The notes under the pieces are model-generated. The model was given only the letters and a program-made list of their open reading frames with translations, ran no database searches and was not told the origin of the DNA. DNA of 64,000 nt from positions 186,001-250,000 of the forward strand of contig NZ_JVMD01000023.1 of the NCBI RefSeq assembly GCF_001056295.1, read 5' to 3'. The DNA is from Corynebacterium halotolerans (GTDB lineage Bacteria > Actinomycetota > Actinomycetes > Mycobacteriales > Mycobacteriaceae). The stretch's first letter is position 1. Each line of letters begins with the position of its first letter. Made by a program: the position numbers and the translations under genes. Shown here piece by piece: positions 1-64,000 of this stretch.

Positions 1-100
1 GGGCGGGCGCGACCTGCGTGGGGCCGGTCGCGCGGGCGATCGGGGAAACCCCCGTACAGGCCGGGCGCTCGCATGGAACGCGGTGGCAACGTGGCCGAAA

Positions 101-134
101 GCGGCCCCGGAACGCCGTGGCATTCCGGGGCCGC
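101..134 (-). terminator. Hairpin downstream of the first small gene
   Basis: Two 12-base arms (101-112 and 123-134) are exactly complementary and enclose a 10-base loop. The hairpin lies about 75 bases past the stop of the leftward small gene, so it probably ends that transcript. There is no clear T-run. Nothing else was recognised in bases 1-209. Confidence 0.5.
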
Positions 135-209
135 CGCCTGGACGGGGATTCCCGTGCGCGCGAGCGGAGCTCGCGGGTGGCCCGAATCGGAGATTCGAGC
201 CGGAGGCCG

Positions 210-467
210 TTACTTGGCGGCCGCCACGCCGTTGCCCGCGTTGATGTCCAGGATGTCGGAAACGTGGGTGGAGTGGTCATCCTCGGTGTGGACGTCGAGG
301 AAGTCCTCGCCGAACGGCATGTTGATGTCACCGAAGGTGGAACCCAGGTTGACGTCGCGGCCGGCGATCTGCTCCAGGGCCGGGAACGGGGTCTCGAAGG
401 TGATGTACGGACCGGTCGGCGCGGCGGCGACGACCTCGGCGATGGCGGAAATGGTGTTGGCGTCCAT
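210..467 (-). CDS. Small acidic protein, function unknown (85 aa)
   Basis: Not recognised. The start at 467 is chosen because AAGGGGAG lies 8-9 bases upstream; the frame stays open further up but has no ribosome site there. The product is acidic, with a long central stretch rich in Asp, Glu and His (around residues 50-70, including the run HTEDDHSTHVSD). It has no signal peptide or membrane segment. It is transcribed alone, with a consensus-like promoter about 110-135 bases upstream and a hairpin after the stop. The preceding 500 bases are unusually AT-rich and dense in regulatory signals, which suggests tight control or strong expression. Corynebacteria make several short leaderless surface peptides (PorA/PorH type), but this one is longer and more acidic. 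The coding call rests on the ribosome site, promoter and terminator. Confidence 0.6.
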   Translation of the reverse strand: MDANTISAIAEVVAAAPTGPYITFETPFPALEQIAGRDVNLGSTFGDINMPFGEDFLDVHTEDDHSTHVSDILDINAGNGVAAAK

Positions 468-574
468 GTGAACGACTCCCCTTTGTGTCTGAGTGCGAAG
501 TGGTGGCTGAGAACCTTTGCGCTTGGCGCGCGGGTGGTCGACCCCCTGAGGTCTCCCTGAATCTCTCGCGGTAG

Positions 575-603
575 ACACTAAGACCGTTCTTGGCTTTGCG
601 CAA
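575..603 (-). promoter_or_regulatory. Sigma-A-type promoter for the 85-aa protein
   Basis: On the minus strand TTGCGC (603-598) is separated by 17 bases from TAGTGT (580-575). Transcription would begin near 568, giving a leader of about 100 bases before the start at 467. Spacing and both hexamers fit a housekeeping promoter, inferred by eye only. Confidence 0.5.
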
Positions 604-693
604 TCGTTATCTCCGCCTTCGAACTTGCCGAAAACGCCCCAAACGTAAGGGGTTATGGCGTTTATTGACGTATCCCTAAAAGCGCTGCGTGCC

Positions 694-715
694 AGTTGTT
701 TACGAGTTGTTTACC
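694..715. repeat. 11-bp tandem direct repeat
   Basis: AGTTGTTTACG is followed directly by AGTTGTTTACC. One helical turn of spacing fits two adjacent binding sites for the same protein on one DNA face. No known regulator was recognised. Confidence 0.6.
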
Positions 716-800
716 TTCACCATCGGGAAGGTAACGACGTTAGCTCTTTCTAATTTTGGCACTGCCAGCGGAAACGATTGTGTAACGATTTTCTCGCAGG

Positions 801-819
801 CAAGGCTAGCCTAATTATC
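801..819. promoter_or_regulatory. Possible DtxR-type iron box
   Basis: The sequence CAAGGCTAGCCTAATTATC contains the perfect palindrome AGGCTAGCCT and matches about 13 of 19 positions of the corynebacterial DtxR consensus as remembered. It overlaps a rightward -10-like TAATTA. No convincing gene follows on the plus strand, so the target is unclear; the leftward gene at 467 is the nearest. Confidence 0.3.
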
Positions 820-898
820 GAGGTGAACGAGATGTTTCGGGGCGCGCCCCGGCCAAACTTCGATCGCCGGATCCGGCCGTCCCGTTACGCGCGTTAAT

Positions 899-914
899 GT
901 GAGCTAACACACAT
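899..914. promoter_or_regulatory. Candidate GlxR (CRP-type) binding site
   Basis: TGTGAGCTAACACACA matches the GlxR consensus TGTGANNTANNTCACA at all but one defined position. It lies 430 bases upstream of the leftward 85-aa gene and 230 bases after the antiporter operon, so the regulated promoter is not obvious. GlxR itself is encoded at 18680-19369. Confidence 0.5.
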
Positions 915-1034
915 CCAGGCGGCTCGGGGAAAGGGTTAACATGCCCCCGTCCGGGGGTATTTCCGAATTATGTGTAACGCACAGGTGACGGGCGTTCACG
1001 GGCCGGTCCCTCCCCGCGCCCCGAAAACGCGGAA

Positions 1035-1069
1035 GGGCCCCTCTCCCCGGCAACGGGGAAGAGGGGCCC
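1035..1069 (-). terminator. Terminator of the Mrp antiporter operon
   Basis: A strong GC hairpin of about 15 pairs with one bulge (arms GGGCCCCTC... and ...GAGGGGCCC) sits about 60 bases past the stop of the last antiporter gene. A copy of the recurrent CGTCGTAAAGC motif (1076-1086) lies between stop and hairpin. Confidence 0.7.
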
Positions 1070-1130
1070 GGTGAGCGTCGTAAAGCGGACGCGCGCCGCG
1101 GATCTGATCCGGGACGCGGGACGGCGACGC

Positions 1131-1472
1131 TCAGCGCCGGTCCGAGTGGTCCTCCGACGACCCGTCCCGCGAGCCGAGCACGGCCCGCCCGAGGACCTCC
1201 GACGCGACGGTGGCGACGATCAGCAGCGCCACCACCGCCAGCAGCGCGCTGAGCACCTTGCCCACCGTCAGCGTCCCCTGATCGAACTCCAGGATCAGGT
1301 TGCCCGCCACCAGCAGCGGCACGCCGACCATCACGCCGGCGGACAGCTGGTTCAGTCGCGACAGGGCGTCCGGCGCGCGCCACATCGCGACCGCCGCCCC
1401 CAGCAGGTACGCCGACCCGCCGACGATGGCGAAGGTGAACAGGATCGCGGTGATCACGGTTCCGATGGCCAT
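1131..1472 (-). CDS. mrpG: Mrp/Mnh antiporter subunit G
   Basis: Last gene of a six-gene operon for a multi-subunit cation/proton antiporter in the cytoplasmic membrane. The 113-residue product has three hydrophobic segments (roughly residues 5-30, 42-62 and 70-93), as expected for the small G subunit. It carries an RxPDxLSRLN-type loop (RAPDALSRLN) after the first helix, which is typical of MnhG/PhaG. The C-terminal tail is charged and short. It starts three bases after the stop of mrpF, so translation is probably coupled. Exported ion (Na+ or K+) cannot be told from sequence. Confidence 0.9.
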   Translation of the reverse strand: MAIGTVITAILFTFAIVGGSAYLLGAAVAMWRAPDALSRLNQLSAGVMVGVPLLVAGNLILEFDQGTLTVGKVLSALLAVVALLIVATVASEVLGRAVLGSRDGSSEDHSDRR

Positions 1473-1475
1473 GAA

Positions 1476-1751
1476 CTACCTCCTTCCCCGCGAAATCACG
1501 CGCGACAGGCCCACGGTCGACAGGATGCCCAGCAGGCCCGCCAGCATGGCGATGTCGAACGTGATGGCCGTTTCGCGGAACAGCGCGGTGGTCAGGAACA
1601 CGCCGACCATCGAGAAGAACGCGACGTCCGACATCACCGCGCGCGAGACGTTGCCCTTCACGCGGAACACCAGGATCACGGTGATCAGGAAAGCCACGGA
1701 GCACAGGGCGACGCCGATGCCTCCGACTGCGTGCACGAGGGTTTCACTCAT
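1476..1751 (-). CDS. mrpF: Mrp/Mnh antiporter subunit F
   Basis: Encodes a 91-residue membrane protein with three predicted helices, the usual size of MnhF/PhaF. Family features seen are the R-V-K/G-N-V-S-R-A-V motif near residues 30-38 and the following hydrophobic stretch. The start ATG at 1751 lies inside the end of mrpE (8-base overlap), so the two are probably translated together. It is required for assembly of the complete antiporter in characterised systems. Confidence 0.88.
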   Translation of the reverse strand: MSETLVHAVGGIGVALCSVAFLITVILVFRVKGNVSRAVMSDVAFFSMVGVFLTTALFRETAITFDIAMLAGLLGILSTVGLSRVISRGRR

Positions 1752-2382
1752 GGTCCGCCTCCTTCGCGGGCGTGCGGCGCCGGTCGGTCGCCGCGCCGGC
1801 GTCCGGGTCCGTGTCCGGGTCGCCGCTGTCGTGCGTGACGACGTCCACCGTGGGGTCATCCGCCCCGCCCCTGTGGTCCGCCGTCTGTTCCGGGATGACG
1901 TCTTCCTCCATCGGATCGTCGACGACCCTGATGCCGTCGGGCAGGTCGGGCAGCCCGTCGCGCGTTTCGGCGGCCGTGCCGACGCGCGCGCCCGGGTCCG
2001 CGTGCATGGTCGCGTCGTAGCCCTCGAACACGAACGCCCGCGGCCGCGGCAGGTCGCGGACCCGCGGGGCCATGCGCTCCTCCATGTCGTAGAGGGCGTC
2101 GTACGCGGCTTCCAGGTCCTCGCCGAACATGACGTGGACGATGAACATGCGCCCGCCGCCCTCCAGCGACCTGGTGCCGCACACCAGGGTGCCCGGGGTC
2201 ATGGTGATGGACGCGGACAGGCCGACGATCTCGTTGTCGGTGGTGATGCGCAGCGGCATGCCGATCAGGATCGGCTTCTGCTTCTGCCGGGGCCGCACGG
2301 CGTCCACGAGCACGTCCGTGGCCGCCGAGATGACCTGGCCGACCAGCCACGCCGAATAGAGGGGTATGTGCAGGAAGCTCAT
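1744..2382 (-). CDS. mrpE: Mrp/Mnh antiporter subunit E, with long acidic tail
   Basis: Residues 1-120 match the MnhE/PhaE subunit: an N-terminal hydrophobic part followed by the typical VGLSASITMTPGT segment (about residues 53-65), which is strongly conserved in the family. The product is 212 residues, longer than a minimal MrpE. Roughly the last 90 residues are rich in Asp, Glu and Pro and look disordered, with no recognised domain. The start overlaps the mrpD stop by the ATGA arrangement. Confidence 0.9.
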   Translation of the reverse strand: MSFLHIPLYSAWLVGQVISAATDVLVDAVRPRQKQKPILIGMPLRITTDNEIVGLSASITMTPGTLVCGTRSLEGGGRMFIVHVMFGEDLEAAYDALYDMEERMAPRVRDLPRPRAFVFEGYDATMHADPGARVGTAAETRDGLPDLPDGIRVVDDPMEEDVIPEQTADHRGGADDPTVDVVTHDSGDPDTDPDAGAATDRRRTPAKEADHE

Positions 2383-3938
2383 CGGGTCGCCCCTTCCCGG
2401 ACGTTGTCGAGGTTGCCGAAGGAAATCGCCTCGGACGGGTTGCCCAGCGCGGCGTCGACGTAGGCGGGCACGTCGACCAGCGCATCGCCGGCCGCGCCCG
2501 TCCAGCCCGCGACCACGCCGGCGAAGACGAACATGAGCGAGCTCGCCACCGCCAGGAACGCGGAGGGGGCCACCAGGCCGCCGCGGACGTGGAGGTCATC
2601 GTCGATGCCCTGCATCGGCCGGCCCCAGAACACGCCCCGCCAAACGCGGATCATGGCCAGCATGGCGCCCAGCGACGCCAGCACGATGACCGCGATGACC
2701 ACGACCGAACGCGCGTCGCCCGAGGACGCCGCCGCGAAGACGACGCCGACCTTGCCCCACACCCCGGAGAACGGCGGGAAGCCGACGATGGAGAACGCCA
2801 TCGCCGCGAAGACCCACGCCACGAGCTGATCCCTGCGGGCCAGGCCCGACAGGCGCGAAAGGGTCCCGGTGCCGTACGTCTCCTCGATCGCGCCGGAGGC
2901 CAGCACCAGCGAACCGACGGTGACCATGTGGTGCAGCGCGTAGAAGATGCCGGCCGCCAGCACCGCGGGCGCGTCGCCGTCGGTGAACGCCAGCACCACC
3001 AGGATGAACGGCATGCCGTTGACCATCTGGTACGCCAGCACGCGGCGCATCGTCGTCTCGGCGATGCCCGCGTAGGCGCCGATCATCATCGACACCGCCA
3101 TCAGCGCGATGATCGGCCAGTGCCACGACGGCTCCATGTCCACGATGACCACGTACACGCGGAACAGCATGTACACGGCGACCTTGGTGTGCACCGCCGA
3201 GAAGATCGCCATCACCGCGGGCGACGTCGACGGATAGGTGCGCGGCAGCCACGTGTGCGTGGGCACCAGGCCCGCCTTCACGCTCAGCGCGATGACCACC
3301 AGGCCCAGCGCCACCGCGCCCGGGCCGCCGCCGGAGGCCATGCCGGCCAGCAGCGCGATGTTCACCGAGCCGACCGAACCGTAGACCAGGGTGACGCCGA
3401 CCAGCAGGACCGTCGACGTCATCAGGTTGACCAGCACGAAGGAGCGGCCGGCCGCGAGGCGGTGCCACGTGCCCGTCACGGCGATGAGACCGTACGACGG
3501 CAGCAGCATCACCTCCATGAACACGAAGAAGTTGAACAGGTCGGCGGTGAGGAACGCCCCCGCCATGCCCGACAGCATCATCAGCGTCAGGGCGGGGAAG
3601 AAGCGCGACTTGTTCTCGCCGACGGCCTGGGCGAACCAGGAGCCGGCGAACACCACCAGCGCGGCGACGCCGAGCATGAGCAGCGAGAACGAGTCCGCGA
3701 CGAAGGGGATGGACACGCCGCCGGGGAACGCGCCGACGTTGTGGCCGATCGGCCCGGATTCCATCACCCGGTACAGCAGCGCGAACGCCACCGCGGCCAT
3801 GCCCGCCGGCGTGGCCAGGGACAGCGCCACCCGCGCGGGCGCCCACGGCAGCACCGCGGCGATGGCCGCGAGCAGCAGCGGGAAGATGGCCAGCAGCGGC
3901 AGCAGGGCGGAGATGGTCTCCGCGGACATGCCGGTCAT
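2379..3938 (-). CDS. mrpD: Mrp/Mnh antiporter subunit D (NADH dehydrogenase ND4/ND2-like)
   Basis: A 519-residue, very hydrophobic protein of the proton-conducting antiporter family (Nqo13/14-like). It shows the family's conserved K-A-G-L-V-P-x-H-x-W-L-P segment near residues 215-228, with the lysine thought to line the proton path. The start at 3938 shares one base with the mrpC stop; an alternative ATG three codons on is possible. Subunits A and D form the ion-translocating core of the complex. Confidence 0.93.
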   Translation of the reverse strand: MTGMSAETISALLPLLAIFPLLLAAIAAVLPWAPARVALSLATPAGMAAVAFALLYRVMESGPIGHNVGAFPGGVSIPFVADSFSLLMLGVAALVVFAGSWFAQAVGENKSRFFPALTLMMLSGMAGAFLTADLFNFFVFMEVMLLPSYGLIAVTGTWHRLAAGRSFVLVNLMTSTVLLVGVTLVYGSVGSVNIALLAGMASGGGPGAVALGLVVIALSVKAGLVPTHTWLPRTYPSTSPAVMAIFSAVHTKVAVYMLFRVYVVIVDMEPSWHWPIIALMAVSMMIGAYAGIAETTMRRVLAYQMVNGMPFILVVLAFTDGDAPAVLAAGIFYALHHMVTVGSLVLASGAIEETYGTGTLSRLSGLARRDQLVAWVFAAMAFSIVGFPPFSGVWGKVGVVFAAASSGDARSVVVIAVIVLASLGAMLAMIRVWRGVFWGRPMQGIDDDLHVRGGLVAPSAFLAVASSLMFVFAGVVAGWTGAAGDALVDVPAYVDAALGNPSEAISFGNLDNVREGATR

Positions 3939-4381
3939 CAGCGATCACCGTCCTGGGGGTCCTCGGGCGGGTAGTTCTCGTGGCGGATCGAACCGACCCC
4001 GGAGCCGGCGTCGGCCGGGCGGCGGCGCCGGGCCCCGCGGCCCGCGGTGGACAGTTGCGCGTTGGCCTCCCGGTCCTCCTGGATGCGGGTGTCGTCGTCG
4101 CGGCCCAGCGCCGACATGGCCAGCATGAAGGCGGTCACCGCCATGGTGATGACGATGGCCGTGAGCACGAACGCCTGCGGCAGCGGGTCGGCCGCCGTAT
4201 CCGCGTCCGCGCGGGCCATCAGCGGCTCCTGCCGCCAGGCGCCGACGCCGGTGGACAGGATGATCAGGTTGGCGGCGTGCGAGATGAACGTCATCCCGAT
4301 GATGATGCGCACCATGCCGCGCTGCAGCACCAGGTAGGCGCCGCCGCCGGCCAGCACGGCCGCGATGAGGGCGATGATCAT
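3938..4381 (-). CDS. mrpC: Mrp/Mnh antiporter subunit C (NuoK-like)
   Basis: A 147-residue protein with three membrane helices related to NuoK. The family motif around GMTFISHAANLIILS (residues 29-43) is clear. The last 45-50 residues form a charged, Arg- and Asp-rich cytoplasmic extension not present in shorter MnhC proteins. The start codon at 4381 overlaps the mrpA stop (ATGA), the usual arrangement in this operon. Confidence 0.92.
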   Translation of the reverse strand: MIIALIAAVLAGGGAYLVLQRGMVRIIIGMTFISHAANLIILSTGVGAWRQEPLMARADADTAADPLPQAFVLTAIVITMAVTAFMLAMSALGRDDDTRIQEDREANAQLSTAGRGARRRRPADAGSGVGSIRHENYPPEDPQDGDR

Positions 4382-7317
4382 GCCCGCACCTCCTCGTCGT
4401 CGGTGGAACCGTGATTCGCGCCGCCGGCGGGTGCCGGGGCGGGGTCGGGGGAGTCCGCCCGATCGGGATTCTGCAGCGGCGGGACGTTCAGGCCGGTGCG
4501 ATTGGTGACCTTCGGCCCGAGCTCGTCGTCCGTCTTCGGGGAGCCGGGGCGGGTCGGGCCGCCCAGGTGGTTCAGCGCCGTGGCCACGATGCCCAGCACC
4601 GCCAGGTACACGCCGACGTCGAAGATCAGCGCCGTCGTCAGGTGCTGCCCGGCGACGGTGCCGTGCAGCGGCGCCAGGAAGGAGCCCTCCAGGTAACCGA
4701 CGAAGCCGATGGCGATGGCCACGATCACGCCGAAGCCGCTGAGCAGGTACGGGACGTTGCGCTTGGTCAGCGGGCGGTCGTCCGGGTGGGACAGGTACAT
4801 GAGCATCAGCGACGACGCGCCGATCAGCGCGGCGTTGAAGCCGCCGCCGGGCTCGTTGCCGCCGCGGAACAGGACGATGACGGACAGGCCGAACAGCAGC
4901 GGCGTCATCCACTTGGTCAGCTTGCGCAGCGGCAGCGAATTCAGCCCCGGCTGCGGCAGCGGCCCCGGTCGGCCCGGGTGGTGCTGCCAGCGCGGCATCG
5001 AGGCCACCACGGCGGCCGTCGCGATGCCCGCCATGCCCAGCACGGCGAGCTCGCCCAAGGTATCGAAGGCACGGAACTCGACGAGGATCGTGTTGACGAC
5101 GTTGTTCTCGCCGGTGATCTTCGGGCCCTCCTCGAGGTACCACTGGGCGATCGCCGGCTTGCCGCGCCGGCCCGTGAGGGTCCACACCGCGCCGAACGTC
5201 GCCAGCCCCACGCCGACGGCGACGACAGCCGCGACGATGCGGCGGGCGCGGCCGGTGGGGGAGAAGGCGCGCGGCTGGTGGCGCAGCACCAGCATCATCA
5301 GCACGACGGTGAGGATCTCCACCAGGAACTGCGTCATGGCGACGTCGGGGGCGCCGAGCAGCAGCACCTGCAGGGTCACGCCCGTGCCGGTGACGCCCAG
5401 CAGCACCGCGGCCTGCAGGCGGTTGCGGGCCTGCATGGTCGCGATGACGCCGATGACCACGACCACCAGCGGGATCAGGTCCATCCAGGAGTCGATGCCG
5501 TCGACCTTGTCGGGCAGCTCCATGCCGCCGAGGCCGGGCGCGATCAGGATCGCCGCGGCGTAGACCACGATGACCGACAGCATGGGCAGCAGGTGGCGGG
5601 TGGGCGCGTGGGAATCGGCGATGGCCGCGAAGACGCGGCCCAGGCGCGCGCCGGCGCGGGTGCCGAACGCCAGCGCCTCGACGCCGGTGAAGGGGAACAG
5701 CTTGCGGTCGGCGAGGGCGGCGTTCATCCGCTTGCGCACCAGCACCAGCAGCACGCCGGCGACGAGCACGCCCGCCGAGATGAGCAGCGGCACGTTGATC
5801 CCGTGCCACAGCTTCAGGTGGGTGGAGTGGTAGTCGCCGCCGAGCACGGTGCGGGCGACCGCGTCGAGGGGCCCGTCGAGAAGCGGGCCGACGAAGAAGG
5901 CCAGCGGCAGCGACAGCACGCCGGGGACGGCGGCCGGCAGCCACAGGGCGACGGGGGCTTCGCGGACCTCGGAGACGTCGCGGGGGCCGTCGACGAACGC
6001 GCCGAAGATCAAGCGCGCCGAGTACGTGAACGTCGCGATCGCGCCGATGGTCGCCGCGGCCAGCAGGACGACTACGCCGGCGTCGGCCAGCGGCGCCTTG
6101 GTGAACGCCTCGAGCATGCCTTCCTTGGACAGGAAGCCCAGCGTCGGCGGGATCGCGGCCATCGACGCCGAACCGATGACCATCGACCCGAAGGTCCACG
6201 GCATGCGGCGCCACAGCGGGCCCAGGCGGCGGATGTCGCGGGTGCCGGCCTGATGGTCGACGGTGCCCGCGAGCATGAACAGCGATGACTTGAACAGGGC
6301 GTGCGCCAGGGTGTGGACCACCGCGGCGACGATGGCGAAGTGGGTGCCCACGCCGATGGTCGCGACGATCCAGCCGAGCTGGGACACCGTCGAGTAGGCG
6401 ACCAGGCGCTTGAGGTCCGTCTGCTGGATGGCGAACACGGCCGCCGCGACGGCGGTGGACATGCCCACGACGATCAGCAGGATCTGCCATGCCTGCACGT
6501 GGGCGAAGGACGTCGAAAAGCGCAGGAGCAGGTAAATGCCCGCCTTGACCACCGCGGCGGCGTGCAGGAAGGCCGACACCGGCGTCGCCGCCGCCATGGC
6601 CTCCGGCAGCCAGGCCTGGAACGGCAGCTGGGCGGCCTTGGTGAACGCGCCCAGCGCCACCAGCACCGCGACCGTCGTGGTCAGGCCGGCGTCGGCGCCC
6701 GGGCCGGTGCCCCATACTTCGTGGGCCAGCAGCTCGGTCAGGTTGGTGGTGCCCGTCGCCCACACGGCGACGCCCAGCGCGGCGAGCAGCAGCAGGCCGC
6801 CGGTGAACGTCAGCAGCAGGGTGCGGATCGACCCCGCCTCACCGCTGGAGCCGGATCGGGCGATGAGCAGGAAGGACGCCATGGACACCAGCTCCCAGCC
6901 GATGAACAGCAGCACCACGTCGTCGGCGAGGACGAGCAGCAGCACGGCCAGCATGAACGACGTCATGAGGACGTAGAAGCTCATGGTGCCGCCCTTCGGC
7001 GGCAGGTACGCGGTCGAGTACACGAATACCGCGGAACCGATCACCAGCGCGAGCAGGGCGAACACGAGGGATAGCGGGTCGAGGCGGAGCGCGAAGTCCA
7101 CCCCGGTTCCGCCTGGCAGCAGCGCACCGGCCCACGTCATCCCCCACGTGACCGCATCCCCGTCGAGGACGCCGCCGGCCAGCCGCGCCAGCTGGACGAT
7201 CGCGGCGACGAAAAACGCCACGATCGGCCAGCCGGCGTGCCTGCCGAGCACTTTCACGAATAAGGGGGTGAGGGCCAGCGCCACCGCAACCAGGGCGGGG
7301 ACGCTGATCAATGTCAC
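4378..7317 (-). CDS. mrpA: Fused Mrp/Mnh antiporter subunits A and B
   Basis: First gene of the operon, encoding 979 residues. Residues 1 to about 770 form the ND5-like MrpA part with many membrane helices and the Nuo-type core (for example SFLLIARSGSSGEAGS and PVSAFLHAAAVVKAGIYLL). The C-terminal 200 residues contain the MnhB domain, recognised by FRGGNEPGGGFNAALIGAS. A-B fusion is common in Actinobacteria and some other phyla. The start is GTG at 7317, with AGGAAGG about ten bases upstream. The complex exchanges cytoplasmic Na+ (or other cations) for protons and supports pH and salt tolerance. Confidence 0.93.
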   Translation of the reverse strand: MTLISVPALVAVALALTPLFVKVLGRHAGWPIVAFFVAAIVQLARLAGGVLDGDAVTWGMTWAGALLPGGTGVDFALRLDPLSLVFALLALVIGSAVFVYSTAYLPPKGGTMSFYVLMTSFMLAVLLLVLADDVVLLFIGWELVSMASFLLIARSGSSGEAGSIRTLLLTFTGGLLLLAALGVAVWATGTTNLTELLAHEVWGTGPGADAGLTTTVAVLVALGAFTKAAQLPFQAWLPEAMAAATPVSAFLHAAAVVKAGIYLLLRFSTSFAHVQAWQILLIVVGMSTAVAAAVFAIQQTDLKRLVAYSTVSQLGWIVATIGVGTHFAIVAAVVHTLAHALFKSSLFMLAGTVDHQAGTRDIRRLGPLWRRMPWTFGSMVIGSASMAAIPPTLGFLSKEGMLEAFTKAPLADAGVVVLLAAATIGAIATFTYSARLIFGAFVDGPRDVSEVREAPVALWLPAAVPGVLSLPLAFFVGPLLDGPLDAVARTVLGGDYHSTHLKLWHGINVPLLISAGVLVAGVLLVLVRKRMNAALADRKLFPFTGVEALAFGTRAGARLGRVFAAIADSHAPTRHLLPMLSVIVVYAAAILIAPGLGGMELPDKVDGIDSWMDLIPLVVVVIGVIATMQARNRLQAAVLLGVTGTGVTLQVLLLGAPDVAMTQFLVEILTVVLMMLVLRHQPRAFSPTGRARRIVAAVVAVGVGLATFGAVWTLTGRRGKPAIAQWYLEEGPKITGENNVVNTILVEFRAFDTLGELAVLGMAGIATAAVVASMPRWQHHPGRPGPLPQPGLNSLPLRKLTKWMTPLLFGLSVIVLFRGGNEPGGGFNAALIGASSLMLMYLSHPDDRPLTKRNVPYLLSGFGVIVAIAIGFVGYLEGSFLAPLHGTVAGQHLTTALIFDVGVYLAVLGIVATALNHLGGPTRPGSPKTDDELGPKVTNRTGLNVPPLQNPDRADSPDPAPAPAGGANHGSTDDEEVRA

Positions 7318-7475
7318 GACAGGGTCGCCTTCCTGTTTGCGTATCGGGGCAGATCCGGCGGCGCGGGGCCGCGGGAATCTGGTAAATGGTCGAATTCCAG
7401 CTTAGCAACCGGGGTGGATGCGGTTTAGGCGGCGAAAGCTGCGCAGCGCCCCGTTCTCCTATATCTCGGGCCGCG

Positions 7476-7486
7476 GCTTTGCGACG
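7476..7486 (+). repeat. Recurrent motif GCTTTGCGACG
   Basis: One of about 17 intergenic copies of GCTTNRCGACG in the window (others near 1076, 13647, 18605, 28218, 37501, 37535, 40867, 42501, 43895, 47081, 50511, 51788, 51820, 53965, 58824 and 63067). This copy lies in the divergent region between mrpA and the Pip-like gene. Confidence 0.55.
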
Positions 7487-7593
7487 CTCACGTGGGTGCC
7501 CCCACGGTCGATGCGTCGATGGCGGTGGGCCCGTCCGCCGCGCCCCGGCGTAGCGCCGACGAAATCGCAGGTGCGGGCGTTACCGTGAGGGGC

Positions 7594-9240
7594 ATGGCTT
7601 CCCGGAAAGGCGGAATCCGCCGCACGCTGCTGTCCCTGCTCCTCGTTCTGCCGCTGATCGCCGGCGCGGCGTATCTCGGCTGGTCCGGGATCGGACTGTC
7701 GTCCGCGTGGACTGCAGACGGGGCGGAGGAAGGGTCCGTCCCCGGGCCGGTGCCCGGCATCGACGTCGCCAAGGTGCAGGAGGCGCGCCGGGCGATCGGC
7801 GAGGCGAACACGCAGGCGGGCTTCCTCAAATCGGGAATGAAGCAGGCCACCGACGGCATCGGCGACCTGAAGGGCGGTGGCACCGAGCTGGTCGAGGGCA
7901 CCGGCGGGGTCCGCAAGGGCGCGTCCGATCTGGCCACCGGGATGAAGGAGCTGCAGGCCGGCACCGGGCGGCTGGGCGCCGGAGCGAAGGACATCGCCGA
8001 GGGCGCCGGGGCCATCGCCGACGGAATGGGGCTGCTCAACGTGGCCATCGGCCAGGTGGAGACGTCGATCGGCCCGGCGAAGGAGTCGCTGCGCGCGGCC
8101 GGCGACGGCGATGCGGTGGCCAACCTGGAGGCCCTGGAGCGCCAGCTCGGCGCCATCGATTTCGAGGCCATCTCGGGCCAGGCCGAGAAGTTCCGCAAGG
8201 GCGCCGACGACCTGTCGTACCAGCTCAACACCCCTGGGGCCCCGTACCGCGATGGCGTGTACAACGCCACCGTCGGCGCCGACCGGCTGCGCACGGCGAC
8301 GGCGGATCTGGACGAGGGCGCCAAGAAGCTCGACGGCGGGCTGAAGCAGCTCGACGACGGCGCCGGGCGGCTCGATGGCATGGCCACGGCGACCGCCGAC
8401 AAGGTCGGGGCGGCGCAGCGCGCGATGCCCGTGCCCTCCCGCGAGCAGCTGGCCGCGGCGGGGCTGGCAGGCGGGGAAGGCTCCGAGGGCGCGGCCGGCG
8501 ACGCGACGCTCGCGCCGACCCTGGCGTTCATGGTGTCCGCCCTGGTCATGCTGGCCGCGTCCGCGTTGTGGCTGATCTCCGTGCCGCGGCGCGGCGTAAA
8601 GGGGGCGGGAGAGGGGACCGATCGCCGCGGCCGGTGGTCCCGCGTGATGCCGAACGGCGCGTTCGCGGGTGCGCTGGTCGGCATCGTGGCCATCGGTTCG
8701 CTGGTGCTGTTCATCATGGCCGAGGGCATGGATCTGCTGCGCGGGACGGCCGGCGTGCTCGTGCTCGCGCTCGCCGCGTTGGCGGCGACGGCGGTGTCGC
8801 GGGCGGTGCTCGCGGTGTTCGGCGGGCCGTGGGGCCGAGCGGTGATCCTCGCCGGGATGCTCGTGCAGGTCGGCGTCATCGGGTGGGTGTGGCGCAGCGC
8901 GGCGGCGCAGGCGTCCGGCGGCGAGGAGATGGCCGCCGCCTGGGGCGTGGTCTCCGCGTTGATGCCGTTGCACCATCCCACTGCGGCGTTGACGGCCCTG
9001 GGCAACGATGGCTCGACGGTGATGTGGGGGACGTCGGCGGGCGTGCTGTTGGCGCTGGTGGTCATCGGCGCGATCATCGGGCGCTTCGGCGAAGGCGGCC
9101 GGAAGGCCCCGGCGGTCGCCGTGGCGCCAACCTCATCCGGCACGACCACATCCGGCACGACCACATCCGACACGACCGCCGCGCCGGCCGCGGACTCGAC
9201 CACAGAGGCCCCGGATGGCACGGCGGATGGCGGGAAATAG
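7594..9240 (+). CDS. Pip/YhgE-like membrane protein (phage-infection-protein family)
   Basis: The 548-residue product starts with a membrane helix (about residues 10-30). A large external domain follows, made of Gly/Ala-rich repeats with the rhythm G-x-x-x-L/A-x-x-G (residues 80-330; for example LATGMKELQAGTGRLG), then about five membrane helices. This is the layout of YhgE/Pip proteins, related to ABC-2 type permeases. These act in envelope export or as phage receptors; the substrate here is unknown. The ATG at 7594 is chosen because TACCGT ends seven bases before it with no ribosome site, the leaderless pattern. The tail carries three 15-base tandem repeats coding Thr/Ser. A terminator follows. 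Confidence 0.75.
   Translation: MASRKGGIRRTLLSLLLVLPLIAGAAYLGWSGIGLSSAWTADGAEEGSVPGPVPGIDVAKVQEARRAIGEANTQAGFLKSGMKQATDGIGDLKGGGTELVEGTGGVRKGASDLATGMKELQAGTGRLGAGAKDIAEGAGAIADGMGLLNVAIGQVETSIGPAKESLRAAGDGDAVANLEALERQLGAIDFEAISGQAEKFRKGADDLSYQLNTPGAPYRDGVYNATVGADRLRTATADLDEGAKKLDGGLKQLDDGAGRLDGMATATADKVGAAQRAMPVPSREQLAAAGLAGGEGSEGAAGDATLAPTLAFMVSALVMLAASALWLISVPRRGVKGAGEGTDRRGRWSRVMPNGAFAGALVGIVAIGSLVLFIMAEGMDLLRGTAGVLVLALAALAATAVSRAVLAVFGGPWGRAVILAGMLVQVGVIGWVWRSAAAQASGGEEMAAAWGVVSALMPLHHPTAALTALGNDGSTVMWGTSAGVLLALVVIGAIIGRFGEGGRKAPAVAVAPTSSGTTTSGTTTSDTTAAPAADSTTEAPDGTADGGK
9136..9180. repeat. 15-bp coding tandem repeat (3 units)
   Basis: Three near-identical 15-base units beginning TCCGGCACGACCACA encode a Ser-Gly-Thr-Thr-Thr-like tail at the C-terminus of the Pip-like protein. 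Unit 3 has diverged slightly. Such repeats tend to vary in number between strains. Confidence 0.7.
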
Positions 9241-9241
9241 A

Positions 9242-9274
9242 AAACCGCCGCCTGCTTTCGCAGGTCGGCGGTTT
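9242..9274. terminator. Terminator between the Pip-like gene and tRNA-Pro
   Basis: Arms AAACCGCCGCCTGC (9242-9255) and GCAGGTCGGCGGTTT (9260-9274) pair with one bulge around a TTTC loop. The hairpin starts two bases after the stop codon and could end transcription from both sides, since the tRNA is read leftward. Confidence 0.75.
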
Positions 9275-9279
9275 CCGAC

Positions 9280-9356
<77 letters not shown>

Positions 9357-9566
9357 GCAAAGAAAGTCGCACCGCGCCCGGGCCGCGATCGCGGTCCAGC
9401 GGCGTGCGCTGCAACGTCGACAACTCTAGACCCCCGCCGTCGGAAAAGGCAAAACGGCAGATCGGGGGGTTATTCGGGCCGATGGGTGGGGCGATGCGGA
9501 GGTCCGCCCGCCCGAGCCGCCGCCCGGGCCACGCGCCCCGAGCCGCCCGCCTGAGCCGCAGCCCGG

Positions 9567-10577
9567 TTAGTCCCGCGGCACGACCTCGATCAGCGTCGCC
9601 GACGGCGGGCAGAACAGCCGCACCGGCGCGTACGGCGACGTGCCCAGGCCGTTGGAGACGTGCAGCCACGTCCGCTCGGTCCACCGCGACAGGCCCGACG
9701 CGCGCGACCGGTCGATGCCGCAGTTGGTCACGATCGCCCGCTCGAACGGCAAGCACACCTGGCCGCCGTGCGTGTGGCCGGACATGACCAGGTCGTAGCC
9801 GTCCTCGGCGAAACGGTCGAGCACGTGCGGCTCGGGGGAGTGGGACAGGCCGATCGCCAGGTCCGCGTCGGCGTTCGGCGGGCCCGCCACCAGGTCGTAG
9901 TCGTCGAGTTCGTGGTGCGGGTCGTCGACGCCGGTGACGGCCAGGCGCACGCCGCCGGCGACGAACTCCAGGCGCCGGTGCGTCGCGTCGCGCCACCCGT
10001 GCTCGATGAACGCCGCGCGCATGCCCTCCCACGGCAGCTTCTCGGTGGAGGGGCGGCGCTTTTTGCCGGTCAGGTAGCGCAGCGGATTCAGCGGCTTCGG
10101 CCCGAAATAGTCGTTGGTGCCGAACACGAACACGCCCGGCCGATTCAGCAGCGGGCCCAGAGCCGTCAGGACGCCCGGCACGGCATCCGCTCCGCCGAGG
10201 TTGTCGCCGGTGTTGACCACCAGGTCCGGCTCCAGCGCGTCCAGTCCGGCGATCCAGCGCTGCTTCTTCCGCTGCGATCGGGTCATGTGGAAGTCGGTGA
10301 CGTGCAGGATCCGCATCGGGGCATGCCCCGCGGGCAGGGCGGGCACCCGCACGCGCTTGACGCGGAACGCCTTCAGCTCGATCTGGTTGGCGTAGAGGAA
10401 CGTCGCCGCCCCGGCCAGCCCCAGGCCCCCGACGATTGCGCCGGCGACCTTGGCCGCTTGCTTCACGACGCCGGCCGCCCCCGCCGATTTCTCCCTTCCG
10501 CCGGATGCGCCGGCGAGGGCGGAGAGGGCGGGCAAGGTGCGTCGGAAAGCGGAGTCGGTGTTATGAGCCACGGCCAC
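9567..10577 (-). CDS. Membrane-anchored metallophosphoesterase
   Basis: Calcineurin-like phosphoesterase of the YaeI/Rv3683 type. Metal-binding motifs appear in order: DFH in HVTDFHM, GD in NTGDN, ND in FGTNDYFG, H in GLSHSP and GHTHGGQ. An N-terminal hydrophobic segment (about residues 35-57) should anchor it to the membrane with the catalytic domain outside. Length is about 336 residues. There is no ATG start; three GTG codons at 10571, 10577 and 10580 are the candidates, so the start is uncertain. It stands alone, divergent from yqeY. Lipid or nucleotide substrates are known in the family, but the substrate here is unknown. Confidence 0.85.
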   Translation of the reverse strand: MAVAHNTDSAFRRTLPALSALAGASGGREKSAGAAGVVKQAAKVAGAIVGGLGLAGAATFLYANQIELKAFRVKRVRVPALPAGHAPMRILHVTDFHMTRSQRKKQRWIAGLDALEPDLVVNTGDNLGGADAVPGVLTALGPLLNRPGVFVFGTNDYFGPKPLNPLRYLTGKKRRPSTEKLPWEGMRAAFIEHGWRDATHRRLEFVAGGVRLAVTGVDDPHHELDDYDLVAGPPNADADLAIGLSHSPEPHVLDRFAEDGYDLVMSGHTHGGQVCLPFERAIVTNCGIDRSRASGLSRWTERTWLHVSNGLGTSPYAPVRLFCPPSATLIEVVPRD

Positions 10578-10661
10578 CACGCTACAGTCCCGCGCCCCCG
10601 CCACGGACGTCGTCTCGCCATGCGGCGCACGCGCGGGGGAATGCTGCGTAGAGTTTTTGCC

Positions 10662-11123
10662 ATGAGCGAACTCAAGGCAACCATCATCTCCGACATGACC
10701 GCCGCCATGAAGGCCCGCGACAAGGACACCGTCGGCGCACTGCGCATGCTCAAGGCCGCGATCCAGACCGAGGAGGTCTCCGGATCCAAGCACGAGCTGA
10801 CGGACGCGGAAGTGCTGAAGGTCATCGAGCGGGAGATCAAGAAGCGCCGCGAGTCCGCCGAGATGTACGCCGAGAACGGCCGCCAGGAGCTGGCGGACAA
10901 CGAGCTCGCGGAGGCCGAGGTCTTCGCCCGCTACCAGCCGAAGCAGCTTGACGACGACGAGCTCGCCGCACTGGTCGATGGCGCCGTCGCCGAGGTGTGC
11001 GGGGATGAGCCGGCGTCGATGAAGCAGATGGGGCAGATCATGAAGGCGGCGCAGGCCAAGGCCGCCGGCCGCGTCGACGGCAAGCGCCTGTCCGGCGCCG
11101 TGAAGGAGCGGCTGCAGGGCTGA
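10662..11123 (+). CDS. GatB/YqeY domain protein
   Basis: A 153-residue protein matching the YqeY family, which resembles the tail domain of GatB. Typical segments are AMKARDKDTVGALRML near residues 12-27 and the C-terminal M-K-A-A-Q-A-K-A-A-G-R-V-D-G-K-R-L stretch. The role is not settled; a link to tRNA-dependent amidation is suggested by the domain. Start: TAGAGT at 10649-10654 ends seven bases before ATG 10662 and no Shine-Dalgarno is seen, so the mRNA is probably leaderless. Confidence 0.9.
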   Translation: MSELKATIISDMTAAMKARDKDTVGALRMLKAAIQTEEVSGSKHELTDAEVLKVIEREIKKRRESAEMYAENGRQELADNELAEAEVFARYQPKQLDDDELAALVDGAVAEVCGDEPASMKQMGQIMKAAQAKAAGRVDGKRLSGAVKERLQG

Positions 11124-11165
11124 GCGCGCCACCGGGCCCGGGCGCCGCCGTCGTGCGGTGCGCCG

Positions 11166-13541
11166 CTACCGCGGCAGCGGGATGCGCCCGAAGCCGGGGA
11201 TGTCGATCGAATCCGGCAGGCGGGGGCCGCCGCCACCGCCGCCGGGGCCTCCGGGCGAGGGGCGCGGCGGGGGCGGACGCCTGGTCCCATCCGACACCTC
11301 CATGGTGACGGTGCCGCCGTCGAGAAGCAGGCCCGGCACCCGCACGCCCGTGACCGTGCCGCGCGGCCGGCCCGTCTGCGACGCGATCACCGAGTCGACC
11401 TTGTAGCCGGCCTCCTCGAGAACCTTGCGGGCATCGGCCTCCTGCATGCCCACCACCTGCGGCAACGACGCCTTCGCGGTGCCCGCCGCGTACTCGGGGT
11501 CCATTTCCGGCAGCACCTTGCCGCCGTGGTCCTCGATGATCGGCGCGATGCCCGAGAACCACGTGCGCGCCGGCTCGCGGCCGCCGTACAGGTCGCCGTA
11601 CCCGCACTGGCGCAGCGGCGAGGAGCACAGCTGCGTGACCACCGGGGAATCGTTGTAGGCGTAGACCGCCGCGGCGAGGCCCTTGGTGAAGCCCAGGAAC
11701 GCCGCCGACTGGTTCGACTCCGTGGTGCCGGTCTTCGCGGCCACCGGCCCGTCCCAGTTCACCGACTTGGCGGCGTCTTCGGCGGTGCCGTTGACCGTGT
11801 CGGCCGACAGCGCCTGCGCCATCGCGTGGGCGACGCCCGGATCGACGGCCTTCTCGCAGGCCGGGCGGTCGATCTGGACGGGGTTGCCGTCGCGGTCGGT
11901 GATCTCGTCGATCGGGTTCGGCTCGCACCACATGCCGTCCGACGCCAGCGTCGCGCCGACGTTGGACAGCTCCACCGCGTTGACCGGCGTCGGGCCGAGC
12001 ACGAAGGAGCCCAGGGTGTTCTCCGAGACGTACTGCGCCACCGACGATTCGCCGTCGAAGCTGCCCGGCTGGGTGTAGGAGCGCATGCCCAGGCGCACGG
12101 CCATGTCCACCACGCCGTCGACGCCGACCTGCTCGCTCATGGCCACGAACGGGGTGTTCGGCGACTTCGCCAGCGCCTCGCGCAGCGTCATGTTCGGCGG
12201 GAAGTTGCCGGTGTTCTCCACGCAGTACATGCCCGCCGGGCAGCCGGCCGCGCCACCCGAGCCTAGCCCCGACGCCTCGTAGCGACGGGGGACCGGCAGG
12301 GAGGTGTCGATGCCCATGCCCTTCTCCACCGCGGCGGTGGCGGCGAAGATCTTGAAGATCGACCCCGCGCCGTTGCCCACGGGCGTGAACGGCTGCGGCT
12401 GCACGGTCTGCATCGCGTCGGCGTCGAGGCCGTAGACGCGGGACGATGCCATCGACAGCACGCGGCGGGAGTCGGTGCCGGGCTCGATGATGCTCATGAC
12501 CTCTGCGACGCCGCCGGCGGTGGGGGAGGCGTGCTCGCGCAGCGCACGCTGGGTGTTCTCCTGCGCGGCGGGGTCGAGGGTGGTGCGGATGGTGTAGCCG
12601 CCGCGCGAGAGCTTCTTGCGGTCCAGGCCGTGGTCGGCGAGGTAGGAGATGACGTAGTCGCAGAAGAAGCCGCGGTCGCCGGCGGCGATGCAGCCCTGCG
12701 GCAGGCGGTTGGGTTCGGGCAGGACGCCGAGGTCGGTGGCGATGGCGTCGTTGGCCTGGGCGCGGGTGATGGCGCCGGTGTCGGCCATCGCGCGGAGGAC
12801 GTCGTTGCGCCGGCCCATCGCCCCGTCCGGGTTGGTGTAGGGGTTCAGGCCGGAAGTCTGCTGCACCAGGCCGGCGAGCAGGGCCGACTGCGGGATGTTG
12901 AGGTCCTTCGCCGGGATGCCGAAGTAGGTCTGCGCGGCGTTTTCCACGCCGAAGGCGCCGTTGCCGAAGGGGACGATGTTGAGGTACCCGGTGAGCACCT
13001 CTTCCTTGGTCAGCCCATCTTCGAGGTCCTGGGCGATGCGGATCTCGCGCAGCTTGCGGCCGTAGTCGGCGGCGGTGGCGGCGCGGCGCTCGGCTTCGGT
13101 TTCGGCTTCGACGAGCAGCGTGTAGTTCTTGATCAGCTGCTGCTCGATGGTCGACGCGCCCTGCCGCACGGAGCCGGAGGTGAAGTTGGCCAGCGCGGCG
13201 CGGAGGGTGCCCTGCCAGTCGACGCCGGAGTGCTCCCAGAAGCGGCGGTCCTCGATGGAGACGATGGCGTCCTTCATGTTCCGCGAGATCTGCGACTGGT
13301 CCACGGAGGTGCGGCGTTGCTCGTAGAGCCAGGCCATCGGTTCGCCCTTGGCGTCGGTGATGGTGGTGATCTCGGGGGCTTCGCCGCCGATGACGGAGCG
13401 GGACGACATGGCCAGATCGTCGGCGGTGCGCGCCATCAGGTAGCCGCCGCCGCCGACGATGGGGAACAACGCGGCGGCGACCATCAGCCCGGCGAGCGCC
13501 ACGGCCACGGCGAGCTTCAGCAGATTTCGTCCCACGTTCAC
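11166..13541 (-). CDS. Bifunctional penicillin-binding protein (PonA2-like, with PASTA domain)
   Basis: A class A PBP of 791 residues for peptidoglycan synthesis outside the membrane. In order it has an N-terminal membrane helix (about 8-35), a GT51 glycosyltransferase domain (EDRRFWEHSGVDWQG with the catalytic Glu, near 100), and a transpeptidase domain with GSIFK (SxxK), SPN (SxN) and KTGT. A single PASTA domain (about 690-755) and a Pro/Gly-rich tail follow. The start is GTG 13541: TAGGGT lies seven bases before it and no ribosome site exists, the leaderless pattern. The partner next door is the WhiB gene, as in mycobacteria (ponA2-whiB4). Confidence 0.95.
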   Translation of the reverse strand: MNVGRNLLKLAVAVALAGLMVAAALFPIVGGGGYLMARTADDLAMSSRSVIGGEAPEITTITDAKGEPMAWLYEQRRTSVDQSQISRNMKDAIVSIEDRRFWEHSGVDWQGTLRAALANFTSGSVRQGASTIEQQLIKNYTLLVEAETEAERRAATAADYGRKLREIRIAQDLEDGLTKEEVLTGYLNIVPFGNGAFGVENAAQTYFGIPAKDLNIPQSALLAGLVQQTSGLNPYTNPDGAMGRRNDVLRAMADTGAITRAQANDAIATDLGVLPEPNRLPQGCIAAGDRGFFCDYVISYLADHGLDRKKLSRGGYTIRTTLDPAAQENTQRALREHASPTAGGVAEVMSIIEPGTDSRRVLSMASSRVYGLDADAMQTVQPQPFTPVGNGAGSIFKIFAATAAVEKGMGIDTSLPVPRRYEASGLGSGGAAGCPAGMYCVENTGNFPPNMTLREALAKSPNTPFVAMSEQVGVDGVVDMAVRLGMRSYTQPGSFDGESSVAQYVSENTLGSFVLGPTPVNAVELSNVGATLASDGMWCEPNPIDEITDRDGNPVQIDRPACEKAVDPGVAHAMAQALSADTVNGTAEDAAKSVNWDGPVAAKTGTTESNQSAAFLGFTKGLAAAVYAYNDSPVVTQLCSSPLRQCGYGDLYGGREPARTWFSGIAPIIEDHGGKVLPEMDPEYAAGTAKASLPQVVGMQEADARKVLEEAGYKVDSVIASQTGRPRGTVTGVRVPGLLLDGGTVTMEVSDGTRRPPPPRPSPGGPGGGGGGPRLPDSIDIPGFGRIPLPR

Positions 13542-14028
13542 GCCGTCAACCCTAATGGGAGGGGCCCGCTCGCGGAATTCCCGTTACTCCCGCGAAGCGT
13601 TCGTCCCCGCCTGTGAGCCTCGCGTCGGCGTCCCGTTTCGCGGGTTGCTTTGCGACGCCCGCCGCCATCCCATGAGACCGCATCGCCGGAGCGGTGGCGA
13701 TTTCGGCATTGTTTTCCGAAGTGTTACATGGTGGGGGTGTCAACGTTTACCCCCGCTGGATACGTCTGTAAACGGTACGACCTGCCGCTATGTGTCACGG
13801 TCACCCCCGGAATGTGACCTAGGTGACATTGCAGAAATTGTGTGAATAGACTTACAACAACAAATCAGCACGGAATCAGCGCCGGGGACCTTCCTGGGCT
13901 GGTAGAGGAAGCGCCGGGCAGGCAGCACCACGCGCCGGGCGTCACCGCCGCACCGTCCCGACATGCGGGATGTGCAACGAATCCCCGCCGTTTGTCGCGG
14001 GGACCGCGACATGCCGAAGGAGGCCATG
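13542..14028. other. Intergenic region between PBP and whiB
   Basis: It holds the leaderless PBP promoter, a GCTTTGCGACG motif (13647-13657), a CRP-type site with a promoter (13813-13857) and a leader of about 165 bases before the whiB start. The leader is GC-rich with short self-complementary parts such as CCCCGCCGTTTGTCGCGGGG near 13983. No gene was seen. Confidence 0.6.
13813..13857 (+). promoter_or_regulatory. CRP/GlxR-type site and promoter of the whiB gene
   Basis: TGTGACCTAGGTGACA (13813-13828) has a perfect ACCTAGGT core and one mismatch to the GlxR consensus. Directly behind it TTGCAG (13829-13834), a 17-base spacer and TTACAA (13852-13857) form a promoter. The site would be centred about 43 bases before transcription start, near the usual position for activation by CRP proteins. 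Confidence 0.5.
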
Positions 14029-14409
14029 ATGACCGCCACTATCCCCGACCGGAACCGATCCGCCCGTGTGGCCGATCTCGTGGAGGAACGCGAAGACGCC
14101 GCCGAGAGTTTCCGGGATCGCCAGGAATGGGTCACCCGCGCCAAGTGCCGCGACATCGACCCCGATGAATTGTTCGTCCGCGGCGCCGCGCAGCGCCAGG
14201 CCGCCGTCATCTGCCGTCACTGCCCCGTCGTTCTGCAGTGCCGCGCCGATGCCCTGGACAACCGCGTCGAGTTCGGCGTGTGGGGTGGCCTGACCGAGCG
14301 TCAGCGCCGCGCCATGCTCCGCGAGCACCCGGAGGTGACCAGCTGGGCCGATTTCTACGCTTCGCAGGTCGCCGCGCAAAAGGTCGCGCAGAAGGCCCGC
14401 CGCGCGTAA
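14029..14409 (+). CDS. whcA: WhiB-family iron-sulfur regulator (WhcA/WhiB4-like)
   Basis: A 126-residue WhiB protein. Cys40, Cys62, Cys65 and Cys71 form the C-x21-C-x2-C-x5-C cluster-binding set, followed by the G-V-W-G-G turn at 83-87 and a basic C-terminus for DNA binding. These proteins hold a redox-sensitive [4Fe-4S] cluster and control oxidative stress genes. The neighbours (PBP on one side, paired ArsA-like ATPases on the other) match the mycobacterial whiB4 locus and C. glutamicum whcA. Start: AAGGAGG precedes two adjacent ATGs; the second (14029) has better spacing. A CRP-type site precedes its promoter. Confidence 0.92.
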   Translation: MTATIPDRNRSARVADLVEEREDAAESFRDRQEWVTRAKCRDIDPDELFVRGAAQRQAAVICRHCPVVLQCRADALDNRVEFGVWGGLTERQRRAMLREHPEVTSWADFYASQVAAQKVAQKARRA

Positions 14410-14436
14410 CTTCGCCGCGCTTGGCTCCGCCCGCCA

Positions 14437-14498
14437 ACCCACCCCGAATGCGCAGACCCACCCGCTGCAGCGGGTGGGTCTGCGCATTCGGGGTGGGT
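14437..14498. terminator. Perfect 62-bp palindrome between convergent genes
   Basis: Bases 14437-14498 are a perfect inverted repeat of 31-base arms centred on CTGCAG; each arm reads ACCCACCCCGAATGCGCAGA followed by CCCACCCGCTG. It sits between the converging whiB and ATPase genes and would act as a terminator both ways. A near copy lies at 23382-23445, so it is also a dispersed repeat. Confidence 0.85.
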
Positions 14499-14517
14499 CT
14501 ACGTCAAGGTGCGGTGG

Positions 14518-15765
14518 CTAATCCAGTGCGGGGAGAATTCGCTCCGCCAGCCCGCGCAGATCGGCGAGGCTGGTCACGCCGCCGCGCGTCGACGGCACAT
14601 GCGTCAGCGGCACATCGGGGAAGCGGCGGACGAAGCGCTTGATCTGCTTCTCCTCCGCGCCGGCCAGCGCGACGCGGGATTCGTGGATCAGCCGCATCGC
14701 GGCAATTGCGTCGACTGCGCCCTCCGCGTCGCCCGTGCCTTCCTCATCGCCCCGGTCACCGGCATCCGGGTCGAGATCCATCCGATCCTCATCTCCCCGG
14801 TCGAGAGCAACCCCGCCGACGGCATCCCAGTCCAAGTCACGGCCGCGGAGTGCGTCGGGCACCTGGTGGGTGCGGTTGACCACGACCCCGGTGACGGGCA
14901 GCCCCTGCGATCCGAGCGATTCCGCGAAGGACCGCGCCTCGCGCAGCGCCTCCGCCGTCGGCGCGGTGACCACCAGGAATTCGCCGGATTCGTCGAGGCG
15001 CCGGCGCATCGACCGCGACCTCTCCAGCATCGAATCGGCGACCGGCCGCAGGCCCCGCGCGAACGCCGCCGCCTGCGCCAGGGTTTCGCTGCCGACGATC
15101 TGCCCCAGCAGCATGACGCCGGTGCCGACCAGTGCCGATGACGACGTCAGCAGCCTCATCAGCGGGTGGAGCACCAGGCGCCGCACGCGGTCGGCGGAGT
15201 CGAGGAAGTCCAGGGCGGACAGCGCGGGCGGCGTGTCCACGACGATCGCGTCCCATTCGCCCGAGTCGTGCAGCTTCGCCAGCAGGTCCATGGCCAGGTA
15301 GTCGTGCAGGCCGCCGAAGCTGCGGGCGACGGTGGCGGTGATGCGGTTGTCCACGAGCTCCGGCGCCCCGGCCTCGGCGAGCAGAGCCCCGAAGCGCGCG
15401 TCCTGGTCGAGCATCAGGGCGTGCAGGCCGTCCTGCCCGGCGACGGGCTGCGGCGTGATGCCCAGGTCGGCGAGTCCGAGCGCCTGCGCCAGGCGTTTGG
15501 CCGGGTCGATGGTCATCACGACGGTGCGCAGCCCCGACTCGGCCAGCCCCACGGCCAGGGCGGCGGCAGAGGTGGTCTTGCCGACGCCCCCGGACCCGAC
15601 CATCACGATCACCCGCGGCTCGCCCCGGCCGTTTTCGCCACGACGATTCTCACCCTGACCGGCGCCGCCCCGACCGTTTTCGTCCCGGCCGTTCCCGCCC
15701 GGCTCAGGCGCGCCCCCGGCCCCGTCTCCCGCGGCCCCCGCGTTCATTTCCGCCGAGTCACTCAT
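14518..15765 (-). CDS. ArsA/GET3-like ATPase, second of a pair (Rv3680/BagB-like)
   Basis: A 415-residue P-loop ATPase of the anion-transporting/GET3 group. The Walker A GSGGVGKTT lies near residues 55-63, followed by switch-type segment IDPAKRLAQALGL; VVDTPPALSALDF is the A-loop/switch II region. The first 50 residues are a Gly/Arg/Asn-rich low-complexity extension (GENGRGE-like repeats). It overlaps the upstream partner gene by eight bases. Mycobacterial BagA/BagB work as a pair in stress and drug tolerance; arsenic export is unlikely because no ArsB is near. Confidence 0.88.
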   Translation of the reverse strand: MSDSAEMNAGAAGDGAGGAPEPGGNGRDENGRGGAGQGENRRGENGRGEPRVIVMVGSGGVGKTTSAAALAVGLAESGLRTVVMTIDPAKRLAQALGLADLGITPQPVAGQDGLHALMLDQDARFGALLAEAGAPELVDNRITATVARSFGGLHDYLAMDLLAKLHDSGEWDAIVVDTPPALSALDFLDSADRVRRLVLHPLMRLLTSSSALVGTGVMLLGQIVGSETLAQAAAFARGLRPVADSMLERSRSMRRRLDESGEFLVVTAPTAEALREARSFAESLGSQGLPVTGVVVNRTHQVPDALRGRDLDWDAVGGVALDRGDEDRMDLDPDAGDRGDEEGTGDAEGAVDAIAAMRLIHESRVALAGAEEKQIKRFVRRFPDVPLTHVPSTRGGVTSLADLRGLAERILPALD

Positions 15766-16846
15766 CGCGCTCCTCCCGATGATCGAGGCCGCCGAGGAGC
15801 CCGGCGACGTCGTAAAGCCCCTCGATGCGCACGCCGCCCGGCAGCGCCGGCACGCGCGTGACGGGCCCGCGCCACGCGCCCGCGAGGTCCGCCTGCGAGC
15901 TGCGCTGCACGCGCGCCCGGGCGGCGACGTCGTCGAGTTCGTCGAGCAATGCGGTGGTCAGCGCGTCTTCGCTTGACGACGGCCCGCCGGCCTCGCGAGC
16001 GGCCAGCCGGCGGCCCACGGCGGTGACGTCGGCGTGGTCGAGGGACAGCGCGGCATCGCAGAGGGCGTCGTCGAGGATGCGGTTGACCACCACCGAACCC
16101 AGCGGCAGGTCGGCCTCGGCGAGCTCGTCGAGCGATTCCAGCGACTCGCGCACCGGCAGCGGCTCGGCCAGCGCCACCATGTGCACCCGCGTCGACCCGG
16201 ACCGCAGGAACGCGGCGGTGTCGGCGGCCTGGCGGTGGATCGGCCCGGATGTGGCGATGTCCCCGAGCGCGCGGGTGACGTCGAGGAACCGCACCACCCG
16301 GCCCGTCGGCGGGGCGTCCACGACGACGGCGGACCACCCGCCGCGCCGCGCCTCCGCCACGATGAACCCGGACAGCAGCACGTCCCGCAGGCCCGGGGCG
16401 ATGGTCGTGGCGAACTCGGTGACCCCGAGTCTGCGCGCCGCCGCGATGGCCAGCGAAGAGCCGACGTTGGAGGACAGGTAATCCTCGAGCACCGTCTCGG
16501 CGTCCAGGGAGCAGGCGTGGACTTCGCCGCCGCCCGCCGCCGAGGCCACCTTCTCCGGCATCCGCGGGAATTCGCCCAAGCCCAGCGTCGCCGCGATCGA
16601 CGGCCGGCCCTCGACCTCCACGAGCAGCACGCGCCCGCCGCCGGCGGCCAGCCGCAGCGCCAGCGCACCGGCGATGGTCGACTTCCCGGTGCCGCCCTTG
16701 CCCGTGATCACGTGCACCGCGGCCGCCCCGGGCTCCGCGGACGAAGAAGGCGCGGATGAAGAAGGCGCGGACGAAGAAGGCGGGGACGGCCGAAAGCCGC
16801 CCCCCGCACCTGATCCCGAGCCCGCCCGGGCGCCGTCGTCGCTCAC
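15758..16846 (-). CDS. ArsA/GET3-like ATPase, first of a pair (Rv3679/BagA-like)
   Basis: A 362-residue partner ATPase with Walker A GKGGTGKST (about residues 49-57) and VVVDAPPTGRVVRFLDV further on, which is the family's switch II. The N-terminal 43 residues are Ser/Pro-rich and include a repeated SSSAP unit, encoded by 15-base DNA repeats near 16738-16780. Start GTG 16846: TATCGT ends seven bases before it, giving a leaderless transcript. It diverges from the DUF4177 gene, whose own -10 box is about 20 bases away. Confidence 0.88.
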   Translation of the reverse strand: MSDDGARAGSGSGAGGGFRPSPPSSSAPSSSAPSSSAEPGAAAVHVITGKGGTGKSTIAGALALRLAAGGGRVLLVEVEGRPSIAATLGLGEFPRMPEKVASAAGGGEVHACSLDAETVLEDYLSSNVGSSLAIAAARRLGVTEFATTIAPGLRDVLLSGFIVAEARRGGWSAVVVDAPPTGRVVRFLDVTRALGDIATSGPIHRQAADTAAFLRSGSTRVHMVALAEPLPVRESLESLDELAEADLPLGSVVVNRILDDALCDAALSLDHADVTAVGRRLAAREAGGPSSSEDALTTALLDELDDVAARARVQRSSQADLAGAWRGPVTRVPALPGGVRIEGLYDVAGLLGGLDHREERDE

Positions 16847-16886
16847 CCCATCAACGATAGACTGGGCGGGCGGTTACTGTGTGAGC

Positions 16887-17048
16887 ATGAGCACAACTTG
16901 GGAATACGCCACCGTTCCGCTTCTGACCCACGCCACGAAGCAGATCCTCGACACCTGGGGCGAGGACGGTTGGGAGCTCGTCACCGTCCTTCCCGGGCCC
17001 ACCGGCGAACAGCACGTCGCCTACCTCAAGCGCCAGAAGGGGCAGTAG
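16887..17048 (+). CDS. Small DUF4177-like protein (Rv3678A-like)
   Basis: A 53-residue soluble protein with the family pattern W-E-Y-A-T-V-P near the start and DGWELVTVLPG in the middle, ending in YLKRQ. The function of the family is not known. Placement between the ATPase pair and RidA is shared with mycobacteria. Start: TACTGT ends six bases before ATG 16887, so probably leaderless. The next gene begins three bases after its stop. Confidence 0.82.
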   Translation: MSTTWEYATVPLLTHATKQILDTWGEDGWELVTVLPGPTGEQHVAYLKRQKGQ

Positions 17049-17050
17049 CC

Positions 17051-17542
17051 ATGACCGTCTCCGATCGCCTCCGCGAACTGGGCATCGAATTGCCCGCCGT
17101 CGCCGCACCCGTCGCCGACTACGTGCCGGCCGTGCGCGTCGGCGACCTCGTGTACACCTCCGGCCAGCTGCCCTTCGTCGACGGCGAGCTCGACGCCGTG
17201 GGCAAGGTCCGCGAGATTTCCGCCGCCGGCCACTCCGACACCCACGGCTCCGTCGGGCCGGAGGACGCCAAGGCCGCCGCGCGCATCTGCGCGCTCAACG
17301 CCCTGGCCGCCATCGACGACCTGGTGGGCATCGACAACGTCGAGCGCATCGTCAAGGTCACCGGATTCGTCGCCTCCGACCCCGGCTTCACCGGCCAGCC
17401 CGGCGTCCTCAACGGCGCATCCGAGCTGTTCGGCGAGGTCTTCGGCGATGCCGGGCGCCACGCCCGCTCCGCCGTCGGCGTCAACCAGCTGCCGCTGAAC
17501 GCCCCCGTCGAGGTCGAGGTCATCGCGCAGGTGCGCTCCTAA
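17051..17542 (+). CDS. RidA/YjgF-family protein
   Basis: A 163-residue member of the RidA (YER057c/UK114) superfamily, which removes reactive enamine/imine intermediates or has related roles. Visible features are the N-terminal V-G-D-L-V-Y-T-S-G-Q-L-P strand, the central NALAAIDDLVG and C-terminal PVEVEVIAQV. The canonical catalytic Arg near the C-terminal part is not obvious, so it may belong to a non-deaminating subgroup (Rid1-7 not resolved). It is translated just behind the DUF4177 gene. Confidence 0.85.
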   Translation: MTVSDRLRELGIELPAVAAPVADYVPAVRVGDLVYTSGQLPFVDGELDAVGKVREISAAGHSDTHGSVGPEDAKAAARICALNALAAIDDLVGIDNVERIVKVTGFVASDPGFTGQPGVLNGASELFGEVFGDAGRHARSAVGVNQLPLNAPVEVEVIAQVRS

Positions 17543-17773
17543 CCCCTGGCACGACTCCGGCCCGGGGTCCGGCCCTGGCGCCGGTCCCGGCTCCGGCACC
17601 GCCCGCCCCGCCGGCCCGCCGCCGCGTGGGGCGGGCGCTTCACCTGGCGCGTGGCCGGGCACGCGGCCGGGTGGGGGATCGGGCATGCAACCGAGTACGC
17701 CGCCGGGTGGGGGACCGGGCGTGTGATGCGGTCGGCGGCGAAACCCCCGGCCGCGGCACGTAGGATGGTGGGC

Positions 17774-18586
17774 ATGGAGCATCCCGCTTACAGCCAACTG
17801 CGTCCCATCACCGAGTCGGTCGGCGTCGTCCTGTGCCCCAACCCCAGCTACAGCTCGCTGGAGGGCACGAACGCCTACGTCATCAGGGCGGAGGGCGACG
17901 AGCGCAGCATCGTCGTCGACCCCGGGCCGGAGGACGAGGGGCACCTCAACGTCCTCCACCGGTTCGCGGGCGACGTCGCGCTGATCCTGCTGACCCACCG
18001 CCACGAAGACCACTCCGACGGCGCCCACCGTTTCCGCCAGCTCACCGGGGCCCCGGTGCGGGCCTTCGACGAGCGCTACTGCTCCAGCGACGCGGAGCCG
18101 CTGAAGGACGGCGAGCGTATCGTGCTCGATGGCATCACGCCGCAGGTCGAGGTCGTGTCGACGCCGGGCCACACCGCCGATTCCGTCTGTTTCTTCGTCC
18201 ACACCGGCGACGGCGGCGACGAGGACGTCGAGGGCATCATGACCGGCGACACCATCGCCGGCCGCCACACCACCATGATCTCCGAGACCGACGGCGACCT
18301 CGGCGAGTACATCAAGACCCTCCACCTGCTCCAGGACCGCGGCGACGGGGTGCGACTGCTGCCGGGGCACGGCGAGGATCTGCCGGACATCACGGTCATG
18401 ACCAAGAAGTACATCGAGCGCCGCGAGCAGCGCCTGGCCCAGGTCAAGGAGGCGCTGGAGAAGCTGGGCGAGGACGCCACCGTGGGGCAGATCGTCGACG
18501 AGATCTACACCGACGTCGACCCGGTGCTGCGCCACGCGGCCGAACAGTCGACGCGCGTGACCATGCGCTACCTCGAGGCGCAGTAG
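17774..18586 (+). CDS. Metallo-beta-lactamase-fold hydrolase (Rv3677c-like)
   Basis: A 270-residue MBL-fold protein. The zinc motif T-H-R-H-E-D-H-S-D (HxHxDH) lies near residues 75-84, the second His in TPGHTADS near 134, the bridging Asp in MTGDT and the final His in LPGHGED. A helical C-terminal part (about 215-270) is typical of LACTB2-like RNases/hydrolases. Substrate unknown. TAGGAT ends seven bases before ATG 17774, so the mRNA is probably leaderless. The preceding 230 bases hold an imperfect GCCGGGTGGGGGA repeat but no gene. Confidence 0.88.
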   Translation: MEHPAYSQLRPITESVGVVLCPNPSYSSLEGTNAYVIRAEGDERSIVVDPGPEDEGHLNVLHRFAGDVALILLTHRHEDHSDGAHRFRQLTGAPVRAFDERYCSSDAEPLKDGERIVLDGITPQVEVVSTPGHTADSVCFFVHTGDGGDEDVEGIMTGDTIAGRHTTMISETDGDLGEYIKTLHLLQDRGDGVRLLPGHGEDLPDITVMTKKYIERREQRLAQVKEALEKLGEDATVGQIVDEIYTDVDPVLRHAAEQSTRVTMRYLEAQ

Positions 18587-18618
18587 CCCGCGCCCTTCCC
18601 TTTTGCTTTGCGACGCGG

Positions 18619-18649
18619 AAAGCGCCGTCCCCGTGGGGGACGGCGCTTT
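18619..18649. terminator. Bidirectional terminator between MBL gene and glxR
   Basis: Arms AAAGCGCCGTCCCC and GGGGACGGCGCTTT pair perfectly over 14 bases around a GTG loop. The A-run on one side and T-run on the other let it serve both converging genes. A GCTTTGCGACG motif (18605-18615) abuts it. Confidence 0.9.
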
Positions 18650-18679
18650 GTCCGTTTCGGGCGGGGCGAACCGCCGGCG

Positions 18680-19369
18680 TTATCGGGCGCGGCGTGCGAG
18701 GCGCTCGGTGTCGCAGATGACCACGGACTTGCCCTCCAGGCGGATCCAGCCGCGGTGGGCGAATTCGGCGAGGGCCTTGTTCACGGTTTCGCGGGAGGCG
18801 CCGACCAGCTGGGCGATTTCCTCCTGCGTCAGGTCGTGGGTGACGCGGAGGTTGGCGCCCTCCTGGGTGCCGAAGCGGTTGGCCAGCTGCAGCAGCGCCT
18901 TGGCCACGCGGCCGGGCACGTCGGTGAAGATGAGGTCGGCCAGCGAGTTGTTGGTGCGGCGCAGGCGGCGGGCCAGCATGCGCAGCAGCTGGGCGGAGAT
19001 GTCCGGGTGGTCGTCGATCCACTGGTGCAGCAGGTCGGAGTTCATCGACGCCGCGGTGACCTCGGTGACGCAGACGGCGGACGACGTGCGCGGGCCGGGG
19101 TCGAAGATGGACAGCTCGCCGAACATGTCGGAGGGGCCCATGATGGTGAGCAGGTTCTCGCGGCCGTCGGAGGAGTGGCGCGCGAGCTTCACCTTGCCGT
19201 CGATGATGATGTACAGGCGGTCGCCCGGCTCACCCTCGTTGAAGATGGTGGTGCCCCGGGGGAAGCGGACGGTTTCCAGCTCGGTGAGCAGGGCCTGGAC
19301 CGCCTCCGGGTCGACTCCCTGGAATACTCCGGCGCGGGAGAGGATCTCCTGTACGTCGTCCACGGTCAT
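18680..19369 (-). CDS. glxR: cAMP-sensing global regulator GlxR (CRP family)
   Basis: A 229-residue CRP/FNR protein, very close to the 227 residues of C. glutamicum GlxR. The cyclic-nucleotide pocket shows [16 protein letters not shown] (PBC motif; about residues 98-113) and the C-terminal helix-turn-helix reads [21 protein letters not shown] (split here: [12 protein letters not shown] then SRETVNKAL). GlxR controls a very large part of metabolism in corynebacteria. The start at 19369 has AGGAGA spaced correctly. Two CRP-like boxes lie upstream (19473-19488, 19564-19579), consistent with autoregulation. The adenylate cyclase is at 40902-42428. Confidence 0.96.
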
Positions 19370-19472
19370 GTTCTCCTGTCCTGTCGCGTGCCAGAGCGCG
19401 GCGTGGTGATTGAGGATCGGGCGAGCCTCGTCCGGGCGCGCCGCTGTTGGGCGGCGTCTGGCCGCACTTCTT

Positions 19473-19488
19473 TGTGACGAATCCCACT
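19473..19488. promoter_or_regulatory. CRP-type box upstream of glxR
   Basis: TGTGACGAATCCCACT keeps the TGTGA half and CAC of the other half of the GlxR consensus, about 9 of 12 defined positions. It lies about 104 bases before the glxR start, near the likely promoter. A sister box with the same core is 91 bases away. Confidence 0.4.
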
Positions 19489-19563
19489 CTAGATGAATAT
19501 CCTCTTTCATGGGGAAACGCCGCGTGGGAAAATCGGCGGATTCTCTGCGCAACCTCTGGATTA

Positions 19564-19579
19564 TGTGACGGATCCCACG
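19564..19579. promoter_or_regulatory. Second CRP-type box between glxR and nth
   Basis: TGTGACGGATCCCACG differs from the first box at few positions and is followed by another TGTGACC half-site (about 19583). It lies about 100 bases before the nth start, so it could act on either gene. Confidence 0.4.
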
Positions 19580-19671
19580 GCATGTGACCTCGGGGGCGGC
19601 GGTCCGGGCCGTCGTGAAGCATGTCGGCGAAGGCGGGGGACGGATCCGCGCCGGTCGCTAGGATGTGCCCC

Positions 19672-20547
19672 ATGCCCGCAAACCCAGTGCCCGTGCCGCA
19701 GCCGACCCGACCCACGGGGACGCTGACCGGCACGCGGCGCCGCAAGCCGGGGACGCACCCCGCGGCGAAGGGGAAGGAAACGCGGCTGGGGATGGTGCGC
19801 CGCGCCCGCCGCGTCAACCGGACGCTGGCCGTCGGCTACCCGGACGCGCATTGCGAGCTCGATTTCACCGACCCGTACGAGCTGACGGTGGCGACGATCC
19901 TGTCGGCGCAGTGCACCGACGTGCGGGTCAACATGGTCACGCCCGCGCTGTTCGCGGCATTCCCCGATGCGCGCGCGTTGGCCGGGGCGGATGTCGCGGT
20001 GGTCGAGGAGCTGATCCGCTCGACCGGGTTCTACCGGGCGAAGGCGGCGAACATCATCGGGTTCGCGCGCGGCGTGGTCGAGCGGCACGACGGCGAGGTG
20101 CCGGGCACGCTCGAGGAGCTGACGGCGCTGCCCGGCGTGGGCCGCAAAACCGCGAACGTGGTGCTGGGCAATGCCTTCGGCGTGCCGGGGCTGACGGTGG
20201 ACACGCATTTCGGGCGGCTGGTCCGGCGGCTCGGATTCACCGCGGAAGACGATCCGGTGCGCGTGGAACGCGAGATGATGGACGTCATCGAACGCCCCGA
20301 GTGGACGTGGTTCTCGCACCGCATCATCTTCCACGGCCGCCGCGTGTGCCATTCGCGCAGGGCGGCGTGCGGGGCCTGTTTCCTCGCGGCCGACTGCCCG
20401 TCGTATGGTCTCGCCGGGCCCGCCGAACCCGAGACGGCCGAAAAGCTGATCAAGTCCCCCGACCGGGACCACCTGCTGGCCCTGGCCGGGCTGGGGGAGG
20501 ACCCCGGGCCGCTTGACGACGACCGACGTGAGGACGTGACCGCGTGA
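19672..20547 (+). CDS. nth: Endonuclease III (DNA glycosylase/AP lyase)
   Basis: Base-excision repair enzyme of 291 residues for oxidised pyrimidines. The helix-hairpin-helix [14 protein letters not shown] carries the catalytic Lys, TVDTHFGRL the catalytic Asp, and C-x6-C-x2-C-x5-C near the end ([17 protein letters not shown]) binds the [4Fe-4S] cluster. It has N- and C-terminal extensions of about 30 residues relative to E. coli Nth. TAGGAT ends seven bases before ATG 19672, a leaderless start. It heads an operon whose next gene overlaps its stop. Confidence 0.96.
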
Positions 20548-21254
20548 ACGACGACATGAACCGCGCCGACCCCGGCCGCGGCGACGCCGGCGAGCCCGGT
20601 TCGATAAGAGAGCCGAGCCCGGTGTCCGTGCCGCGGGGTTCGGCGAGGCCGTCGACCGTCATCGCCGTGCTCCTGGCCGTGCTCGGGACCGTCGCCGTGC
20701 TCTGGTTCGCGGTGTCGCAGACCATGGGCGGCAACGAACCGGCCGCAGGGTCGGGCGACGGCGAACTTGCCGAGGACGTCGTCGCAAAGCGGCCAGAATG
20801 CCCCGAACCCGCGCCGGGCGCCACCGGATACGGCCCGCTGGCCGGCGTCACGCTGCCGTGCCTCGGCGCCGGGCACCAGGGCGAAATCGACGTCGCCGCC
20901 GCGCTGGCCGGGAAGCCCGCCGTGGTCAACGTGTGGTCGTGGAACTGCGCCCCGTGCCGCGAGGAACTGCCCGTGCTCGAGGAATGGGCGGCCGCCAACC
21001 CGGACGTGCGCGTCGTCGGCGTGCAGGCGGCGACCAGCGAAGCCCGCGGCGCGGCGCTGCTGGAGGACCTCGGCGTGAAGAACTTCGTCTCCTACCAGGA
21101 CGGATTCGACGCAGTCGGGCCCGCGCTGGAGCTGCCGCGCGTCGTGCCCATCACCGTCGTGCTGCGCGCCGACGGCACCGTGGCCAAGGTGCTGCCGAAG
21201 GCCTTCGCATCCGTCGACGAGTTCGACGCCGCCGTCCGGGAGGCGCTCGCATGA
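20544..21254 (+). CDS. Membrane-anchored thioredoxin-like protein (TlpA/ResA type)
   Basis: A 236-residue protein with a cytoplasmic N-terminus, one membrane helix (about 35-57) and an external thioredoxin domain. The active site is C-A-P-C in [11 protein letters not shown] (near 135), with the cis-Pro loop RVVPITVVL later. It probably keeps exported thiols reduced or serves cytochrome maturation. Start GTG 20544 overlaps the nth stop (GTGA); ATG at 20556 is an alternative. Confidence 0.88.
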
Positions 21255-22018
21255 CCGCCGGCGGAGCGGCCGGGCACCGCATCCCCGGCCTCAAGCCCGT
21301 CCACGAGGCCATCGAAGTTACCCCGCCGTGGCTCGCGCCCGTGCTCGGCGACGGCGAGGACCCGGGTCTGACGGCGCTGCGGCGGGCGGCGTCGACCGTC
21401 GATGAGCCGCTGGAAAATCCGGACGAATCCGCCGTGCTGGTCCTGCTCGGCGGCGATGCGATGGCGGCGGACCGGCCGGAGGACGCCCTGGTCGTGCTCA
21501 CGCACCGGTCGCCGACGCTGCGCCGCCACGCCGGGCAGATGGCCTTCCCCGGCGGCCGGCGCGACCCGGGCGACCGCGACGCCGTGCACACCGCGCTGCG
21601 CGAAGCGGAAGAGGAAACCGGCCTGCGGCCCGACGCGGTGACGCCGCTGCGGGTGCTCGACTCCATCGACATCAACCGGACCGGCTTCGCCGTCCACCCC
21701 GTGCTCGCCTACTGGCACGACCCGCACGACCTGCGCGTCGTCGACCCCAACGAAACCGACGCCGTGCTGCCCGTGCGCATCTCCGACCTCATCGACCCCG
21801 AAAACCGCATCCGCGTCGGCTGGGGCAACTGGTCCGGCCCGGCGTTCCGCGTCGGCGACTTCGTCGTGTGGGGGTTCACCGGGGGCGTGCTCGATCACCT
21901 GCTGGAAGGCGCCGGCTGGGCGGAGCCGTGGGATGATGGCACGGTGCTCGACCTGCGCGAAACGCTGGCGCGGTCGGCGAACCGGGAAACCTTCGGAAGG
22001 GACGGGGCGAAACGATGA
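21251..22018 (+). CDS. NUDIX hydrolase (CoA pyrophosphatase-like)
   Basis: A 255-residue NUDIX protein with the box G-x5-E-x7-R-E-x2-E-E-x-G present as GRRDPGDRDAVHTALREAEE followed by ETGL. The preceding HAGQMAFPGG segment is characteristic of the CoA-diphosphatase subgroup (NudL/Rv3672c), which splits CoA and acyl-CoA. Start and stop overlap both neighbours by four bases, so it is translated as part of the nth operon. Confidence 0.9.
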   Translation: MTAGGAAGHRIPGLKPVHEAIEVTPPWLAPVLGDGEDPGLTALRRAASTVDEPLENPDESAVLVLLGGDAMAADRPEDALVVLTHRSPTLRRHAGQMAFPGGRRDPGDRDAVHTALREAEEETGLRPDAVTPLRVLDSIDINRTGFAVHPVLAYWHDPHDLRVVDPNETDAVLPVRISDLIDPENRIRVGWGNWSGPAFRVGDFVVWGFTGGVLDHLLEGAGWAEPWDDGTVLDLRETLARSANRETFGRDGAKR

Positions 22019-23220
22019 CGGCCGCGATCGACGGCGGGCTCGTGCTCGACGTGCTGCTCATTCTCGCCGTGCTCAGCGCGATGGCACTCGGCTGGCGGCA
22101 GGGCGCGCTCGCGTCGGCGCTGTCGATCATCGGCGTCATCGCCGGCGGCATCGTCGGCCTGGAACTCGCGCCGCCCGCCATGGACCTGGTGGAGGGCCGC
22201 GCCGCGCGGCTGATCATCGGCGTGGCCGTGCTCATCGGCATGGTCGTGCTCGGCCACACGGTCGGGGCGGTGTCGGGGCAGTCGCTGCGCAACCGCATGC
22301 GCTCGCCCATGGCCGTCGGCCTGGACTCGGGATTCGGTGCGGTGGTGCAGGCGGCGGCGACGCTGATCGTCGCGTGGATGGTGGCGCTGCCGCTGGCCAC
22401 GGTGCTGCCCGGGCAGTTCGGCGATTCGATCCGCGACTCGGCGGTGCTGGCCACCGTCGACGAGGTCGCCCCCGAATCGTGGGCGGGCCTCCCGTCGTCC
22501 ATCGTCCGCCGCATCGACGACTCCGGCGTGCCCGCGGCGATCGCCCCGTTCGAGAAGCGGCCCGAGCACGACGCCACCCCGGCGGACCCGTCGGTCATCG
22601 ACCAGGGCGTCGTCGACCGCATCCGCCCGTCGATCGTGCGCGTGCTCGGCGAGGCGCCGCAGTGCCGCCGCCTGCTCCAGGGCACGGGTTTCGTGATCGC
22701 CCCCGACCTGGTGGTCACCAACGCCCACGTCGTCGCCGGCGTGGAGACGGTGCGCATGGAGACCGTCGCCGGAATGGTCGACGCGCGCGTGGTCCACTTC
22801 GACCCGCTCGACGACATCGCCATCCTGCGGTCCTGGGATCTGCCGCTGACCCCGCTGCCGTGGGCCGCGAACGAGGGCAAGCCCGGCGAGGGCGCGGTCG
22901 TGCTCGGCTTCCCCGAGTCCGGACCGTTCACGGCGACCGCCGCGCGCATCGAGGAGAAGCTGCTGATCCGCGGCCCCGACATCTACTCGGCCAGCCGCCA
23001 CGACCGCGAGGCGTACGTCCTGCGCTCCGACGTCCGCCACGGCAATTCGGGCGGGCCGCTGATCAATCCGCGGGGCGAGGCCCTGGGCGTGGTGTTCGGC
23101 GCCGGCGTCAACGACGACCAGACCGGCTACGCGCTGACCGCCGCGGAGACCGAAGCGCACATCAAGATGGCCCGCGACCTCATCGAGCCCGCGGACACCC
23201 GGGAGTGCGTGGCCCAGTAG
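22015..23220 (+). CDS. marP: Membrane serine protease MarP
   Basis: A 401-residue protein with a CvpA-like N-terminus of four membrane helices (about residues 8-140) and a periplasmic trypsin-like domain. The catalytic triad is His238 (TNAHVV), Asp267 (DDIAIL) and Ser345 (GNSGGP). Spacing is nearly identical to that of M. tuberculosis MarP, which processes a peptidoglycan hydrolase and gives acid resistance. A possible disulfide uses the Cys in RVLGEAPQCRR and the Cys near the C-terminus (RECVAQ). Last gene of the nth-thioredoxin-NUDIX-marP operon. Confidence 0.94.
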   Translation: MTAAIDGGLVLDVLLILAVLSAMALGWRQGALASALSIIGVIAGGIVGLELAPPAMDLVEGRAARLIIGVAVLIGMVVLGHTVGAVSGQSLRNRMRSPMAVGLDSGFGAVVQAAATLIVAWMVALPLATVLPGQFGDSIRDSAVLATVDEVAPESWAGLPSSIVRRIDDSGVPAAIAPFEKRPEHDATPADPSVIDQGVVDRIRPSIVRVLGEAPQCRRLLQGTGFVIAPDLVVTNAHVVAGVETVRMETVAGMVDARVVHFDPLDDIAILRSWDLPLTPLPWAANEGKPGEGAVVLGFPESGPFTATAARIEEKLLIRGPDIYSASRHDREAYVLRSDVRHGNSGGPLINPRGEALGVVFGAGVNDDQTGYALTAAETEAHIKMARDLIEPADTRECVAQ

Positions 23221-23320
23221 GGGGCGGGCGGCCTCAGCCGATGCGTCCCGTGACCTTGTGCTCGGCCGTTGCGGTGGCCGAGGTCTCCGGCTGGCGCATC
23301 CCGCCGGGATGCGACGGCTA

Positions 23321-23355
23321 ACCCACCCCGAATGGGCAGACCCACCCCGAATCGG
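23321..23355. repeat. Half-copies of the palindromic repeat
   Basis: ACCCACCCCGAATGGGCAG is followed directly by ACCCACCCCGAATCGGG. Both begin like the left arm of the palindromes at 14437 and 23382 but lack the complementary right arm. Confidence 0.7.
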
Positions 23356-23381
23356 GCCCGGGGATGGCACCGTCCCCCGTT

Positions 23382-23445
23382 AACCCACCCCGAATGCGCA
23401 GACCCACCTGTTTCAGCGGGTGGGTCTGCGCATTCGGGGTGGGTT
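23382..23445. terminator. Second copy of the long palindrome
   Basis: Arms 23382-23408 and 23419-23445 pair perfectly over 27 bases (AACCCACCCCGAATGCGCAG, then ACCCACC) around a ten-base partly paired loop. Arm sequence is the same as at 14437-14498. It lies between convergent genes (marP and the hydrolase) and should end both transcripts. Confidence 0.85.
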
Positions 23446-23640
23446 TGCGCGAGGGCACGCTGCTCCGGCACGAGGACGCCGCATTGCTTGGGCGCGAAGG
23501 CGCCGTACTGCTCCGGCGCGGGGAAACGGCGGGTGCGGTGCCCCGGTGCAGTCACCCCATCGGCCCGGCGCAGCCACTCCATCGGCCCGGTGCCGTGGTG
23601 CCCCTGTGCCCGGCGTCCGCAACCTCCCGGGACATGACGG

Positions 23641-24597
23641 TCAACCGAGGTCCGGGTGCTCCCGGCGCACCGCGGCGATGACGATGTCCGCGACCTCGTC
23701 GGGGGCCTCCAGCGCGGGGTAGTGGCCGACGCCCGGCAGGGTCACCGATTCGACCACCGGGGATTCCGCCAGCGTGCGCTCGCTGACCATCGGGTCGCCC
23801 GCGCCGACGACGATCCACGTCGGCGGCATCGCCGTGCGCGCCAGAATGCGCATCCAGCGCCGCCACGCCGGACCGGTCGGGGCGGCCAACCACTCGAGGT
23901 GCTGCAACGCCGGCGCCAGGGCGCCCGCACGCAACGAGCGCTCCATCAGGCGCGCCGATTCGGTTCCCTCCGGGGTGTCGGCGAAACCGGGGCCGGCGAT
24001 CTTCATGGCGTCGGCGACGATGCCCGTCGCCGTGCGCCCGCTGCCGCGGCCGACTTTGCGGATGATCGACGCGTACCTGCCGAACGCCCACGACGCCCGC
24101 AGCGGGCGGGAGAAGGGTCGGCGGATGGCTTCGCGACGCCACGCGGCGGGATGCGGCATGCCGCAGGACACGATGCCGGAGACGAGCTTCGGCGCGCGCG
24201 CCGCCAGCGTCCATGCGACGAGGGCGCCGTAGCCCTGGCCGACGACGGTCGCCCGCGAGTGGCCCAACGCGCGGATCAGCCCCGCCGCGTCATCGGCGGC
24301 CGCGTTGGGGCGGTAGCCGGAGGGCGTGCGGTCGGACGTGCCGTAGCCGCGCAGGGACACCGCCACCGCATGGACCGGCAGATCGGCCAGCAGCGGCAGC
24401 ACGCGCCGCCAGTCGAACCAGCCTCCGGTGGCCGTGTGGATGAAAAGGACCAGCGGCGACGACGGAGCCCCGCACTCTGCGACGTGCAGCCGCTGTCCGC
24501 GGACGTGGACCATGCGGTGGGTCCACGGACCGTCGAGCAGCACCTCGTCGGGGTGCGGGGCGGGGGCGTCGGCGCCGCCGGGAAGTTCGCCGTTCAC
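23641..24597 (-). CDS. Alpha/beta hydrolase (EphE-like) with altered nucleophile
   Basis: About 318 residues with the alpha/beta-hydrolase fold: the oxyanion region FIHTATGG-W-F-D-W, SLRGYGTSD, and C-terminal GVGHYPALEAP with the catalytic-type His. It corresponds by position to mycobacterial ephE, next to marP. The nucleophile elbow reads V-V-G-Q-G-Y-G-A: the central residue is Gly where Ser (esterases) or Asp (epoxide hydrolases) is expected. The protein may thus be a non-enzymatic relative or use another residue. Start GTG 24597 is chosen because GAGGA lies seven bases before it; the frame is open further upstream into the next gene. Confidence 0.78.
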   Translation of the reverse strand: MNGELPGGADAPAPHPDEVLLDGPWTHRMVHVRGQRLHVAECGAPSSPLVLFIHTATGGWFDWRRVLPLLADLPVHAVAVSLRGYGTSDRTPSGYRPNAAADDAAGLIRALGHSRATVVGQGYGALVAWTLAARAPKLVSGIVSCGMPHPAAWRREAIRRPFSRPLRASWAFGRYASIIRKVGRGSGRTATGIVADAMKIAGPGFADTPEGTESARLMERSLRAGALAPALQHLEWLAAPTGPAWRRWMRILARTAMPPTWIVVGAGDPMVSERTLAESPVVESVTLPGVGHYPALEAPDEVADIVIAAVRREHPDLG

Positions 24598-24683
24598 CGC
24601 GTCATTCCTCGCGTCGATGCCGAAGACCGCGCGGGCGCGCTCGCGCCCGCCGCGGTTCCCGTTGGTTGGTGGTGTGATGCCGT

Positions 24684-25205
24684 TTAGGTGTACAGGCCGT
24701 CGGACGCGGCGTGCGACGGGGTGGTCCGGCCCTGGCCGGAGGACGGGATGACCGTCTTGAGGTCCTGCACCGACTGGATGGTCTTCTCGGGCTTGCCCAC
24801 CTTCTTCACCTTCTGCAGGCCCAGGAAGGCCGCGATGCCGGCGATGACCAGCATCAGGACGAAGACGATGAGGAACGCCGACCAGCGCGGCAGCCACACG
24901 GCGATGAGCTCGGCCAGGAAGAAGAACAGGAAGAACGAGGAGTACAGGGCCACCACGCCCGCCACCGCGAAGAACCCGGCGCCGACGCCGGCCTTCTTCG
25001 CCTCACCGGCGAGCTCGGCCTTGGCCAGCTCGACCTCGGCGCGGACGAGCGACGACACCTGGGCCGACGCCGACTGGACCAGCGTGCCGATGCTGGCCTC
25101 GCCCGGGGCGTGGGTGTCCACGTCGCTCAGCGGCACTGCGGTGACTCGCGGCGACACGGCCGAGCTGCCATCCGTGAAAAGGCCCTTGTTGTTGTCGCTG
25201 CTCAC
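24684..25205 (-). CDS. Holin-superfamily-III-like membrane protein (Rv3669-like)
   Basis: A 173-residue protein. The N-terminal half is cytoplasmic and ends in an amphipathic helix rich in Ala and Glu (LVRAEVELAKAELAGEAKK, about 53-71). Two membrane helices follow (about 78-100 and 106-130) and then a polar tail. This is the layout of actinobacterial 'phage holin family' proteins, which are normal chromosomal genes and not phage remnants. The GTG start at 25205 is supported by GGAGG six bases upstream. Function unknown. Confidence 0.82.
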   Translation of the reverse strand: MSSDNNKGLFTDGSSAVSPRVTAVPLSDVDTHAPGEASIGTLVQSASAQVSSLVRAEVELAKAELAGEAKKAGVGAGFFAVAGVVALYSSFFLFFFLAELIAVWLPRWSAFLIVFVLMLVIAGIAAFLGLQKVKKVGKPEKTIQSVQDLKTVIPSSGQGRTTPSHAASDGLYT

Positions 25206-25505
25206 GTGCGTCCTCCTGCGTAAATCGATGCGATGATCGGTGGGTCTATGCTGCTGGATCCCCGGTGGGGCACCCGATCGGGGGCCGTCCGGAGGACCCG
25301 TCCCGCCATTGGCAACGGCGCAACTCTGCTGGCCATACTACCCATCCCGGCGGCCTCCGCGCGGTGCGGTCGTGATTTTCACCGCGATTCACCCCGCGCA
25401 CTCCGGTCTCCCCGCTCCGCGCACTCCCGCGGGTCGCGCCCGTCGCCGCCAACCGATTCCCGGGCTTTCGGCTGCGCCGCCGGACGCCGCCCCTACTCTG
25501 GGGGC
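25206..25505. other. Divergent intergenic region (300 bases)
   Basis: It holds the ribosome site of the holin-like gene and, at its other end, the leaderless -10 box TACTCT (25494-25499) of the Fic-like gene. No repeat, RNA or small gene was recognised. Confidence 0.5.
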
Positions 25506-26306
25506 ATGACCGACGGAACCACCCGCCCCGACCCGCTCGCCCCGCTGATGGAATTGGAGGGGGTCGCCGAGGCTGCCCAACGCGCCGCAGATGCGGTGTC
25601 CGGGGTGCATCGCCACCGCGCCAACCTGCGCAAATGGACCGTCACCGGCGCCGAGTCGGTGCTGCGCGGCGCGCGGGCGTCGGCGTGGCTGGAGGGCGGC
25701 GAGCCCGCCCTGCCGTCGGAGGGCGACGTCACCGACCCCATCCTCGCCGCCGCCCTGCGCGCCGCCGACCCGATCTCGCCGGAGGCGATCGAGGAAACGG
25801 TCCGCGTGTGGCGCCGCGCGCCGATCCAGGTGCTCGCCCGCCTCGCGTTGATCGCGTCCCCGACGGGCCCGGAGCTTTCCGACGCCCCCACCGACGCGCG
25901 CTCCTCCGAAGCCGGCCGCCCCGTCGGCGACGAGAACTTGTCGGCGGCGATGAAGGAGCAGCGGCTGCACCTGCTCGGCGACCTGATCACCGGCGGCACG
26001 TCGGTGCCGGACACGGTGCTGTCCGCCGTCGTCCACGGCGAGCTGCTGACCATGCGCCCCTTCGCGGACAACAACGGCATCGTCGCGCGCGCGGCCTCGC
26101 GCCTGACGACGATCGCCGGCGGCTCCGACCCCCGCGGCCTGGGAGTGCCGGAGGTGCACTGGACCCGCCACCGCGACGAGTACCGCGCCGCAGCCGACGC
26201 CTTCGCCTCGGGTGCCCCGGAGGGCGTGCGCCGCTGGATTCTGCTGCACCTGGCCGGGTTGGAAGCCGGCGCGGCCGAGGCGCGCGGCATCGCCGAAGCG
26301 GTGTAG
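25506..26306 (+). CDS. Degenerate Fic-like protein
   Basis: A 266-residue protein. Residues about 175-195 read VVHGELLTMRPFADNNGIVARAASR, split as VVHGELLTMRPFAD and NNGIVARAASR, which lines up with the Fic motif HxFx(D/E)GNGRxxR. The catalytic His position is Arg and the phosphate-binding Gly-Asn-Gly-Arg is altered to Asn-Asn-Gly-Ile, so AMP transfer is unlikely. The rest is helical and Ala-rich. In related genomes such genes are simply labelled Fic-family or oxidoreductase; the role is unknown. TACTCT ends six bases before ATG 25506 (leaderless). Confidence 0.7.
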   Translation: MTDGTTRPDPLAPLMELEGVAEAAQRAADAVSGVHRHRANLRKWTVTGAESVLRGARASAWLEGGEPALPSEGDVTDPILAAALRAADPISPEAIEETVRVWRRAPIQVLARLALIASPTGPELSDAPTDARSSEAGRPVGDENLSAAMKEQRLHLLGDLITGGTSVPDTVLSAVVHGELLTMRPFADNNGIVARAASRLTTIAGGSDPRGLGVPEVHWTRHRDEYRAAADAFASGAPEGVRRWILLHLAGLEAGAAEARGIAEAV

Positions 26307-26420
26307 GGGAAGGATTATCGGGGCCCGCGCCGTCGATCCGTCGAATCGTCGTGGGCGGAACCCGCGATACCGCGCCGTCGCGCCGGTGGCCTCGATGCCC
26401 GGCGAAACTCCGGTGCCGGC

Positions 26421-27245
26421 CTAGCCTCGATCCTCGCCGCGTCGTGAAGCGATGATGCCCGCCACCAGCGCCGCCGCACCCACAGCGGCCGCGGCGATGC
26501 CCGTCACGCGCGGGCCCGTGCGGCGGAACAGGGGCTCGGGATTGCGGAAGATGCGGATGGGCCAATCGCGCTCCTCCGCGATCTTGCGCAGCGGTTTGTC
26601 CGGGTTGACCGCGACGGGATGGCCGACCACCGACAGCATCGGCTCATCGGTGCCCGAATCGGAGTAGGCGTAGCAGCGCGACAGGTCGTAGCCGCGCTCC
26701 TCGGCGATGCGCCGCAGCTCGGCGGCCTTGTTGCCGCCGCGGCAGAAGAACGGGACCTTGCCCGTGTACACGCCGTCGACGACCTCCAGTCGGGTGGCCA
26801 CGGTCTCGCGGACGCCCAGCTCCGCGGCGATCGGCTCGACCAGCTCCGCCGCCGACGCGGACACCACGAAAACCTCGTGGCCCAGCGCCCGGTGATGGCG
26901 GATCAGCTCGACGGCCTCCTTGTACACGTACGGCGAAATCACCTGGTGCAGGGACTCTTCGGCGATCTGGCGGACATGGTCGGCGCGCCAGCCGGTCACC
27001 ATCGCCGACAGCTGGTCGCGGGCGGCCTCCATCTGGTCGTGGTCGTGGCCGCCGGAGATGTACAGCGCCTGGCCCAGCGCCATCTGCATCATCCCCGAGG
27101 CGGTGATCAGGCCGGATTCCATGAACTGCCGGCGGAACGCGTAGGCCGAGCTGCGGGCGATGATGGTCTTGTCCAGGTCGAAGAACGCGGCCACGGGCGA
27201 CGCGCGGCGGGGCGCGGCCGTGTGGCGGGGATCTTCGACGGTCAC
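26421..27245 (-). CDS. HAD-superfamily hydrolase, SerB-like, with C-terminal membrane anchor
   Basis: A 274-residue HAD-IB phosphatase. Motif I is FFDLDKTI (about residues 23-30), motif II includes VVSASAAELV, the motif-III Lys lies in the following segment, and motif IV is SDSGTDEPML. A hydrophobic tail (about residues 250-268) should anchor it in the membrane. It corresponds to Rv3661, beside the 6C RNA in mycobacteria too. The start is GTG 27245: TATGCT ends seven bases before it and there is no ribosome site. Phosphoserine is the family substrate, but the true one is not certain. Confidence 0.88.
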   Translation of the reverse strand: MTVEDPRHTAAPRRASPVAAFFDLDKTIIARSSAYAFRRQFMESGLITASGMMQMALGQALYISGGHDHDQMEAARDQLSAMVTGWRADHVRQIAEESLHQVISPYVYKEAVELIRHHRALGHEVFVVSASAAELVEPIAAELGVRETVATRLEVVDGVYTGKVPFFCRGGNKAAELRRIAEERGYDLSRCYAYSDSGTDEPMLSVVGHPVAVNPDKPLRKIAEERDWPIRIFRNPEPLFRRTGPRVTGIAAAAVGAAALVAGIIASRRGEDRG

Positions 27246-27380
27246 GGCACCGAGCATAGCGACGTGACGGTTCCGCGGGCGGCGTCCGCGAGCCGGGGTG
27301 GTGGTTCGGCGTGCTCCGGCGCTGGTGCGGGCGGCGATTCGCCCCCGCAACAGGTGGGCGGGAACCATTTTGCGTTCGGG

Positions 27381-27409
27381 TTGGCAGCCTTCTGGTGTTG
27401 TGCCATACT
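27381..27409 (+). promoter_or_regulatory. Promoter of the 6C small RNA
   Basis: TTGGCA (27381-27386), a 17-base spacer and CATACT (27404-27409) form a good housekeeping promoter, placing the RNA start near 27416. Confidence 0.65.
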
Positions 27410-27415
27410 TGTGCT

Positions 27416-27513
27416 GGCTGGCCCCGATATACAGTGCGGCCGCCCCCGGCTCACCCCCCCCGAAGCCGGGTCAGACGCCCCGCGCCATCCCCCCCGGCGC
27501 GGGGCGTCGCTAT
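27416..27513 (+). ncRNA. 6C small RNA (actinobacterial)
   Basis: About 95 bases with two hairpins whose loops are cytosine runs, the hallmark of 6C RNA. Hairpin 1: CCCGGCT (27445-27451) with AGCCGGG (27464-27470), loop containing eight C. Hairpin 2: GACGCCCCGCGCC (27474-27486) with GGCGCGGGGCGTC (27496-27508), loop with seven C, then T-rich sequence as terminator. Location next to the Rv3661-like gene matches the mycobacterial 6C/B11 RNA. Such C-rich loops bind G-rich ribosome sites of target mRNAs. A strong promoter precedes it. Confidence 0.9.
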
Positions 27514-27555
27514 TTCCACTTGGGCCTTGCGTGCCGGGGCTACGCCGTGCCGGGG

Positions 27556-28104
27556 CTACGCGAAGTATCCCCGCACATACTCGCGGGAAGCCAGGCCAAT
27601 CGACTCGAAGTGTCGCGCCAGTTCAACTTCCTCTTCGAAGAAGTCGATGCCCTCCTCGGGTTCCTCGTCTGCGGTCCGGGCGGCCTCCAAGTCGTCGAGC
27701 GCGGTCTGCAGCGCGTGGCCCTGCCATACGGAGACGCCGATGCCCGCGTACACGTAACTGGCGGGGGCCTCGTCCTCGTTGACGTCCGCGTCGCCGTTGA
27801 TCTCGCGCAGGTGGCGGGCGCATTCGATGGCGTCGAGCCGGGTGAGGTCGACGCCGCCGAGCTCGATGGGGCCGCAATCTTCGTCGACGGCGAGTTCGAT
27901 GAACTCCACTCCGTTTTCGCCGATGGAGACGTTGACGAACGGTTCCGGGAACGTGATCGTCGACGAGCCGTCGGTCCGGCTGAAGTCCGGGCCCAGCACG
28001 GCGGTGACGTCGTCGAGACCGTCGCCGAAGCGCACCATGCCGGTGCCGTGCGGGGTGGGGAACTCGACGCCTTCGAACGGGTGGAGAATGACCTTCTTCG
28101 TCAT
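27556..28104 (-). CDS. Hypothetical acidic protein (182 aa)
   Basis: Not recognised. The 182-residue product is acidic and soluble. A beta-rich N-terminal half has a G-x-G-x-V-x-F-G-x-x-x-x-x-V pattern (HGTGMVRFGDGLDDVTAVLG), as seen in several small bacterial proteins that compare 'predicted' and 'reduced' parameters and in some immunity proteins. The C-terminus is helical and Glu-rich. AGGAG lies seven bases before ATG 28104. It stands alone between the 6C RNA and the Tad operon, where mycobacteria have no such gene, and its G+C looks a little lower than that of its neighbours, so it may be a lineage-specific insertion. Confidence 0.72.
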   Translation of the reverse strand: MTKKVILHPFEGVEFPTPHGTGMVRFGDGLDDVTAVLGPDFSRTDGSSTITFPEPFVNVSIGENGVEFIELAVDEDCGPIELGGVDLTRLDAIECARHLREINGDADVNEDEAPASYVYAGIGVSVWQGHALQTALDDLEAARTADEEPEEGIDFFEEEVELARHFESIGLASREYVRGYFA

Positions 28105-28274
28105 GGTGGAACTCCTGGGCGATTGGGTGGATATGCCTGTTGGGAAACACTATCGCCTGTGGTGGTGGCCGGCGACGCGAGCGTTTTCCACAGCGCCCGA
28201 TCCATCCACATTCCGGTGCTTTGCGACGGCCACCCGACGCGTGGATTTCCTGCCCCGTCGGCATGGTTCGGGGC

Positions 28275-29426
28275 ATGGACGAGCAGACATCCGGGCCCGC
28301 CGGGCCGGAGGACGTGATCATCGCCGTCGAGGATCCCGAACTGGAGCAGGAAGCCGCGACCGTCGTCGCCGCGACGGGCCGGCGTGCGGTGCGGGTCTCG
28401 GCACCCGACCCCGCCGACGCGGCCTGGCGCAGGTGCGCGGCGATCCTCCTCGACGAGGGGCGGGCGGAGTCGCTGCTCGATGCCGTCGGCGCCGGGTGCG
28501 CATCGCGCGATGGCCTCCACCTGCTCCATTCCGACGATTCCGTCCCACCCGATCATCTCGCCCGGGCTTTGGGCTGCGGCGATCCCGTCCCCCTGCCGTC
28601 GTGCGGCGCCGACCTGGTCGGGTGGATCGGCAGGCCCGGGCGGTCGCGCGCGGGGCGGGTCATCGCTTGCGTCCCGGCAGTCGGGGGAGCGGGCGCTTCG
28701 GTCGCGGCGGCGGCTCTGGCGATGTCCGCGGCCCGCGAGGGCGAAGCGCTGCTCGTCGACGCCGACGAGTTTTCCGGCGGCGCGGACCTGCTCCTCGGCG
28801 CGGAAACTGAACCCGGCGTGCGGTGGCCCGACGTCCGCGCCGAAGCCGGGGCGCTGGACGCCCGGGCCCTGTTCGGTGCGGTGCCGAGGGCCCGTGCCCG
28901 GGGCGCGGCCGGCCGGGGCGGGGCGGTGTTCTTCCACGATGACGAGGGCCCGGGCGTGCTCACCGGCCCGAGGTCGCGCGCCGACGACGGGTGGACGATC
29001 ACCCCGCGCGCCGCATCCGCCGTCATCGACGCGGTGGTCGGTGCGGGCGGCACGGCGGTCGTCGATCTGCCCGGGCCGGGCCCGATCGCGGATGTGGTCG
29101 CGCCGCGGGCCGATGCCCTGGCCGTCGTCGTCCCCGCCACCGTCCGTGGGCTGGCCGCCGCCACGCGCGTCGCAGCCGCGATGAGGGCGGCCGGCGGCGA
29201 TCCGGTGGCCGCCGTCCGCTGGCCGGCGCCGGGTGGGGTGACCGTCGACGACGTGAGCTTCGCGACCGGCCTCGACGTCGTCGCCGAGATTCCCCACATC
29301 CGCTCCGTGCCGAGGGAAATCGAGGTGGAGGGGTTGGGCAGGGGCGTCGTGAAGCTCATGCGGGCCCTGGAGCCGGTGCTCGACCTCGCGGACTGCGCGG
29401 ACGTCGGGGACGGGAGGCGCAGGTGA
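28275..29426 (+). CDS. SsdA/CpaE-like protein heading the Tad operon
   Basis: A 383-residue protein related to septum-site-determining proteins and TadZ/CpaE. An N-terminal receiver-like region (about 1-110) is followed by a MinD/ParA-like ATPase fold starting CVPAVGGAGASVAAAALA. The deviant Walker A Lys is replaced (GGAGAS rather than GKS/T), as in many CpaE relatives, so ATP hydrolysis is doubtful. It likely localises the secretion machine. Two ATGs are possible, 28263 and 28275; the second is used. The downstream ATPase gene overlaps its stop. Confidence 0.82.
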   Translation: MDEQTSGPAGPEDVIIAVEDPELEQEAATVVAATGRRAVRVSAPDPADAAWRRCAAILLDEGRAESLLDAVGAGCASRDGLHLLHSDDSVPPDHLARALGCGDPVPLPSCGADLVGWIGRPGRSRAGRVIACVPAVGGAGASVAAAALAMSAAREGEALLVDADEFSGGADLLLGAETEPGVRWPDVRAEAGALDARALFGAVPRARARGAAGRGGAVFFHDDEGPGVLTGPRSRADDGWTITPRAASAVIDAVVGAGGTAVVDLPGPGPIADVVAPRADALAVVVPATVRGLAAATRVAAAMRAAGGDPVAAVRWPAPGGVTVDDVSFATGLDVVAEIPHIRSVPREIEVEGLGRGVVKLMRALEPVLDLADCADVGDGRRR

Positions 29427-30676
29427 AGGACGTCGATTGCGGCCTCGGCGTCGTGCCGGAGTCCCAGCGGGAGTCGGCGCGGGAGCCGGCGCGGCCGCCG
29501 GGGGACGCCGTGATCGACGCGGGACTGCTCGACCGCGTGCGACGGCGGCTGGTGGAGTCGGCGGCGGGGTTGGGCGCCGACGAGATCGCGCGGGCCGTGC
29601 GGGAGGAAACCGGCGGCGTGGTCGGCGATGCGCAGTTGCTGGCGCTGCTGCGGACGCTGCGCGGGGAGCTCGTCGGCGCGGGGCCGCTGGATCGGCTGCT
29701 GCGGCTGCCCGGCGTGACCGATGTGCTGGTCACCGCTCCGGATGAGGTGTGGGTGGACAGGGGAGCGGGGCCCGAACCCGCCGACGTGCGTTTCCGCGAT
29801 GACACCGAGGTGCGCCGGTTGGCCGTCCGGTTGGCGACCGCGTGCGGCAGGAGGCTCGATGACGCGCAGCCTTTCGTCGACGGCCACTTGCCCGGCGGGG
29901 CGGGGGATGCGGGCGTGCGAGTCCATGCGATGCTGTCGCCGCCGGCCGGCCGCGCGACGCTGATCAGCCTCCGCGTGCTGCGCCGGGCCGCGATGGGGCT
30001 GGGCGATTTGGTGGCGTCGGGGTCGGTGGCGCCCGCGGCCGCCGACATGGTGCGGCGGGTGATCGCGTCCCGACGGGCCTTCGCGGTCGTCGGAGGAACC
30101 GGCACCGGCAAGACGACGCTGCTGTCGGCGCTGCTGGGCGAAGTGCCGGCGCGCGAGCGGATCCTCTGCGTGGAGGACACCCCGGAGCTGCACCCGGACC
30201 ATCCGCACGTGGTCAAACTGGTGGCCCGGCCCCCGAACATCGAGGGCGCCGGCGAGATCACCCAGCGGACGCTGCTGCGGCAGGCGCTGCGCATGCGGCC
30301 CGACCGGATCGTCGTCGGGGAGATCCGCGGGGCCGAGGTCGTGGATCTGCTCGCCGCGCTCAACACCGGCCACGACGGTGGGGCGGGGACGGTGCACGCG
30401 AACTCCGCCGCCGACGTGCCCGCCCGTTTCGAGGCGCTCGGGGCTCTCGGCGGTTTGGGGAGCGCTGCGCTGCATGCGCAATTGGCCCCGGCGCTGCGGG
30501 TGGTGCTCGCGGTCGAACGTGTCGCGGGGACGCGACGGCTGGCGCAGATCGGAGTGCTCGACGGCAACCCGGTGCGGGTGCGCACCGCCTGGCACCGCCG
30601 CGATGGCGAGGGTGAGGCGATGGGCGTGTTCCGCGGGCTCACCGCCGACGCGGGGGCGGGGGAGCGGTCGGCATGA
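29423..30676 (+). CDS. tadA: Tad-type secretion ATPase (TadA/CpaF)
   Basis: A 417-residue type II/IV secretion ATPase. The Walker A is GGTGTGKTT (near residue 225), the Asp box CVEDTPELHP, Walker B VVGEIRGAEV, and the His box GHDGGAGTVHAN. It powers assembly of Flp-type pili or a related export system through the TadB/C membrane proteins encoded next. Start GTG 29423 overlaps the preceding stop. The N-terminal 40 residues are variable. Confidence 0.92.
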   Translation: MKDVDCGLGVVPESQRESAREPARPPGDAVIDAGLLDRVRRRLVESAAGLGADEIARAVREETGGVVGDAQLLALLRTLRGELVGAGPLDRLLRLPGVTDVLVTAPDEVWVDRGAGPEPADVRFRDDTEVRRLAVRLATACGRRLDDAQPFVDGHLPGGAGDAGVRVHAMLSPPAGRATLISLRVLRRAAMGLGDLVASGSVAPAAADMVRRVIASRRAFAVVGGTGTGKTTLLSALLGEVPARERILCVEDTPELHPDHPHVVKLVARPPNIEGAGEITQRTLLRQALRMRPDRIVVGEIRGAEVVDLLAALNTGHDGGAGTVHANSAADVPARFEALGALGGLGSAALHAQLAPALRVVLAVERVAGTRRLAQIGVLDGNPVRVRTAWHRRDGEGEAMGVFRGLTADAGAGERSA

Positions 30677-31500
30677 CGCTCGCGGATTCTCTGCCCTCGA
30701 CCACGGTTCCCTTCCTGCTCGCCGCGGCGCTGTGGGGATGGCCGTCGCCGGCACCGGGAGACCGCATCCCCGAAATCGCCGGAAGGGTCGGACTGGGCGG
30801 CGGCCGGGACGTCGTCACGCTGCCCGGGCGGGCGTGGTTCCTGGCAGCCGCGCCGCTGCTGCTGGCCGGCCCGCACGTGACCCTGTCCGCGGTGATGGCT
30901 GTGCGCGCGGTGATGTCGTTGGTCGGTCAGGCGCGGCGGCGCCGTGACCTCGATGCCGGCACCGCGTCGGCGGCCCGTGCGGCGGAGGTGCTCGCCGCCG
31001 ATTTGCGCGCGGGTGCTACTCCGGTCGCGGCGTTGGCGGCCGCGGCGGACGAAGCCGGCGAACCTTTGGCGGCGGCGCTCAGCGAGGCAGCGTCTCGTGC
31101 GCGGTTGGGCGGGTCGGTGGCGGGGTCGCTTGACCGGGCGGTGGACGATGCGCCCGCCATGACGGAACTGCGCAGGCTTGCGCGGGCGTGGCGCGTGGCC
31201 GAAACCCACGGGCTGCGGTTGGCCGACGTCATCGACCACGGGCGCGGCGACATCGCGGCGCGCCGGGCGCACAGGTCGCGGACGGCGGCGGCGCTGGCGG
31301 GCCCGCGCGTGACCATGTTGATTCTCATGGCGCTGCCGCTTTTCGGGGTGGCGATGGGCCAGGCGCTCGGGGCGCGGCCCCTGCAATTCCTGTCGTCCGG
31401 CGGCGTGGGCGGCGTGGTGCTCATCGTCGGAGTGGGGCTGACCTGCGCAGGCGCACTGTGGGGGAGCCGGATTCTCGCGGCGGCGGAGGGAACGCGATGA
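30673..31500 (+). CDS. tadB: Tad platform membrane protein TadB
   Basis: A 275-residue type II secretion F-domain protein. Membrane segments lie at about 12-25 and 55-85 and near the C-terminus (about 210-265). The cytoplasmic helical part (about 95-190) includes AAEVLAADLRAGATP, typical of TadB. It overlaps both neighbours by four bases. It should form the inner-membrane platform with TadC. Confidence 0.85.
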   Translation: MTLADSLPSTTVPFLLAAALWGWPSPAPGDRIPEIAGRVGLGGGRDVVTLPGRAWFLAAAPLLLAGPHVTLSAVMAVRAVMSLVGQARRRRDLDAGTASAARAAEVLAADLRAGATPVAALAAAADEAGEPLAAALSEAASRARLGGSVAGSLDRAVDDAPAMTELRRLARAWRVAETHGLRLADVIDHGRGDIAARRAHRSRTAAALAGPRVTMLILMALPLFGVAMGQALGARPLQFLSSGGVGGVVLIVGVGLTCAGALWGSRILAAAEGTR

Positions 31501-32246
31501 GCCTTGCGATGCTGCTGCTCGCCCTCGCCGCCCTGATCCCCACCGGCATCCGCCCGAGCGAGCGGTGGCCCGAACTTGAACGTGCCGGGGCGCGTCTCGG
31601 GAGGGGTGCGGGAGTGGGAATCGGGAGAAGGTCCGGAACTGCCGCCGGGCGGAGGTCCGGAGCGGAGGCGTGGGCGCATGACCCGGATACGCGGTCAGAA
31701 CTCGGCCGGGAATGGGCGGCGGCGAGCCGGGGCCCCGAGTGGACGCGTTTCCTCCGCGACCGCGTCGGCGGCCGTTCGCGCGCGCCCGATCCGATACGGC
31801 TGCTCGACGCGGCTTCGTCGCTGGACCTGTTGGCCGCGTGCCTGGGCGCGGGCATGCCGCCGGGGGAGGCGGCGTCGGCGACGGCCTCTGCCGCGTCACC
31901 CGGGCTCGCGGGGCCGCTTCACGACGTCTCGATGCGCCTCGCACTCGGCGTGGCCGCGCCGTGGAAGGTGCTCGACAACGTTCCCGAGATGGCCGACATC
32001 GTCGCCCTGGCCAGGCGTTCCGGTGATTCGGGGGCGGCGATGTCGATGGGCGTCGCCGAGTTGGCGGCGGCGCGCCGGGCCGAAGCCGGCGACGGCGCGG
32101 AGGCGACGGCCGAACGGGCGGGCGTGCTCATCGCCGGACCGCTGGCCCTGTGTTTCCTGCCGGCGTTCGTGGTGCTGGGGCTCATCCCGACGATCGCGGG
32201 CCTGGCCGAGTCGATGCTCGGCCCGTTGACTGCAGGGCCGACGTGA
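31497..32246 (+). CDS. tadC: Tad platform membrane protein TadC
   Basis: A 249-residue F-domain protein. A first helix at residues 3-18 is followed by a basic, Gly-rich linker that is longer than usual (about 25-95). The F-domain core LDLLAACLGAGMPPGEAASA comes next, and C-terminal helices at about 205-240. Start ATG 31497 overlaps the tadB stop. Confidence 0.82.
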   Translation: MSLAMLLLALAALIPTGIRPSERWPELERAGARLGRGAGVGIGRRSGTAAGRRSGAEAWAHDPDTRSELGREWAAASRGPEWTRFLRDRVGGRSRAPDPIRLLDAASSLDLLAACLGAGMPPGEAASATASAASPGLAGPLHDVSMRLALGVAAPWKVLDNVPEMADIVALARRSGDSGAAMSMGVAELAAARRAEAGDGAEATAERAGVLIAGPLALCFLPAFVVLGLIPTIAGLAESMLGPLTAGPT

Positions 32247-32306
32247 CGGGCCGCCGCGCACGGGCCCGCGCGCCCCCGCGCCGGCGAGGTGCCTCGACGA
32301 CCGCAG

Positions 32307-32343
32307 CATCCACTCACTTCAGGATCATTCACTCACTTCAGGA
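32307..32343. repeat. 18-bp direct repeat at the prepilin ribosome site
   Basis: CATCCACTCACTTCAGGA (32307-32324) recurs with one change at 32326-32343. The second copy forms the ribosome binding site (CAGGAGGA) of the prepilin gene. It could be a translational control element or a duplication. Confidence 0.6.
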
Positions 32344-32349
32344 GGAACC

Positions 32350-32640
32350 ATGTCCCACGACGATCCCGACATCTGGCTCGACGACCCCTTCGACTCCGGC
32401 GCAATCGGCGCCGCCGCTCCGGCGCGGACGGCGGACGGTCCCGTCGCAAAGCTCTTCCGCGCCCTCCGCGACCGCGCGCTGGGCGTGGCCGCCGATGACC
32501 GCGGCATGAGCACGGTGGAATACGCCCTGGGCACGATCGCCGCCGCGGCGTTCGGCGCGCTGTTGTACACCGTGGTCACGGGCGGCCAGATCACCGACGC
32601 CCTGACCGACATCATCGAGCGGGCGCTGAACACCCGGTGA
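32350..32640 (+). CDS. Flp/DUF4244-type prepilin-like protein
   Basis: A 96-residue protein with a charged N-terminal 50 residues, then G-M-S-T-V-E-Y-A-L-G and a single hydrophobic helix. The Glu five residues after the likely cleavage site is the class III/IV prepilin mark (G|xxxxE). This is the DUF4244 family found in mycobacterial/corynebacterial Tad loci (Rv3656c-like). It has a strong GGAGGA ribosome site, so it is likely to be made in larger amounts than the machinery genes. Confidence 0.88.
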   Translation: MSHDDPDIWLDDPFDSGAIGAAAPARTADGPVAKLFRALRDRALGVAADDRGMSTVEYALGTIAAAAFGALLYTVVTGGQITDALTDIIERALNTR

Positions 32641-32969
32641 CCCGCCGGATCCGCCGCCTGCTCGCCGACGACCGCGGGCAGGCGACCGTGGAGACCGCGT
32701 TCGCGCTGTCGGCGCTCATCGCCGTGCTCATGGTGGCGCTCGGCGCGATCGCCGTGGTGGCCATGCATCTCGCGGTCACCGACGCCGCCGGGCACATCGC
32801 CCGCGCCGAGGCACGGGGCGACGCCGCCGCGGCGCAGTCGGCGCGGGAAGCCATCGCAGGCGCCGAGGTGACCGTGGTGACGCGGGAGGAGATGATCCGG
32901 GTGACCGTCACCAAACGGCTCCCGCTTCACGACGTCACCGGCCGCGCGTCCGCCCTGGTCGAGCAATGA
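32637..32969 (+). CDS. TadE-like minor pilin
   Basis: A 110-residue protein with R-G-Q-A-T-V-E-T-A-F, a TadE pseudopilin N-terminus with Glu at the expected place, followed by one membrane helix (about 20-45) and a small outside domain. It overlaps the prepilin stop by four bases. Likely a minor subunit of the Tad filament (Rv3655c-like). Confidence 0.85.
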   Translation: MTRRIRRLLADDRGQATVETAFALSALIAVLMVALGAIAVVAMHLAVTDAAGHIARAEARGDAAAAQSAREAIAGAEVTVVTREEMIRVTVTKRLPLHDVTGRASALVEQ

Positions 32970-33418
32970 ACCGGGGAGCGCAGCGGTTGAGGCGTCGGCG
33001 GGGGAGCCGCAGAGGGGAGAGGCGTCGCCGGGAAAGCTGGATGGGGAAAAGCCCGCGAGGGGAGGGCCGGCGAGGGAAGAGCTTCCGGGAACTGTGCCGC
33101 GATGAGCGGGGCTCGACGACGGTGACGGGGGCGTTCATCACGGCAATGGTTCTGGTGCTGACCATGGTGGCGATCCAAGCCGGCGCGGTGCTGGTGGAGC
33201 AGCGGCGCGCCGAGATGGCGGCGGACCTGGCGGCGGTGGCCGGGGCCGTCGACAAGCAAAAAGGGGGAGGAGGATGCGACGCCGCCGCAACGGTCGCGGC
33301 GGAAAACGGTGCCGACCTGACCGGGTGCGCGGTCGCGGGCGAGGACGTGCAGGTCACCGTCAGCCGCGGGGAACCCTCAGCGGTGGCGCGGGCGGGCCCG
33401 GCGGAAGAACCCGGGTGA
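32966..33418 (+). CDS. TadE/TadG-like secreted protein (Rv3654c-like)
   Basis: A 150-residue protein with a strongly basic N-terminal 45 residues, then RDERGSTTVTGAFITA and one membrane helix (about 52-78), followed by an external part with paired cysteines (GGCDAAAT and LTGCAV) that could form a disulfide. It lacks the Glu of true pilins at the usual spot. Overlaps the previous gene; last of the Tad operon. Confidence 0.8.
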   Translation: MNRGAQRLRRRRGSRRGERRRRESWMGKSPRGEGRRGKSFRELCRDERGSTTVTGAFITAMVLVLTMVAIQAGAVLVEQRRAEMAADLAAVAGAVDKQKGGGGCDAAATVAAENGADLTGCAVAGEDVQVTVSRGEPSAVARAGPAEEPG

Positions 33419-33429
33419 CGGGAGCCTCC

Positions 33430-33462
33430 GCCGCTACTCTGCCGCTACTCTGCCGCTACTCC
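33430..33462. repeat. 11-bp tandem repeat (3 units)
   Basis: GCCGCTACTCT occurs three times head to tail (third unit ending CC). It spans the gap after the Tad operon and the last codons of the leftward CaiB-like gene. Confidence 0.7.
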
Positions 33463-34292
33463 ACCGCGGCGATGGGCAGGTCGTGGTCCTGCGCCCAGCG
33501 CAGCACCGTCGCGAGCTTGCGTCCGCGCAGGTAGTTCGCCAGCGACTCGTGATCGGTCGCGCCGGTGAGATCCTGCAGGCGCGAGTGGAAGTGCGGCTCC
33601 AAGGCGGCGACGGCGACCCAGCCGTCCTCGACCTCGTACATGCCGTAGGTGGGCACGGCGCCGCCGAGCAGGCTTCCCTCCGACGTCAGGCCGTGGCGGT
33701 GGCCGGCGGCACCCGCGTCGGCGGCCTGGCGCAGGCCGATGCGGGCATGGCCGCCGTGGCCCGTGACTCCCCGGCGCACCAGCAGCGCCAGCGCCGCCGA
33801 CACCGCGCGCTCCGCGCCGAGCAGATCGCCGAGCAGCACGCGCGGCATCGTCGGCGGGACCAGCGTGCCCGCCGCGGCCTGGTAGGTCAGGTCGTGGCCG
33901 GGGTGCTCGGGATCGTCGGAATCGCCGACGAGCTCGACGTGGCACAGGTGCGGGTGATCCTCGACGGCATCGGCGATGCCCATGCGGGCCAGCGCCGAAG
34001 GACGCACGGAGGTGATCAGGACGTCCGCTCCCTCGAGGAGCTCGCCCAGCCGGGCACGGCCCTCGCCCGACTTCGCGTCGATGCGCTCGATTTCGCAGCC
34101 CTCCGCCATTTCGCGGTACCAGGTGGGGCACCACGTCTCCAGCGAGTCGCCCACCGGGGGTTCGGCCTTGACGACCTCCGCCCCGAGCCTCCTCAGGCGC
34201 GCCGCGGCGAAGGGGCCGGGGACGTTGACCGCGAGGTTGAGGACCTTGAGGCCCTTCAGGGCATTGGCGGGGATCTGGTCGGCGTCGATCAT
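33456..34292 (-). CDS. CaiB/BaiF-family (class III) CoA-transferase-like protein
   Basis: A 278-residue member of the family III CoA-transferases. The N-terminal Rossmann part has K-V-L-N-L-A-V-N-V-P-G-P-F-A-A-A-R-L. The likely catalytic Asp lies in LLGDLLGAERAVSAALALL (about residue 168). It is shorter than full-length members (about 400), lacking part of the second lobe, so activity is uncertain. TAGTAT ends eight bases before ATG 34292 (probably leaderless). It stands alone between the Tad operon and the helicase. Confidence 0.8.
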   Translation of the reverse strand: MIDADQIPANALKGLKVLNLAVNVPGPFAAARLRRLGAEVVKAEPPVGDSLETWCPTWYREMAEGCEIERIDAKSGEGRARLGELLEGADVLITSVRPSALARMGIADAVEDHPHLCHVELVGDSDDPEHPGHDLTYQAAAGTLVPPTMPRVLLGDLLGAERAVSAALALLVRRGVTGHGGHARIGLRQAADAGAAGHRHGLTSEGSLLGGAVPTYGMYEVEDGWVAVAALEPHFHSRLQDLTGATDHESLANYLRGRKLATVLRWAQDHDLPIAAVE

Positions 34293-34449
34293 GTTTCCGG
34301 ATACTAACTGCCTGCGCGGCCCGTCGCCGGGCGGGTCGGGAAAATCGGCGGAGAGGGGAACCTGGATCCGAGGTCGAGCCCGGAACCGGCGCCCGGAACC
34401 GGAGCTCGGGTTTGGGCCTGGCCGAGCATCGACGCCGGATCCCGCGCCC

Positions 34450-36861
34450 TCAGCCCTCCAGCGCCGCCGCGAGCCCCGACAGCACCTTGATGGCGCCGGC
34501 CTTGGCCAGCGGTTCGTTGCCGTTGCCGCACTTGGGGGACTGGATGCACGACGGGCAGCCGGCCTCGCATTCGCAGGCGGCGACGGCGTCGCGGGTGGCG
34601 CGGATCCAGGCGGTGAACGCCTCGAAACCGCGGTCGGCGAACCCCGCCCCGCCCGGGTGGCCGTCGTAGACGAACACCGTCGGCTGGCCGGTGTCGACGT
34701 GCAGCGCGGTGGACACCCCGCCGATGTCCCACCGGTCGCAGGTGGCCACCAGCGGCAGCAGGCCGATCGCGGCGTGCTCCGCCGCATGCAGCGCGCCGGG
34801 CACGTCGGCGACGTCGACGCCCCACCGGCGCAGCACCGCCGGCGACAGGGTGTAGGCCACGGCGCGGGTCTCCAGCACCTCCGGCGGATAGTCCAGCTCC
34901 ACCGAGTCGAGGACCTCGCCCGACGGCAGGCGCCGCAGGTACGACGTCACGCGGTGCTCCACCTCGACGTCGACCGACGCGACCTGGATGCCGGGTGCCA
35001 CGTCGCGGACGACGTCGACCTCGAGGATCCGGATGTCGGTGTCCATCCGCGCGTGCGTCGACCACTCCGGGTCCTCCGGGTGCGCCAGCGCCAGCAGCGA
35101 GTCCAGGTCGAGGTGGTCGATGACGAAGCTCTCGCCCCGGTGCAGGTACACCGCGCCGTCGTGGATCTGCTGCATCGCGCGGCCGACGTCGATGGTGCCC
35201 AGCAGCCGACCGTCGGTGCCGTCGACGATGGCGACGTCCTGTCCGCTCCCGCCGCGCAGGTCCACGGCCGCGTGCGCCCCCGACATGCGCGGGCCCTCGT
35301 CGCGGTCGGTGGGGTACCAGCGGTCGCGGCGCTTGCGCAGCCACCCGTCGCCGGCCATTTCCCGCGCGACGCCGAGCGCGCCCCACTCCTCGAGCACGGC
35401 ATCCGTCAGCGGCAATTCGACTGCCGCGCAGTAGATGTGGCCGCGCAGAACGTGCGGGTTGGCGGGGTCGAAGACGGTCGCCTCGACGGGACGGCCCAGC
35501 AGCGCGGAGGGGTGGTGCACCAGGTAGGTGTCCATCGGGTCGTCGCGGGCGACCATGACCACCAGCGCCCCCTGGCCCCGGCGGCCCGCGCGCCCGGCCT
35601 GCTGCCAGAACGACGCGACGGTCCCGGGGAACCCGGCCTGCACCACGGCGTCCAGACCGCCGACGTCGATGCCCAGCTCCAGCGCGTTGGTGGTGGCCAC
35701 GCCCAGCAGGTCGCCGTCGTCGAGGCGCCGCTCGATGTCGCGGCGGTCCTCGGCCAGGTAGCCGGCGCGGTAGGACTCGACCCGCTTGCCGACGTCCCCG
35801 CGCCCGCGCTTGTCCAGCCGCTCCCGAACTCCCAGCGCAATCGTCTCCGCCGAACGCCGCGACCGGGTGAAGGTCAACGTGCGGGCGCCGTCGGCAAGCA
35901 AGTCGGCCATGATGTCGGCGGCTTCGGTGACGGCGGGGCGCCGCACGGGGGCGCCGTTTTCGCCGGCGAGGTCGGGAAGGAGGCCGGGCTCCCACAGGGC
36001 GATGGTGCGTTCGCCGACGGGCGCGCCGTCGTCGAGCACGGCCTCGACGGGCTCGCCGATCAGCCGCGCGGCCTGCCCGGCGGGGTCGGCCGTCGTCGCG
36101 GAGGCGAACACCACGGTCGGTTCCGCGCCGTAGTGGCGGGCCATCCGCAGCAGACGCCGCAGGACCAGCGCGACGTTCGCGCCGAACACGCCGCGGTAGG
36201 CGTGGCACTCGTCGACGACGACGTACCGCAGCTTGCGCAGCACCCGCGCCCACCACTGGTGCCGGGCGAGCATGCCGATGTGCAGCATGTCCGGATTGGT
36301 GAAGATCCACCGCGCGCCCTCGCGCACGGCCCGGCGGACGTCCTTCGGGGTGTCGCCGTCGTAGGAGGCCACGGCGACGGGGTGCGGGTCCGCGCCGTTT
36401 CCGCCAGTACCGCGCTCGCGCGCGCCGCCGTCTCCCGCGCCCGCGTCGCTCCCGCCGCCCTCGCGCCCGTACCGCACGGCGTCGACCGCGATCTCGCGCG
36501 CGGCGGCGAGCTGATCGGCGCCCAGGGCCTTGGTCGGCGACAGGTACAGCGCGGTCGCGGCCGGGTCCGCCATGAGCTCGGTGAGTACCGGCAGCAGGTA
36601 GCCCAGCGACTTCCCCGACGCCGTGCCCGTGGCCACGACGCAGTGCCGCCCGGCCCACGCGTGGGCGGCGGTTTCGGCCTGATGCGTCCAGGGCTTTTCT
36701 ATGCCCCGATCCGACAGTGCGGACAGCAAATGCCCGGGCGCCCACTCGGGCCATTCGGCGGTCCGGCCGACCCGCGGCGGCAGATCGGCGATGTGCGTGA
36801 CGGTCGCGCGGGGGTGGGCGGAGATCACCGGCTCGAGTAGTTCTCTCCCGAAACCATGCAC
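34450..36861 (-). CDS. MrfA/Hrq1-type DNA helicase (DUF1998)
   Basis: A superfamily 2 helicase of about 803 residues (Rv3649-like). Motif I is ATGTASGKS, motif II VVDECHA (DECH box), motif III FASATTADP, motif VI QQAGRAGRRGQ. The C-terminal DUF1998/MZB domain ends with Cys motif C-E-C-E-A-G-C-P-S-C-I-Q-S-P-K-C, which binds zinc. MrfA of Bacillus repairs mitomycin lesions; a DNA repair role is inferred. Start GTG 36861 is supported by GGAGGGG at good distance; the frame is open 26 codons further. Confidence 0.9.
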   Translation of the reverse strand: MHGFGRELLEPVISAHPRATVTHIADLPPRVGRTAEWPEWAPGHLLSALSDRGIEKPWTHQAETAAHAWAGRHCVVATGTASGKSLGYLLPVLTELMADPAATALYLSPTKALGADQLAAAREIAVDAVRYGREGGGSDAGAGDGGARERGTGGNGADPHPVAVASYDGDTPKDVRRAVREGARWIFTNPDMLHIGMLARHQWWARVLRKLRYVVVDECHAYRGVFGANVALVLRRLLRMARHYGAEPTVVFASATTADPAGQAARLIGEPVEAVLDDGAPVGERTIALWEPGLLPDLAGENGAPVRRPAVTEAADIMADLLADGARTLTFTRSRRSAETIALGVRERLDKRGRGDVGKRVESYRAGYLAEDRRDIERRLDDGDLLGVATTNALELGIDVGGLDAVVQAGFPGTVASFWQQAGRAGRRGQGALVVMVARDDPMDTYLVHHPSALLGRPVEATVFDPANPHVLRGHIYCAAVELPLTDAVLEEWGALGVAREMAGDGWLRKRRDRWYPTDRDEGPRMSGAHAAVDLRGGSGQDVAIVDGTDGRLLGTIDVGRAMQQIHDGAVYLHRGESFVIDHLDLDSLLALAHPEDPEWSTHARMDTDIRILEVDVVRDVAPGIQVASVDVEVEHRVTSYLRRLPSGEVLDSVELDYPPEVLETRAVAYTLSPAVLRRWGVDVADVPGALHAAEHAAIGLLPLVATCDRWDIGGVSTALHVDTGQPTVFVYDGHPGGAGFADRGFEAFTAWIRATRDAVAACECEAGCPSCIQSPKCGNGNEPLAKAGAIKVLSGLAAALEG

Positions 36862-37027
36862 CTGACCACCCCCTCCGTGAAATCGACGTCTGCGCGGCGT
36901 GCCCCGTGAGCGTATTGGTCTACCCCGAAAGCAGAACATTCGGGCGATACGTGGCAGACTGACGGATTGAATCGTCGTCTCTAAGGCGGCGCGCTCACGT
37001 CCAACAACCTAAAGGGGTACATCAACA

Positions 37028-37231
37028 ATGGCACAGGGCACCGTTAAGTGGTTCAACTCGGAGAAGGGCTTCGGGTTCATCGCCCCGGCCGACGGAGGCA
37101 ACGACGTCTTCGTCCACTACTCCGAGATTCAGGGTTCCGGATTCAAGACCCTCGAGGAGAACCAGCCCGTCGAGTTCGAGATCGGCGAAGGCCAGAAGGG
37201 CCCGCAGGCCCTGAACGTCCGCGGTCTCTAA
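37028..37231 (+). CDS. cspA: Cold-shock protein CspA
   Basis: A 67-residue cold-shock domain protein with RNP1 KGFGFIAP and RNP2 DVFVHY. It melts RNA structure and is normally abundant. The long leader (over 60 bases; AAGGGG ribosome site 10 bases before ATG) is divergent from the helicase. The next gene is topA, as in mycobacteria and corynebacteria. Confidence 0.97.
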
Positions 37232-37780
37232 TCGACACATCTACATCGGTTGTGGGCGTTCGCGCCTGAGCTGAACAGACGCCGGTTCCGCTGCAGTTCA
37301 AGCGGGGCCAACGGCCCGTCGTGAAGTTCCACCCCAGGGTGGTTCTCCACGGCGGGCCGTCGTCGTTCCCGGGGTCTTCGGCGGCTTCTTCGCGGGTTCC
37401 GCCTCGGCTCTGCACTGGTTCTTCCTCGGCTCTGCAGTGGTTCTGCCTCGGCTTTGCCGCAGCTCCTTCTCCTGGGGCGCCGCCGGTTTCGCGCCGTCGC
37501 GCTTTACGACGAACCGCGCCCACGGTGGACCGGCCGTCGCAAAGCAGGGGGCGAAAAATTTCACGGACCGCAACAACCCCGCGAAACCGCAGGTCACGCA
37601 CGGGTCAGGGACGCCCCGAGACCCCCGTGAGGGGGATTCCCGTCACACCCCTATTCGACTGTGCGGCGTCGGGGCATGTGTACGGTGTGCTTTTAGATTC
37701 AGGTGAAGGCAATGCGCCCGACCTGGGGCCCGGCCTGAAGGGCCCCGAACCGACCCCGAAAGTTGCAGGGCAGATTCCAG
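37232..37780. other. cspA-topA intergenic region with repeats
   Basis: No gene was seen in about 550 bases. It contains a three-unit 22-base tandem repeat (37395-37460), an inverted pair of the recurrent motif (GCTTTACGACG 37501-37511 and CGTCGCAAAGC 37535-37545) able to form a hairpin, a short CCCCCGTGAGGGGG hairpin near 37621-37634, and an AT-rich patch near 37690 that probably carries the topA promoter. Confidence 0.65.
37395..37460. repeat. 22-bp tandem repeat (3 units)
   Basis: Units start GGTTCCGCCTCGGCTCTGCA, GGTTCTTCCTCGGCTCTGCA and GGTTCTGCCTCGGCTTTGCC, each 22 bases. This is intergenic and not in a plausible reading frame. Confidence 0.8.
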
Positions 37781-40759
37781 GTGGCAGACGACAAAGGCAC
37801 GAAGCGACTCGTCATCGTCGAGTCGGCGACCAAGGCGCGCAAGATCCAGCCGTACTTGGGCGACGACTACATCGTCGAGGCATCCGTCGGCCACATCCGC
37901 GACCTGCCCCGCGGCGCCGCCGACATCCCCGCCAAGTACAAGAAGGAACCCTGGGCCCGCCTCGGCGTCGACGTCGACCACGGCTTCCAGCCCCTCTACC
38001 TGGTCAGCCCCGACAAAAAGAAGAAGGTCACCGAGCTGAAGCGGCTGCTCGCCGGCGTCGACGAGCTGTACCTCGCCACCGACCCCGACCGCGAGGGCGA
38101 GGCCATCGCGTGGCACCTGCTCGAGGTGCTCAAGCCCAAGGTGCCCGTGCGCCGCATGGTGTTCCACGAGATCACCAAGCCCGCCATCCTCGAAGCCGCC
38201 ACCAACACCCGCGAACTCGATCAGAACCTGGTCGACGCCCAGGAAGCCCGCCGCATCCTCGACCGCCTGTACGGATACGAAGTGTCGCCCGTGCTGTGGA
38301 AGAAGGTCATGCCGCGCCTGTCCGCCGGTCGCGTGCAGTCCGTGGCCACCCGCGTCATCGTCGAACGCGAGCGGGAGCGGATGGCGTTCATCTCCGCCGG
38401 CTACTGGGACCTCGACGCGACGCTCGACACCGGATCCGAGCCCGTCGACTCCACCCAGCCGCGGCGTTTCGACGCCCGCCTGACCTCCGTCGAAGGCAAG
38501 CGCGTCGCCACCGGCCGCGACTTCGACGACCGCGGGCAGCTGAAGAAGCCCGAGGGCGTCACCGTCCTCGCCGAAGCCGACGCCCGCTCGCTCGCCGACG
38601 GCCTGACCGGCGCGACGCTGACCGTCGCGTCCGTCGAGGAGAAGCCGTACACCCGCCGCCCCTACGCGCCGTTCATGACGTCGACGCTGCAGCAGGAAGC
38701 CGGCCGCAAGCTCCACTTCACCTCCGAGCGCACCATGCGCATCGCCCAGCGCCTGTACGAAAACGGCCACATCACCTACATGCGAACCGACTCGACCACA
38801 CTGTCGAAGTCGGGCATCGAGGCCGCCCGCCGTCAGGCCCGCGACCTCTACGGCCCCGAGTACGTCGCCGACGCCCCGCGCCAGTACCAGCGCAAGGTGA
38901 AGAACTCCCAGGAGGCCCACGAGGCCATCCGCCCCGCCGGCGAACGATTCGCCACCCCCGGCGAGCTCGCCGGATCCCTCGACGCCGAGGAATTCAAGCT
39001 CTACGAGCTGATCTGGCAGCGCACCGTCGCCTCCCAGATGTCCGACGCGCGCGGCACGTCGATGAAGGTCGTCGTCGCGGGCACGTCAGCCGCCGGTGAA
39101 GGTGCCGGGGCCGGGGCCCGCGAGGTGGAACTGTCCGCCACCGGCCGCACCATCACCTTCCCCGGCTTCCTGAAGGCCTACGTGGAGGTGTCGCAGCTCG
39201 GCGACGGCCGCAACGTCGCCGACAACGCCGAACGCCGCCTGCCGCGCCTGGAAACCGGCCAGGCACTCGGCGTCGACTCCGTCACCCCGGAAGGCCACTC
39301 CACCAACCCGCCGGCGCGCTACACCGAAGCGTCGCTGGTGAAGAAGATGGAGGACCTCGGAATCGGGCGCCCGTCGACGTACGCGTCGATCATCAAGACC
39401 ATCCAGGACCGCGGCTACGTGTACTCCCGCGGCAACGCCCTGGTGCCGTCGTGGGTGGCGTTCGCCGTCGTCGGCCTGATGGAGGATTCCTTCGCCGACC
39501 TGATCAACTACGACTTCACCTCCGACCTGGAAGACGAACTCGACGAGATCGCCGCCGGGTCCGAGGACCGCACGCGCTGGCTCAGCGGATTCTACTTCGG
39601 CGACTCCGCCGAAAACGGATCCGGCGGCGCCGACGTCATCGCGGCGCGCGGCGGCCTGAAGAACATCATCGACGTCAACCTCGAGGCGATCGACGCCCGC
39701 CGCGTCAACTCGCTGCACATCTTCGACGACGCCGACGGCAACCCCATCGTCGTCCGCGTCGGCCGCTACGGCCCGTACCTGGAGCGCGTGCGCCCCGGCG
39801 CCGGCGAGGAGGGAGCCGACCTGGTGCAGCGCGCCAACGTGCCGGAGTCGATGACCCCCGACGAGCTGGATCTGGAGACCGCCGAGAAGCTGCTGGCGAT
39901 GCCGCAGGGCGGCCGCGAGCTGGGCCTCAACCCGGCCAACGGCCGCATGATCGTGTCCAAGGACGGCCGCTACGGCCCGTACGTCACCGAGATCGTCACC
40001 GACGAGGAGAAGGCCGGCGTCGAGGTCAAGGCGGAGCAGATCGTTGCCGAGGAGCGCGCCGCGGAGGACGCCCAGCGCGCCGCCGAGGGCAAGCGCAAGA
40101 AGAACTGGGACACCAAGACCGCGGCGAACCAGAAGGAGAAGCGCATCGCGCAGATCGTCGAGGAGACGCTGAAGCCGAAGACGGCGTCGCTGTTTTCCTC
40201 GATGGAGCCGTCGACGGTGACGCTGGAGGAGGCGCTGAAGCTGCTGTCGCTGCCGCGCGAGGTCGGCGTCGACCCCTCCGACGGGGAGCTGATCACGGCG
40301 CAGAACGGCCGCTACGGCCCGTACCTGAAGAAGGGCTCGGACTCGCGGTCGCTGGCGTCGGAGGAGCAGCTGTTCACGGTGACGCTCGACGAGGCCCGCC
40401 GCATCTACGCGGAGCCGAAGCGCCGGGGCCGCGCGGCCGCGAAGCCGCCGCTGAAGCAGCTGGGCGACAACGACGTGTCCGGCAAGCCGATGACGGTGAA
40501 GGACGGCCGATTCGGCCCGTACGTCACCGATGGCACGACGAATGCGTCGCTGCGCAAGGGCGACAACCCGGAAACCCTGACCGACGCCCGCGCCAACGAG
40601 CTGCTGTCGGAGCGCCGCGCGAAGGAGGCCGCCACGGGTGGCCCGGGGGCGAAGAAGACGGCGAAGCGGTCGACGAAGAAGACGACCAAGAAGACGACGA
40701 AGAAGACCACCAAGAAAACGAGCAAGAAGACGGCGAAGAAGACGGCCAAGAAGTCCTGA
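37781..40759 (+). CDS. topA: DNA topoisomerase I
   Basis: A 992-residue type IA topoisomerase that relaxes negative supercoils. The Toprim domain starts KRLVIVESATKARKI with the DPDREGEAIAWH acidic triad. The catalytic Tyr333 is in ITYMRTDST. C-terminal repeats each carry G-R-Y/F-G-P-Y (four seen), the actinobacterial type without zinc fingers. A Lys/Thr tail (KKTTKKTTKK-like; last 40 residues) resembles the processivity tail of actinobacterial TopA. GTG 37781 is taken as the start; TTG 37763 is in frame upstream. Confidence 0.97.
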   Translation: MADDKGTKRLVIVESATKARKIQPYLGDDYIVEASVGHIRDLPRGAADIPAKYKKEPWARLGVDVDHGFQPLYLVSPDKKKKVTELKRLLAGVDELYLATDPDREGEAIAWHLLEVLKPKVPVRRMVFHEITKPAILEAATNTRELDQNLVDAQEARRILDRLYGYEVSPVLWKKVMPRLSAGRVQSVATRVIVERERERMAFISAGYWDLDATLDTGSEPVDSTQPRRFDARLTSVEGKRVATGRDFDDRGQLKKPEGVTVLAEADARSLADGLTGATLTVASVEEKPYTRRPYAPFMTSTLQQEAGRKLHFTSERTMRIAQRLYENGHITYMRTDSTTLSKSGIEAARRQARDLYGPEYVADAPRQYQRKVKNSQEAHEAIRPAGERFATPGELAGSLDAEEFKLYELIWQRTVASQMSDARGTSMKVVVAGTSAAGEGAGAGAREVELSATGRTITFPGFLKAYVEVSQLGDGRNVADNAERRLPRLETGQALGVDSVTPEGHSTNPPARYTEASLVKKMEDLGIGRPSTYASIIKTIQDRGYVYSRGNALVPSWVAFAVVGLMEDSFADLINYDFTSDLEDELDEIAAGSEDRTRWLSGFYFGDSAENGSGGADVIAARGGLKNIIDVNLEAIDARRVNSLHIFDDADGNPIVVRVGRYGPYLERVRPGAGEEGADLVQRANVPESMTPDELDLETAEKLLAMPQGGRELGLNPANGRMIVSKDGRYGPYVTEIVTDEEKAGVEVKAEQIVAEERAAEDAQRAAEGKRKKNWDTKTAANQKEKRIAQIVEETLKPKTASLFSSMEPSTVTLEEALKLLSLPREVGVDPSDGELITAQNGRYGPYLKKGSDSRSLASEEQLFTVTLDEARRIYAEPKRRGRAAAKPPLKQLGDNDVSGKPMTVKDGRFGPYVTDGTTNASLRKGDNPETLTDARANELLSERRAKEAATGGPGAKKTAKRSTKKTTKKTTKKTTKKTSKKTAKKTAKKS

Positions 40760-40768
40760 GCCGTCCCG

Positions 40769-40796
40769 CGGCCGGTCCGGTTTCCCGGGCCGGCCG
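40769..40796 (+). terminator. topA terminator
   Basis: CGGCCGGTCCGG pairs with CCGGGCCGGCCG around TTT, followed by TTTTCGCG, nine bases after the topA stop. Confidence 0.8.
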
Positions 40797-40901
40797 TTTT
40801 CGCGTCGGTCGGCCCTCCGTGGGGCGGGCGCGGGCCCGGGCGCGGGCGAACGGGCTGTGGGCCGGCCGTCGTCAAGCAAAAGCCGCCGGCCGCGGCGGCC
40901 G

Positions 40902-42428
40902 TCAGGAACGGTCCGCGAGCGTCGGGCGGATCGGCCTCGCCAGCTGCGTCATGTGGGTGCGACCGCGAAGCTCGACGGACTTCAGGGACGTCCAGCGCGC
41001 CTGCTCGTCCTCGTTTGCCAGTCGCACGGTCGACGCGGTGGCCAGCACCTGGCCGGGGGTGTCCTTCGCCAGCTCGGTGAGGCGGGCGGCCTGGTTCACG
41101 GCGTCGCCGATGACGGTGTACTCGAAACGGTCGTGGGCGCCGATGTGGCCGGCGACGACGCGCCCGGCGGAGACGCCGATGCCCGCCGACAGCTTCAGGT
41201 CGCGCAGTTCCTGGCGCAGCTCGCGGGCGGCGGCGAGGGCGTGCCCGGCGGTGTCGTCGAGCGGCAGCGGGGCGCCGAACACGGCCAGCGCCGCGTCGCC
41301 CTGGAACTTGTTGATGATCCCCTTGTTTCGGTGCACGCAGTCGACGACGTGCTCGAAGAACGCGTTGAGCTCGCGGACGACGACCTCCGGCGAGTTCTGC
41401 ACGGCGAACGTCGTCGACCCGATGACGTCGACGAACAGGACGGCCACCAGGCGGTCCTCGCCGCCCAGCGTCGGCTTCTCCTCGAGTGCCTTGCGGGCGA
41501 CTTCGGAGCCGACGTAGCGGCCGAACAGGTCGCGGACGCGCTGGCGTTCCTGCAGGCCGCGCATCATTTCGTTGAAGCCGGCCTGCAGGACGCCCATTTC
41601 GGAGCCGTCGTAGATGGGCACGCGGGTGCCGGTGTCGCCGCGGCGGACGCGGTTGACGGCGCCGGTGAGGTCGCGGATGGGGTCGACGATGCTCATGGCG
41701 GCGAGCGACGTGCCCACGTAGCCGGTCACCAGCGCCAGCACGGCGAGCGCGACGATGGCGGGCAGGATGTCGCCGAGGTCGTCGGTGAAGTACCCGAGCC
41801 GTTGGGCGAGGAACACGAGCAGGATGCCGACGACGGGCAGCCCGGAGGTGAGCACCCACGTCTGCTGCAGGCGCTGGCCGATCGGCGGTTCCAGCGACGA
41901 GTCGGGCGCGCGGCGGGCGAGGGCCTCCGCGGCGACGGGGCGGACGAGCCGCTCGGAGATGAGGTACGTCATCAGCGCGACGATGGCGCCGCCGAACACC
42001 GAGGTGATCACCACCACCAGCCCCAGGCGCGGCGAATGCACGAGCGCGACGATGCCGAACACCAGCACGCCGACGCCCCAGATGATGGCGCCGAGGATCG
42101 CCTGGTACCCGGGGATGCGCATGACCAGGTAGCGCACGCGCCGCGGGTCGTGGCCGTCGGGGTTGCGCTGCCAGCGCAGCACGGGTTTGAACAGCAGCCA
42201 CGTCGTGCCGATGCCCGCGGCCACGGCGGCGGCGAGGTACACGAGCAGCCCGATGAACGCGGGCCCGGGCAGTTCGGTGAACCCCGACAGGCCCTCGAGC
42301 GGCAGCAGGGCGCCGAGGAAGAACCCGACGCCGACGGCGCCGATGAGGTTGCACAGGAACACCGCCGCCGCGTACGCGGGCCAGGGCGTGCTGCGCAGCC
42401 ACCGGAGGTTCCTCCACAACCGTTGCAT
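40902..42428 (-). CDS. cyaB: Membrane class III adenylate cyclase CyaB
   Basis: A 508-residue cyclase making cAMP for GlxR. Six membrane helices (about residues 10-250) are followed by a HAMP domain (about 255-305) and a cyclase homology domain. Metal-binding Asp residues lie in FVDVIGST and QGDAALAVFG; the substrate Lys is in NKFQGD and the transition-state Asn in GDAVNQAARL. This is the Rv3645/CyaB type. TAAGGT ends seven bases before ATG 42428, so leaderless. It diverges from holB. It is convergent with topA. Confidence 0.95.
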   Translation of the reverse strand: MQRLWRNLRWLRSTPWPAYAAAVFLCNLIGAVGVGFFLGALLPLEGLSGFTELPGPAFIGLLVYLAAAVAAGIGTTWLLFKPVLRWQRNPDGHDPRRVRYLVMRIPGYQAILGAIIWGVGVLVFGIVALVHSPRLGLVVVITSVFGGAIVALMTYLISERLVRPVAAEALARRAPDSSLEPPIGQRLQQTWVLTSGLPVVGILLVFLAQRLGYFTDDLGDILPAIVALAVLALVTGYVGTSLAAMSIVDPIRDLTGAVNRVRRGDTGTRVPIYDGSEMGVLQAGFNEMMRGLQERQRVRDLFGRYVGSEVARKALEEKPTLGGEDRLVAVLFVDVIGSTTFAVQNSPEVVVRELNAFFEHVVDCVHRNKGIINKFQGDAALAVFGAPLPLDDTAGHALAAARELRQELRDLKLSAGIGVSAGRVVAGHIGAHDRFEYTVIGDAVNQAARLTELAKDTPGQVLATASTVRLANEDEQARWTSLKSVELRGRTHMTQLARPIRPTLADRS

Positions 42429-42544
42429 GCAGACCACCTTATCGCCCCTCGCGGATGCTTGGGACGCCATGGCGAACGCTGGTCGGCTGGGGCGGGGATT
42501 GCTTTGCGACGGTCCGGTCCGGTGCGGCGGCTATCGTGGTGCCC

Positions 42545-43888
42545 ATGGATGAAACCGGCGTTTTCGACCGCGTGACGGAGTCCGGGGGAGCGCGGGCGAC
42601 GTTGGCGGCCGCGGCCCGTGCGGCGCGTGCGATGGCCCGGGCGGGGGATGATCCGGCGGCGCGTGCCGCGGCGGACCCGAATGGGGCGATGACGCATTCG
42701 TGGTTGTTCACGGGGCCGCCGGGGTCGGGGCGGTCCGTGGCGGCGAAGGCGTTCGCGCAGGCGCTGTTGTGCACCGACCCGGACGTGGTGGGCTGCGGCC
42801 GGTGCCGGGGGTGCCTGACGGCCGAAGCGAACACTCACGGTGACCTGATGAACGTGACCACCGAGGGCGCGGTGATCCAGGTGAAGGTCGTGCGCTCGGA
42901 GGTGATCCCGTGGGCGCACCGCCGGCCGACGACGGCGGAGTGGCGGGTGGTGATCATCGAGGACGCCGACCGGCTCAACGACGAGTCCGCCAATGCCCTG
43001 CTGAAGGCGGTGGAGGAGCCGCCGGAGCGGACGGTGTTCCTGTTGTGCGCGCCGACGACGGACCCGTCGGACTTTTCCGTGACGCTGCGGTCGCGGTGCC
43101 GGCACGTCTACGTGCCCACTCCGACGCGGGAGCACGTGGTCGCCGCGCTGCGGATGAGCAACCCGGAGTTGACCGTGGAGCAGGCCGAGTGGGCGGGCAC
43201 GATCGCCAACGGCCACATCGGCCGGGCGAAGGGGTTGGCCACCGATGAGGGGACGCGCGAGTGGCGCGGCCGGGCGCTGGATCTGGTGGAGGCGGTGTTC
43301 GACCCTTCCCGCGCGTACCTGCGCACTCGGGAGCTGGCGTCGAAGGCGGAGGCCGAGTCGAAGCGGCGCAATGCCCCGCGCGAGGAGAAGGAGCTGGAGC
43401 AGCTGACCAATTCCCTGGGCCTCGGCGCGAAGGGCAAGGGCGCGCAGGCGGCGACGCGCGGGTCGGCGGGCGTGATCAAGGAGCTGGAGGAGAACCAGAA
43501 GCGCCGCCGCAAGCGCACCGAGTTCGAGTTGGTGGACATGGCGCTGATGGACATGGTCGGTTTGCTTCGCGACGCGCTGCTGGTCTCCTCGGGGATCGGC
43601 GCGGATGGCAGCGGCGGTGGTGGCTCCGGTGGTGGCACAGGCGGGGGAGCCGGCGGCGTCGGGGCTGCAGGCGTCGGTAGCGCGGATGCCGGTCCGACGC
43701 CGATCAACCCCGACCGGCGGCGCACTGCCTCGGAATTGGCGCGCCGGGTTCCTCCGGAAGGGTTGGTGGCATGCATCGACGCGGTGATGGGGGCCCGCAA
43801 GGCCATGGCCCGAAACGTGCGGTCCGCCGTCGCCCTCGACGGGATGATGGGCGCGATGCAAGTGGCGTGCCGGGTGGGGCAGAGGTGA
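42545..43888 (+). CDS. holB: DNA polymerase III delta-prime subunit
   Basis: A 447-residue clamp-loader subunit. The P-loop reads GPPGSGRS, with Arg replacing the catalytic Lys, as expected for delta-prime subunits that do not hydrolyse ATP. The zinc motif CGRCRGC, the ED-A/D box IIEDADRLNDESANALLK and the SRC motif are present. A Gly/Ser-rich linker (about residues 352-372) is inserted in the C-terminal domain. TATCGT ends seven bases before ATG 42545 (leaderless). The tRNA-Thr gene follows. Confidence 0.94.
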   Translation: MDETGVFDRVTESGGARATLAAAARAARAMARAGDDPAARAAADPNGAMTHSWLFTGPPGSGRSVAAKAFAQALLCTDPDVVGCGRCRGCLTAEANTHGDLMNVTTEGAVIQVKVVRSEVIPWAHRRPTTAEWRVVIIEDADRLNDESANALLKAVEEPPERTVFLLCAPTTDPSDFSVTLRSRCRHVYVPTPTREHVVAALRMSNPELTVEQAEWAGTIANGHIGRAKGLATDEGTREWRGRALDLVEAVFDPSRAYLRTRELASKAEAESKRRNAPREEKELEQLTNSLGLGAKGKGAQAATRGSAGVIKELEENQKRRRKRTEFELVDMALMDMVGLLRDALLVSSGIGADGSGGGGSGGGTGGGAGGVGAAGVGSADAGPTPINPDRRRTASELARRVPPEGLVACIDAVMGARKAMARNVRSAVALDGMMGAMQVACRVGQR

Positions 43889-43996
43889 CGAGGTCGTCGT
43901 AAAGCAGGCGCGTTCTGGCCGGTAGGGGGCGGATTTTGGGGCGCGGGGGTGGTGCGATAAGATTTCGGCGGTAACCACGCATGCCGTGGCGACTGC

Positions 43997-44072
43997 GCCG
44001 CCTTAGCTCAGTCGGTAGAGCGCTTCACTCGTAATGAAAAGGTCGCGAGTTCGATTCTCGCAGGCGGCTCCA
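43997..44072 (+). tRNA. tRNA-Thr (anticodon CGT)
   Basis: A complete cloverleaf: acceptor GCCGCCT/AGGCGGC, D arm GCTC/GAGC, anticodon loop CTCGTAA, T arm GCGAG-TTCGATT-CTCGC, discriminator T and encoded CCA. The anticodon CGT reads threonine ACG. One mismatch closes the anticodon stem. Promoter-like GATAAGAT lies about 45 bases before it. Confidence 0.97.
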
Positions 44073-44078
44073 CCGAAA

Positions 44079-44122
44079 CCCCAGGTCAACCACCCGGTTG
44101 GCCTGGGGCTTCCCCGTTTTTT
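44079..44122 (+). terminator. Terminator after tRNA-Thr
   Basis: CCCCAGGTCAAC (44079-44090) pairs with GTTGGCCTGGGG (44097-44108) with one G-T pair, followed by CTTCCCCGTTTTTT. It is a classic intrinsic terminator. Bases 44123-44215 contain paired CCGTAC sites but no gene. Confidence 0.9.
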
Positions 44123-44215
44123 CATGCACGGGCGTTGTTGCGCGTTGTTGCTGGTCGTGGCCCGACGTACCGTACAGAAACCGTACGGATCCACCACCCG
44201 ACCGGCCCAGGGGCA

Positions 44216-44794
44216 TCACGCATCCCGTGACTCCTCGGTGGACCGCTTTGCATCGCCGCGTTTCACCGCTCCGTGGTTGCCGAGGAAACCGAGAACGATG
44301 GGCGTGGCGCTTCCCAGGGCAAAGACCACGGTGCCCGCGATCGATTCCGGTGGTTCAAGAAAGAACAAGCACAGCAAGGCAAACACCAAGCATGTGACGG
44401 TGATTGCGGCAGCGGCAATGAACCCACCCTTCTCCAGCCACAATGCAGTCTCGAACGATTTGCGGGTCACCTCGCGGTCGAGAACTTCGTTCTCGTGGGC
44501 GTCATCGAGAATTCGGCGTGCGGTTCCCGGGGCGAAATGCTCGTATTCGGCGAGGACTCCCGGCGGGGGCAGGGGGCCCTCATACTGCAGGGAGTACGCT
44601 TGAACGACGTCTAGTCCGGGGAGCGTCGGTTGATCTCGAGACGGATCGAGTTCCCGACCTTCTGGAACGACCGAAGCGTTCGGGTCCGGTTGCGCCGGTG
44701 AGCTTCCTCCGCGACGTCGCGGATCCGCGGGGAGGTTGCCAGCGTCATCCGGCCGGCTCCCCTGATCATCGCGTTCGTCCTGTTCATGACTCAT
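44216..44794 (-). CDS. DUF2335-type membrane protein, probably acquired
   Basis: A 192-residue protein with a polar Pro/Asp/Arg-rich first 75 residues, then the family segment Y-E-G-P-L-P-P-P-G-V-L-A-E-Y-E and FAPGTARRILDDA, ending in two membrane helices (about 130-150 and 155-175). DUF2335 proteins are scattered among bacteria and often sit on mobile or accessory DNA; function unknown. The start at 44794 has GAAAGG before it. The gene is clearly lower in G+C than the window (near 50% in parts) and lies directly behind a tRNA terminator, both signs of transfer. Confidence 0.78.
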   Translation of the reverse strand: MSHEQDERDDQGSRPDDAGNLPADPRRRGGSSPAQPDPNASVVPEGRELDPSRDQPTLPGLDVVQAYSLQYEGPLPPPGVLAEYEHFAPGTARRILDDAHENEVLDREVTRKSFETALWLEKGGFIAAAAITVTCLVFALLCLFFLEPPESIAGTVVFALGSATPIVLGFLGNHGAVKRGDAKRSTEESRDA

Positions 44795-44819
44795 ACCGTA
44801 CCTTTCACGGGTTTCCCTG

Positions 44820-44984
44820 TCAGAGATTGGGGATTCGTCCTTGAGGTGGTTCGGTCCACGGGAGCATCGTGTACCGGGTCGGCACGATGCCGACCGTCGA
44901 GTCGTCATCTTTCACTATGTTGCGGATCGGCTGCGCGCACATGTTCGAACAGTGCCGGGGCGCGTGCTGACTGGTGGTGTGCAT
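44820..44984 (-). CDS. Possible small ORF in the low-GC patch (54 aa)
   Basis: An open frame of 54 codons with GAGGAG just before ATG 44984. The product has two Cys (CSNMC) and a hydrophilic C-terminus ending PQGRIPNL; nothing was recognised. The frame is open further upstream. It may be a decayed remnant instead of a gene. Confidence 0.3.
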   Translation of the reverse strand: MHTTSQHAPRHCSNMCAQPIRNIVKDDDSTVGIVPTRYTMLPWTEPPQGRIPNL

Positions 44985-45085
44985 CCGCTCCTCGGGGGTG
45001 CCCGGCCCTCTCCCGCATCGACTCGCAGCCGGGCCGCTTCCATGGGCGTGCCCATCAACTGCAGATGCCCCGCCGCCGGCGACCG

Positions 45086-45214
45086 TTACTTCCGGAGCAT
45101 CGCCCGCGCCACCCACACCAGCGCCAGCAGAGCGAGAACGCCGACGGCCGCCTTCAGGAGCACCATCAGCATCACCACGAGAATGATGCCGATTTCGATG
45201 ATTCCGATGTTCAC
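45086..45214 (-). CDS. Tiny membrane protein (42 aa)
   Basis: GTG 45214 with GGGAGG six bases upstream opens a frame of 42 codons. The product is almost entirely one long hydrophobic segment (about residues 4-36; starts MNIGIIEIGIILVVML) ending in Arg-Lys. It is not recognised. The length and single helix resemble small membrane toxins or helper peptides. It lies 100 bases upstream of the 54-codon frame and after the terminator of the MHS transporter. The pure hydrophobic make-up with a good ribosome site argues for a real gene. Confidence 0.55.
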   Translation of the reverse strand: MNIGIIEIGIILVVMLMVLLKAAVGVLALLALVWVARAMLRK

Positions 45215-45258
45215 TGCGCGCCTCCCGAAGCTGTATGCGTTTCATCGTGGCACACGCG

Positions 45259-45294
45259 AGAACCCGCCGCCCGGGAAACGGGACGGCGGGTTCT
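45259..45294 (-). terminator. Terminator of the MHS transporter gene
   Basis: AGAACCCGCCG (45259-45269) pairs with CGGCGGGTTCT (45284-45294), with an inner CCC/GGG pair. It lies about 110 bases past the stop of the leftward transporter gene. Between them is a direct repeat CCGTACGTG (45347-45366). Confidence 0.75.
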
Positions 45295-45401
45295 TCTCGC
45301 GGAGACCCCTGCGGGGCCGGGGATCGCCGCGTGCGGGCTGCGCGGGCCGTACGTGGACCGTACGTGAACCTGTGCGGCTCGCACGCGAGCGAAGGGCGTG
45401 C

Positions 45402-46760
45402 TTACGCCTCGTCGTGCTTCAGCGCCAGCAGGTCGCGCTCCTCGAGGTTCTTCGGGAGCATGAACAGCGCGATGAACGCCGGGATGGTCAGCGCGATGAG
45501 GTACACGGAGACCAGCCAGGTGTCGCCGACGTAGGTGTCGGTCTTCGTGGCATCGAGGATCAGCTGGGTGATCATCGGGGCGAAGGCGCCGCCGAGGATC
45601 GCGCCGAGGGCGTAGGAGATGGACACGCCCGAGTAGCGGACGTCGGCCGGGAACATCTCGGCGTACATGGCCGGCAGCGGGCCGAGGGTCAGGGCCAGCG
45701 GCAGCGCCAGGAAGCCGAGCGTGGCGACGTAGATCCACGGGTTGCCGGTGGCGATGAGGTTCCACATGACGACCTCACCGATGATCAGCAGCACGTAGCC
45801 GATGATGAAGGTGCGGCCGCGGCCGATGGAGTCGGAGATGGCGCCGGACAGGACCATGAAGATGGTCCAGAAGATGCCGGCCACGAGAGTGCCCGTCCAC
45901 GCGACCTGCGAGGAGATGCCCGCGCCGCCGGCCTCGACCGGGATCTGGGCGAACTTGCCGAAGAACGCGATGACCAGGTAGCCCGGGGCCTGCTGGGCGC
46001 CGAAGATGAGCGCGCCCTGGATGACCTTGCGCCAGTGGTTCTTGAACAGCAGCGGCAGCGGGGCGGAACGCTCGGCGGACTCCTCCTGCATGGCGCGGAA
46101 GACCGGGGACTCGTCGACGGCCTTGCGGATGATGTAGCCGACGATGATCAGCACGAAGCTGAGCAGGAACGGAATGCGCCAGCCCCACTCCTTGTACGCC
46201 TCCATGCCCAGGTTGGACTGGACGGCGACGAGGACGGCGGTGGACAGCACCAGGCCCAGCGGCACGCCGACCTGCGGCGCGGAACCGAACAGGCCGCGGC
46301 GCCCCTTCGGCGCGTACTCGACGGCCATCAGGGCGGCGCCGCCCCACTCGCCGCCGGCGGAGATGCCCTGGATGATGCGGAGCGCCACCAGGATCAGCGG
46401 GGCGGCGATGCCCCAGCTGGCGTAGGTCGGCAGGACGCCGATGAGGAACGTCGCCAGGCCCATGCCGATGAGCGTGAAGACGAGCACGCCCTTGCGGCCG
46501 AAGCGGTCGCCGATGTGGCCGGCGACGACGGCGCCCAGCGGGCGGAAGAGGAAGGAAATGCCCAGCGTGGCCCAGGAAATGATCTGGCCGACGGGGGAGT
46601 CTTTGCCACCGGCGGGATCGAAGAACTGGCTGCCGAAGATGATGGCGGCGGCCTGCGCGTAGATGAAGAAGTCGTACCACTCGACGGTGGTGCCGATGAG
46701 CGTGCCCGAGAGGACGCGCGTGCGCTGGTCCTTCTCGGCCGCGATGACGGACGTGGTCAT
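45402..46760 (-). CDS. MHS-family major facilitator transporter
   Basis: A 452-residue permease with 12 membrane helices, of the metabolite:H+ symporter group (ProP/ShiA/KgtP type). The marks are GTTVEWYDFFIY at the start, RPLGAVVAGHIGDRFGRK in loop 2-3 and QGISAGGEWGGAALM in helix 5. The substrate is probably an organic acid or osmolyte; it cannot be fixed. The start at 46760 is the first ATG matching the family N-terminus. A likely -10 (TAAAAAT on the minus strand near 46900) gives a leader of about 130 bases. Confidence 0.9.
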   Translation of the reverse strand: MTTSVIAAEKDQRTRVLSGTLIGTTVEWYDFFIYAQAAAIIFGSQFFDPAGGKDSPVGQIISWATLGISFLFRPLGAVVAGHIGDRFGRKGVLVFTLIGMGLATFLIGVLPTYASWGIAAPLILVALRIIQGISAGGEWGGAALMAVEYAPKGRRGLFGSAPQVGVPLGLVLSTAVLVAVQSNLGMEAYKEWGWRIPFLLSFVLIIVGYIIRKAVDESPVFRAMQEESAERSAPLPLLFKNHWRKVIQGALIFGAQQAPGYLVIAFFGKFAQIPVEAGGAGISSQVAWTGTLVAGIFWTIFMVLSGAISDSIGRGRTFIIGYVLLIIGEVVMWNLIATGNPWIYVATLGFLALPLALTLGPLPAMYAEMFPADVRYSGVSISYALGAILGGAFAPMITQLILDATKTDTYVGDTWLVSVYLIALTIPAFIALFMLPKNLEERDLLALKHDEA

Positions 46761-47388
46761 GGAGTCTCCGGCTTTCGGGTCGGTTCGTGTGCGTGTTGTC
46801 GGGGCGTCGCCCCGGTGCACGGGGGAATCGGGTGCGCGACTGCCTTGTGGGCGGCCGCGAAAGCGGGCGGCGCATGAACGCGTCGCGAGCGGAACGTATT
46901 TTTACACAGCACCGAGGCTCGCGGCAGCTCGTTGAGTTTCCGCGACACCGCCGATTTCGGGCCTCGGGGGTGGCGATTTCCGGTGTTTGCTTGACCCCGC
47001 GGAGGTGCCTCCCGGGGTGTTTTCGGGCAACTCGGGCATGCCCGCGCATGCCGGGGGTATTGGCCGGGGGTGGGCTGGCCGCTTTGCGACGGGGGCACCC
47101 GTTCGGCGACTTTCCGGATAACCTGCGCGGACGATGAAATGCCCTACGTCAGATAAGTACATAACTTTGTGTGGTGAAGGGTCTGCGAGCCGTAATCCGT
47201 GTGTGCTGAGAGGGTGCTGTGACGCAAGTTAAGTCGACCATCACGGAACGGCAACGGCCTGATTGCTGTGCGGTTCATGGCCGTCACTCGCCGGTCGGCG
47301 GGGGTGCCGAATGCGCACCCCGATTCGGGGGTGGCTGACCCGCCCGGGCCTGCGAACGCGCCCGAATCGGAGAGGACGCCCGGCCCGC
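46761..47388. other. Long intergenic region (628 bases)
   Basis: No gene was found. Contents: the MHS promoter near 46900, a GCTTTGCGACG motif (47081-47091), a sharply AT-rich stretch at 47138-47175 that looks like another promoter region, and palindrome CCCCGATTCGGGG (47318-47330), similar in sequence to the dispersed palindromic repeats at 14.4 and 23.4 kb. Confidence 0.55.
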
Positions 47389-48264
47389 TCAGCGGCGGCG
47401 CTCGCGCACCGGAGCCACCACCGGGCCATCCGGGCGCTGCAGGATCTCCACGCTCGCCCCGTAGATGTCGCGGATCCGTTCGGCGGTGAGAATCTCGGCG
47501 GGGGCGCCGATGCAGGACAGTGCGCCGTCGTGAAGCAAAGCCACCCGCTCCCCGTGCTGGCCCGCCAGCGTCAGGTCGTGCATGGCCGCGACGACGGTCA
47601 GGCCGCGCTCGGCGCGGACGTCCTCCACGAGCTCCAGGACGTCCTGCGCGTGGCCGATGTCCAGCGCGGAGGTCGGCTCGTCGAGGAGCAGGATCGACGG
47701 CTCCTGGGCCAGGGCGCGCGCCAGCGTGACCCGCTGGCGCTCGCCGCCGGACAGCTCGGCGACGCGGCGGTCGGCGAAGCGCGTGAGGTGGAGGGTCTCC
47801 AGGCTGGCGTCGGTGACGGAGTGGTCGTCGGAACCGAACGCACCGCCGTGGGGATGGCGGCCCAGGTGAACGTACTCGCGCACGAGCATGCCCTCCGGGA
47901 TGACGGGCGTCTGCGGCATCAGCGCCACCGTGCGCGCGAGCTCCCGGCGGCGTCGCCACGCGGCGGGGGACAGGGCCCGCAGCGCCTGCAGCGGCCCCGA
48001 ACCGCCCACGATGTCGTGGCCGGCCACCGTGATGGTGCCCGTGGCCGGGGCGAGCACCTGCGCCAGCGCATGGAGCAGAGTCGACTTGCCGCAGCCGTTG
48101 GGGCCCGCCAGCGTCAGCCAGCCGCCCGCGGGGACGGAAAAGGTCACGCCGGCCACGGCGTCGCGGGCGGCGCCCTCGTGGCGCACGCGCACGTCATGGC
48201 AGTGGATGGAGTTGTCGGCCCCGACCGCGGCCGCGGCGGCGCGGGTGCGCGTCGGATCGGTCAT
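47389..48264 (-). CDS. ABC importer ATPase (FecE/BtuD-like)
   Basis: A 291-residue ATPase for a metal-chelate importer. Walker A GPNGCGKST, Q-loop MPQTPV, signature ELSGGERQRV, Walker B ILLLDEPTSALD, and H-loop AAMHDLTLA are all intact. Its start overlaps the permease stop by four bases. It energises uptake by the permease and lipoprotein encoded upstream. Confidence 0.93.
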   Translation of the reverse strand: MTDPTRTRAAAAAVGADNSIHCHDVRVRHEGAARDAVAGVTFSVPAGGWLTLAGPNGCGKSTLLHALAQVLAPATGTITVAGHDIVGGSGPLQALRALSPAAWRRRRELARTVALMPQTPVIPEGMLVREYVHLGRHPHGGAFGSDDHSVTDASLETLHLTRFADRRVAELSGGERQRVTLARALAQEPSILLLDEPTSALDIGHAQDVLELVEDVRAERGLTVVAAMHDLTLAGQHGERVALLHDGALSCIGAPAEILTAERIRDIYGASVEILQRPDGPVVAPVRERRR

Positions 48265-49334
48265 GCCCCGGCCCTGCCCATCTTGCTGAATCGACGGAGG
48301 ATGAAAAGGAAGAACGGCGCACCCACGGCCGCGGCGACCACGCCCACGGGAAGCTCCGCCGGCGCCAGCACCGTGCGGGCGAAGGTATCGGCGAGCAGCA
48401 GGAAGATGGCGCCCCAGATCAGCGTCAGCGGCAGCAGCAGGCGGTGGCCCGGCCCGACCACCAGCCGCAGCGCATGCGGCACGATGATGCCCACGAAGCC
48501 GATCAGCCCGGAAACGCTGACCACCGCGGCGGTGCCCAGCGTCGCCACGGCGACGAGCAGCAGCCGCGCCGTCGCCGGGTCGACGCCGAGGGTGCGGGCC
48601 TCCAGGTCGCCCACCGTCATGACGTCGAGCACGCGCGCGGCGCCCAGCAGCACCAGCCAGCACACCGCCGCCGGCACCAGGACCAGCGCGACCGACCCCC
48701 ACCGGGTCACGCCGAGGTTGCCGAGCATCCACGAGTACACCCGCTGGATCGTCTCGATGTTGCGCTGCTGGATGAAGGTCTGCGCCGCATTGGCGAACGC
48801 CGCCACGGCGACGCCCGCCAGCACCACCACCGTCGCCGACGCACCGTGCCCCACGCCGCGGCTGACCATGTACGTCGCGCTCACGGCGATCACGCCGCCC
48901 GCGAAGGCGGCGGCCACCACTCCCGCGCCACCGCCGCCGAAGCCCACGGCCCCGCCTGCGACGACGGCCAGCGTCACCCCCAGGCCCGCGCCGGAGGACA
49001 CGCCGAGCAGGTACGGGTCCGCCAGCGGATTGCGGAACACCGCCTGGTACGCCGCGCCCGCGATGGCGAGCGTCGCGCCGACGACGATGCCCATGGCCAC
49101 GCGCGGCAGCCGGATGTCCCAGAGGATCGCGTGGTCGCGGGCGGACAGGGCGCCGATGCCGACGAGCTCGCGGACGACGTCGGCGGGCGGCAGCTTCACG
49201 GCGCCGGTGAACGCGGACAGCAGCGCCGCACCGATGAGCAGCAGCAGGGATGCGGCGACGGCGGCCAGGGCGTTGGGCCGCGTGAGCCGCCGCCCCGATT
49301 CCGCCTTCGTCGTCGCCGTCGCCATCTCGGGCAC
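48261..49334 (-). CDS. FecCD-family ABC permease
   Basis: A 357-residue membrane permease of about ten helices. Typical FecCD parts are the N-terminal RLPRVAMGIVVGATLAIAGA, then NPLADPYLLGVSSGAGLG, and C-terminal GFVGIIVPHALRLVVGPGHR. It imports iron-siderophore, heme or cobalamin complexes. GTG 49334 is taken; ATG three codons on is possible. It starts 13 bases after the lipoprotein stop. Confidence 0.92.
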   Translation of the reverse strand: MPEMATATTKAESGRRLTRPNALAAVAASLLLLIGAALLSAFTGAVKLPPADVVRELVGIGALSARDHAILWDIRLPRVAMGIVVGATLAIAGAAYQAVFRNPLADPYLLGVSSGAGLGVTLAVVAGGAVGFGGGGAGVVAAAFAGGVIAVSATYMVSRGVGHGASATVVVLAGVAVAAFANAAQTFIQQRNIETIQRVYSWMLGNLGVTRWGSVALVLVPAAVCWLVLLGAARVLDVMTVGDLEARTLGVDPATARLLLVAVATLGTAAVVSVSGLIGFVGIIVPHALRLVVGPGHRLLLPLTLIWGAIFLLLADTFARTVLAPAELPVGVVAAAVGAPFFLFILRRFSKMGRAGA

Positions 49335-49346
49335 CGTGCCCCCCGG

Positions 49347-50333
49347 CTACTTCGCGGCCGCGGGGACGCGGGCGTCGTTGAGCGCCGCGGCCAGCGAACG
49401 GTAGAACTCCGGCAGACGCGGGCCCCAGCGCGAGGCGAGGTTCTCGTCGAGGGCGGTGATGTTGCCGTCCTTCACCGCCTTGATCTTGTCCCAGCCCGGG
49501 CGGGCCGCGATGTCGTCGGCGGTGAGCGACTCGGAGGTGGCGTCGGCCAGGAAGATCAGGTCCGGGTCGGCGGCGATGATCGCCTCGGCGCTCAACTGCG
49601 GGTAGCCGGAATCGCCGGTGGCGATCGACGACAGCCCGAACTTCCGGTACACCTCGCCCAGGAAGGTGTCGTCGGTGACGGAGTAATAATCCGACGTCAC
49701 CTCGTGGTAGTACTTCAGGCCCGCGTCGCGCACGCCGGCCGGCACGGACTTGATGGCCTCGTCGATCTCGGTGGACATGTTCCGCACCACCTCGACGGCG
49801 TCGCCGACGTGGCCGGTGGCGGTGCCGAGGGTCTCGATCTGCGCGTAGGCGCCGTCGAGGTCTTTCGCCGCGGGCAGCACCAGGACCGGCACGTTCACCG
49901 CGGCCATGCCCTGCGTCAGGGCGTCATCCGGGGTCATCACGACCACCAGGTCGGGGTCGTGCGACAGAACCGACTCGACGTTCGTGCGGTACCCCGACAG
50001 GCCCTCGACGACGGGCGCCTCGGCCGGGTGGTTGGAGTATTCGTCGACGGCGACGACCTGCTTGCCCGCGCCGATGGCGAACAGCGACTCGGTGGCGGTC
50101 GGGGAGAGGCTGACGATGCGCTCGGGGCGCTTCTCGATGGTCACCTCGTCGCCGGACCCGGCGCCGCCGGAGGCGACGGACACCGGGAACGCGCCGTCGC
50201 CCCCGGCCGCACCGCCGCCGTCCGCGCCGGTGCCGGCTCCTCCGTCCCCGCCGGAACCGCAGGCCGTCAGCGCCAGGGCGGAGACGACGATCCCCGCCAA
50301 TCCGGCCAAAAGTGAATGTGCTCGTGATCGCAT
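49347..50333 (-). CDS. Metal-chelate/cobalamin-binding lipoprotein (BtuF/FepB-like)
   Basis: A 328-residue extracellular binding protein. A signal peptide with lipobox L-T-A-C (Cys about 25) is followed by a Gly-rich linker and a TroA-like fold starting RIVSLSPTATESLFAIGAG, then VDEYSNHPAEA and ESVLSHDPDLVVVM, the pattern of BtuF-type proteins. GAGGAG precedes ATG 50333. Iron-siderophore or B12 is the likely ligand; no cobalamin riboswitch and no convincing DtxR box were found upstream, so the choice stays open. Confidence 0.9.
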   Translation of the reverse strand: MRSRAHSLLAGLAGIVVSALALTACGSGGDGGAGTGADGGGAAGGDGAFPVSVASGGAGSGDEVTIEKRPERIVSLSPTATESLFAIGAGKQVVAVDEYSNHPAEAPVVEGLSGYRTNVESVLSHDPDLVVVMTPDDALTQGMAAVNVPVLVLPAAKDLDGAYAQIETLGTATGHVGDAVEVVRNMSTEIDEAIKSVPAGVRDAGLKYYHEVTSDYYSVTDDTFLGEVYRKFGLSSIATGDSGYPQLSAEAIIAADPDLIFLADATSESLTADDIAARPGWDKIKAVKDGNITALDENLASRWGPRLPEFYRSLAAALNDARVPAAAK

Positions 50334-50528
50334 GGTGCTCCTCGGATTTTCGGGCGTGGCAAATCGCCCCGCAGAATTCCGGGATTGGTCAGGTGATCGC
50401 CGGGTGCGGTGGTCGAGGTCAAGCCTAGCCAAGCGAAACGATTCATCCGCAACCCCGATCGGGGCGGCGGCAACGGCGTTTGCGAATAATTTGAGATGTA
50501 CGCGGGGTCGCGTCGTAAAGTGTGCCGC

Positions 50529-51773
50529 ATGTCACGAACCGAAGGAGCGGCCGCGCGCCGCAGCCACATGCCCCCGTGGTTTCTGGTCGCCATCGCCGTG
50601 TTCGCGGTGGCCTGGGGCGGAAATCAGTTCACGCCGCTGATGGTGATGTACCGCCTCAACGGCGACCTCGACCTGGTTTTCGTCGACCTCCTTCTGTTCA
50701 TCTACGCGCTCGGCATCGCCCCGGCGCTGCTGATCTCCGGCCCGCTGTCCGACCGCGTCGGCCGCAAGCCGGTCATGCTGGCGTCGCCGCTGTTCTCCAT
50801 CATCGGTTCGGTGCTCATCGCGGCGGGCGAGACGACGGGCCCGCTGCTGCTGGTCGGCCGCGCGCTGTCGGGCGTCGGCGTGGGCATCGCCATGGCGGTC
50901 GGCGGGTCGTGGGTGAAGGAGCTGTCGCACGAGCGCTTCGATCCGACGGCGAAGTCGACGTCGGGCGCCAAGCGCCAGTCGATGGCGCTGACGCTGGGCT
51001 TCGGCATCGGCGCGGGCGTGGCGGGGTCGCTGGCGCAGTTCGCGCCGCTGCCGGGGCAGTTGCCGTACATCCTGCACATCGTGCTGACGGTCCCGACGAT
51101 CATCGCCATGACGGTCGTCCCCGAAACGCGCCAGTCGCCGCATCTGGCGGGCGGCCCGCGCGAGACGATCCTGCAGTCGCTGCGCACCCCGTCGGTGACC
51201 AACCCGCGCTTCCTGCTGGTGGCGGCGATGGTCGCCCCGTGGGTGTTCGGCGCGGCGGGCGTGGCCTACGCGATCATCCCGACGCTGATGCAGGGCGAGG
51301 TGGCCCAGCCGGTGTTCTTCTCCGCGCTGGTGACGTTCTTCGCGCTGCTGTTCGGCTTCGGCATCCAGCAGGTCGGCCCGCGCATCGCGTCGGAGACCTC
51401 TGCCCGGGGCCCGCTGGCGGCGATGGGCATCGTGGTGGTGGGCATGGGCCTGGCCATGTGGATGTCGGCGTCGCCGTCGATCCCCGCGGCGATCGTCGCG
51501 GCGCTGGTGCTGGGCATGGGCTACGGCCTGTCCATGTTCACGGGCCTCAACGAGGTCCAGCGCATCGCCGGCCCCCGCGACCTGGCCGGCCTGACGGGCA
51601 TCTTCTACTGCCTCACCTACATCGGGTTCGCGTTCCCGGCGATCCTGACCAAGCTGTCGGAGTCGATCGAGTGGATGACGTACCCGGTCATGCTCAGCGG
51701 CGGCATGGTCATCGCGGTGCTGATGATGGCGGTCATCGCGCTGAACTCGCGGCGGGGGCTGCGGCGGGACTGA
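50529..51773 (+). CDS. Major facilitator superfamily transporter
   Basis: A 414-residue permease with 12 helices. The loop 2-3 motif is GPLSDRVGRKPVML and motif C-like glycine-rich helix 5 is present (GFGIGAGVAGSL). It resembles drug/metabolite efflux proteins; substrate unknown. TAAAGT (50516-50521) ends seven bases before ATG 50529, giving a leaderless start. That -10 box is embedded in a copy of the recurrent motif (CGTCGTAAAGT). Confidence 0.87.
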   Translation: MSRTEGAAARRSHMPPWFLVAIAVFAVAWGGNQFTPLMVMYRLNGDLDLVFVDLLLFIYALGIAPALLISGPLSDRVGRKPVMLASPLFSIIGSVLIAAGETTGPLLLVGRALSGVGVGIAMAVGGSWVKELSHERFDPTAKSTSGAKRQSMALTLGFGIGAGVAGSLAQFAPLPGQLPYILHIVLTVPTIIAMTVVPETRQSPHLAGGPRETILQSLRTPSVTNPRFLLVAAMVAPWVFGAAGVAYAIIPTLMQGEVAQPVFFSALVTFFALLFGFGIQQVGPRIASETSARGPLAAMGIVVVGMGLAMWMSASPSIPAAIVAALVLGMGYGLSMFTGLNEVQRIAGPRDLAGLTGIFYCLTYIGFAFPAILTKLSESIEWMTYPVMLSGGMVIAVLMMAVIALNSRRGLRRD

Positions 51774-52847
<1,074 letters not shown>

Positions 52848-52858
52848 GCCGCGGCCCG

Positions 52859-53920
52859 CTACCGGGCGCGCTTGGCCTTCATCAGTTCCAGCTCGATGGT
52901 GTCGCGGAAGACCTCTTCCGGCTGCGCGCCGGTCACCGGCTTGGTGCCGATGACGAACTGCGGGGTGCCCTGCACGCCGACGCTCTGCGCGTAGGCGGTG
53001 GACTCCTGGACGGCCTTCTCCCAGGTGCCGTCCTTCAGCTGCTTCTCGAACAGCCCGATGTCCTCCACGCCCGCGGTGCGCGCGATGTCGACGAGCTCCT
53101 CGACGGTGAACTCGGGGTGGCCGTTGCCCTTGGCCGTCGCGGCTTCGAACGCGGCCTGCTGGAAGTCCCAGAACTTGCCCTGTGCCGCAGCGGCGCGACC
53201 CGCCTGGGCCGCCTGCGCGGCCGGGCCCGGCGCCGCCGAATCGTTCCACTCGATGCGCACCAGGCCGGCGTCGACGTAGTCGGCGATCAGCTTCGGCTGG
53301 GTGGTCACCGCGTAGCGGGCGCAGAAGGGGCACTCGAGGTCGGAGAACATGGTCATGACCACGGGCGCGTCGACGGCGCCCAGGGCGAACGGGTCGGCCT
53401 CGTTGCGGCGGTGGACGTTCTCGATGTCCTCCATCGTCGCGACGGCCGTCCCCTGGCGCGGGCCGACGATCGACGCGTCGTAGGTGCCGTCCTCCTTGGC
53501 CACAGGGCCATCGTTCTTCTTGCCGGCCGCGGCGCCGGCGAGATTGACGCCGGTGTCGCCGATGCCGGGGCCGAAGCGATCGCCGGCCAGGAAGCCCAGG
53601 CCCGCCACCAACAGCAGCAGGGCGGCGAGCCACACCCACAGCGCCGGCGGGACGGTCTTCATGGAACGGGCGTCGGCCTCGGTCCTGTCGTCGGCACCGG
53701 CCTTGTCACCGGCGTCGCCGTCGGCGGCGTCCGTGGCCTCGCCGTCGGCCTTCGCGGCCTCGCCGTCGCCGGCCATCACGGCACCGACATCGGAGTTGGC
53801 GTCCACGTTGGCGCGGGTGGCGGCCTCGTTCGGGTCCTGTCCCCATCCCACTTCGACGGGCCTGTCCTCCGGCACGGCGGCGTCGTCGGGCTTGCGGTGG
53901 TCGTCGTCGGATCGAGTCAT
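52859..53920 (-). CDS. Membrane-anchored DsbA-like thiol oxidoreductase
   Basis: A 353-residue protein with an acidic, Ala/Asp-rich cytoplasmic N-terminus (about 1-90), one membrane helix (about 95-117) and an external thioredoxin-fold domain with C-P-F-C in LECPFCARY and the cis-Pro loop GTPQF. It probably forms disulfides in exported proteins. The start at 53920 is preferred: CACAAT sits seven bases before it, a weak leaderless -10. Another ATG lies three codons upstream. Confidence 0.88.
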   Translation of the reverse strand: MTRSDDDHRKPDDAAVPEDRPVEVGWGQDPNEAATRANVDANSDVGAVMAGDGEAAKADGEATDAADGDAGDKAGADDRTEADARSMKTVPPALWVWLAALLLLVAGLGFLAGDRFGPGIGDTGVNLAGAAAGKKNDGPVAKEDGTYDASIVGPRQGTAVATMEDIENVHRRNEADPFALGAVDAPVVMTMFSDLECPFCARYAVTTQPKLIADYVDAGLVRIEWNDSAAPGPAAQAAQAGRAAAAQGKFWDFQQAAFEAATAKGNGHPEFTVEELVDIARTAGVEDIGLFEKQLKDGTWEKAVQESTAYAQSVGVQGTPQFVIGTKPVTGAQPEEVFRDTIELELMKAKRAR

Positions 53921-54025
53921 GGCGACCATTGTGCAGGGTGGGCCGATCCCGCGCAGAACCGGGGCGTCGTCAAGCGAAAAAAGCGGGCCGGCCCGAAGGC
54001 CGGCCCGGAAACGACGCGCGAAGCG

Positions 54026-54415
54026 TCAGCCGTCGTCGCGCGCGGCGGCTTCCCCCGTGCCCTCCGGCATCGCTTCTTCCGGCGTCACCGCGGTCTGCAG
54101 CGCCACCGCGCGGGCCAGCCGGGCATAGCGCAGCTCCTGTTCGCGGAAACGGATGTACGAACTCACCGTGGTGAACACGAACGCCAGCACCAGCATGTAC
54201 AGCAGCAGGTCCGTGCCGCGCGACACGCCGACCCAGTTCGCCGCGATGGTCAGGTCATCCGGGCGGACGATCGCCCACACGCACGCCGCCAGGAACACCA
54301 GGAAGCCGAGCTTCACGCCGGCCTTCGCGCGGGCCTTGCGGCGGTTGGAGACGAAATACCAGACCAGCGCCGCCATCGCCGCCAGCAGGAGGATCTGGAT
54401 GTAGTTGGCGTTCAC
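54026..54415 (-). CDS. DUF2304 membrane protein (Rv3632-like)
   Basis: A 129-residue protein with three membrane helices (about 5-22, 35-52 and 68-88) and the C-terminal R-E-Q-E-L-R-Y-A-R-L-A helix typical of DUF2304. Its GTG start overlaps the stop of the glycosyltransferase gene. In mycobacteria the matching protein stimulates PpgS, the polyprenyl-phosphate sugar transferase, so the pair likely works together here. Confidence 0.85.
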   Translation of the reverse strand: MNANYIQILLLAAMAALVWYFVSNRRKARAKAGVKLGFLVFLAACVWAIVRPDDLTIAANWVGVSRGTDLLLYMLVLAFVFTTVSSYIRFREQELRYARLARAVALQTAVTPEEAMPEGTGEAAARDDG

Positions 54416-55164
54416 GGCAGCCTCCTGGCGATGAGCGAGTCGGAGAGGATGTTGACGCCGTTGAACAGCGACTGCCCCTTCGACATCGAATATTCGGTGT
54501 ACAGGATGTCGACGGGCTGCTCGGCGACGCGCCACCCGAACTCGTCCATGAGCCCGACGAACTCGGAGGCGTGGCTCATGCCGTTCATGCGCAGGTTCGT
54601 CTCCAGCGCGACCTTGCGGTTGAACGCGCGCAGCCCGTTGTGCGCGTCGGTCAGCCCGAGGCGCCGCGTCCGCGGCGACAGCGCCACGACGGTCTTCAGC
54701 ACGATGCGCTTGATCAGCGGCACCTGGTCATCCTCCGACTTCGGCCGTCCGAAGCGCGTGCCGACGACGATGTCCAGCGGTTCGGCGCGCAACCTGCGCA
54801 CCATGGCCACGACGTCCTTGACCTGGTGCTGGCCGTCGGCGTCGAACGTGACGAAGTACTCCGCGCCGGGTTGCGACCGGGCGTACTCGATGCCGGTCTG
54901 GATCGCCGCGCCCTGGCCGAGGTTCACCGGGTGGTTGACCAGGTGCGCCCCGGCGGCGTGGATCTCCGACGCCGAGGAGTCGCGGGAGCCGTCGTTGACG
55001 GCGACGATGTTGGGGAAGGTCCCGAGGGCGTTCTCCAGGACGCCGCGGATGACGGTCGCTTCGTTGAAGCAGGGGACGATGAGCCAGGTGTCCGCGAATT
55101 CGCCGGGATGGGGCGCGGCCGCGGAATCGATCCCGCCATCGTTGGGGGTTGCGCTGTGATCCAT
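54412..55164 (-). CDS. Polyprenyl-phosphate glycosyltransferase (PpgS/DPM1-like)
   Basis: A GT2 enzyme of about 250 residues. Nucleotide-sugar binding features are IVPCFNEATV near the start, AVNDGSRDSS and FDADGQH (DxD). It resembles Rv3631 (PpgS), which loads GalNAc or a similar sugar onto polyprenyl phosphate in the membrane. Start ATG 55164 is chosen because TACGAT lies about 10 bases before it; an ATG at 55176 overlaps that box. Confidence 0.85.
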   Translation of the reverse strand: MDHSATPNDGGIDSAAAPHPGEFADTWLIVPCFNEATVIRGVLENALGTFPNIVAVNDGSRDSSASEIHAAGAHLVNHPVNLGQGAAIQTGIEYARSQPGAEYFVTFDADGQHQVKDVVAMVRRLRAEPLDIVVGTRFGRPKSEDDQVPLIKRIVLKTVVALSPRTRRLGLTDAHNGLRAFNRKVALETNLRMNGMSHASEFVGLMDEFGWRVAEQPVDILYTEYSMSKGQSLFNGVNILSDSLIARRLP

Positions 55165-55197
55165 GATGTGGCTCATCGTAGCGGGTGGTTCCGCTTA

Positions 55198-56043
55198 TCA
55201 GCGACTGCGCGCGCGGCGATGGAACAAAGCGCGGTACGCGCGGCGCAGCAGGCCGGTCGGCAGGGCCCGGAACGCCGAGCGCGCGGCGAAGTTGAACGCC
55301 GCCCGCGGCCGCGACACCAGGCCCAGGTCGACGAGGGTCGCCTGCATGCGGCGTTCCGAGGCGACGATGCCCTTGGCCCGCCGCCGGTCGAGCATGCCCG
55401 TCACGCGGAAGCGCGTCAGCGGCTCCGGCAGGTTGGCGAAGCGGGCGCCGTCGGCGAGCAACCGCGCCCAGAGGTCGTAATCCTCCATGTACGGGGCGTG
55501 GCGGTAGCCGCCGACCTTCTTCACCCGCTCGGTGCGGAACAGCACGGAAGGATGGTTGAACGGGGAATTGATGCGCGCGTACTTCGCGATCTCGTCGTGG
55601 CTCTCCGGCAGCGCGCGGATGCCGGTGATGTCGCCGCCCAGGTCATCGTCGAACTCGGCCATCGCGGTGCCGACGACGTCGGGGACCGGGCCGGGCCCGT
55701 CGACCACGGCGAGCTGCCTTTCGAACCGCTCCGGTTCGGCGATGTCGTCGGTGTCCAGCCGGGCGCACCACTCTTCGTCGATGAGGCCGAGGCCCGCCTG
55801 CGACGCGGGTCCGGCACCGAGGTTCTCCGGCTGCGGGCGGAAGTCCAGCTCCGGGTGCGCGGCGGCGTGGCGGGCGATGACGGCGTCGAGCTCCGGCGTC
55901 AGCGGCCCGTCGCCGACCAGGACGACGCGACCAGCGCGCACCGTCTGGGCCCACAGGGACTCGAGCGCGGCGTCGAGGTGGGACGGGTCCACGCGGTGGT
56001 ACACGGACATCAAAACGGCGAGATCGTCGCGGGTGGTGCTCAC
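55198..56043 (-). CDS. GT2 family glycosyltransferase
   Basis: A 281-residue glycosyltransferase. LMSVYHRVDPSHLDAALESL is the nucleotide-binding start, RLDTDDIAEPERF the metal DxD, and YMEDYDLWARLLADG the acceptor-side motif common in AmsE/WcaA-type enzymes. Probably decorates a cell-surface glycan; donor and acceptor unknown. GTG 56043 follows the flippase stop by nine bases with AAGGTG as ribosome site. Confidence 0.86.
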   Translation of the reverse strand: MSTTRDDLAVLMSVYHRVDPSHLDAALESLWAQTVRAGRVVLVGDGPLTPELDAVIARHAAAHPELDFRPQPENLGAGPASQAGLGLIDEEWCARLDTDDIAEPERFERQLAVVDGPGPVPDVVGTAMAEFDDDLGGDITGIRALPESHDEIAKYARINSPFNHPSVLFRTERVKKVGGYRHAPYMEDYDLWARLLADGARFANLPEPLTRFRVTGMLDRRRAKGIVASERRMQATLVDLGLVSRPRAAFNFAARSAFRALPTGLLRRAYRALFHRRARSR

Positions 56044-56052
56044 GGCTACACC

Positions 56053-57414
56053 TTAGATCTGCGCGGCAGGCGGCGGCGCGGTGGGCGGGGCCGTGCCCTC
56101 CCCGGCGCCTTCCGCGGCCGCCGCCGCTGCCATGCCCGCCGCGCCGTCGGGGGCGACGGCCTTGAGCACCAGCAGGTGGATGGCCACGCCCAGCGACGGG
56201 CCGACGACCAGCGCCAGCACGCTGCGCAGCTCCAACGTGCCCGGGCCGAAAAGGATGGCGGTGGCGACGACGGTGGCCACCAGCCAGCCCAGCAGGTACG
56301 CCCGGTGCCGGCCGATGGCGAGGGTGACCGCGCCGGTGACCATGAGCACGGCGGTGAACGTGGCGCCCAGCGTCAGCCCGGCCAGGGCGCGGCCCGGAAC
56401 GGAGTAGTCGGGCCGGAGGATGACCTCCAGGATCCACGGGCCGATCAGCCACGCCAGCGCCGAGCCGAACAGGCCGAAGGCGAACAGCGCGCCCAGCGGC
56501 TTGGCCAGCGCCGCCAGCGGGCCGCCGGTGGCGCGGACGAAGTGGACGATGATGGCGTTCTGGAATTTCTCCAGCGGCATCAGCAGCGGCGCGCGGGTCA
56601 GCGTCACCGCGTAGGCGATGCCCGCCGCCGTCACCGCGCCGAGCGCGCCCGCGCCGTGCTCGGCACTGATCTTCACCAGCGTGGGAAAGCCCGTGACCAG
56701 CACGGCCGACGCGCCGGCGGCGCCCATGGCGGTGACCATCAGCGGCACGAAGCGGCGCACCGGCACGTCGGCGCGCAGCGCCATCGCCCGGCGGGTGGCC
56801 GGCGAGACCGCCGCCAGCAGCAGCCAGCTGACGGTGCCGATCACCGTGATCCACAGCCACGCGCCCAGCCCCCACCCGAACCACCAGGCCAGGGCGGCGG
56901 GCACGACGCGGACGACGATGTCCAGGATGATCAGCGCCGCGTACTGCCCCCACAGCCGCGCGCCCGACAGCACGCCGGACACGGCCGCCTGCATGGCGTA
57001 CATGGCCAGGCCGCCCGCCATGAGCAGCACCGCGAGCAGGTGGCCGTCGTGGACCACGAAGTCCACCCACAGCGGGCCCGACGCCGCGAAGAGCACGAAG
57101 GTCACCGCCGCCACCCCGGCGGCGACCGTCATCGGCCGCGCCCGAATCACGGCCCCGTCGCCGCCGGGGGAGCGGTGGACCTCCGCGGGCGCCGGGGCGT
57201 CGTCAAGCGTCCCCCCAACCGGCCGCAGCGAGGAACCCACCGCGCGGGTGGTCTCCTGCATCAGGCCGCCGAGCACGCCCGTCATGGCGAAGAACAGGCC
57301 CCAGTAGGCCACGAACTGGATGTTGACGTCGGTGGCCAGCCCCCACGCCGAAAGGAAGAGGATGGCGAAACTGCCGGCGGCGGCGACCAGCGTCGCCAGG
57401 GTCAACCACTTCAC
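56053..57414 (-). CDS. Polysaccharide-flippase-like membrane protein
   Basis: A 453-residue protein with about 12 membrane helices, resembling Wzx/MATE-type exporters (Rv3630-like). A Pro/Ala-rich cytoplasmic loop (about 70-95) and tail are not conserved. Its GTG start overlaps the aminopeptidase stop. Placement with two glycosyltransferases suggests it moves lipid-linked sugars across the membrane; inferred from context. Confidence 0.75.
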   Translation of the reverse strand: MKWLTLATLVAAAGSFAILFLSAWGLATDVNIQFVAYWGLFFAMTGVLGGLMQETTRAVGSSLRPVGGTLDDAPAPAEVHRSPGGDGAVIRARPMTVAAGVAAVTFVLFAASGPLWVDFVVHDGHLLAVLLMAGGLAMYAMQAAVSGVLSGARLWGQYAALIILDIVVRVVPAALAWWFGWGLGAWLWITVIGTVSWLLLAAVSPATRRAMALRADVPVRRFVPLMVTAMGAAGASAVLVTGFPTLVKISAEHGAGALGAVTAAGIAYAVTLTRAPLLMPLEKFQNAIIVHFVRATGGPLAALAKPLGALFAFGLFGSALAWLIGPWILEVILRPDYSVPGRALAGLTLGATFTAVLMVTGAVTLAIGRHRAYLLGWLVATVVATAILFGPGTLELRSVLALVVGPSLGVAIHLLVLKAVAPDGAAGMAAAAAAEGAGEGTAPPTAPPPAAQI

Positions 57415-58769
57415 GGGCGCGCCGCCGGGTCGACGGGGAAGGGCGGCAGCTCGGTGCGGTTCACCCAGGCGTCGAAGATCGCGTCCAGGTGCGCGGTGGT
57501 GATGCCCCGCTCGCGGCAGATGCGGTTGGCCAGCGCCCGGAAATCGACCGCGTCGACCACCGAATGGCGGTTCTTGTTGGTCCACGTGCGCACGAAGTCG
57601 AAGAAGGCGTCATCGCCGAAGAGCAGCCGCAGCGCATGCACCGTGATGGCGCCGCGCTTGTACAGGCGGTCGTCGAACATGTCGGCCGGCCCGGGGTCGG
57701 CGATGCGCAGGTCCTGCGGCTTGCGGACCAGCTCGTCGTAATGCTTGCGCGCCGACTCCTCGGCCGTCGGGCCGCCGGCCGCCTCCGCCCAGATCCACTC
57801 CGAATAGCAGGCGAAGCCCTCGTTGAGCCAGATGTCCCGCCACTGCGACAGGCCCACCGAGTTGCCGAACCACTGGTGCGACAGCTCGTGGGCGATCAGT
57901 CGGTTCCACGTGTCCTTGCCGTCGGCGTGGTTGGCGCCGAAGATGGACAGGCGCTGGGCCTCCAGGGGGATTTCCAGGTTGTCCTCGACGATGACCACCC
58001 GGTAGTCGGGGAAGGGGTACTCGCCGAACAGGTCGCGGTAGAGCTCGAGCATGCGGCCCTGGTCGCGGAAATCGTGCTTGACGCGCTGCACCAGGTGCAT
58101 GGGCGCGTAGGCCACCACCGGCGCGACGGAGCACGGCAGTTCGATGCGCGAATACTGGCCGATCTGGATGGTGACCAGGTAGGACGCCATCGGCTCGGCG
58201 GACGCAAAGGTCCAGCGGCGGCGCGACCCGCCGACCCGCTGCGGCGCCGACGGGCGGCCGGTGGCCACGACCGTGTACGGGGCGTCGCACGTCACGGCGA
58301 TGTCGTAACGGGCCTTCGCCTCCGGGTCATCGTCGCAGGGGAACCAGCTGGCGGCGCCGATGGGCTGCGAGGCGATCAGCGACCCGTTGGTCAGCTCCTC
58401 CCAGCCCAGCTCGCCCCACTTCGACTTCACCGGCCCGGGGTTGCCGGAGTACCGCACCGTCAGGTTCAGCGTCTCCTCCGGCTCCAGCATCCGGTCGAAC
58501 GTCACGCGCAGCTTCCGGCCCGACTGCCGCCACCGCGCCACGTCGACCCGCGAGTTGCGCACGTCGGTGTCCGCGTCGACGGAATCGACGCCGAGGACGT
58601 CCGCGAAGTCCAGCGTCAGGCTCTCGATGTACGCGTTGACCTCGATGTGCAGCACGGCCGTCGCCTTCAGGCGGTTGGGGCCGACGCGGTAGTCGAGGTC
58701 CAGGTCGTAGTGGTCGACCCGGAAACCGAGGTTGAACGGGATGCCGGTGTAGTCGTTGGTCGGTTGCAC
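57411..58769 (-). CDS. M1-family zinc aminopeptidase (short form)
   Basis: A 452-residue M1 metallopeptidase. The zinc motif HELSH (294-298) with Glu317 (in WLNEGFACY) is intact. The substrate-binding GxMEN motif is altered to N-L-E-I-P-L-E-A-Q, as in other short actinobacterial members. It lacks the C-terminal helical domain of PepN (about 850 residues). GTG 58769 is the start: TACAGT ends seven bases before it and there is no ribosome site. It heads the flippase and GT2 genes by overlapping stop and start. Confidence 0.88.
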   Translation of the reverse strand: MQPTNDYTGIPFNLGFRVDHYDLDLDYRVGPNRLKATAVLHIEVNAYIESLTLDFADVLGVDSVDADTDVRNSRVDVARWRQSGRKLRVTFDRMLEPEETLNLTVRYSGNPGPVKSKWGELGWEELTNGSLIASQPIGAASWFPCDDDPEAKARYDIAVTCDAPYTVVATGRPSAPQRVGGSRRRWTFASAEPMASYLVTIQIGQYSRIELPCSVAPVVAYAPMHLVQRVKHDFRDQGRMLELYRDLFGEYPFPDYRVVIVEDNLEIPLEAQRLSIFGANHADGKDTWNRLIAHELSHQWFGNSVGLSQWRDIWLNEGFACYSEWIWAEAAGGPTAEESARKHYDELVRKPQDLRIADPGPADMFDDRLYKRGAITVHALRLLFGDDAFFDFVRTWTNKNRHSVVDAVDFRALANRICRERGITTAHLDAIFDAWVNRTELPPFPVDPAARP

Positions 58770-58885
58770 GCCACTCACTGTAAACGGGCGGGGCGGAAGC
58801 GGCGCCGGGCGGGCGGAAAAGACCGCTTTGCGACGCCCGCGCCACCCGCGCACGGCCGCGGGCAACCGGAAGCGGGGGAGCCGGG

Positions 58886-59248
58886 TCACGCGGCGCCGAA
58901 GACCTCGGAGATCACCAGCAGCGCCACCAGGGGGAAGACGGCGGTGATGGCGCCGAGGCCGACCAGCACCCACTGCCGGGTCACGGCGGCGAGGATCATG
59001 GCCACCATGCCGGCGACGCCCACCGGAATGAACAGTCCGCTCAGCGTCACCAGCCCGGACAGCGGCCCGGCGAGCGTGACCATGATCCCGATGATGCTGA
59101 TCATCAGCGATGCGTCGTCGATGCGGGAGGACCGCTCCGGGTCGACGTCGCCGTGCCAATCGGCGTCGCCCCGCCCGTCGCGGGCGTGACCGAATTCCCG
59201 CCCGAACTCGCGGCGGAACTCTTCGTCGAAGTCGTCGTACGAGGTCAT
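58886..59248 (-). CDS. Small two- to three-helix membrane protein
   Basis: A 120-residue protein with an acidic N-terminus (about 1-48, rich in Asp, Glu, Arg) and three hydrophobic stretches (about 50-70, 72-92 and 95-117). Not recognised; DUF4190-type proteins have a similar layout. Its start overlaps the prolyl oligopeptidase stop (ATGA), so it is translated with it. Confidence 0.7.
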   Translation of the reverse strand: MTSYDDFDEEFRREFGREFGHARDGRGDADWHGDVDPERSSRIDDASLMISIIGIMVTLAGPLSGLVTLSGLFIPVGVAGMVAMILAAVTRQWVLVGLGAITAVFPLVALLVISEVFGAA

Positions 59249-61344
59249 CCCAGGGTCCTCCACAGCCAGGAATGGATCAATGCCTCCAGGTGCGCGACCT
59301 GGGAGTTGTCGGCGGCGCCGGCGTGGCCGCCCTCGGTGTTCTCGTGGTAGTCCACGGGTTGACCGGCCTCGCGGAGCAACCATGCCAGACTCCGGGCATG
59401 CGCGGGGTGCACGCGGTCGTCCCGGGTCGACGTGGTCACCAGCGCCGGGGGATAGGGGCGGTCGGCGCGCCGGGCGATGCGCTGCACCGGCGACCACTCG
59501 CGGATCGCCGCGCCTTCGGCGTCGTCGTCCGGGTCGCCGTACTCGGCCATCCACGACGCGCCCGCCGACAGCCGGTGGTAGCGCAGCATGTCGGCCAGCG
59601 GCACCTGGGAGACCACGGCGCCGAGCTTCTCCGGGTACGACGTCAGCGCCACCGCCGACAGCAGTCCGCCGTTGGACCCGCCGCGGATCGCCAGGGTCTC
59701 CGGCGAGGCGTAGCCGCGCGCGACGATGTCGTCGAGCACCGCCCGGTGATCCTCGTGGACCTTCCCGCGATTCAGCTTCACCGCTCCCGAATGCCACTCC
59801 GGGCCGAACTCCCCGCCGCCGCGCAGGTTCGCCTCGACGGCCAGCCCGCCGCGCGCGAGCCAGCCCAGTCCGCGCGTCACCGAGTAACCGGGCACGAGCG
59901 ACACCTCGAACCCGCCGTAGGCGTGGACCAGCGTGGGCCGCGGTTCGCCCGCGCCCTCCGGGTCGGCGTCGTCCAGGAGCCCGGTGATCCGGTAGGGGAT
60001 CTTCGTGCCGTCGGCGGACGTCGCCCAGTGCAGGCGAGTCGACATGCCCGCGGCGTCGAAGAAGGCGGGGGCGCGCCGGGCGACGCGGGGAGCGTCGTCG
60101 GCGCCGGACTCCGTCAGCCACAGCGTCGCCGGCTCCAGGGTGGACGAGCCGGCCAGCCACAGTTCGTCGTCGCGCGTGGGCGAGGTCCCCACCACGGACA
60201 CCGACGCCGATTCCGGCAGCCCGGGGACGGTGCCTTCCGCCCAGTCGCCGATGGTCATGGTGACCAGACGCGTGGCGACGTCGTGCAGCAGCGTCAGCAC
60301 CAGGTGGCTCTTCGTCCACGCCACCGACTGCAGCGACGTCCGCGCGTCGGGGGAGAACAGCACCTCGCAGTCCCGCGACCCGGCCAGCCAGTCGTCCAGC
60401 GCCGCCACGACGAGACCTCCGGCGGGGACGCCGTTGAAGTCGGTGCGGGGCATCAGCAGCAGGTGCTCGCGGTGCACGCTCACGCGGCAGTCGTCGGGAA
60501 CCTCGATGATCTGCAGGCCCTCATCCGTGCGCACGAAACGCCGCGAACGGTAGAAGTCGATGGCCCGCTCCACGAACAGCCGCTCGAAGCCCTCGGTGGC
60601 ATCGAACCAGCCGCCGACGGCGACGTCGTCATCGTGGCCCGCGAAGATCAGCTCCGCGTCGCCGAGCGCCTGCCCGCGCCGCCACGAGAACACCTGCTTC
60701 GGGTACCCCGACGCCGTGAGCGTGCCCGGCCCCATGTCGGTGCCCACCAGGATCTCGTCCCGGCTGACCCACGACACGTCCGATTTCGCCTCCGGCAGCT
60801 CGAACGGCCGGTCCGAGACGAACTCGAGCGTGTCCAGGTCGAACTCGCGGATCACCGACGCATCGGCGCCGCCGCGCGAAAGATGCACCAGTGCGCGGTC
60901 GTAGTCCGGGTACCGGCACTGCGCGCCCTTCCACACCCAGTTCTCGTTTTCCGACGCCGCCAGCGCATCCACGTCGAGCAGCACCTCCCACTCGGTCTGC
61001 CCGGAGAGGAACGACTCCAGCGACGTGCGCCGCCACAGGCCGCGCGGGTGATCGCCGTCGCGCCAGAAGTTGTACAGGTGCTCGCCGCGGCGGACCGGGT
61101 AGGGGATGCGCGCATCGGTGTCGAGTGCGGCGCGGATCGCGGACTCCAGCTCATCGCGCGAGGCGTCGCCGTCGAAAAGCGACTCCGTTTCCGCGCTGCG
61201 GGCCCGGGCCCAGTCCAGCGCGCGCTCGCCGGTGATCTCGTCGAGCCAGCCGGGCACGCCGTCGGTGGGCAGGAAACGCGGCGCGGCATCGGAGGCGGCG
61301 GCATCGGTTGCGTCGGTGGCAACGTCGGAAAAGGAAAACCCCAT
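59245..61344 (-). CDS. Prolyl oligopeptidase (S9A)
   Basis: A 699-residue serine peptidase. An N-terminal seven-bladed propeller region (about 70-420) covers a hydrolase domain with catalytic Ser557 in RGGSNGG, Asp642 in TRDDRVHP and His674 in EGGHAGA. It cleaves short proline-containing peptides, probably in the cytoplasm (no signal peptide). GYGGFEVSL and GLGWLARGG precede the active site as in the family. The overlap with the next gene points to a two-gene unit. Confidence 0.94.
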   Translation of the reverse strand: MGFSFSDVATDATDAAASDAAPRFLPTDGVPGWLDEITGERALDWARARSAETESLFDGDASRDELESAIRAALDTDARIPYPVRRGEHLYNFWRDGDHPRGLWRRTSLESFLSGQTEWEVLLDVDALAASENENWVWKGAQCRYPDYDRALVHLSRGGADASVIREFDLDTLEFVSDRPFELPEAKSDVSWVSRDEILVGTDMGPGTLTASGYPKQVFSWRRGQALGDAELIFAGHDDDVAVGGWFDATEGFERLFVERAIDFYRSRRFVRTDEGLQIIEVPDDCRVSVHREHLLLMPRTDFNGVPAGGLVVAALDDWLAGSRDCEVLFSPDARTSLQSVAWTKSHLVLTLLHDVATRLVTMTIGDWAEGTVPGLPESASVSVVGTSPTRDDELWLAGSSTLEPATLWLTESGADDAPRVARRAPAFFDAAGMSTRLHWATSADGTKIPYRITGLLDDADPEGAGEPRPTLVHAYGGFEVSLVPGYSVTRGLGWLARGGLAVEANLRGGGEFGPEWHSGAVKLNRGKVHEDHRAVLDDIVARGYASPETLAIRGGSNGGLLSAVALTSYPEKLGAVVSQVPLADMLRYHRLSAGASWMAEYGDPDDDAEGAAIREWSPVQRIARRADRPYPPALVTTSTRDDRVHPAHARSLAWLLREAGQPVDYHENTEGGHAGAADNSQVAHLEALIHSWLWRTLG

Positions 61345-61476
61345 GACCCGAATCTAGGTCATGGGGCGGGCGCAACCGGGCGGAACCCGGAGGAAGCTCC
61401 CCGGGCGACCGCCGCGGGGCAAGCTCCCCGGGCGGCCGCTGGGCAAGCTACATGGGCGGCCGCGGGCCGCGGAAAC

Positions 61477-62586
61477 TCAGTAGAGGACGCGGGAGAACAG
61501 CACGTTCCAGGAATCGTGCAGATCATCCTGCCAGTAGCCCCACGAGTGCGTGCCGGCGTTGCCCAGATCCCAGTGGGCGTCGATGCCCAGGGAATCCAGC
61601 TTCGCCTTGAACACGTTGGTGCAGAAGTTCGTGCCGCCCTCGATGGCCGAACCGGTCGTGCGCTGCGCGATCAACTGCGACTCGTCGGTGACGTTCGGGT
61701 GCGCGGTGGTGTCCCACTCGCCCCACAGGCCGGTGCCGTTGGAGATGTACATCTGCTGGCCGCGCAGCTTCTCCGCGTTCACCAGCGGGTCGTTGTGCTT
61801 CCAGCGCTCGCCCGGGCGCGGGCCCCACATCTGCTCGCCGGTGACGCCCTTGCGGTCGAGCACCAGCTTGATGGCCTGCGCGCCGATCTCGTCGGAGGTC
61901 TGGGCGCAACCGGAGAACGAGCCGATGCCGTCGTACAGGTCCGGGCTGTGCTGGGCGAAGTTCAGCACCGACGTCGCCGACATGGACATGCCCACGATGC
62001 CGCGCTTGCCGTTGCCGCCGATCTTGGCCTCCAGGGACTCCGGCAGCTCCTTGGTCAGGAAGGTCTCCCAGGTCTGGGCGCCCAGCTTGGTGTTCGGGTC
62101 CGTCCAGTCGGTGTAGTACGAGAACTCGCCGGCCTGGACGATGATGACGTTGACGTCCTTGTTGGAGAAGAAGTCGATGATGTCCGTCTGGTACAGCCAC
62201 GACGCCTTGCCCTCGCCGCCGTCGGCGCCGTTGAGCACGTACAGCGTCGGGCGCGGCTTGTAGATGTCGTTACCCGTCAGGCCCTTCGGATGGATCCAGA
62301 CCAGCGGCACGCCGCGGTCCATCGACGTCGAGCCCGCCCAGACCTCCTTGACGTTGTCGTGGCCCTCGATCTGGCTGCGCCAGTGCGGGTTGACCTTCTC
62401 CAGCTTGCCGATCGCGATCGGCGCCGGGGTGACGCCCGCGGCATCGGCGATCGGGGTGGCTACGGGGTTCGGGGCCGGCGACTCGGCGGCCGGCTGGGCC
62501 AGGGTCGTCGGGGCCAGCGCAACGGGCATCAGGGCGACCATCGCGGCGGCGGTCGCGGACAAGAGGCGCGTGCGGGTGTTCTTCAT
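61477..62586 (-). CDS. Mycolyltransferase/esterase (antigen 85 family)
   Basis: A 369-residue exported enzyme that transfers mycolates to trehalose or arabinogalactan. A signal peptide (about 1-30) is followed by a Pro-rich linker and the alpha/beta-hydrolase fold. The nucleophile is Ser201 in G-M-S-M-S and the catalytic His347 is in GTHSWGYW. Cys227 and Cys322 may pair. The size and motif fit the corynebacterial Cmt proteins. GGGAG precedes ATG 62586. Its presence marks the host as a mycolate-making Corynebacterium-type organism. Confidence 0.94.
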   Translation of the reverse strand: MKNTRTRLLSATAAAMVALMPVALAPTTLAQPAAESPAPNPVATPIADAAGVTPAPIAIGKLEKVNPHWRSQIEGHDNVKEVWAGSTSMDRGVPLVWIHPKGLTGNDIYKPRPTLYVLNGADGGEGKASWLYQTDIIDFFSNKDVNVIIVQAGEFSYYTDWTDPNTKLGAQTWETFLTKELPESLEAKIGGNGKRGIVGMSMSATSVLNFAQHSPDLYDGIGSFSGCAQTSDEIGAQAIKLVLDRKGVTGEQMWGPRPGERWKHNDPLVNAEKLRGQQMYISNGTGLWGEWDTTAHPNVTDESQLIAQRTTGSAIEGGTNFCTNVFKAKLDSLGIDAHWDLGNAGTHSWGYWQDDLHDSWNVLFSRVLY

Positions 62587-62889
62587 CGTGGGCTCCCTGC
62601 GGCCGGGTTCGCGGCCAAGTCAATGCCGTGGACCGCCTGCGCGCATCCTTCGATGCCGCTGAGTCCACGCTGTGCGGCGTAAATCAATGGGGAGATTACC
62701 CCAGCGCACGCCGGTGCGAAAGCGTTGCGCCAGATGGCCGTGGCCGGTTTTGCGGCGGCTCCCCGGCCTGGGAAAGCCGGATTCCCCGCATGAACTGGTG
62801 TTACGGGAGTTAAAATTGGGACGAATGTGAACTAGGCTCATTTCCGGAAGAACCCCGCGGGGACACCCGTCCCAACCGAAAGGACCGAC
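62587..62889. other. Divergent region between mycolyltransferase and the 36-aa gene
   Basis: It carries the mycolyltransferase leader and, at its right end, a promoter for the small peptide gene (62810-62838). It is locally AT-rich near 62805-62845. No other element was recognised. Confidence 0.5.
62810..62838 (+). promoter_or_regulatory. Promoter of the 36-aa peptide gene
   Basis: TTAAAA (62810-62815), a 17-base spacer and TAGGCT (62833-62838) fit a housekeeping promoter. Transcription would start near 62845, giving a 45-base leader. Confidence 0.45.
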
Positions 62890-63000
62890 ATGCAGCCCCA
62901 TGAATCCCTTCTCGTGAAGCTCTTCGAGCTCCTCGGGGTCGGCCTCGACCAGGGTTCCGCCTCGCTCGCGGACATCCTCGTCGCCCTCGGCATCTACTGA
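62890..63000 (+). CDS. Small hydrophobic peptide (36 aa), function unknown
   Basis: ATG 62890 is preceded by AAAGGA at good distance and by its own promoter. The 36-residue product alternates Leu/Val/Ile with charged residues and ends in Tyr (starts [16 protein letters not shown]). It has no signal peptide. Corynebacterial PorA/PorH channel peptides are also 30-60 residues, leaderless and amphipathic, so a similar cell-wall role is possible but is only inferred. It lies 145 bases before lpd. It is too short for ordinary gene callers. Confidence 0.6.
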
Positions 63001-63145
63001 CCGAGGCACTGACCGAGGCGCTGGCCGGGCCACCGAGCCGCCGACGGCACCGTGCGGCGGCCGGGCCGTCGCAAAGCAAACCGCCCCGCCCCCCACGGCC
63101 GAGGCGAGGATGACTCGGGCCACGACGCCGCGTAATCTTGTTCCC

Positions 63146-64000
63146 GTGGCTGAACATTATGATCTCGTTGTCCTCGGCGCCGGCCCCGGCGGGTACGTCG
63201 CCGCCATCCGCGCCTCCCAGCTCGGCCTGAAGGTCGCCGTCGTGGAGAAGCAGTACTGGGGCGGTGTCTGCCTCAACGTGGGCTGCATCCCCTCCAAGTC
63301 GCTGTTGAAGAACGCCGAGGTGGCGCACATCTTCAACCACCAGGCGAAGACCTTCGGCATCTCGGGCGACGCCTCCTTCGACTTCGGTGCGGCGCACGAC
63401 CGCTCGCGCAAGGTGTCCGCGGGCATCGTCAAGGGCGTCCACTACCTGATGAAGAAGAACAAGATCGACGAGGTCGACGGCTGGGGCGAGTTCAAGGACG
63501 CCAACACCATCGCCATCACCGACGGCGAGGACGAGGGCAAGGAGCTCACGTTCGACAACGCCATCATCGCGACCGGCTCCGTCGTCCGCTCCCTGCCGGG
63601 CGTCGAGCTCGGCGGCAACATCGTCTCCTACGAGGAGCAGATCCTCTCCTCCGACCTGCCCGACTCGATGGTCATCGTCGGCGCCGGCGCAATCGGCATG
63701 GAGTTCGCCTACGTCCTGGCCAACTACGGCGTGGACGTCACCATCGTCGAGTTCATGGACCGCGTTCTGCCGAACGAGGACGAGGACGTCTCCAAGGTCA
63801 TCGCCAAGGAGTACAAGAAGCTCGGCGTCAAGCTGCTCACCGGCCACAAGACCACCGCCATCGAAGACAAGGGCGACTCGGTCGAGGTCAAGGTCGAGCC
63901 GAAGGACGGCGGCGACTCCGAGACCATCACCGTCGACCGCGTCATGGTCTCCATCGGCTTCGCCCCGCGCACCGAGGGCATCGGCCTGGACAAGGCCGGC
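63146..64000 (+). CDS. lpd: Dihydrolipoamide dehydrogenase, truncated by the window end
   Basis: The first 285 residues of the E3 flavoenzyme shared by pyruvate and 2-oxoglutarate dehydrogenase complexes. FAD-binding [10 protein letters not shown] (about 10-20), redox-active C-x4-C in [17 protein letters not shown], and NAD-binding [11 protein letters not shown] are seen. The rest lies beyond the window. GTG 63146 is the start: TAATCT ends seven bases before it (leaderless). A CGTCGCAAAGC motif (63067-63077) precedes it. Confidence 0.97.

Follow-up and report, generated by a model that had tools for sequence, protein, structure and literature searches.

What, if anything, is encoded by the short open reading frame (ORF) that lies between a mycoloyltransferase gene and lpd in Corynebacterium halotolerans? 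The window that we analysed is a 64,000-nt stretch of this genome, and the ORF occupies 62890..63000 on the plus strand, 36 codons from an ATG start to a TGA stop, for a predicted small helical protein. On the same strand, 148 nt 3' of the stop, lpd (dihydrolipoamide dehydrogenase) begins with GTG and runs from 63149 to 64000 and past the window end. On the other side, 303 nt away and divergent, is a mycoloyltransferase gene on the minus strand (61477..62586) that belongs to the Cmt1/MytC side of its family. An initial annotation had read the ORF as the gene of a small hydrophobic peptide with a promoter, a ribosome site and a stop before lpd. The stop is there, and a ribosome-binding-site-like GAAAGGA at 62878..62884 (plus strand, found by eye) is plausible; CGAAAGGA-type sequence precedes the ATG in relatives too. 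At about 70% G+C a 36-codon ORF alone is not improbable and longer antisense ORFs overlap it, so the case for a gene rests on conservation. A 396-aa ORF on the minus strand (62810-64000, open at the window end) overlaps both the peptide gene and lpd; this is typical of 70% G+C DNA and we did not take it as a gene.

Because short peptides search badly, we used a scan anchored on lpd followed by a profile. A search with the single window peptide was weak and reached 9 of the 242 Corynebacterium genomes at E <= 0.1. The scan covered 1 kb upstream of lpd, where matches below 5 bits are chance, and in many Corynebacterium loci it found small ORFs, 30-41 residues long, that follow one shared pattern. 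No such small ORF was seen upstream of the lpd loci returned from Dietzia, Gordonia, Nocardia, Tsukamurella and more distant organisms. A family profile built from 34 of the lpd-upstream members matched 201/242 Corynebacterium genomes (E <= 0.01), nearly always in single copy, and family lengths range from 30 to 44 aa. Two genomes hold two copies, G079 (L241, L258) and G218 (L228, L231); G218 is 7% contaminated and its second copy may be foreign.

The initial annotation held that its gene would fall if the frame were not conserved in close relatives, with synonymous and nonsynonymous changes equal. We ran this comparison on 61 disjoint pairs of 36-codon homologues and the gene survived it. There were 440 synonymous differences over 1604 sites and 391 nonsynonymous differences over 4801 sites, which gives a pS of 0.274, a pN of 0.081 and a ratio of 0.30 (0.25 after Jukes-Cantor correction), while a shift of the reading to frames +1 and +2 gave ratios of 1.01 and 2.68. 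The ratio, taken with its frame controls, indicates purifying selection on the protein. By codon position the differences number 262, 116 and 453 for positions 1, 2 and 3. In the window's own clade the protein changes fast, with distant pairs at a pN of 0.21-0.26 against a pS of 0.31-0.39. These numbers also bear on the suggestion that the promoter P2lpd of C. glutamicum may make a small RNA (PMC6338062), in which case the ORF would be incidental. The codon-position pattern, the in-frame constraint with its controls, and a ribosome-site-like sequence before 185 of the 201 copies (by a loose pattern) all count against such a transcript, and we give it hardly any weight.

The ORF is therefore a real and translated-looking small gene, as the initial annotation had it, given its presence in most of the genus and the selection on its frame. 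We scanned the 34 family members against NCBIfam and found no match at E <= 1, and against Pfam we found matches of single members only (best 0.026). PDB sequences showed no convincing kinship with the peptide family. Nor did we find a description of the ORF or the locus in open-licence PubMed Central papers, and a listing is possible in the supplement of PMC4046766, a source whose accessible part reports eight small mRNAs in C. glutamicum. We conclude that the ORF family is a real and so far unmodelled gene family.

The family consensus is MNPIEQIIVxINxxLGxxIHxGSSxSSxxxLALGLF. Among 181 distinct peptides, G16 is found in 180, H20 in 155, S23 in 159, S24 in 155 and S27 in 149. Serine is missing at column 23 in 22 of the 181, and 177 have at least one serine at columns 23-27. 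The window peptide lacks N12, H20, S24 and S27 of the family; its codons Ser23-Ala24-Ser25 (62956..62964, plus strand) include Ser23, the best candidate for O-mycoloylation. For 151 members of 36 residues the mean hydrophobic moment peaks at 100 degrees, and over residues 4-36 the family moment is 0.291 versus 0.121 (sd 0.005) in shuffles. The amphipathic pattern claimed by the initial annotation thus holds for the family and not for the window peptide by itself, where 9.7% of shuffles scored as high over residues 4-36. The conserved polar columns N12, G16, H20, S23, S27 and G34 fall at 20-100 degrees, with the polar face at 97 degrees and S24 at 140. AlphaFold2 with a 34-row alignment predicted one helix over residues 3-32 (mean pLDDT 87.2, pTM 0.39). 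We read each member as one predicted amphipathic helix; its polar face is conserved, and so is a Gly-Ser motif.

A small, hydrophobic and helical peptide could also be a membrane-active toxin or a bacteriocin-like peptide. Most membrane-active peptides are not acidic, and here the net charge was between 0 and -5 in all 181 peptides; most of the genus, moreover, carries it as a syntenic core gene in single copy. We would be surprised if it made a toxin. None of the 181 peptides has a cysteine. Lysine and arginine are both absent from 131 of them, which are invisible to trypsin-based proteomics for that reason.

We then surveyed the gene neighbourhood in 201 copies from 199 genomes, two of which have two copies; two of the 201 matching genomes were left out of these context counts (G202, which was not fetched, and G141, which failed the ORF filter). 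In the fetched stretch a mycoloyltransferase gene is divergent and adjacent in 185/201 copies, on the same strand in 0/201, and missing in 16/201. Longer stretches, which cover seven of these 16 copies with C. glutamicum handled apart, place the divergent gene further off in G047 and G230. In G076 the mycoloyltransferase gene (cmt1) is on the same strand as the peptide gene, 1.5 kb after it, and in G204, G092, G250 and G232 we found no mycoloyltransferase gene even in the longer stretches. In C. glutamicum (G100, L189, L190) the ORF is at 387418-387528 and starts 274 nt before lpd, and cmt1 is at about 362-363 kb, some 24 kb from the peptide-lpd pair; the stretch between cmt1 and the peptide would be an insertion or a rearrangement. 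From the survey we believe that the ancestral order was probably cmt1, divergent, then the peptide gene and lpd, with breaks on either side.

Downstream of the peptide gene, 156/201 copies have lpd on the same strand. This arrangement, and the printing of P2lpd as an lpd promoter (in the available part of PMC6338062), are what a leader or regulatory peptide, or an upstream ORF controlling lpd, has in its favour. The constraint on the peptide is at the level of amino acids along the chain, however, and terminator-like hairpins between the peptide gene and lpd are commoner than chance (40/147 versus 11.2 expected). In the C. glaucum/riegelii group the peptide gene adjoins the first enzyme gene, and a second mycoloyltransferase gene stands between it and lpd, so its position is not bound to lpd. 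Clades without mycolates retain lpd and lack the peptide. Taken together, we find a role as an lpd leader improbable. The initial annotation had stressed the lpd side of the locus. The C. glaucum/riegelii clade, in which the gene stays beside the mycoloyltransferase and a second such gene splits off lpd, makes the evidence point equally to the mycoloyltransferase side.

Some loci vary further. In G096 (L240; C1:209434-211875) the peptide gene is flanked by two mycoloyltransferase genes of the same strand, and one of the two stands between it and lpd. G104 has three related mycoloyltransferase genes in a row at the peptide locus. Four genomes, G007, G095, G187 and G164 (L378, L379, L380, L047), have cmt1 beside lpd with no recognisable peptide gene between them, and these are apparent losses or replacements of the peptide gene.

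The adjacent enzyme appears from its sequence to group with C. glutamicum Cmt1/MytC, a protein O-mycoloyltransferase. The best PDB matches of the window enzyme are the Cmt1 entries 8qhf and 4h18 (E ~1e-99), and it is 51% identical to C. glutamicum Cmt1 versus 43% to the next two paralogues. In a cleaned tree of 70 rows, built after 18 of the 88 rows had been dropped because rows were mislabelled or long, a branch with 99/99 support has all adjacent enzymes and Cmt1 on the same side. That side also holds two other C. glutamicum enzymes, and the window's clade lies near those two at a support of 86/52, which is weak. A single clade of the adjacent enzymes and Cmt1, together with one non-adjacent G104 copy, was not rejected (p-AU 0.20), a value that is compatible with such a clade and is no proof of it. 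A first mycoloyltransferase tree of 88 rows was noisier and was set aside; in it the adjacent enzymes were split, with 7 changes. According to the accessible part of PMC12632848, Cmt1 (Cgp_0413, MytC) is the protein O-mycoloyltransferase required for PorA, PorH and ProtX; PMC5310785, also available in part, gives MytC the same activity.

The clear promoter that the initial annotation had claimed was not recovered: a sigma-70 scan of 61500-64000 found nothing. A candidate promoter of sigma-D type, GTTAC-17 nt-CGAA, may lie at 62800..62825 on the plus strand. It has 7/9 letters of GTAAC / CGAT, a score that is common in shuffles, and five relatives keep most of the block that holds GTTACG (62800-62805). 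Across the family the signal is stronger. With a spacing of 16-18 nt, the GTAAC / CGAT motif occurs with at least 8/9 letters in 102/198 upstream regions versus 10.5 expected from dinucleotide shuffles, and on the strand of the enzyme (cmt) in 99/182 versus 9.8 expected; the sequences are related, so these counts are not independent.

In C. glutamicum, the part of PMC6338062 that is accessible describes P2lpd as a sigma-D-dependent promoter that has GTT at -10 and lies 360 nt upstream of lpd. It assigns P2lpd to lpd and reports that lpd is not sigma-D dependent in strain R, and it names only cmt1, cmt2 and rsdA as having sigma-D promoters conserved across species. By its coordinates the ORF begins 274 nt ahead of lpd, so the printed distance of 360 nt puts the P2lpd start about 86 nt before the ORF. 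We also found CTAAC-17 nt-CGTT ending 95 nt upstream of the ORF's ATG in this species. Thus the P2lpd transcript comes from the same place as our gene, and it differs in that in print, as far as that part of the paper goes, it belongs to lpd or to a possible small RNA and to no protein. We infer that the P2lpd transcript is the mRNA of the 36-codon gene, which would share the envelope-stress regulon with cmt1. Both porH and cmt1 belong to the sigma-D regulon (PMC11175481, available in part).

The peptide could instead be a partner of Cmt1, such as an activator, a chaperone or a delivery factor, and no substrate. Its gene is linked more closely to cmt1 than to any known substrate gene, and the peptide gene and cmt1 are both on the sigma-D side. 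The distance of about 24 kb from cmt1 in C. glutamicum and the four genomes with cmt1 beside lpd and no peptide argue against it. We regard a partner as unlikely, with a better chance than an lpd leader.

If the product belongs in the mycomembrane, its distribution should be compared with that of mycolates. As the mycolate marker we used Pks13 (NF040607), counted as absent when the best E was weaker than 1e-20 (our own threshold), in genomes at least 90% complete. The peptide is absent from all 12 of the near-complete genomes without Pks13, and the five of these Pks13-free genomes outside the main clade have no mycoloyltransferase within 2.6 kb before lpd. It is also absent from 28 of the 223 near-complete Pks13-positive genomes, including the C. 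jeikeium group. We mapped both labels on an lpd tree with 61 rows: being mycolate-free takes 3 changes (2-3 in bootstraps), and being mycolate-positive without the peptide takes 5 (4-5), so the 12 mycolate-free genomes amount to only 2-3 events. A Fisher value for the association treats genomes as independent and we did not use it as a probability. G224, sister to the main mycolate-free clade, keeps Pks13 and has no peptide; its absence there and in other Pks13-positive lineages means that the peptide can be lost where mycolates have not been. Two incomplete genomes, G252 (77% complete) and G209 (53%), have the peptide and no good Pks13 match, which goes against the association, and we set them aside. 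The association fits a role in the mycomembrane and is no proof of one.

For a coding gene under purifying selection that is linked to cmt1, has an amphipathic helix family-wide and carries sigma-D-type motifs upstream, the best explanation in our judgement is a small mycomembrane protein made under sigma-D, most likely a substrate of Cmt1, that packs into an oligomer. We hold this to be probable and well short of certain, and its location, mycoloylation and oligomer are the inferred parts. The peptide would be made, like the product of the divergent neighbouring gene cmt1 (mytC), in the sigma-D programme for envelope stress, and would be exported as PorA, PorH and ProtX are. Most likely, Cmt1 would then O-mycoloylate a serine of the conserved Gly-Ser motif, Ser23 in the window. 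This would anchor the 36-residue, all-helical protein, which has no signal peptide, in the corynebacterial mycomembrane, and the conserved polar face (N12, G16, H20, S23, S27, G34) may pack the helices into an oligomer. The losses in several mycolate-positive lineages speak against this explanation, as do the weak promoter and helix signals of the window itself. The initial annotation's suggestion of an undescribed small cell-wall protein is consistent with the family profile, the synteny and the regulon evidence.

How close is such a protein to the ones already known? The initial annotation had been reminded of PorA and PorH by the size of the peptide, its lack of a signal peptide and its amphipathic pattern. 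Inspection agrees that there is no signal peptide, and the 36 aa are close to the sizes of PorA and PorH (~37-57 aa, also without one); the family shares their amphipathic alpha helix. The C. glutamicum proteins (cg3008, cg3009) are likewise small, helical, acidic and serine-containing, and they are envelope proteins, with porH in the sigma-D regulon cited above. They are encoded by a gene pair at the groEL2/ppk2 locus and have 45 and 57 residues; our peptide has 36 residues and usually one gene, at a cmt1/lpd locus, and the peptide gene does not lie between groEL2 and ppk2. The initial annotation was right on this last point. Kinship is another matter, and the profile comparison shows none. 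With hhalign, 181 peptides against 29 PorA and 17 PorH sequences gave probabilities of 0.5% and 0.2%, and against ProtX 0.2%; hhalign has little power on chains this short, since even PorA against PorH reaches no more than 5.3%.

ProtX of C. glutamicum (cg2875, 38 aa) resembles the peptide in its size, its helix and its lack of a signal peptide. It is mycoloylated by MytC at the penultimate residue, Ser37, and is encoded at a different locus, whereas the window peptide has no C-terminal serine and the family is a putative substrate. ProtX is needed by phage Cog, and its function is otherwise largely unknown (PMC9671496, as far as the accessible part goes). PorA and PorH are O-mycoloylated by Cmt1 (PMC12632848). 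The available part of PMC5310785 gives no known consensus for O-mycoloylation sites; it reports that solvent extraction of C. glutamicum yields PorA, PorH and ProtX, and mentions no fourth small protein. The list of O-mycoloylated proteins in the accessible part of PMC11066868 is also without this peptide, and the C. glutamicum peptide, which has no lysine or arginine, yields no tryptic fragments.

By analogy with C. jeikeium and C. urealyticum PorA, the peptide may sit in the mycomembrane as a small protein and form a channel by itself. These PorA proteins (jk0268, 40 aa, and cur_1714, 37 aa) have nearly the same length and are single helical peptides, and the family is of similar size, all-helical and amphipathic along its whole length. 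They lie at the groEL2/ppk2 locus and have measured channel activity (PMC3792995 and PMC5944148, in the parts available). The window genome (G000), in which only three mycoloyltransferase-like genes matched, may need another channel former, because it has no match to C. glutamicum PorA and the 1.5 kb downstream of each groEL showed no small ORF of PorA/PorH type preceded by a ribosome site. Against a channel, C. glutamicum has PorA and PorH besides the peptide, C. jeikeium has no recognised family copy beside cmt and lpd, and a polar face of small residues could pack rather than line a pore. A channel formed by the peptide alone is a reasonable sub-hypothesis that we think less likely than not.

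The Cmt1 substrate that we prefer could, more speculatively, represent a class of its own among the helical mycomembrane proteins, genus-wide and third beside PorA/PorH and ProtX. We offer this tentatively: a dedicated Cmt1 substrate, lipidated in the middle of the chain at the Gly-Ser motif, that might form a homo-oligomeric pore or a scaffold tethered to the wall under envelope stress, with its mRNA read in C. glutamicum as sigma-D transcription of lpd or as a small RNA. Known small mycomembrane proteins are few. A single-copy protein of 36 residues, tied to Cmt1 by position and probably by regulation, would be a minimal substrate with which to study recognition by Cmt1. Its gene would also account for the listing of lpd, which encodes an enzyme of central metabolism, among the members of an envelope-stress regulon. 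The gene is easily missed, being short, without a match to a curated model and in most cases without lysine or arginine in its product. As a minor observation on the known channel peptides, we recovered PorA-family peptides with PorH-like upstream partners in many species (L159-L188), and they have LSS-x-G in common, close to where PorA is known to be mycoloylated.
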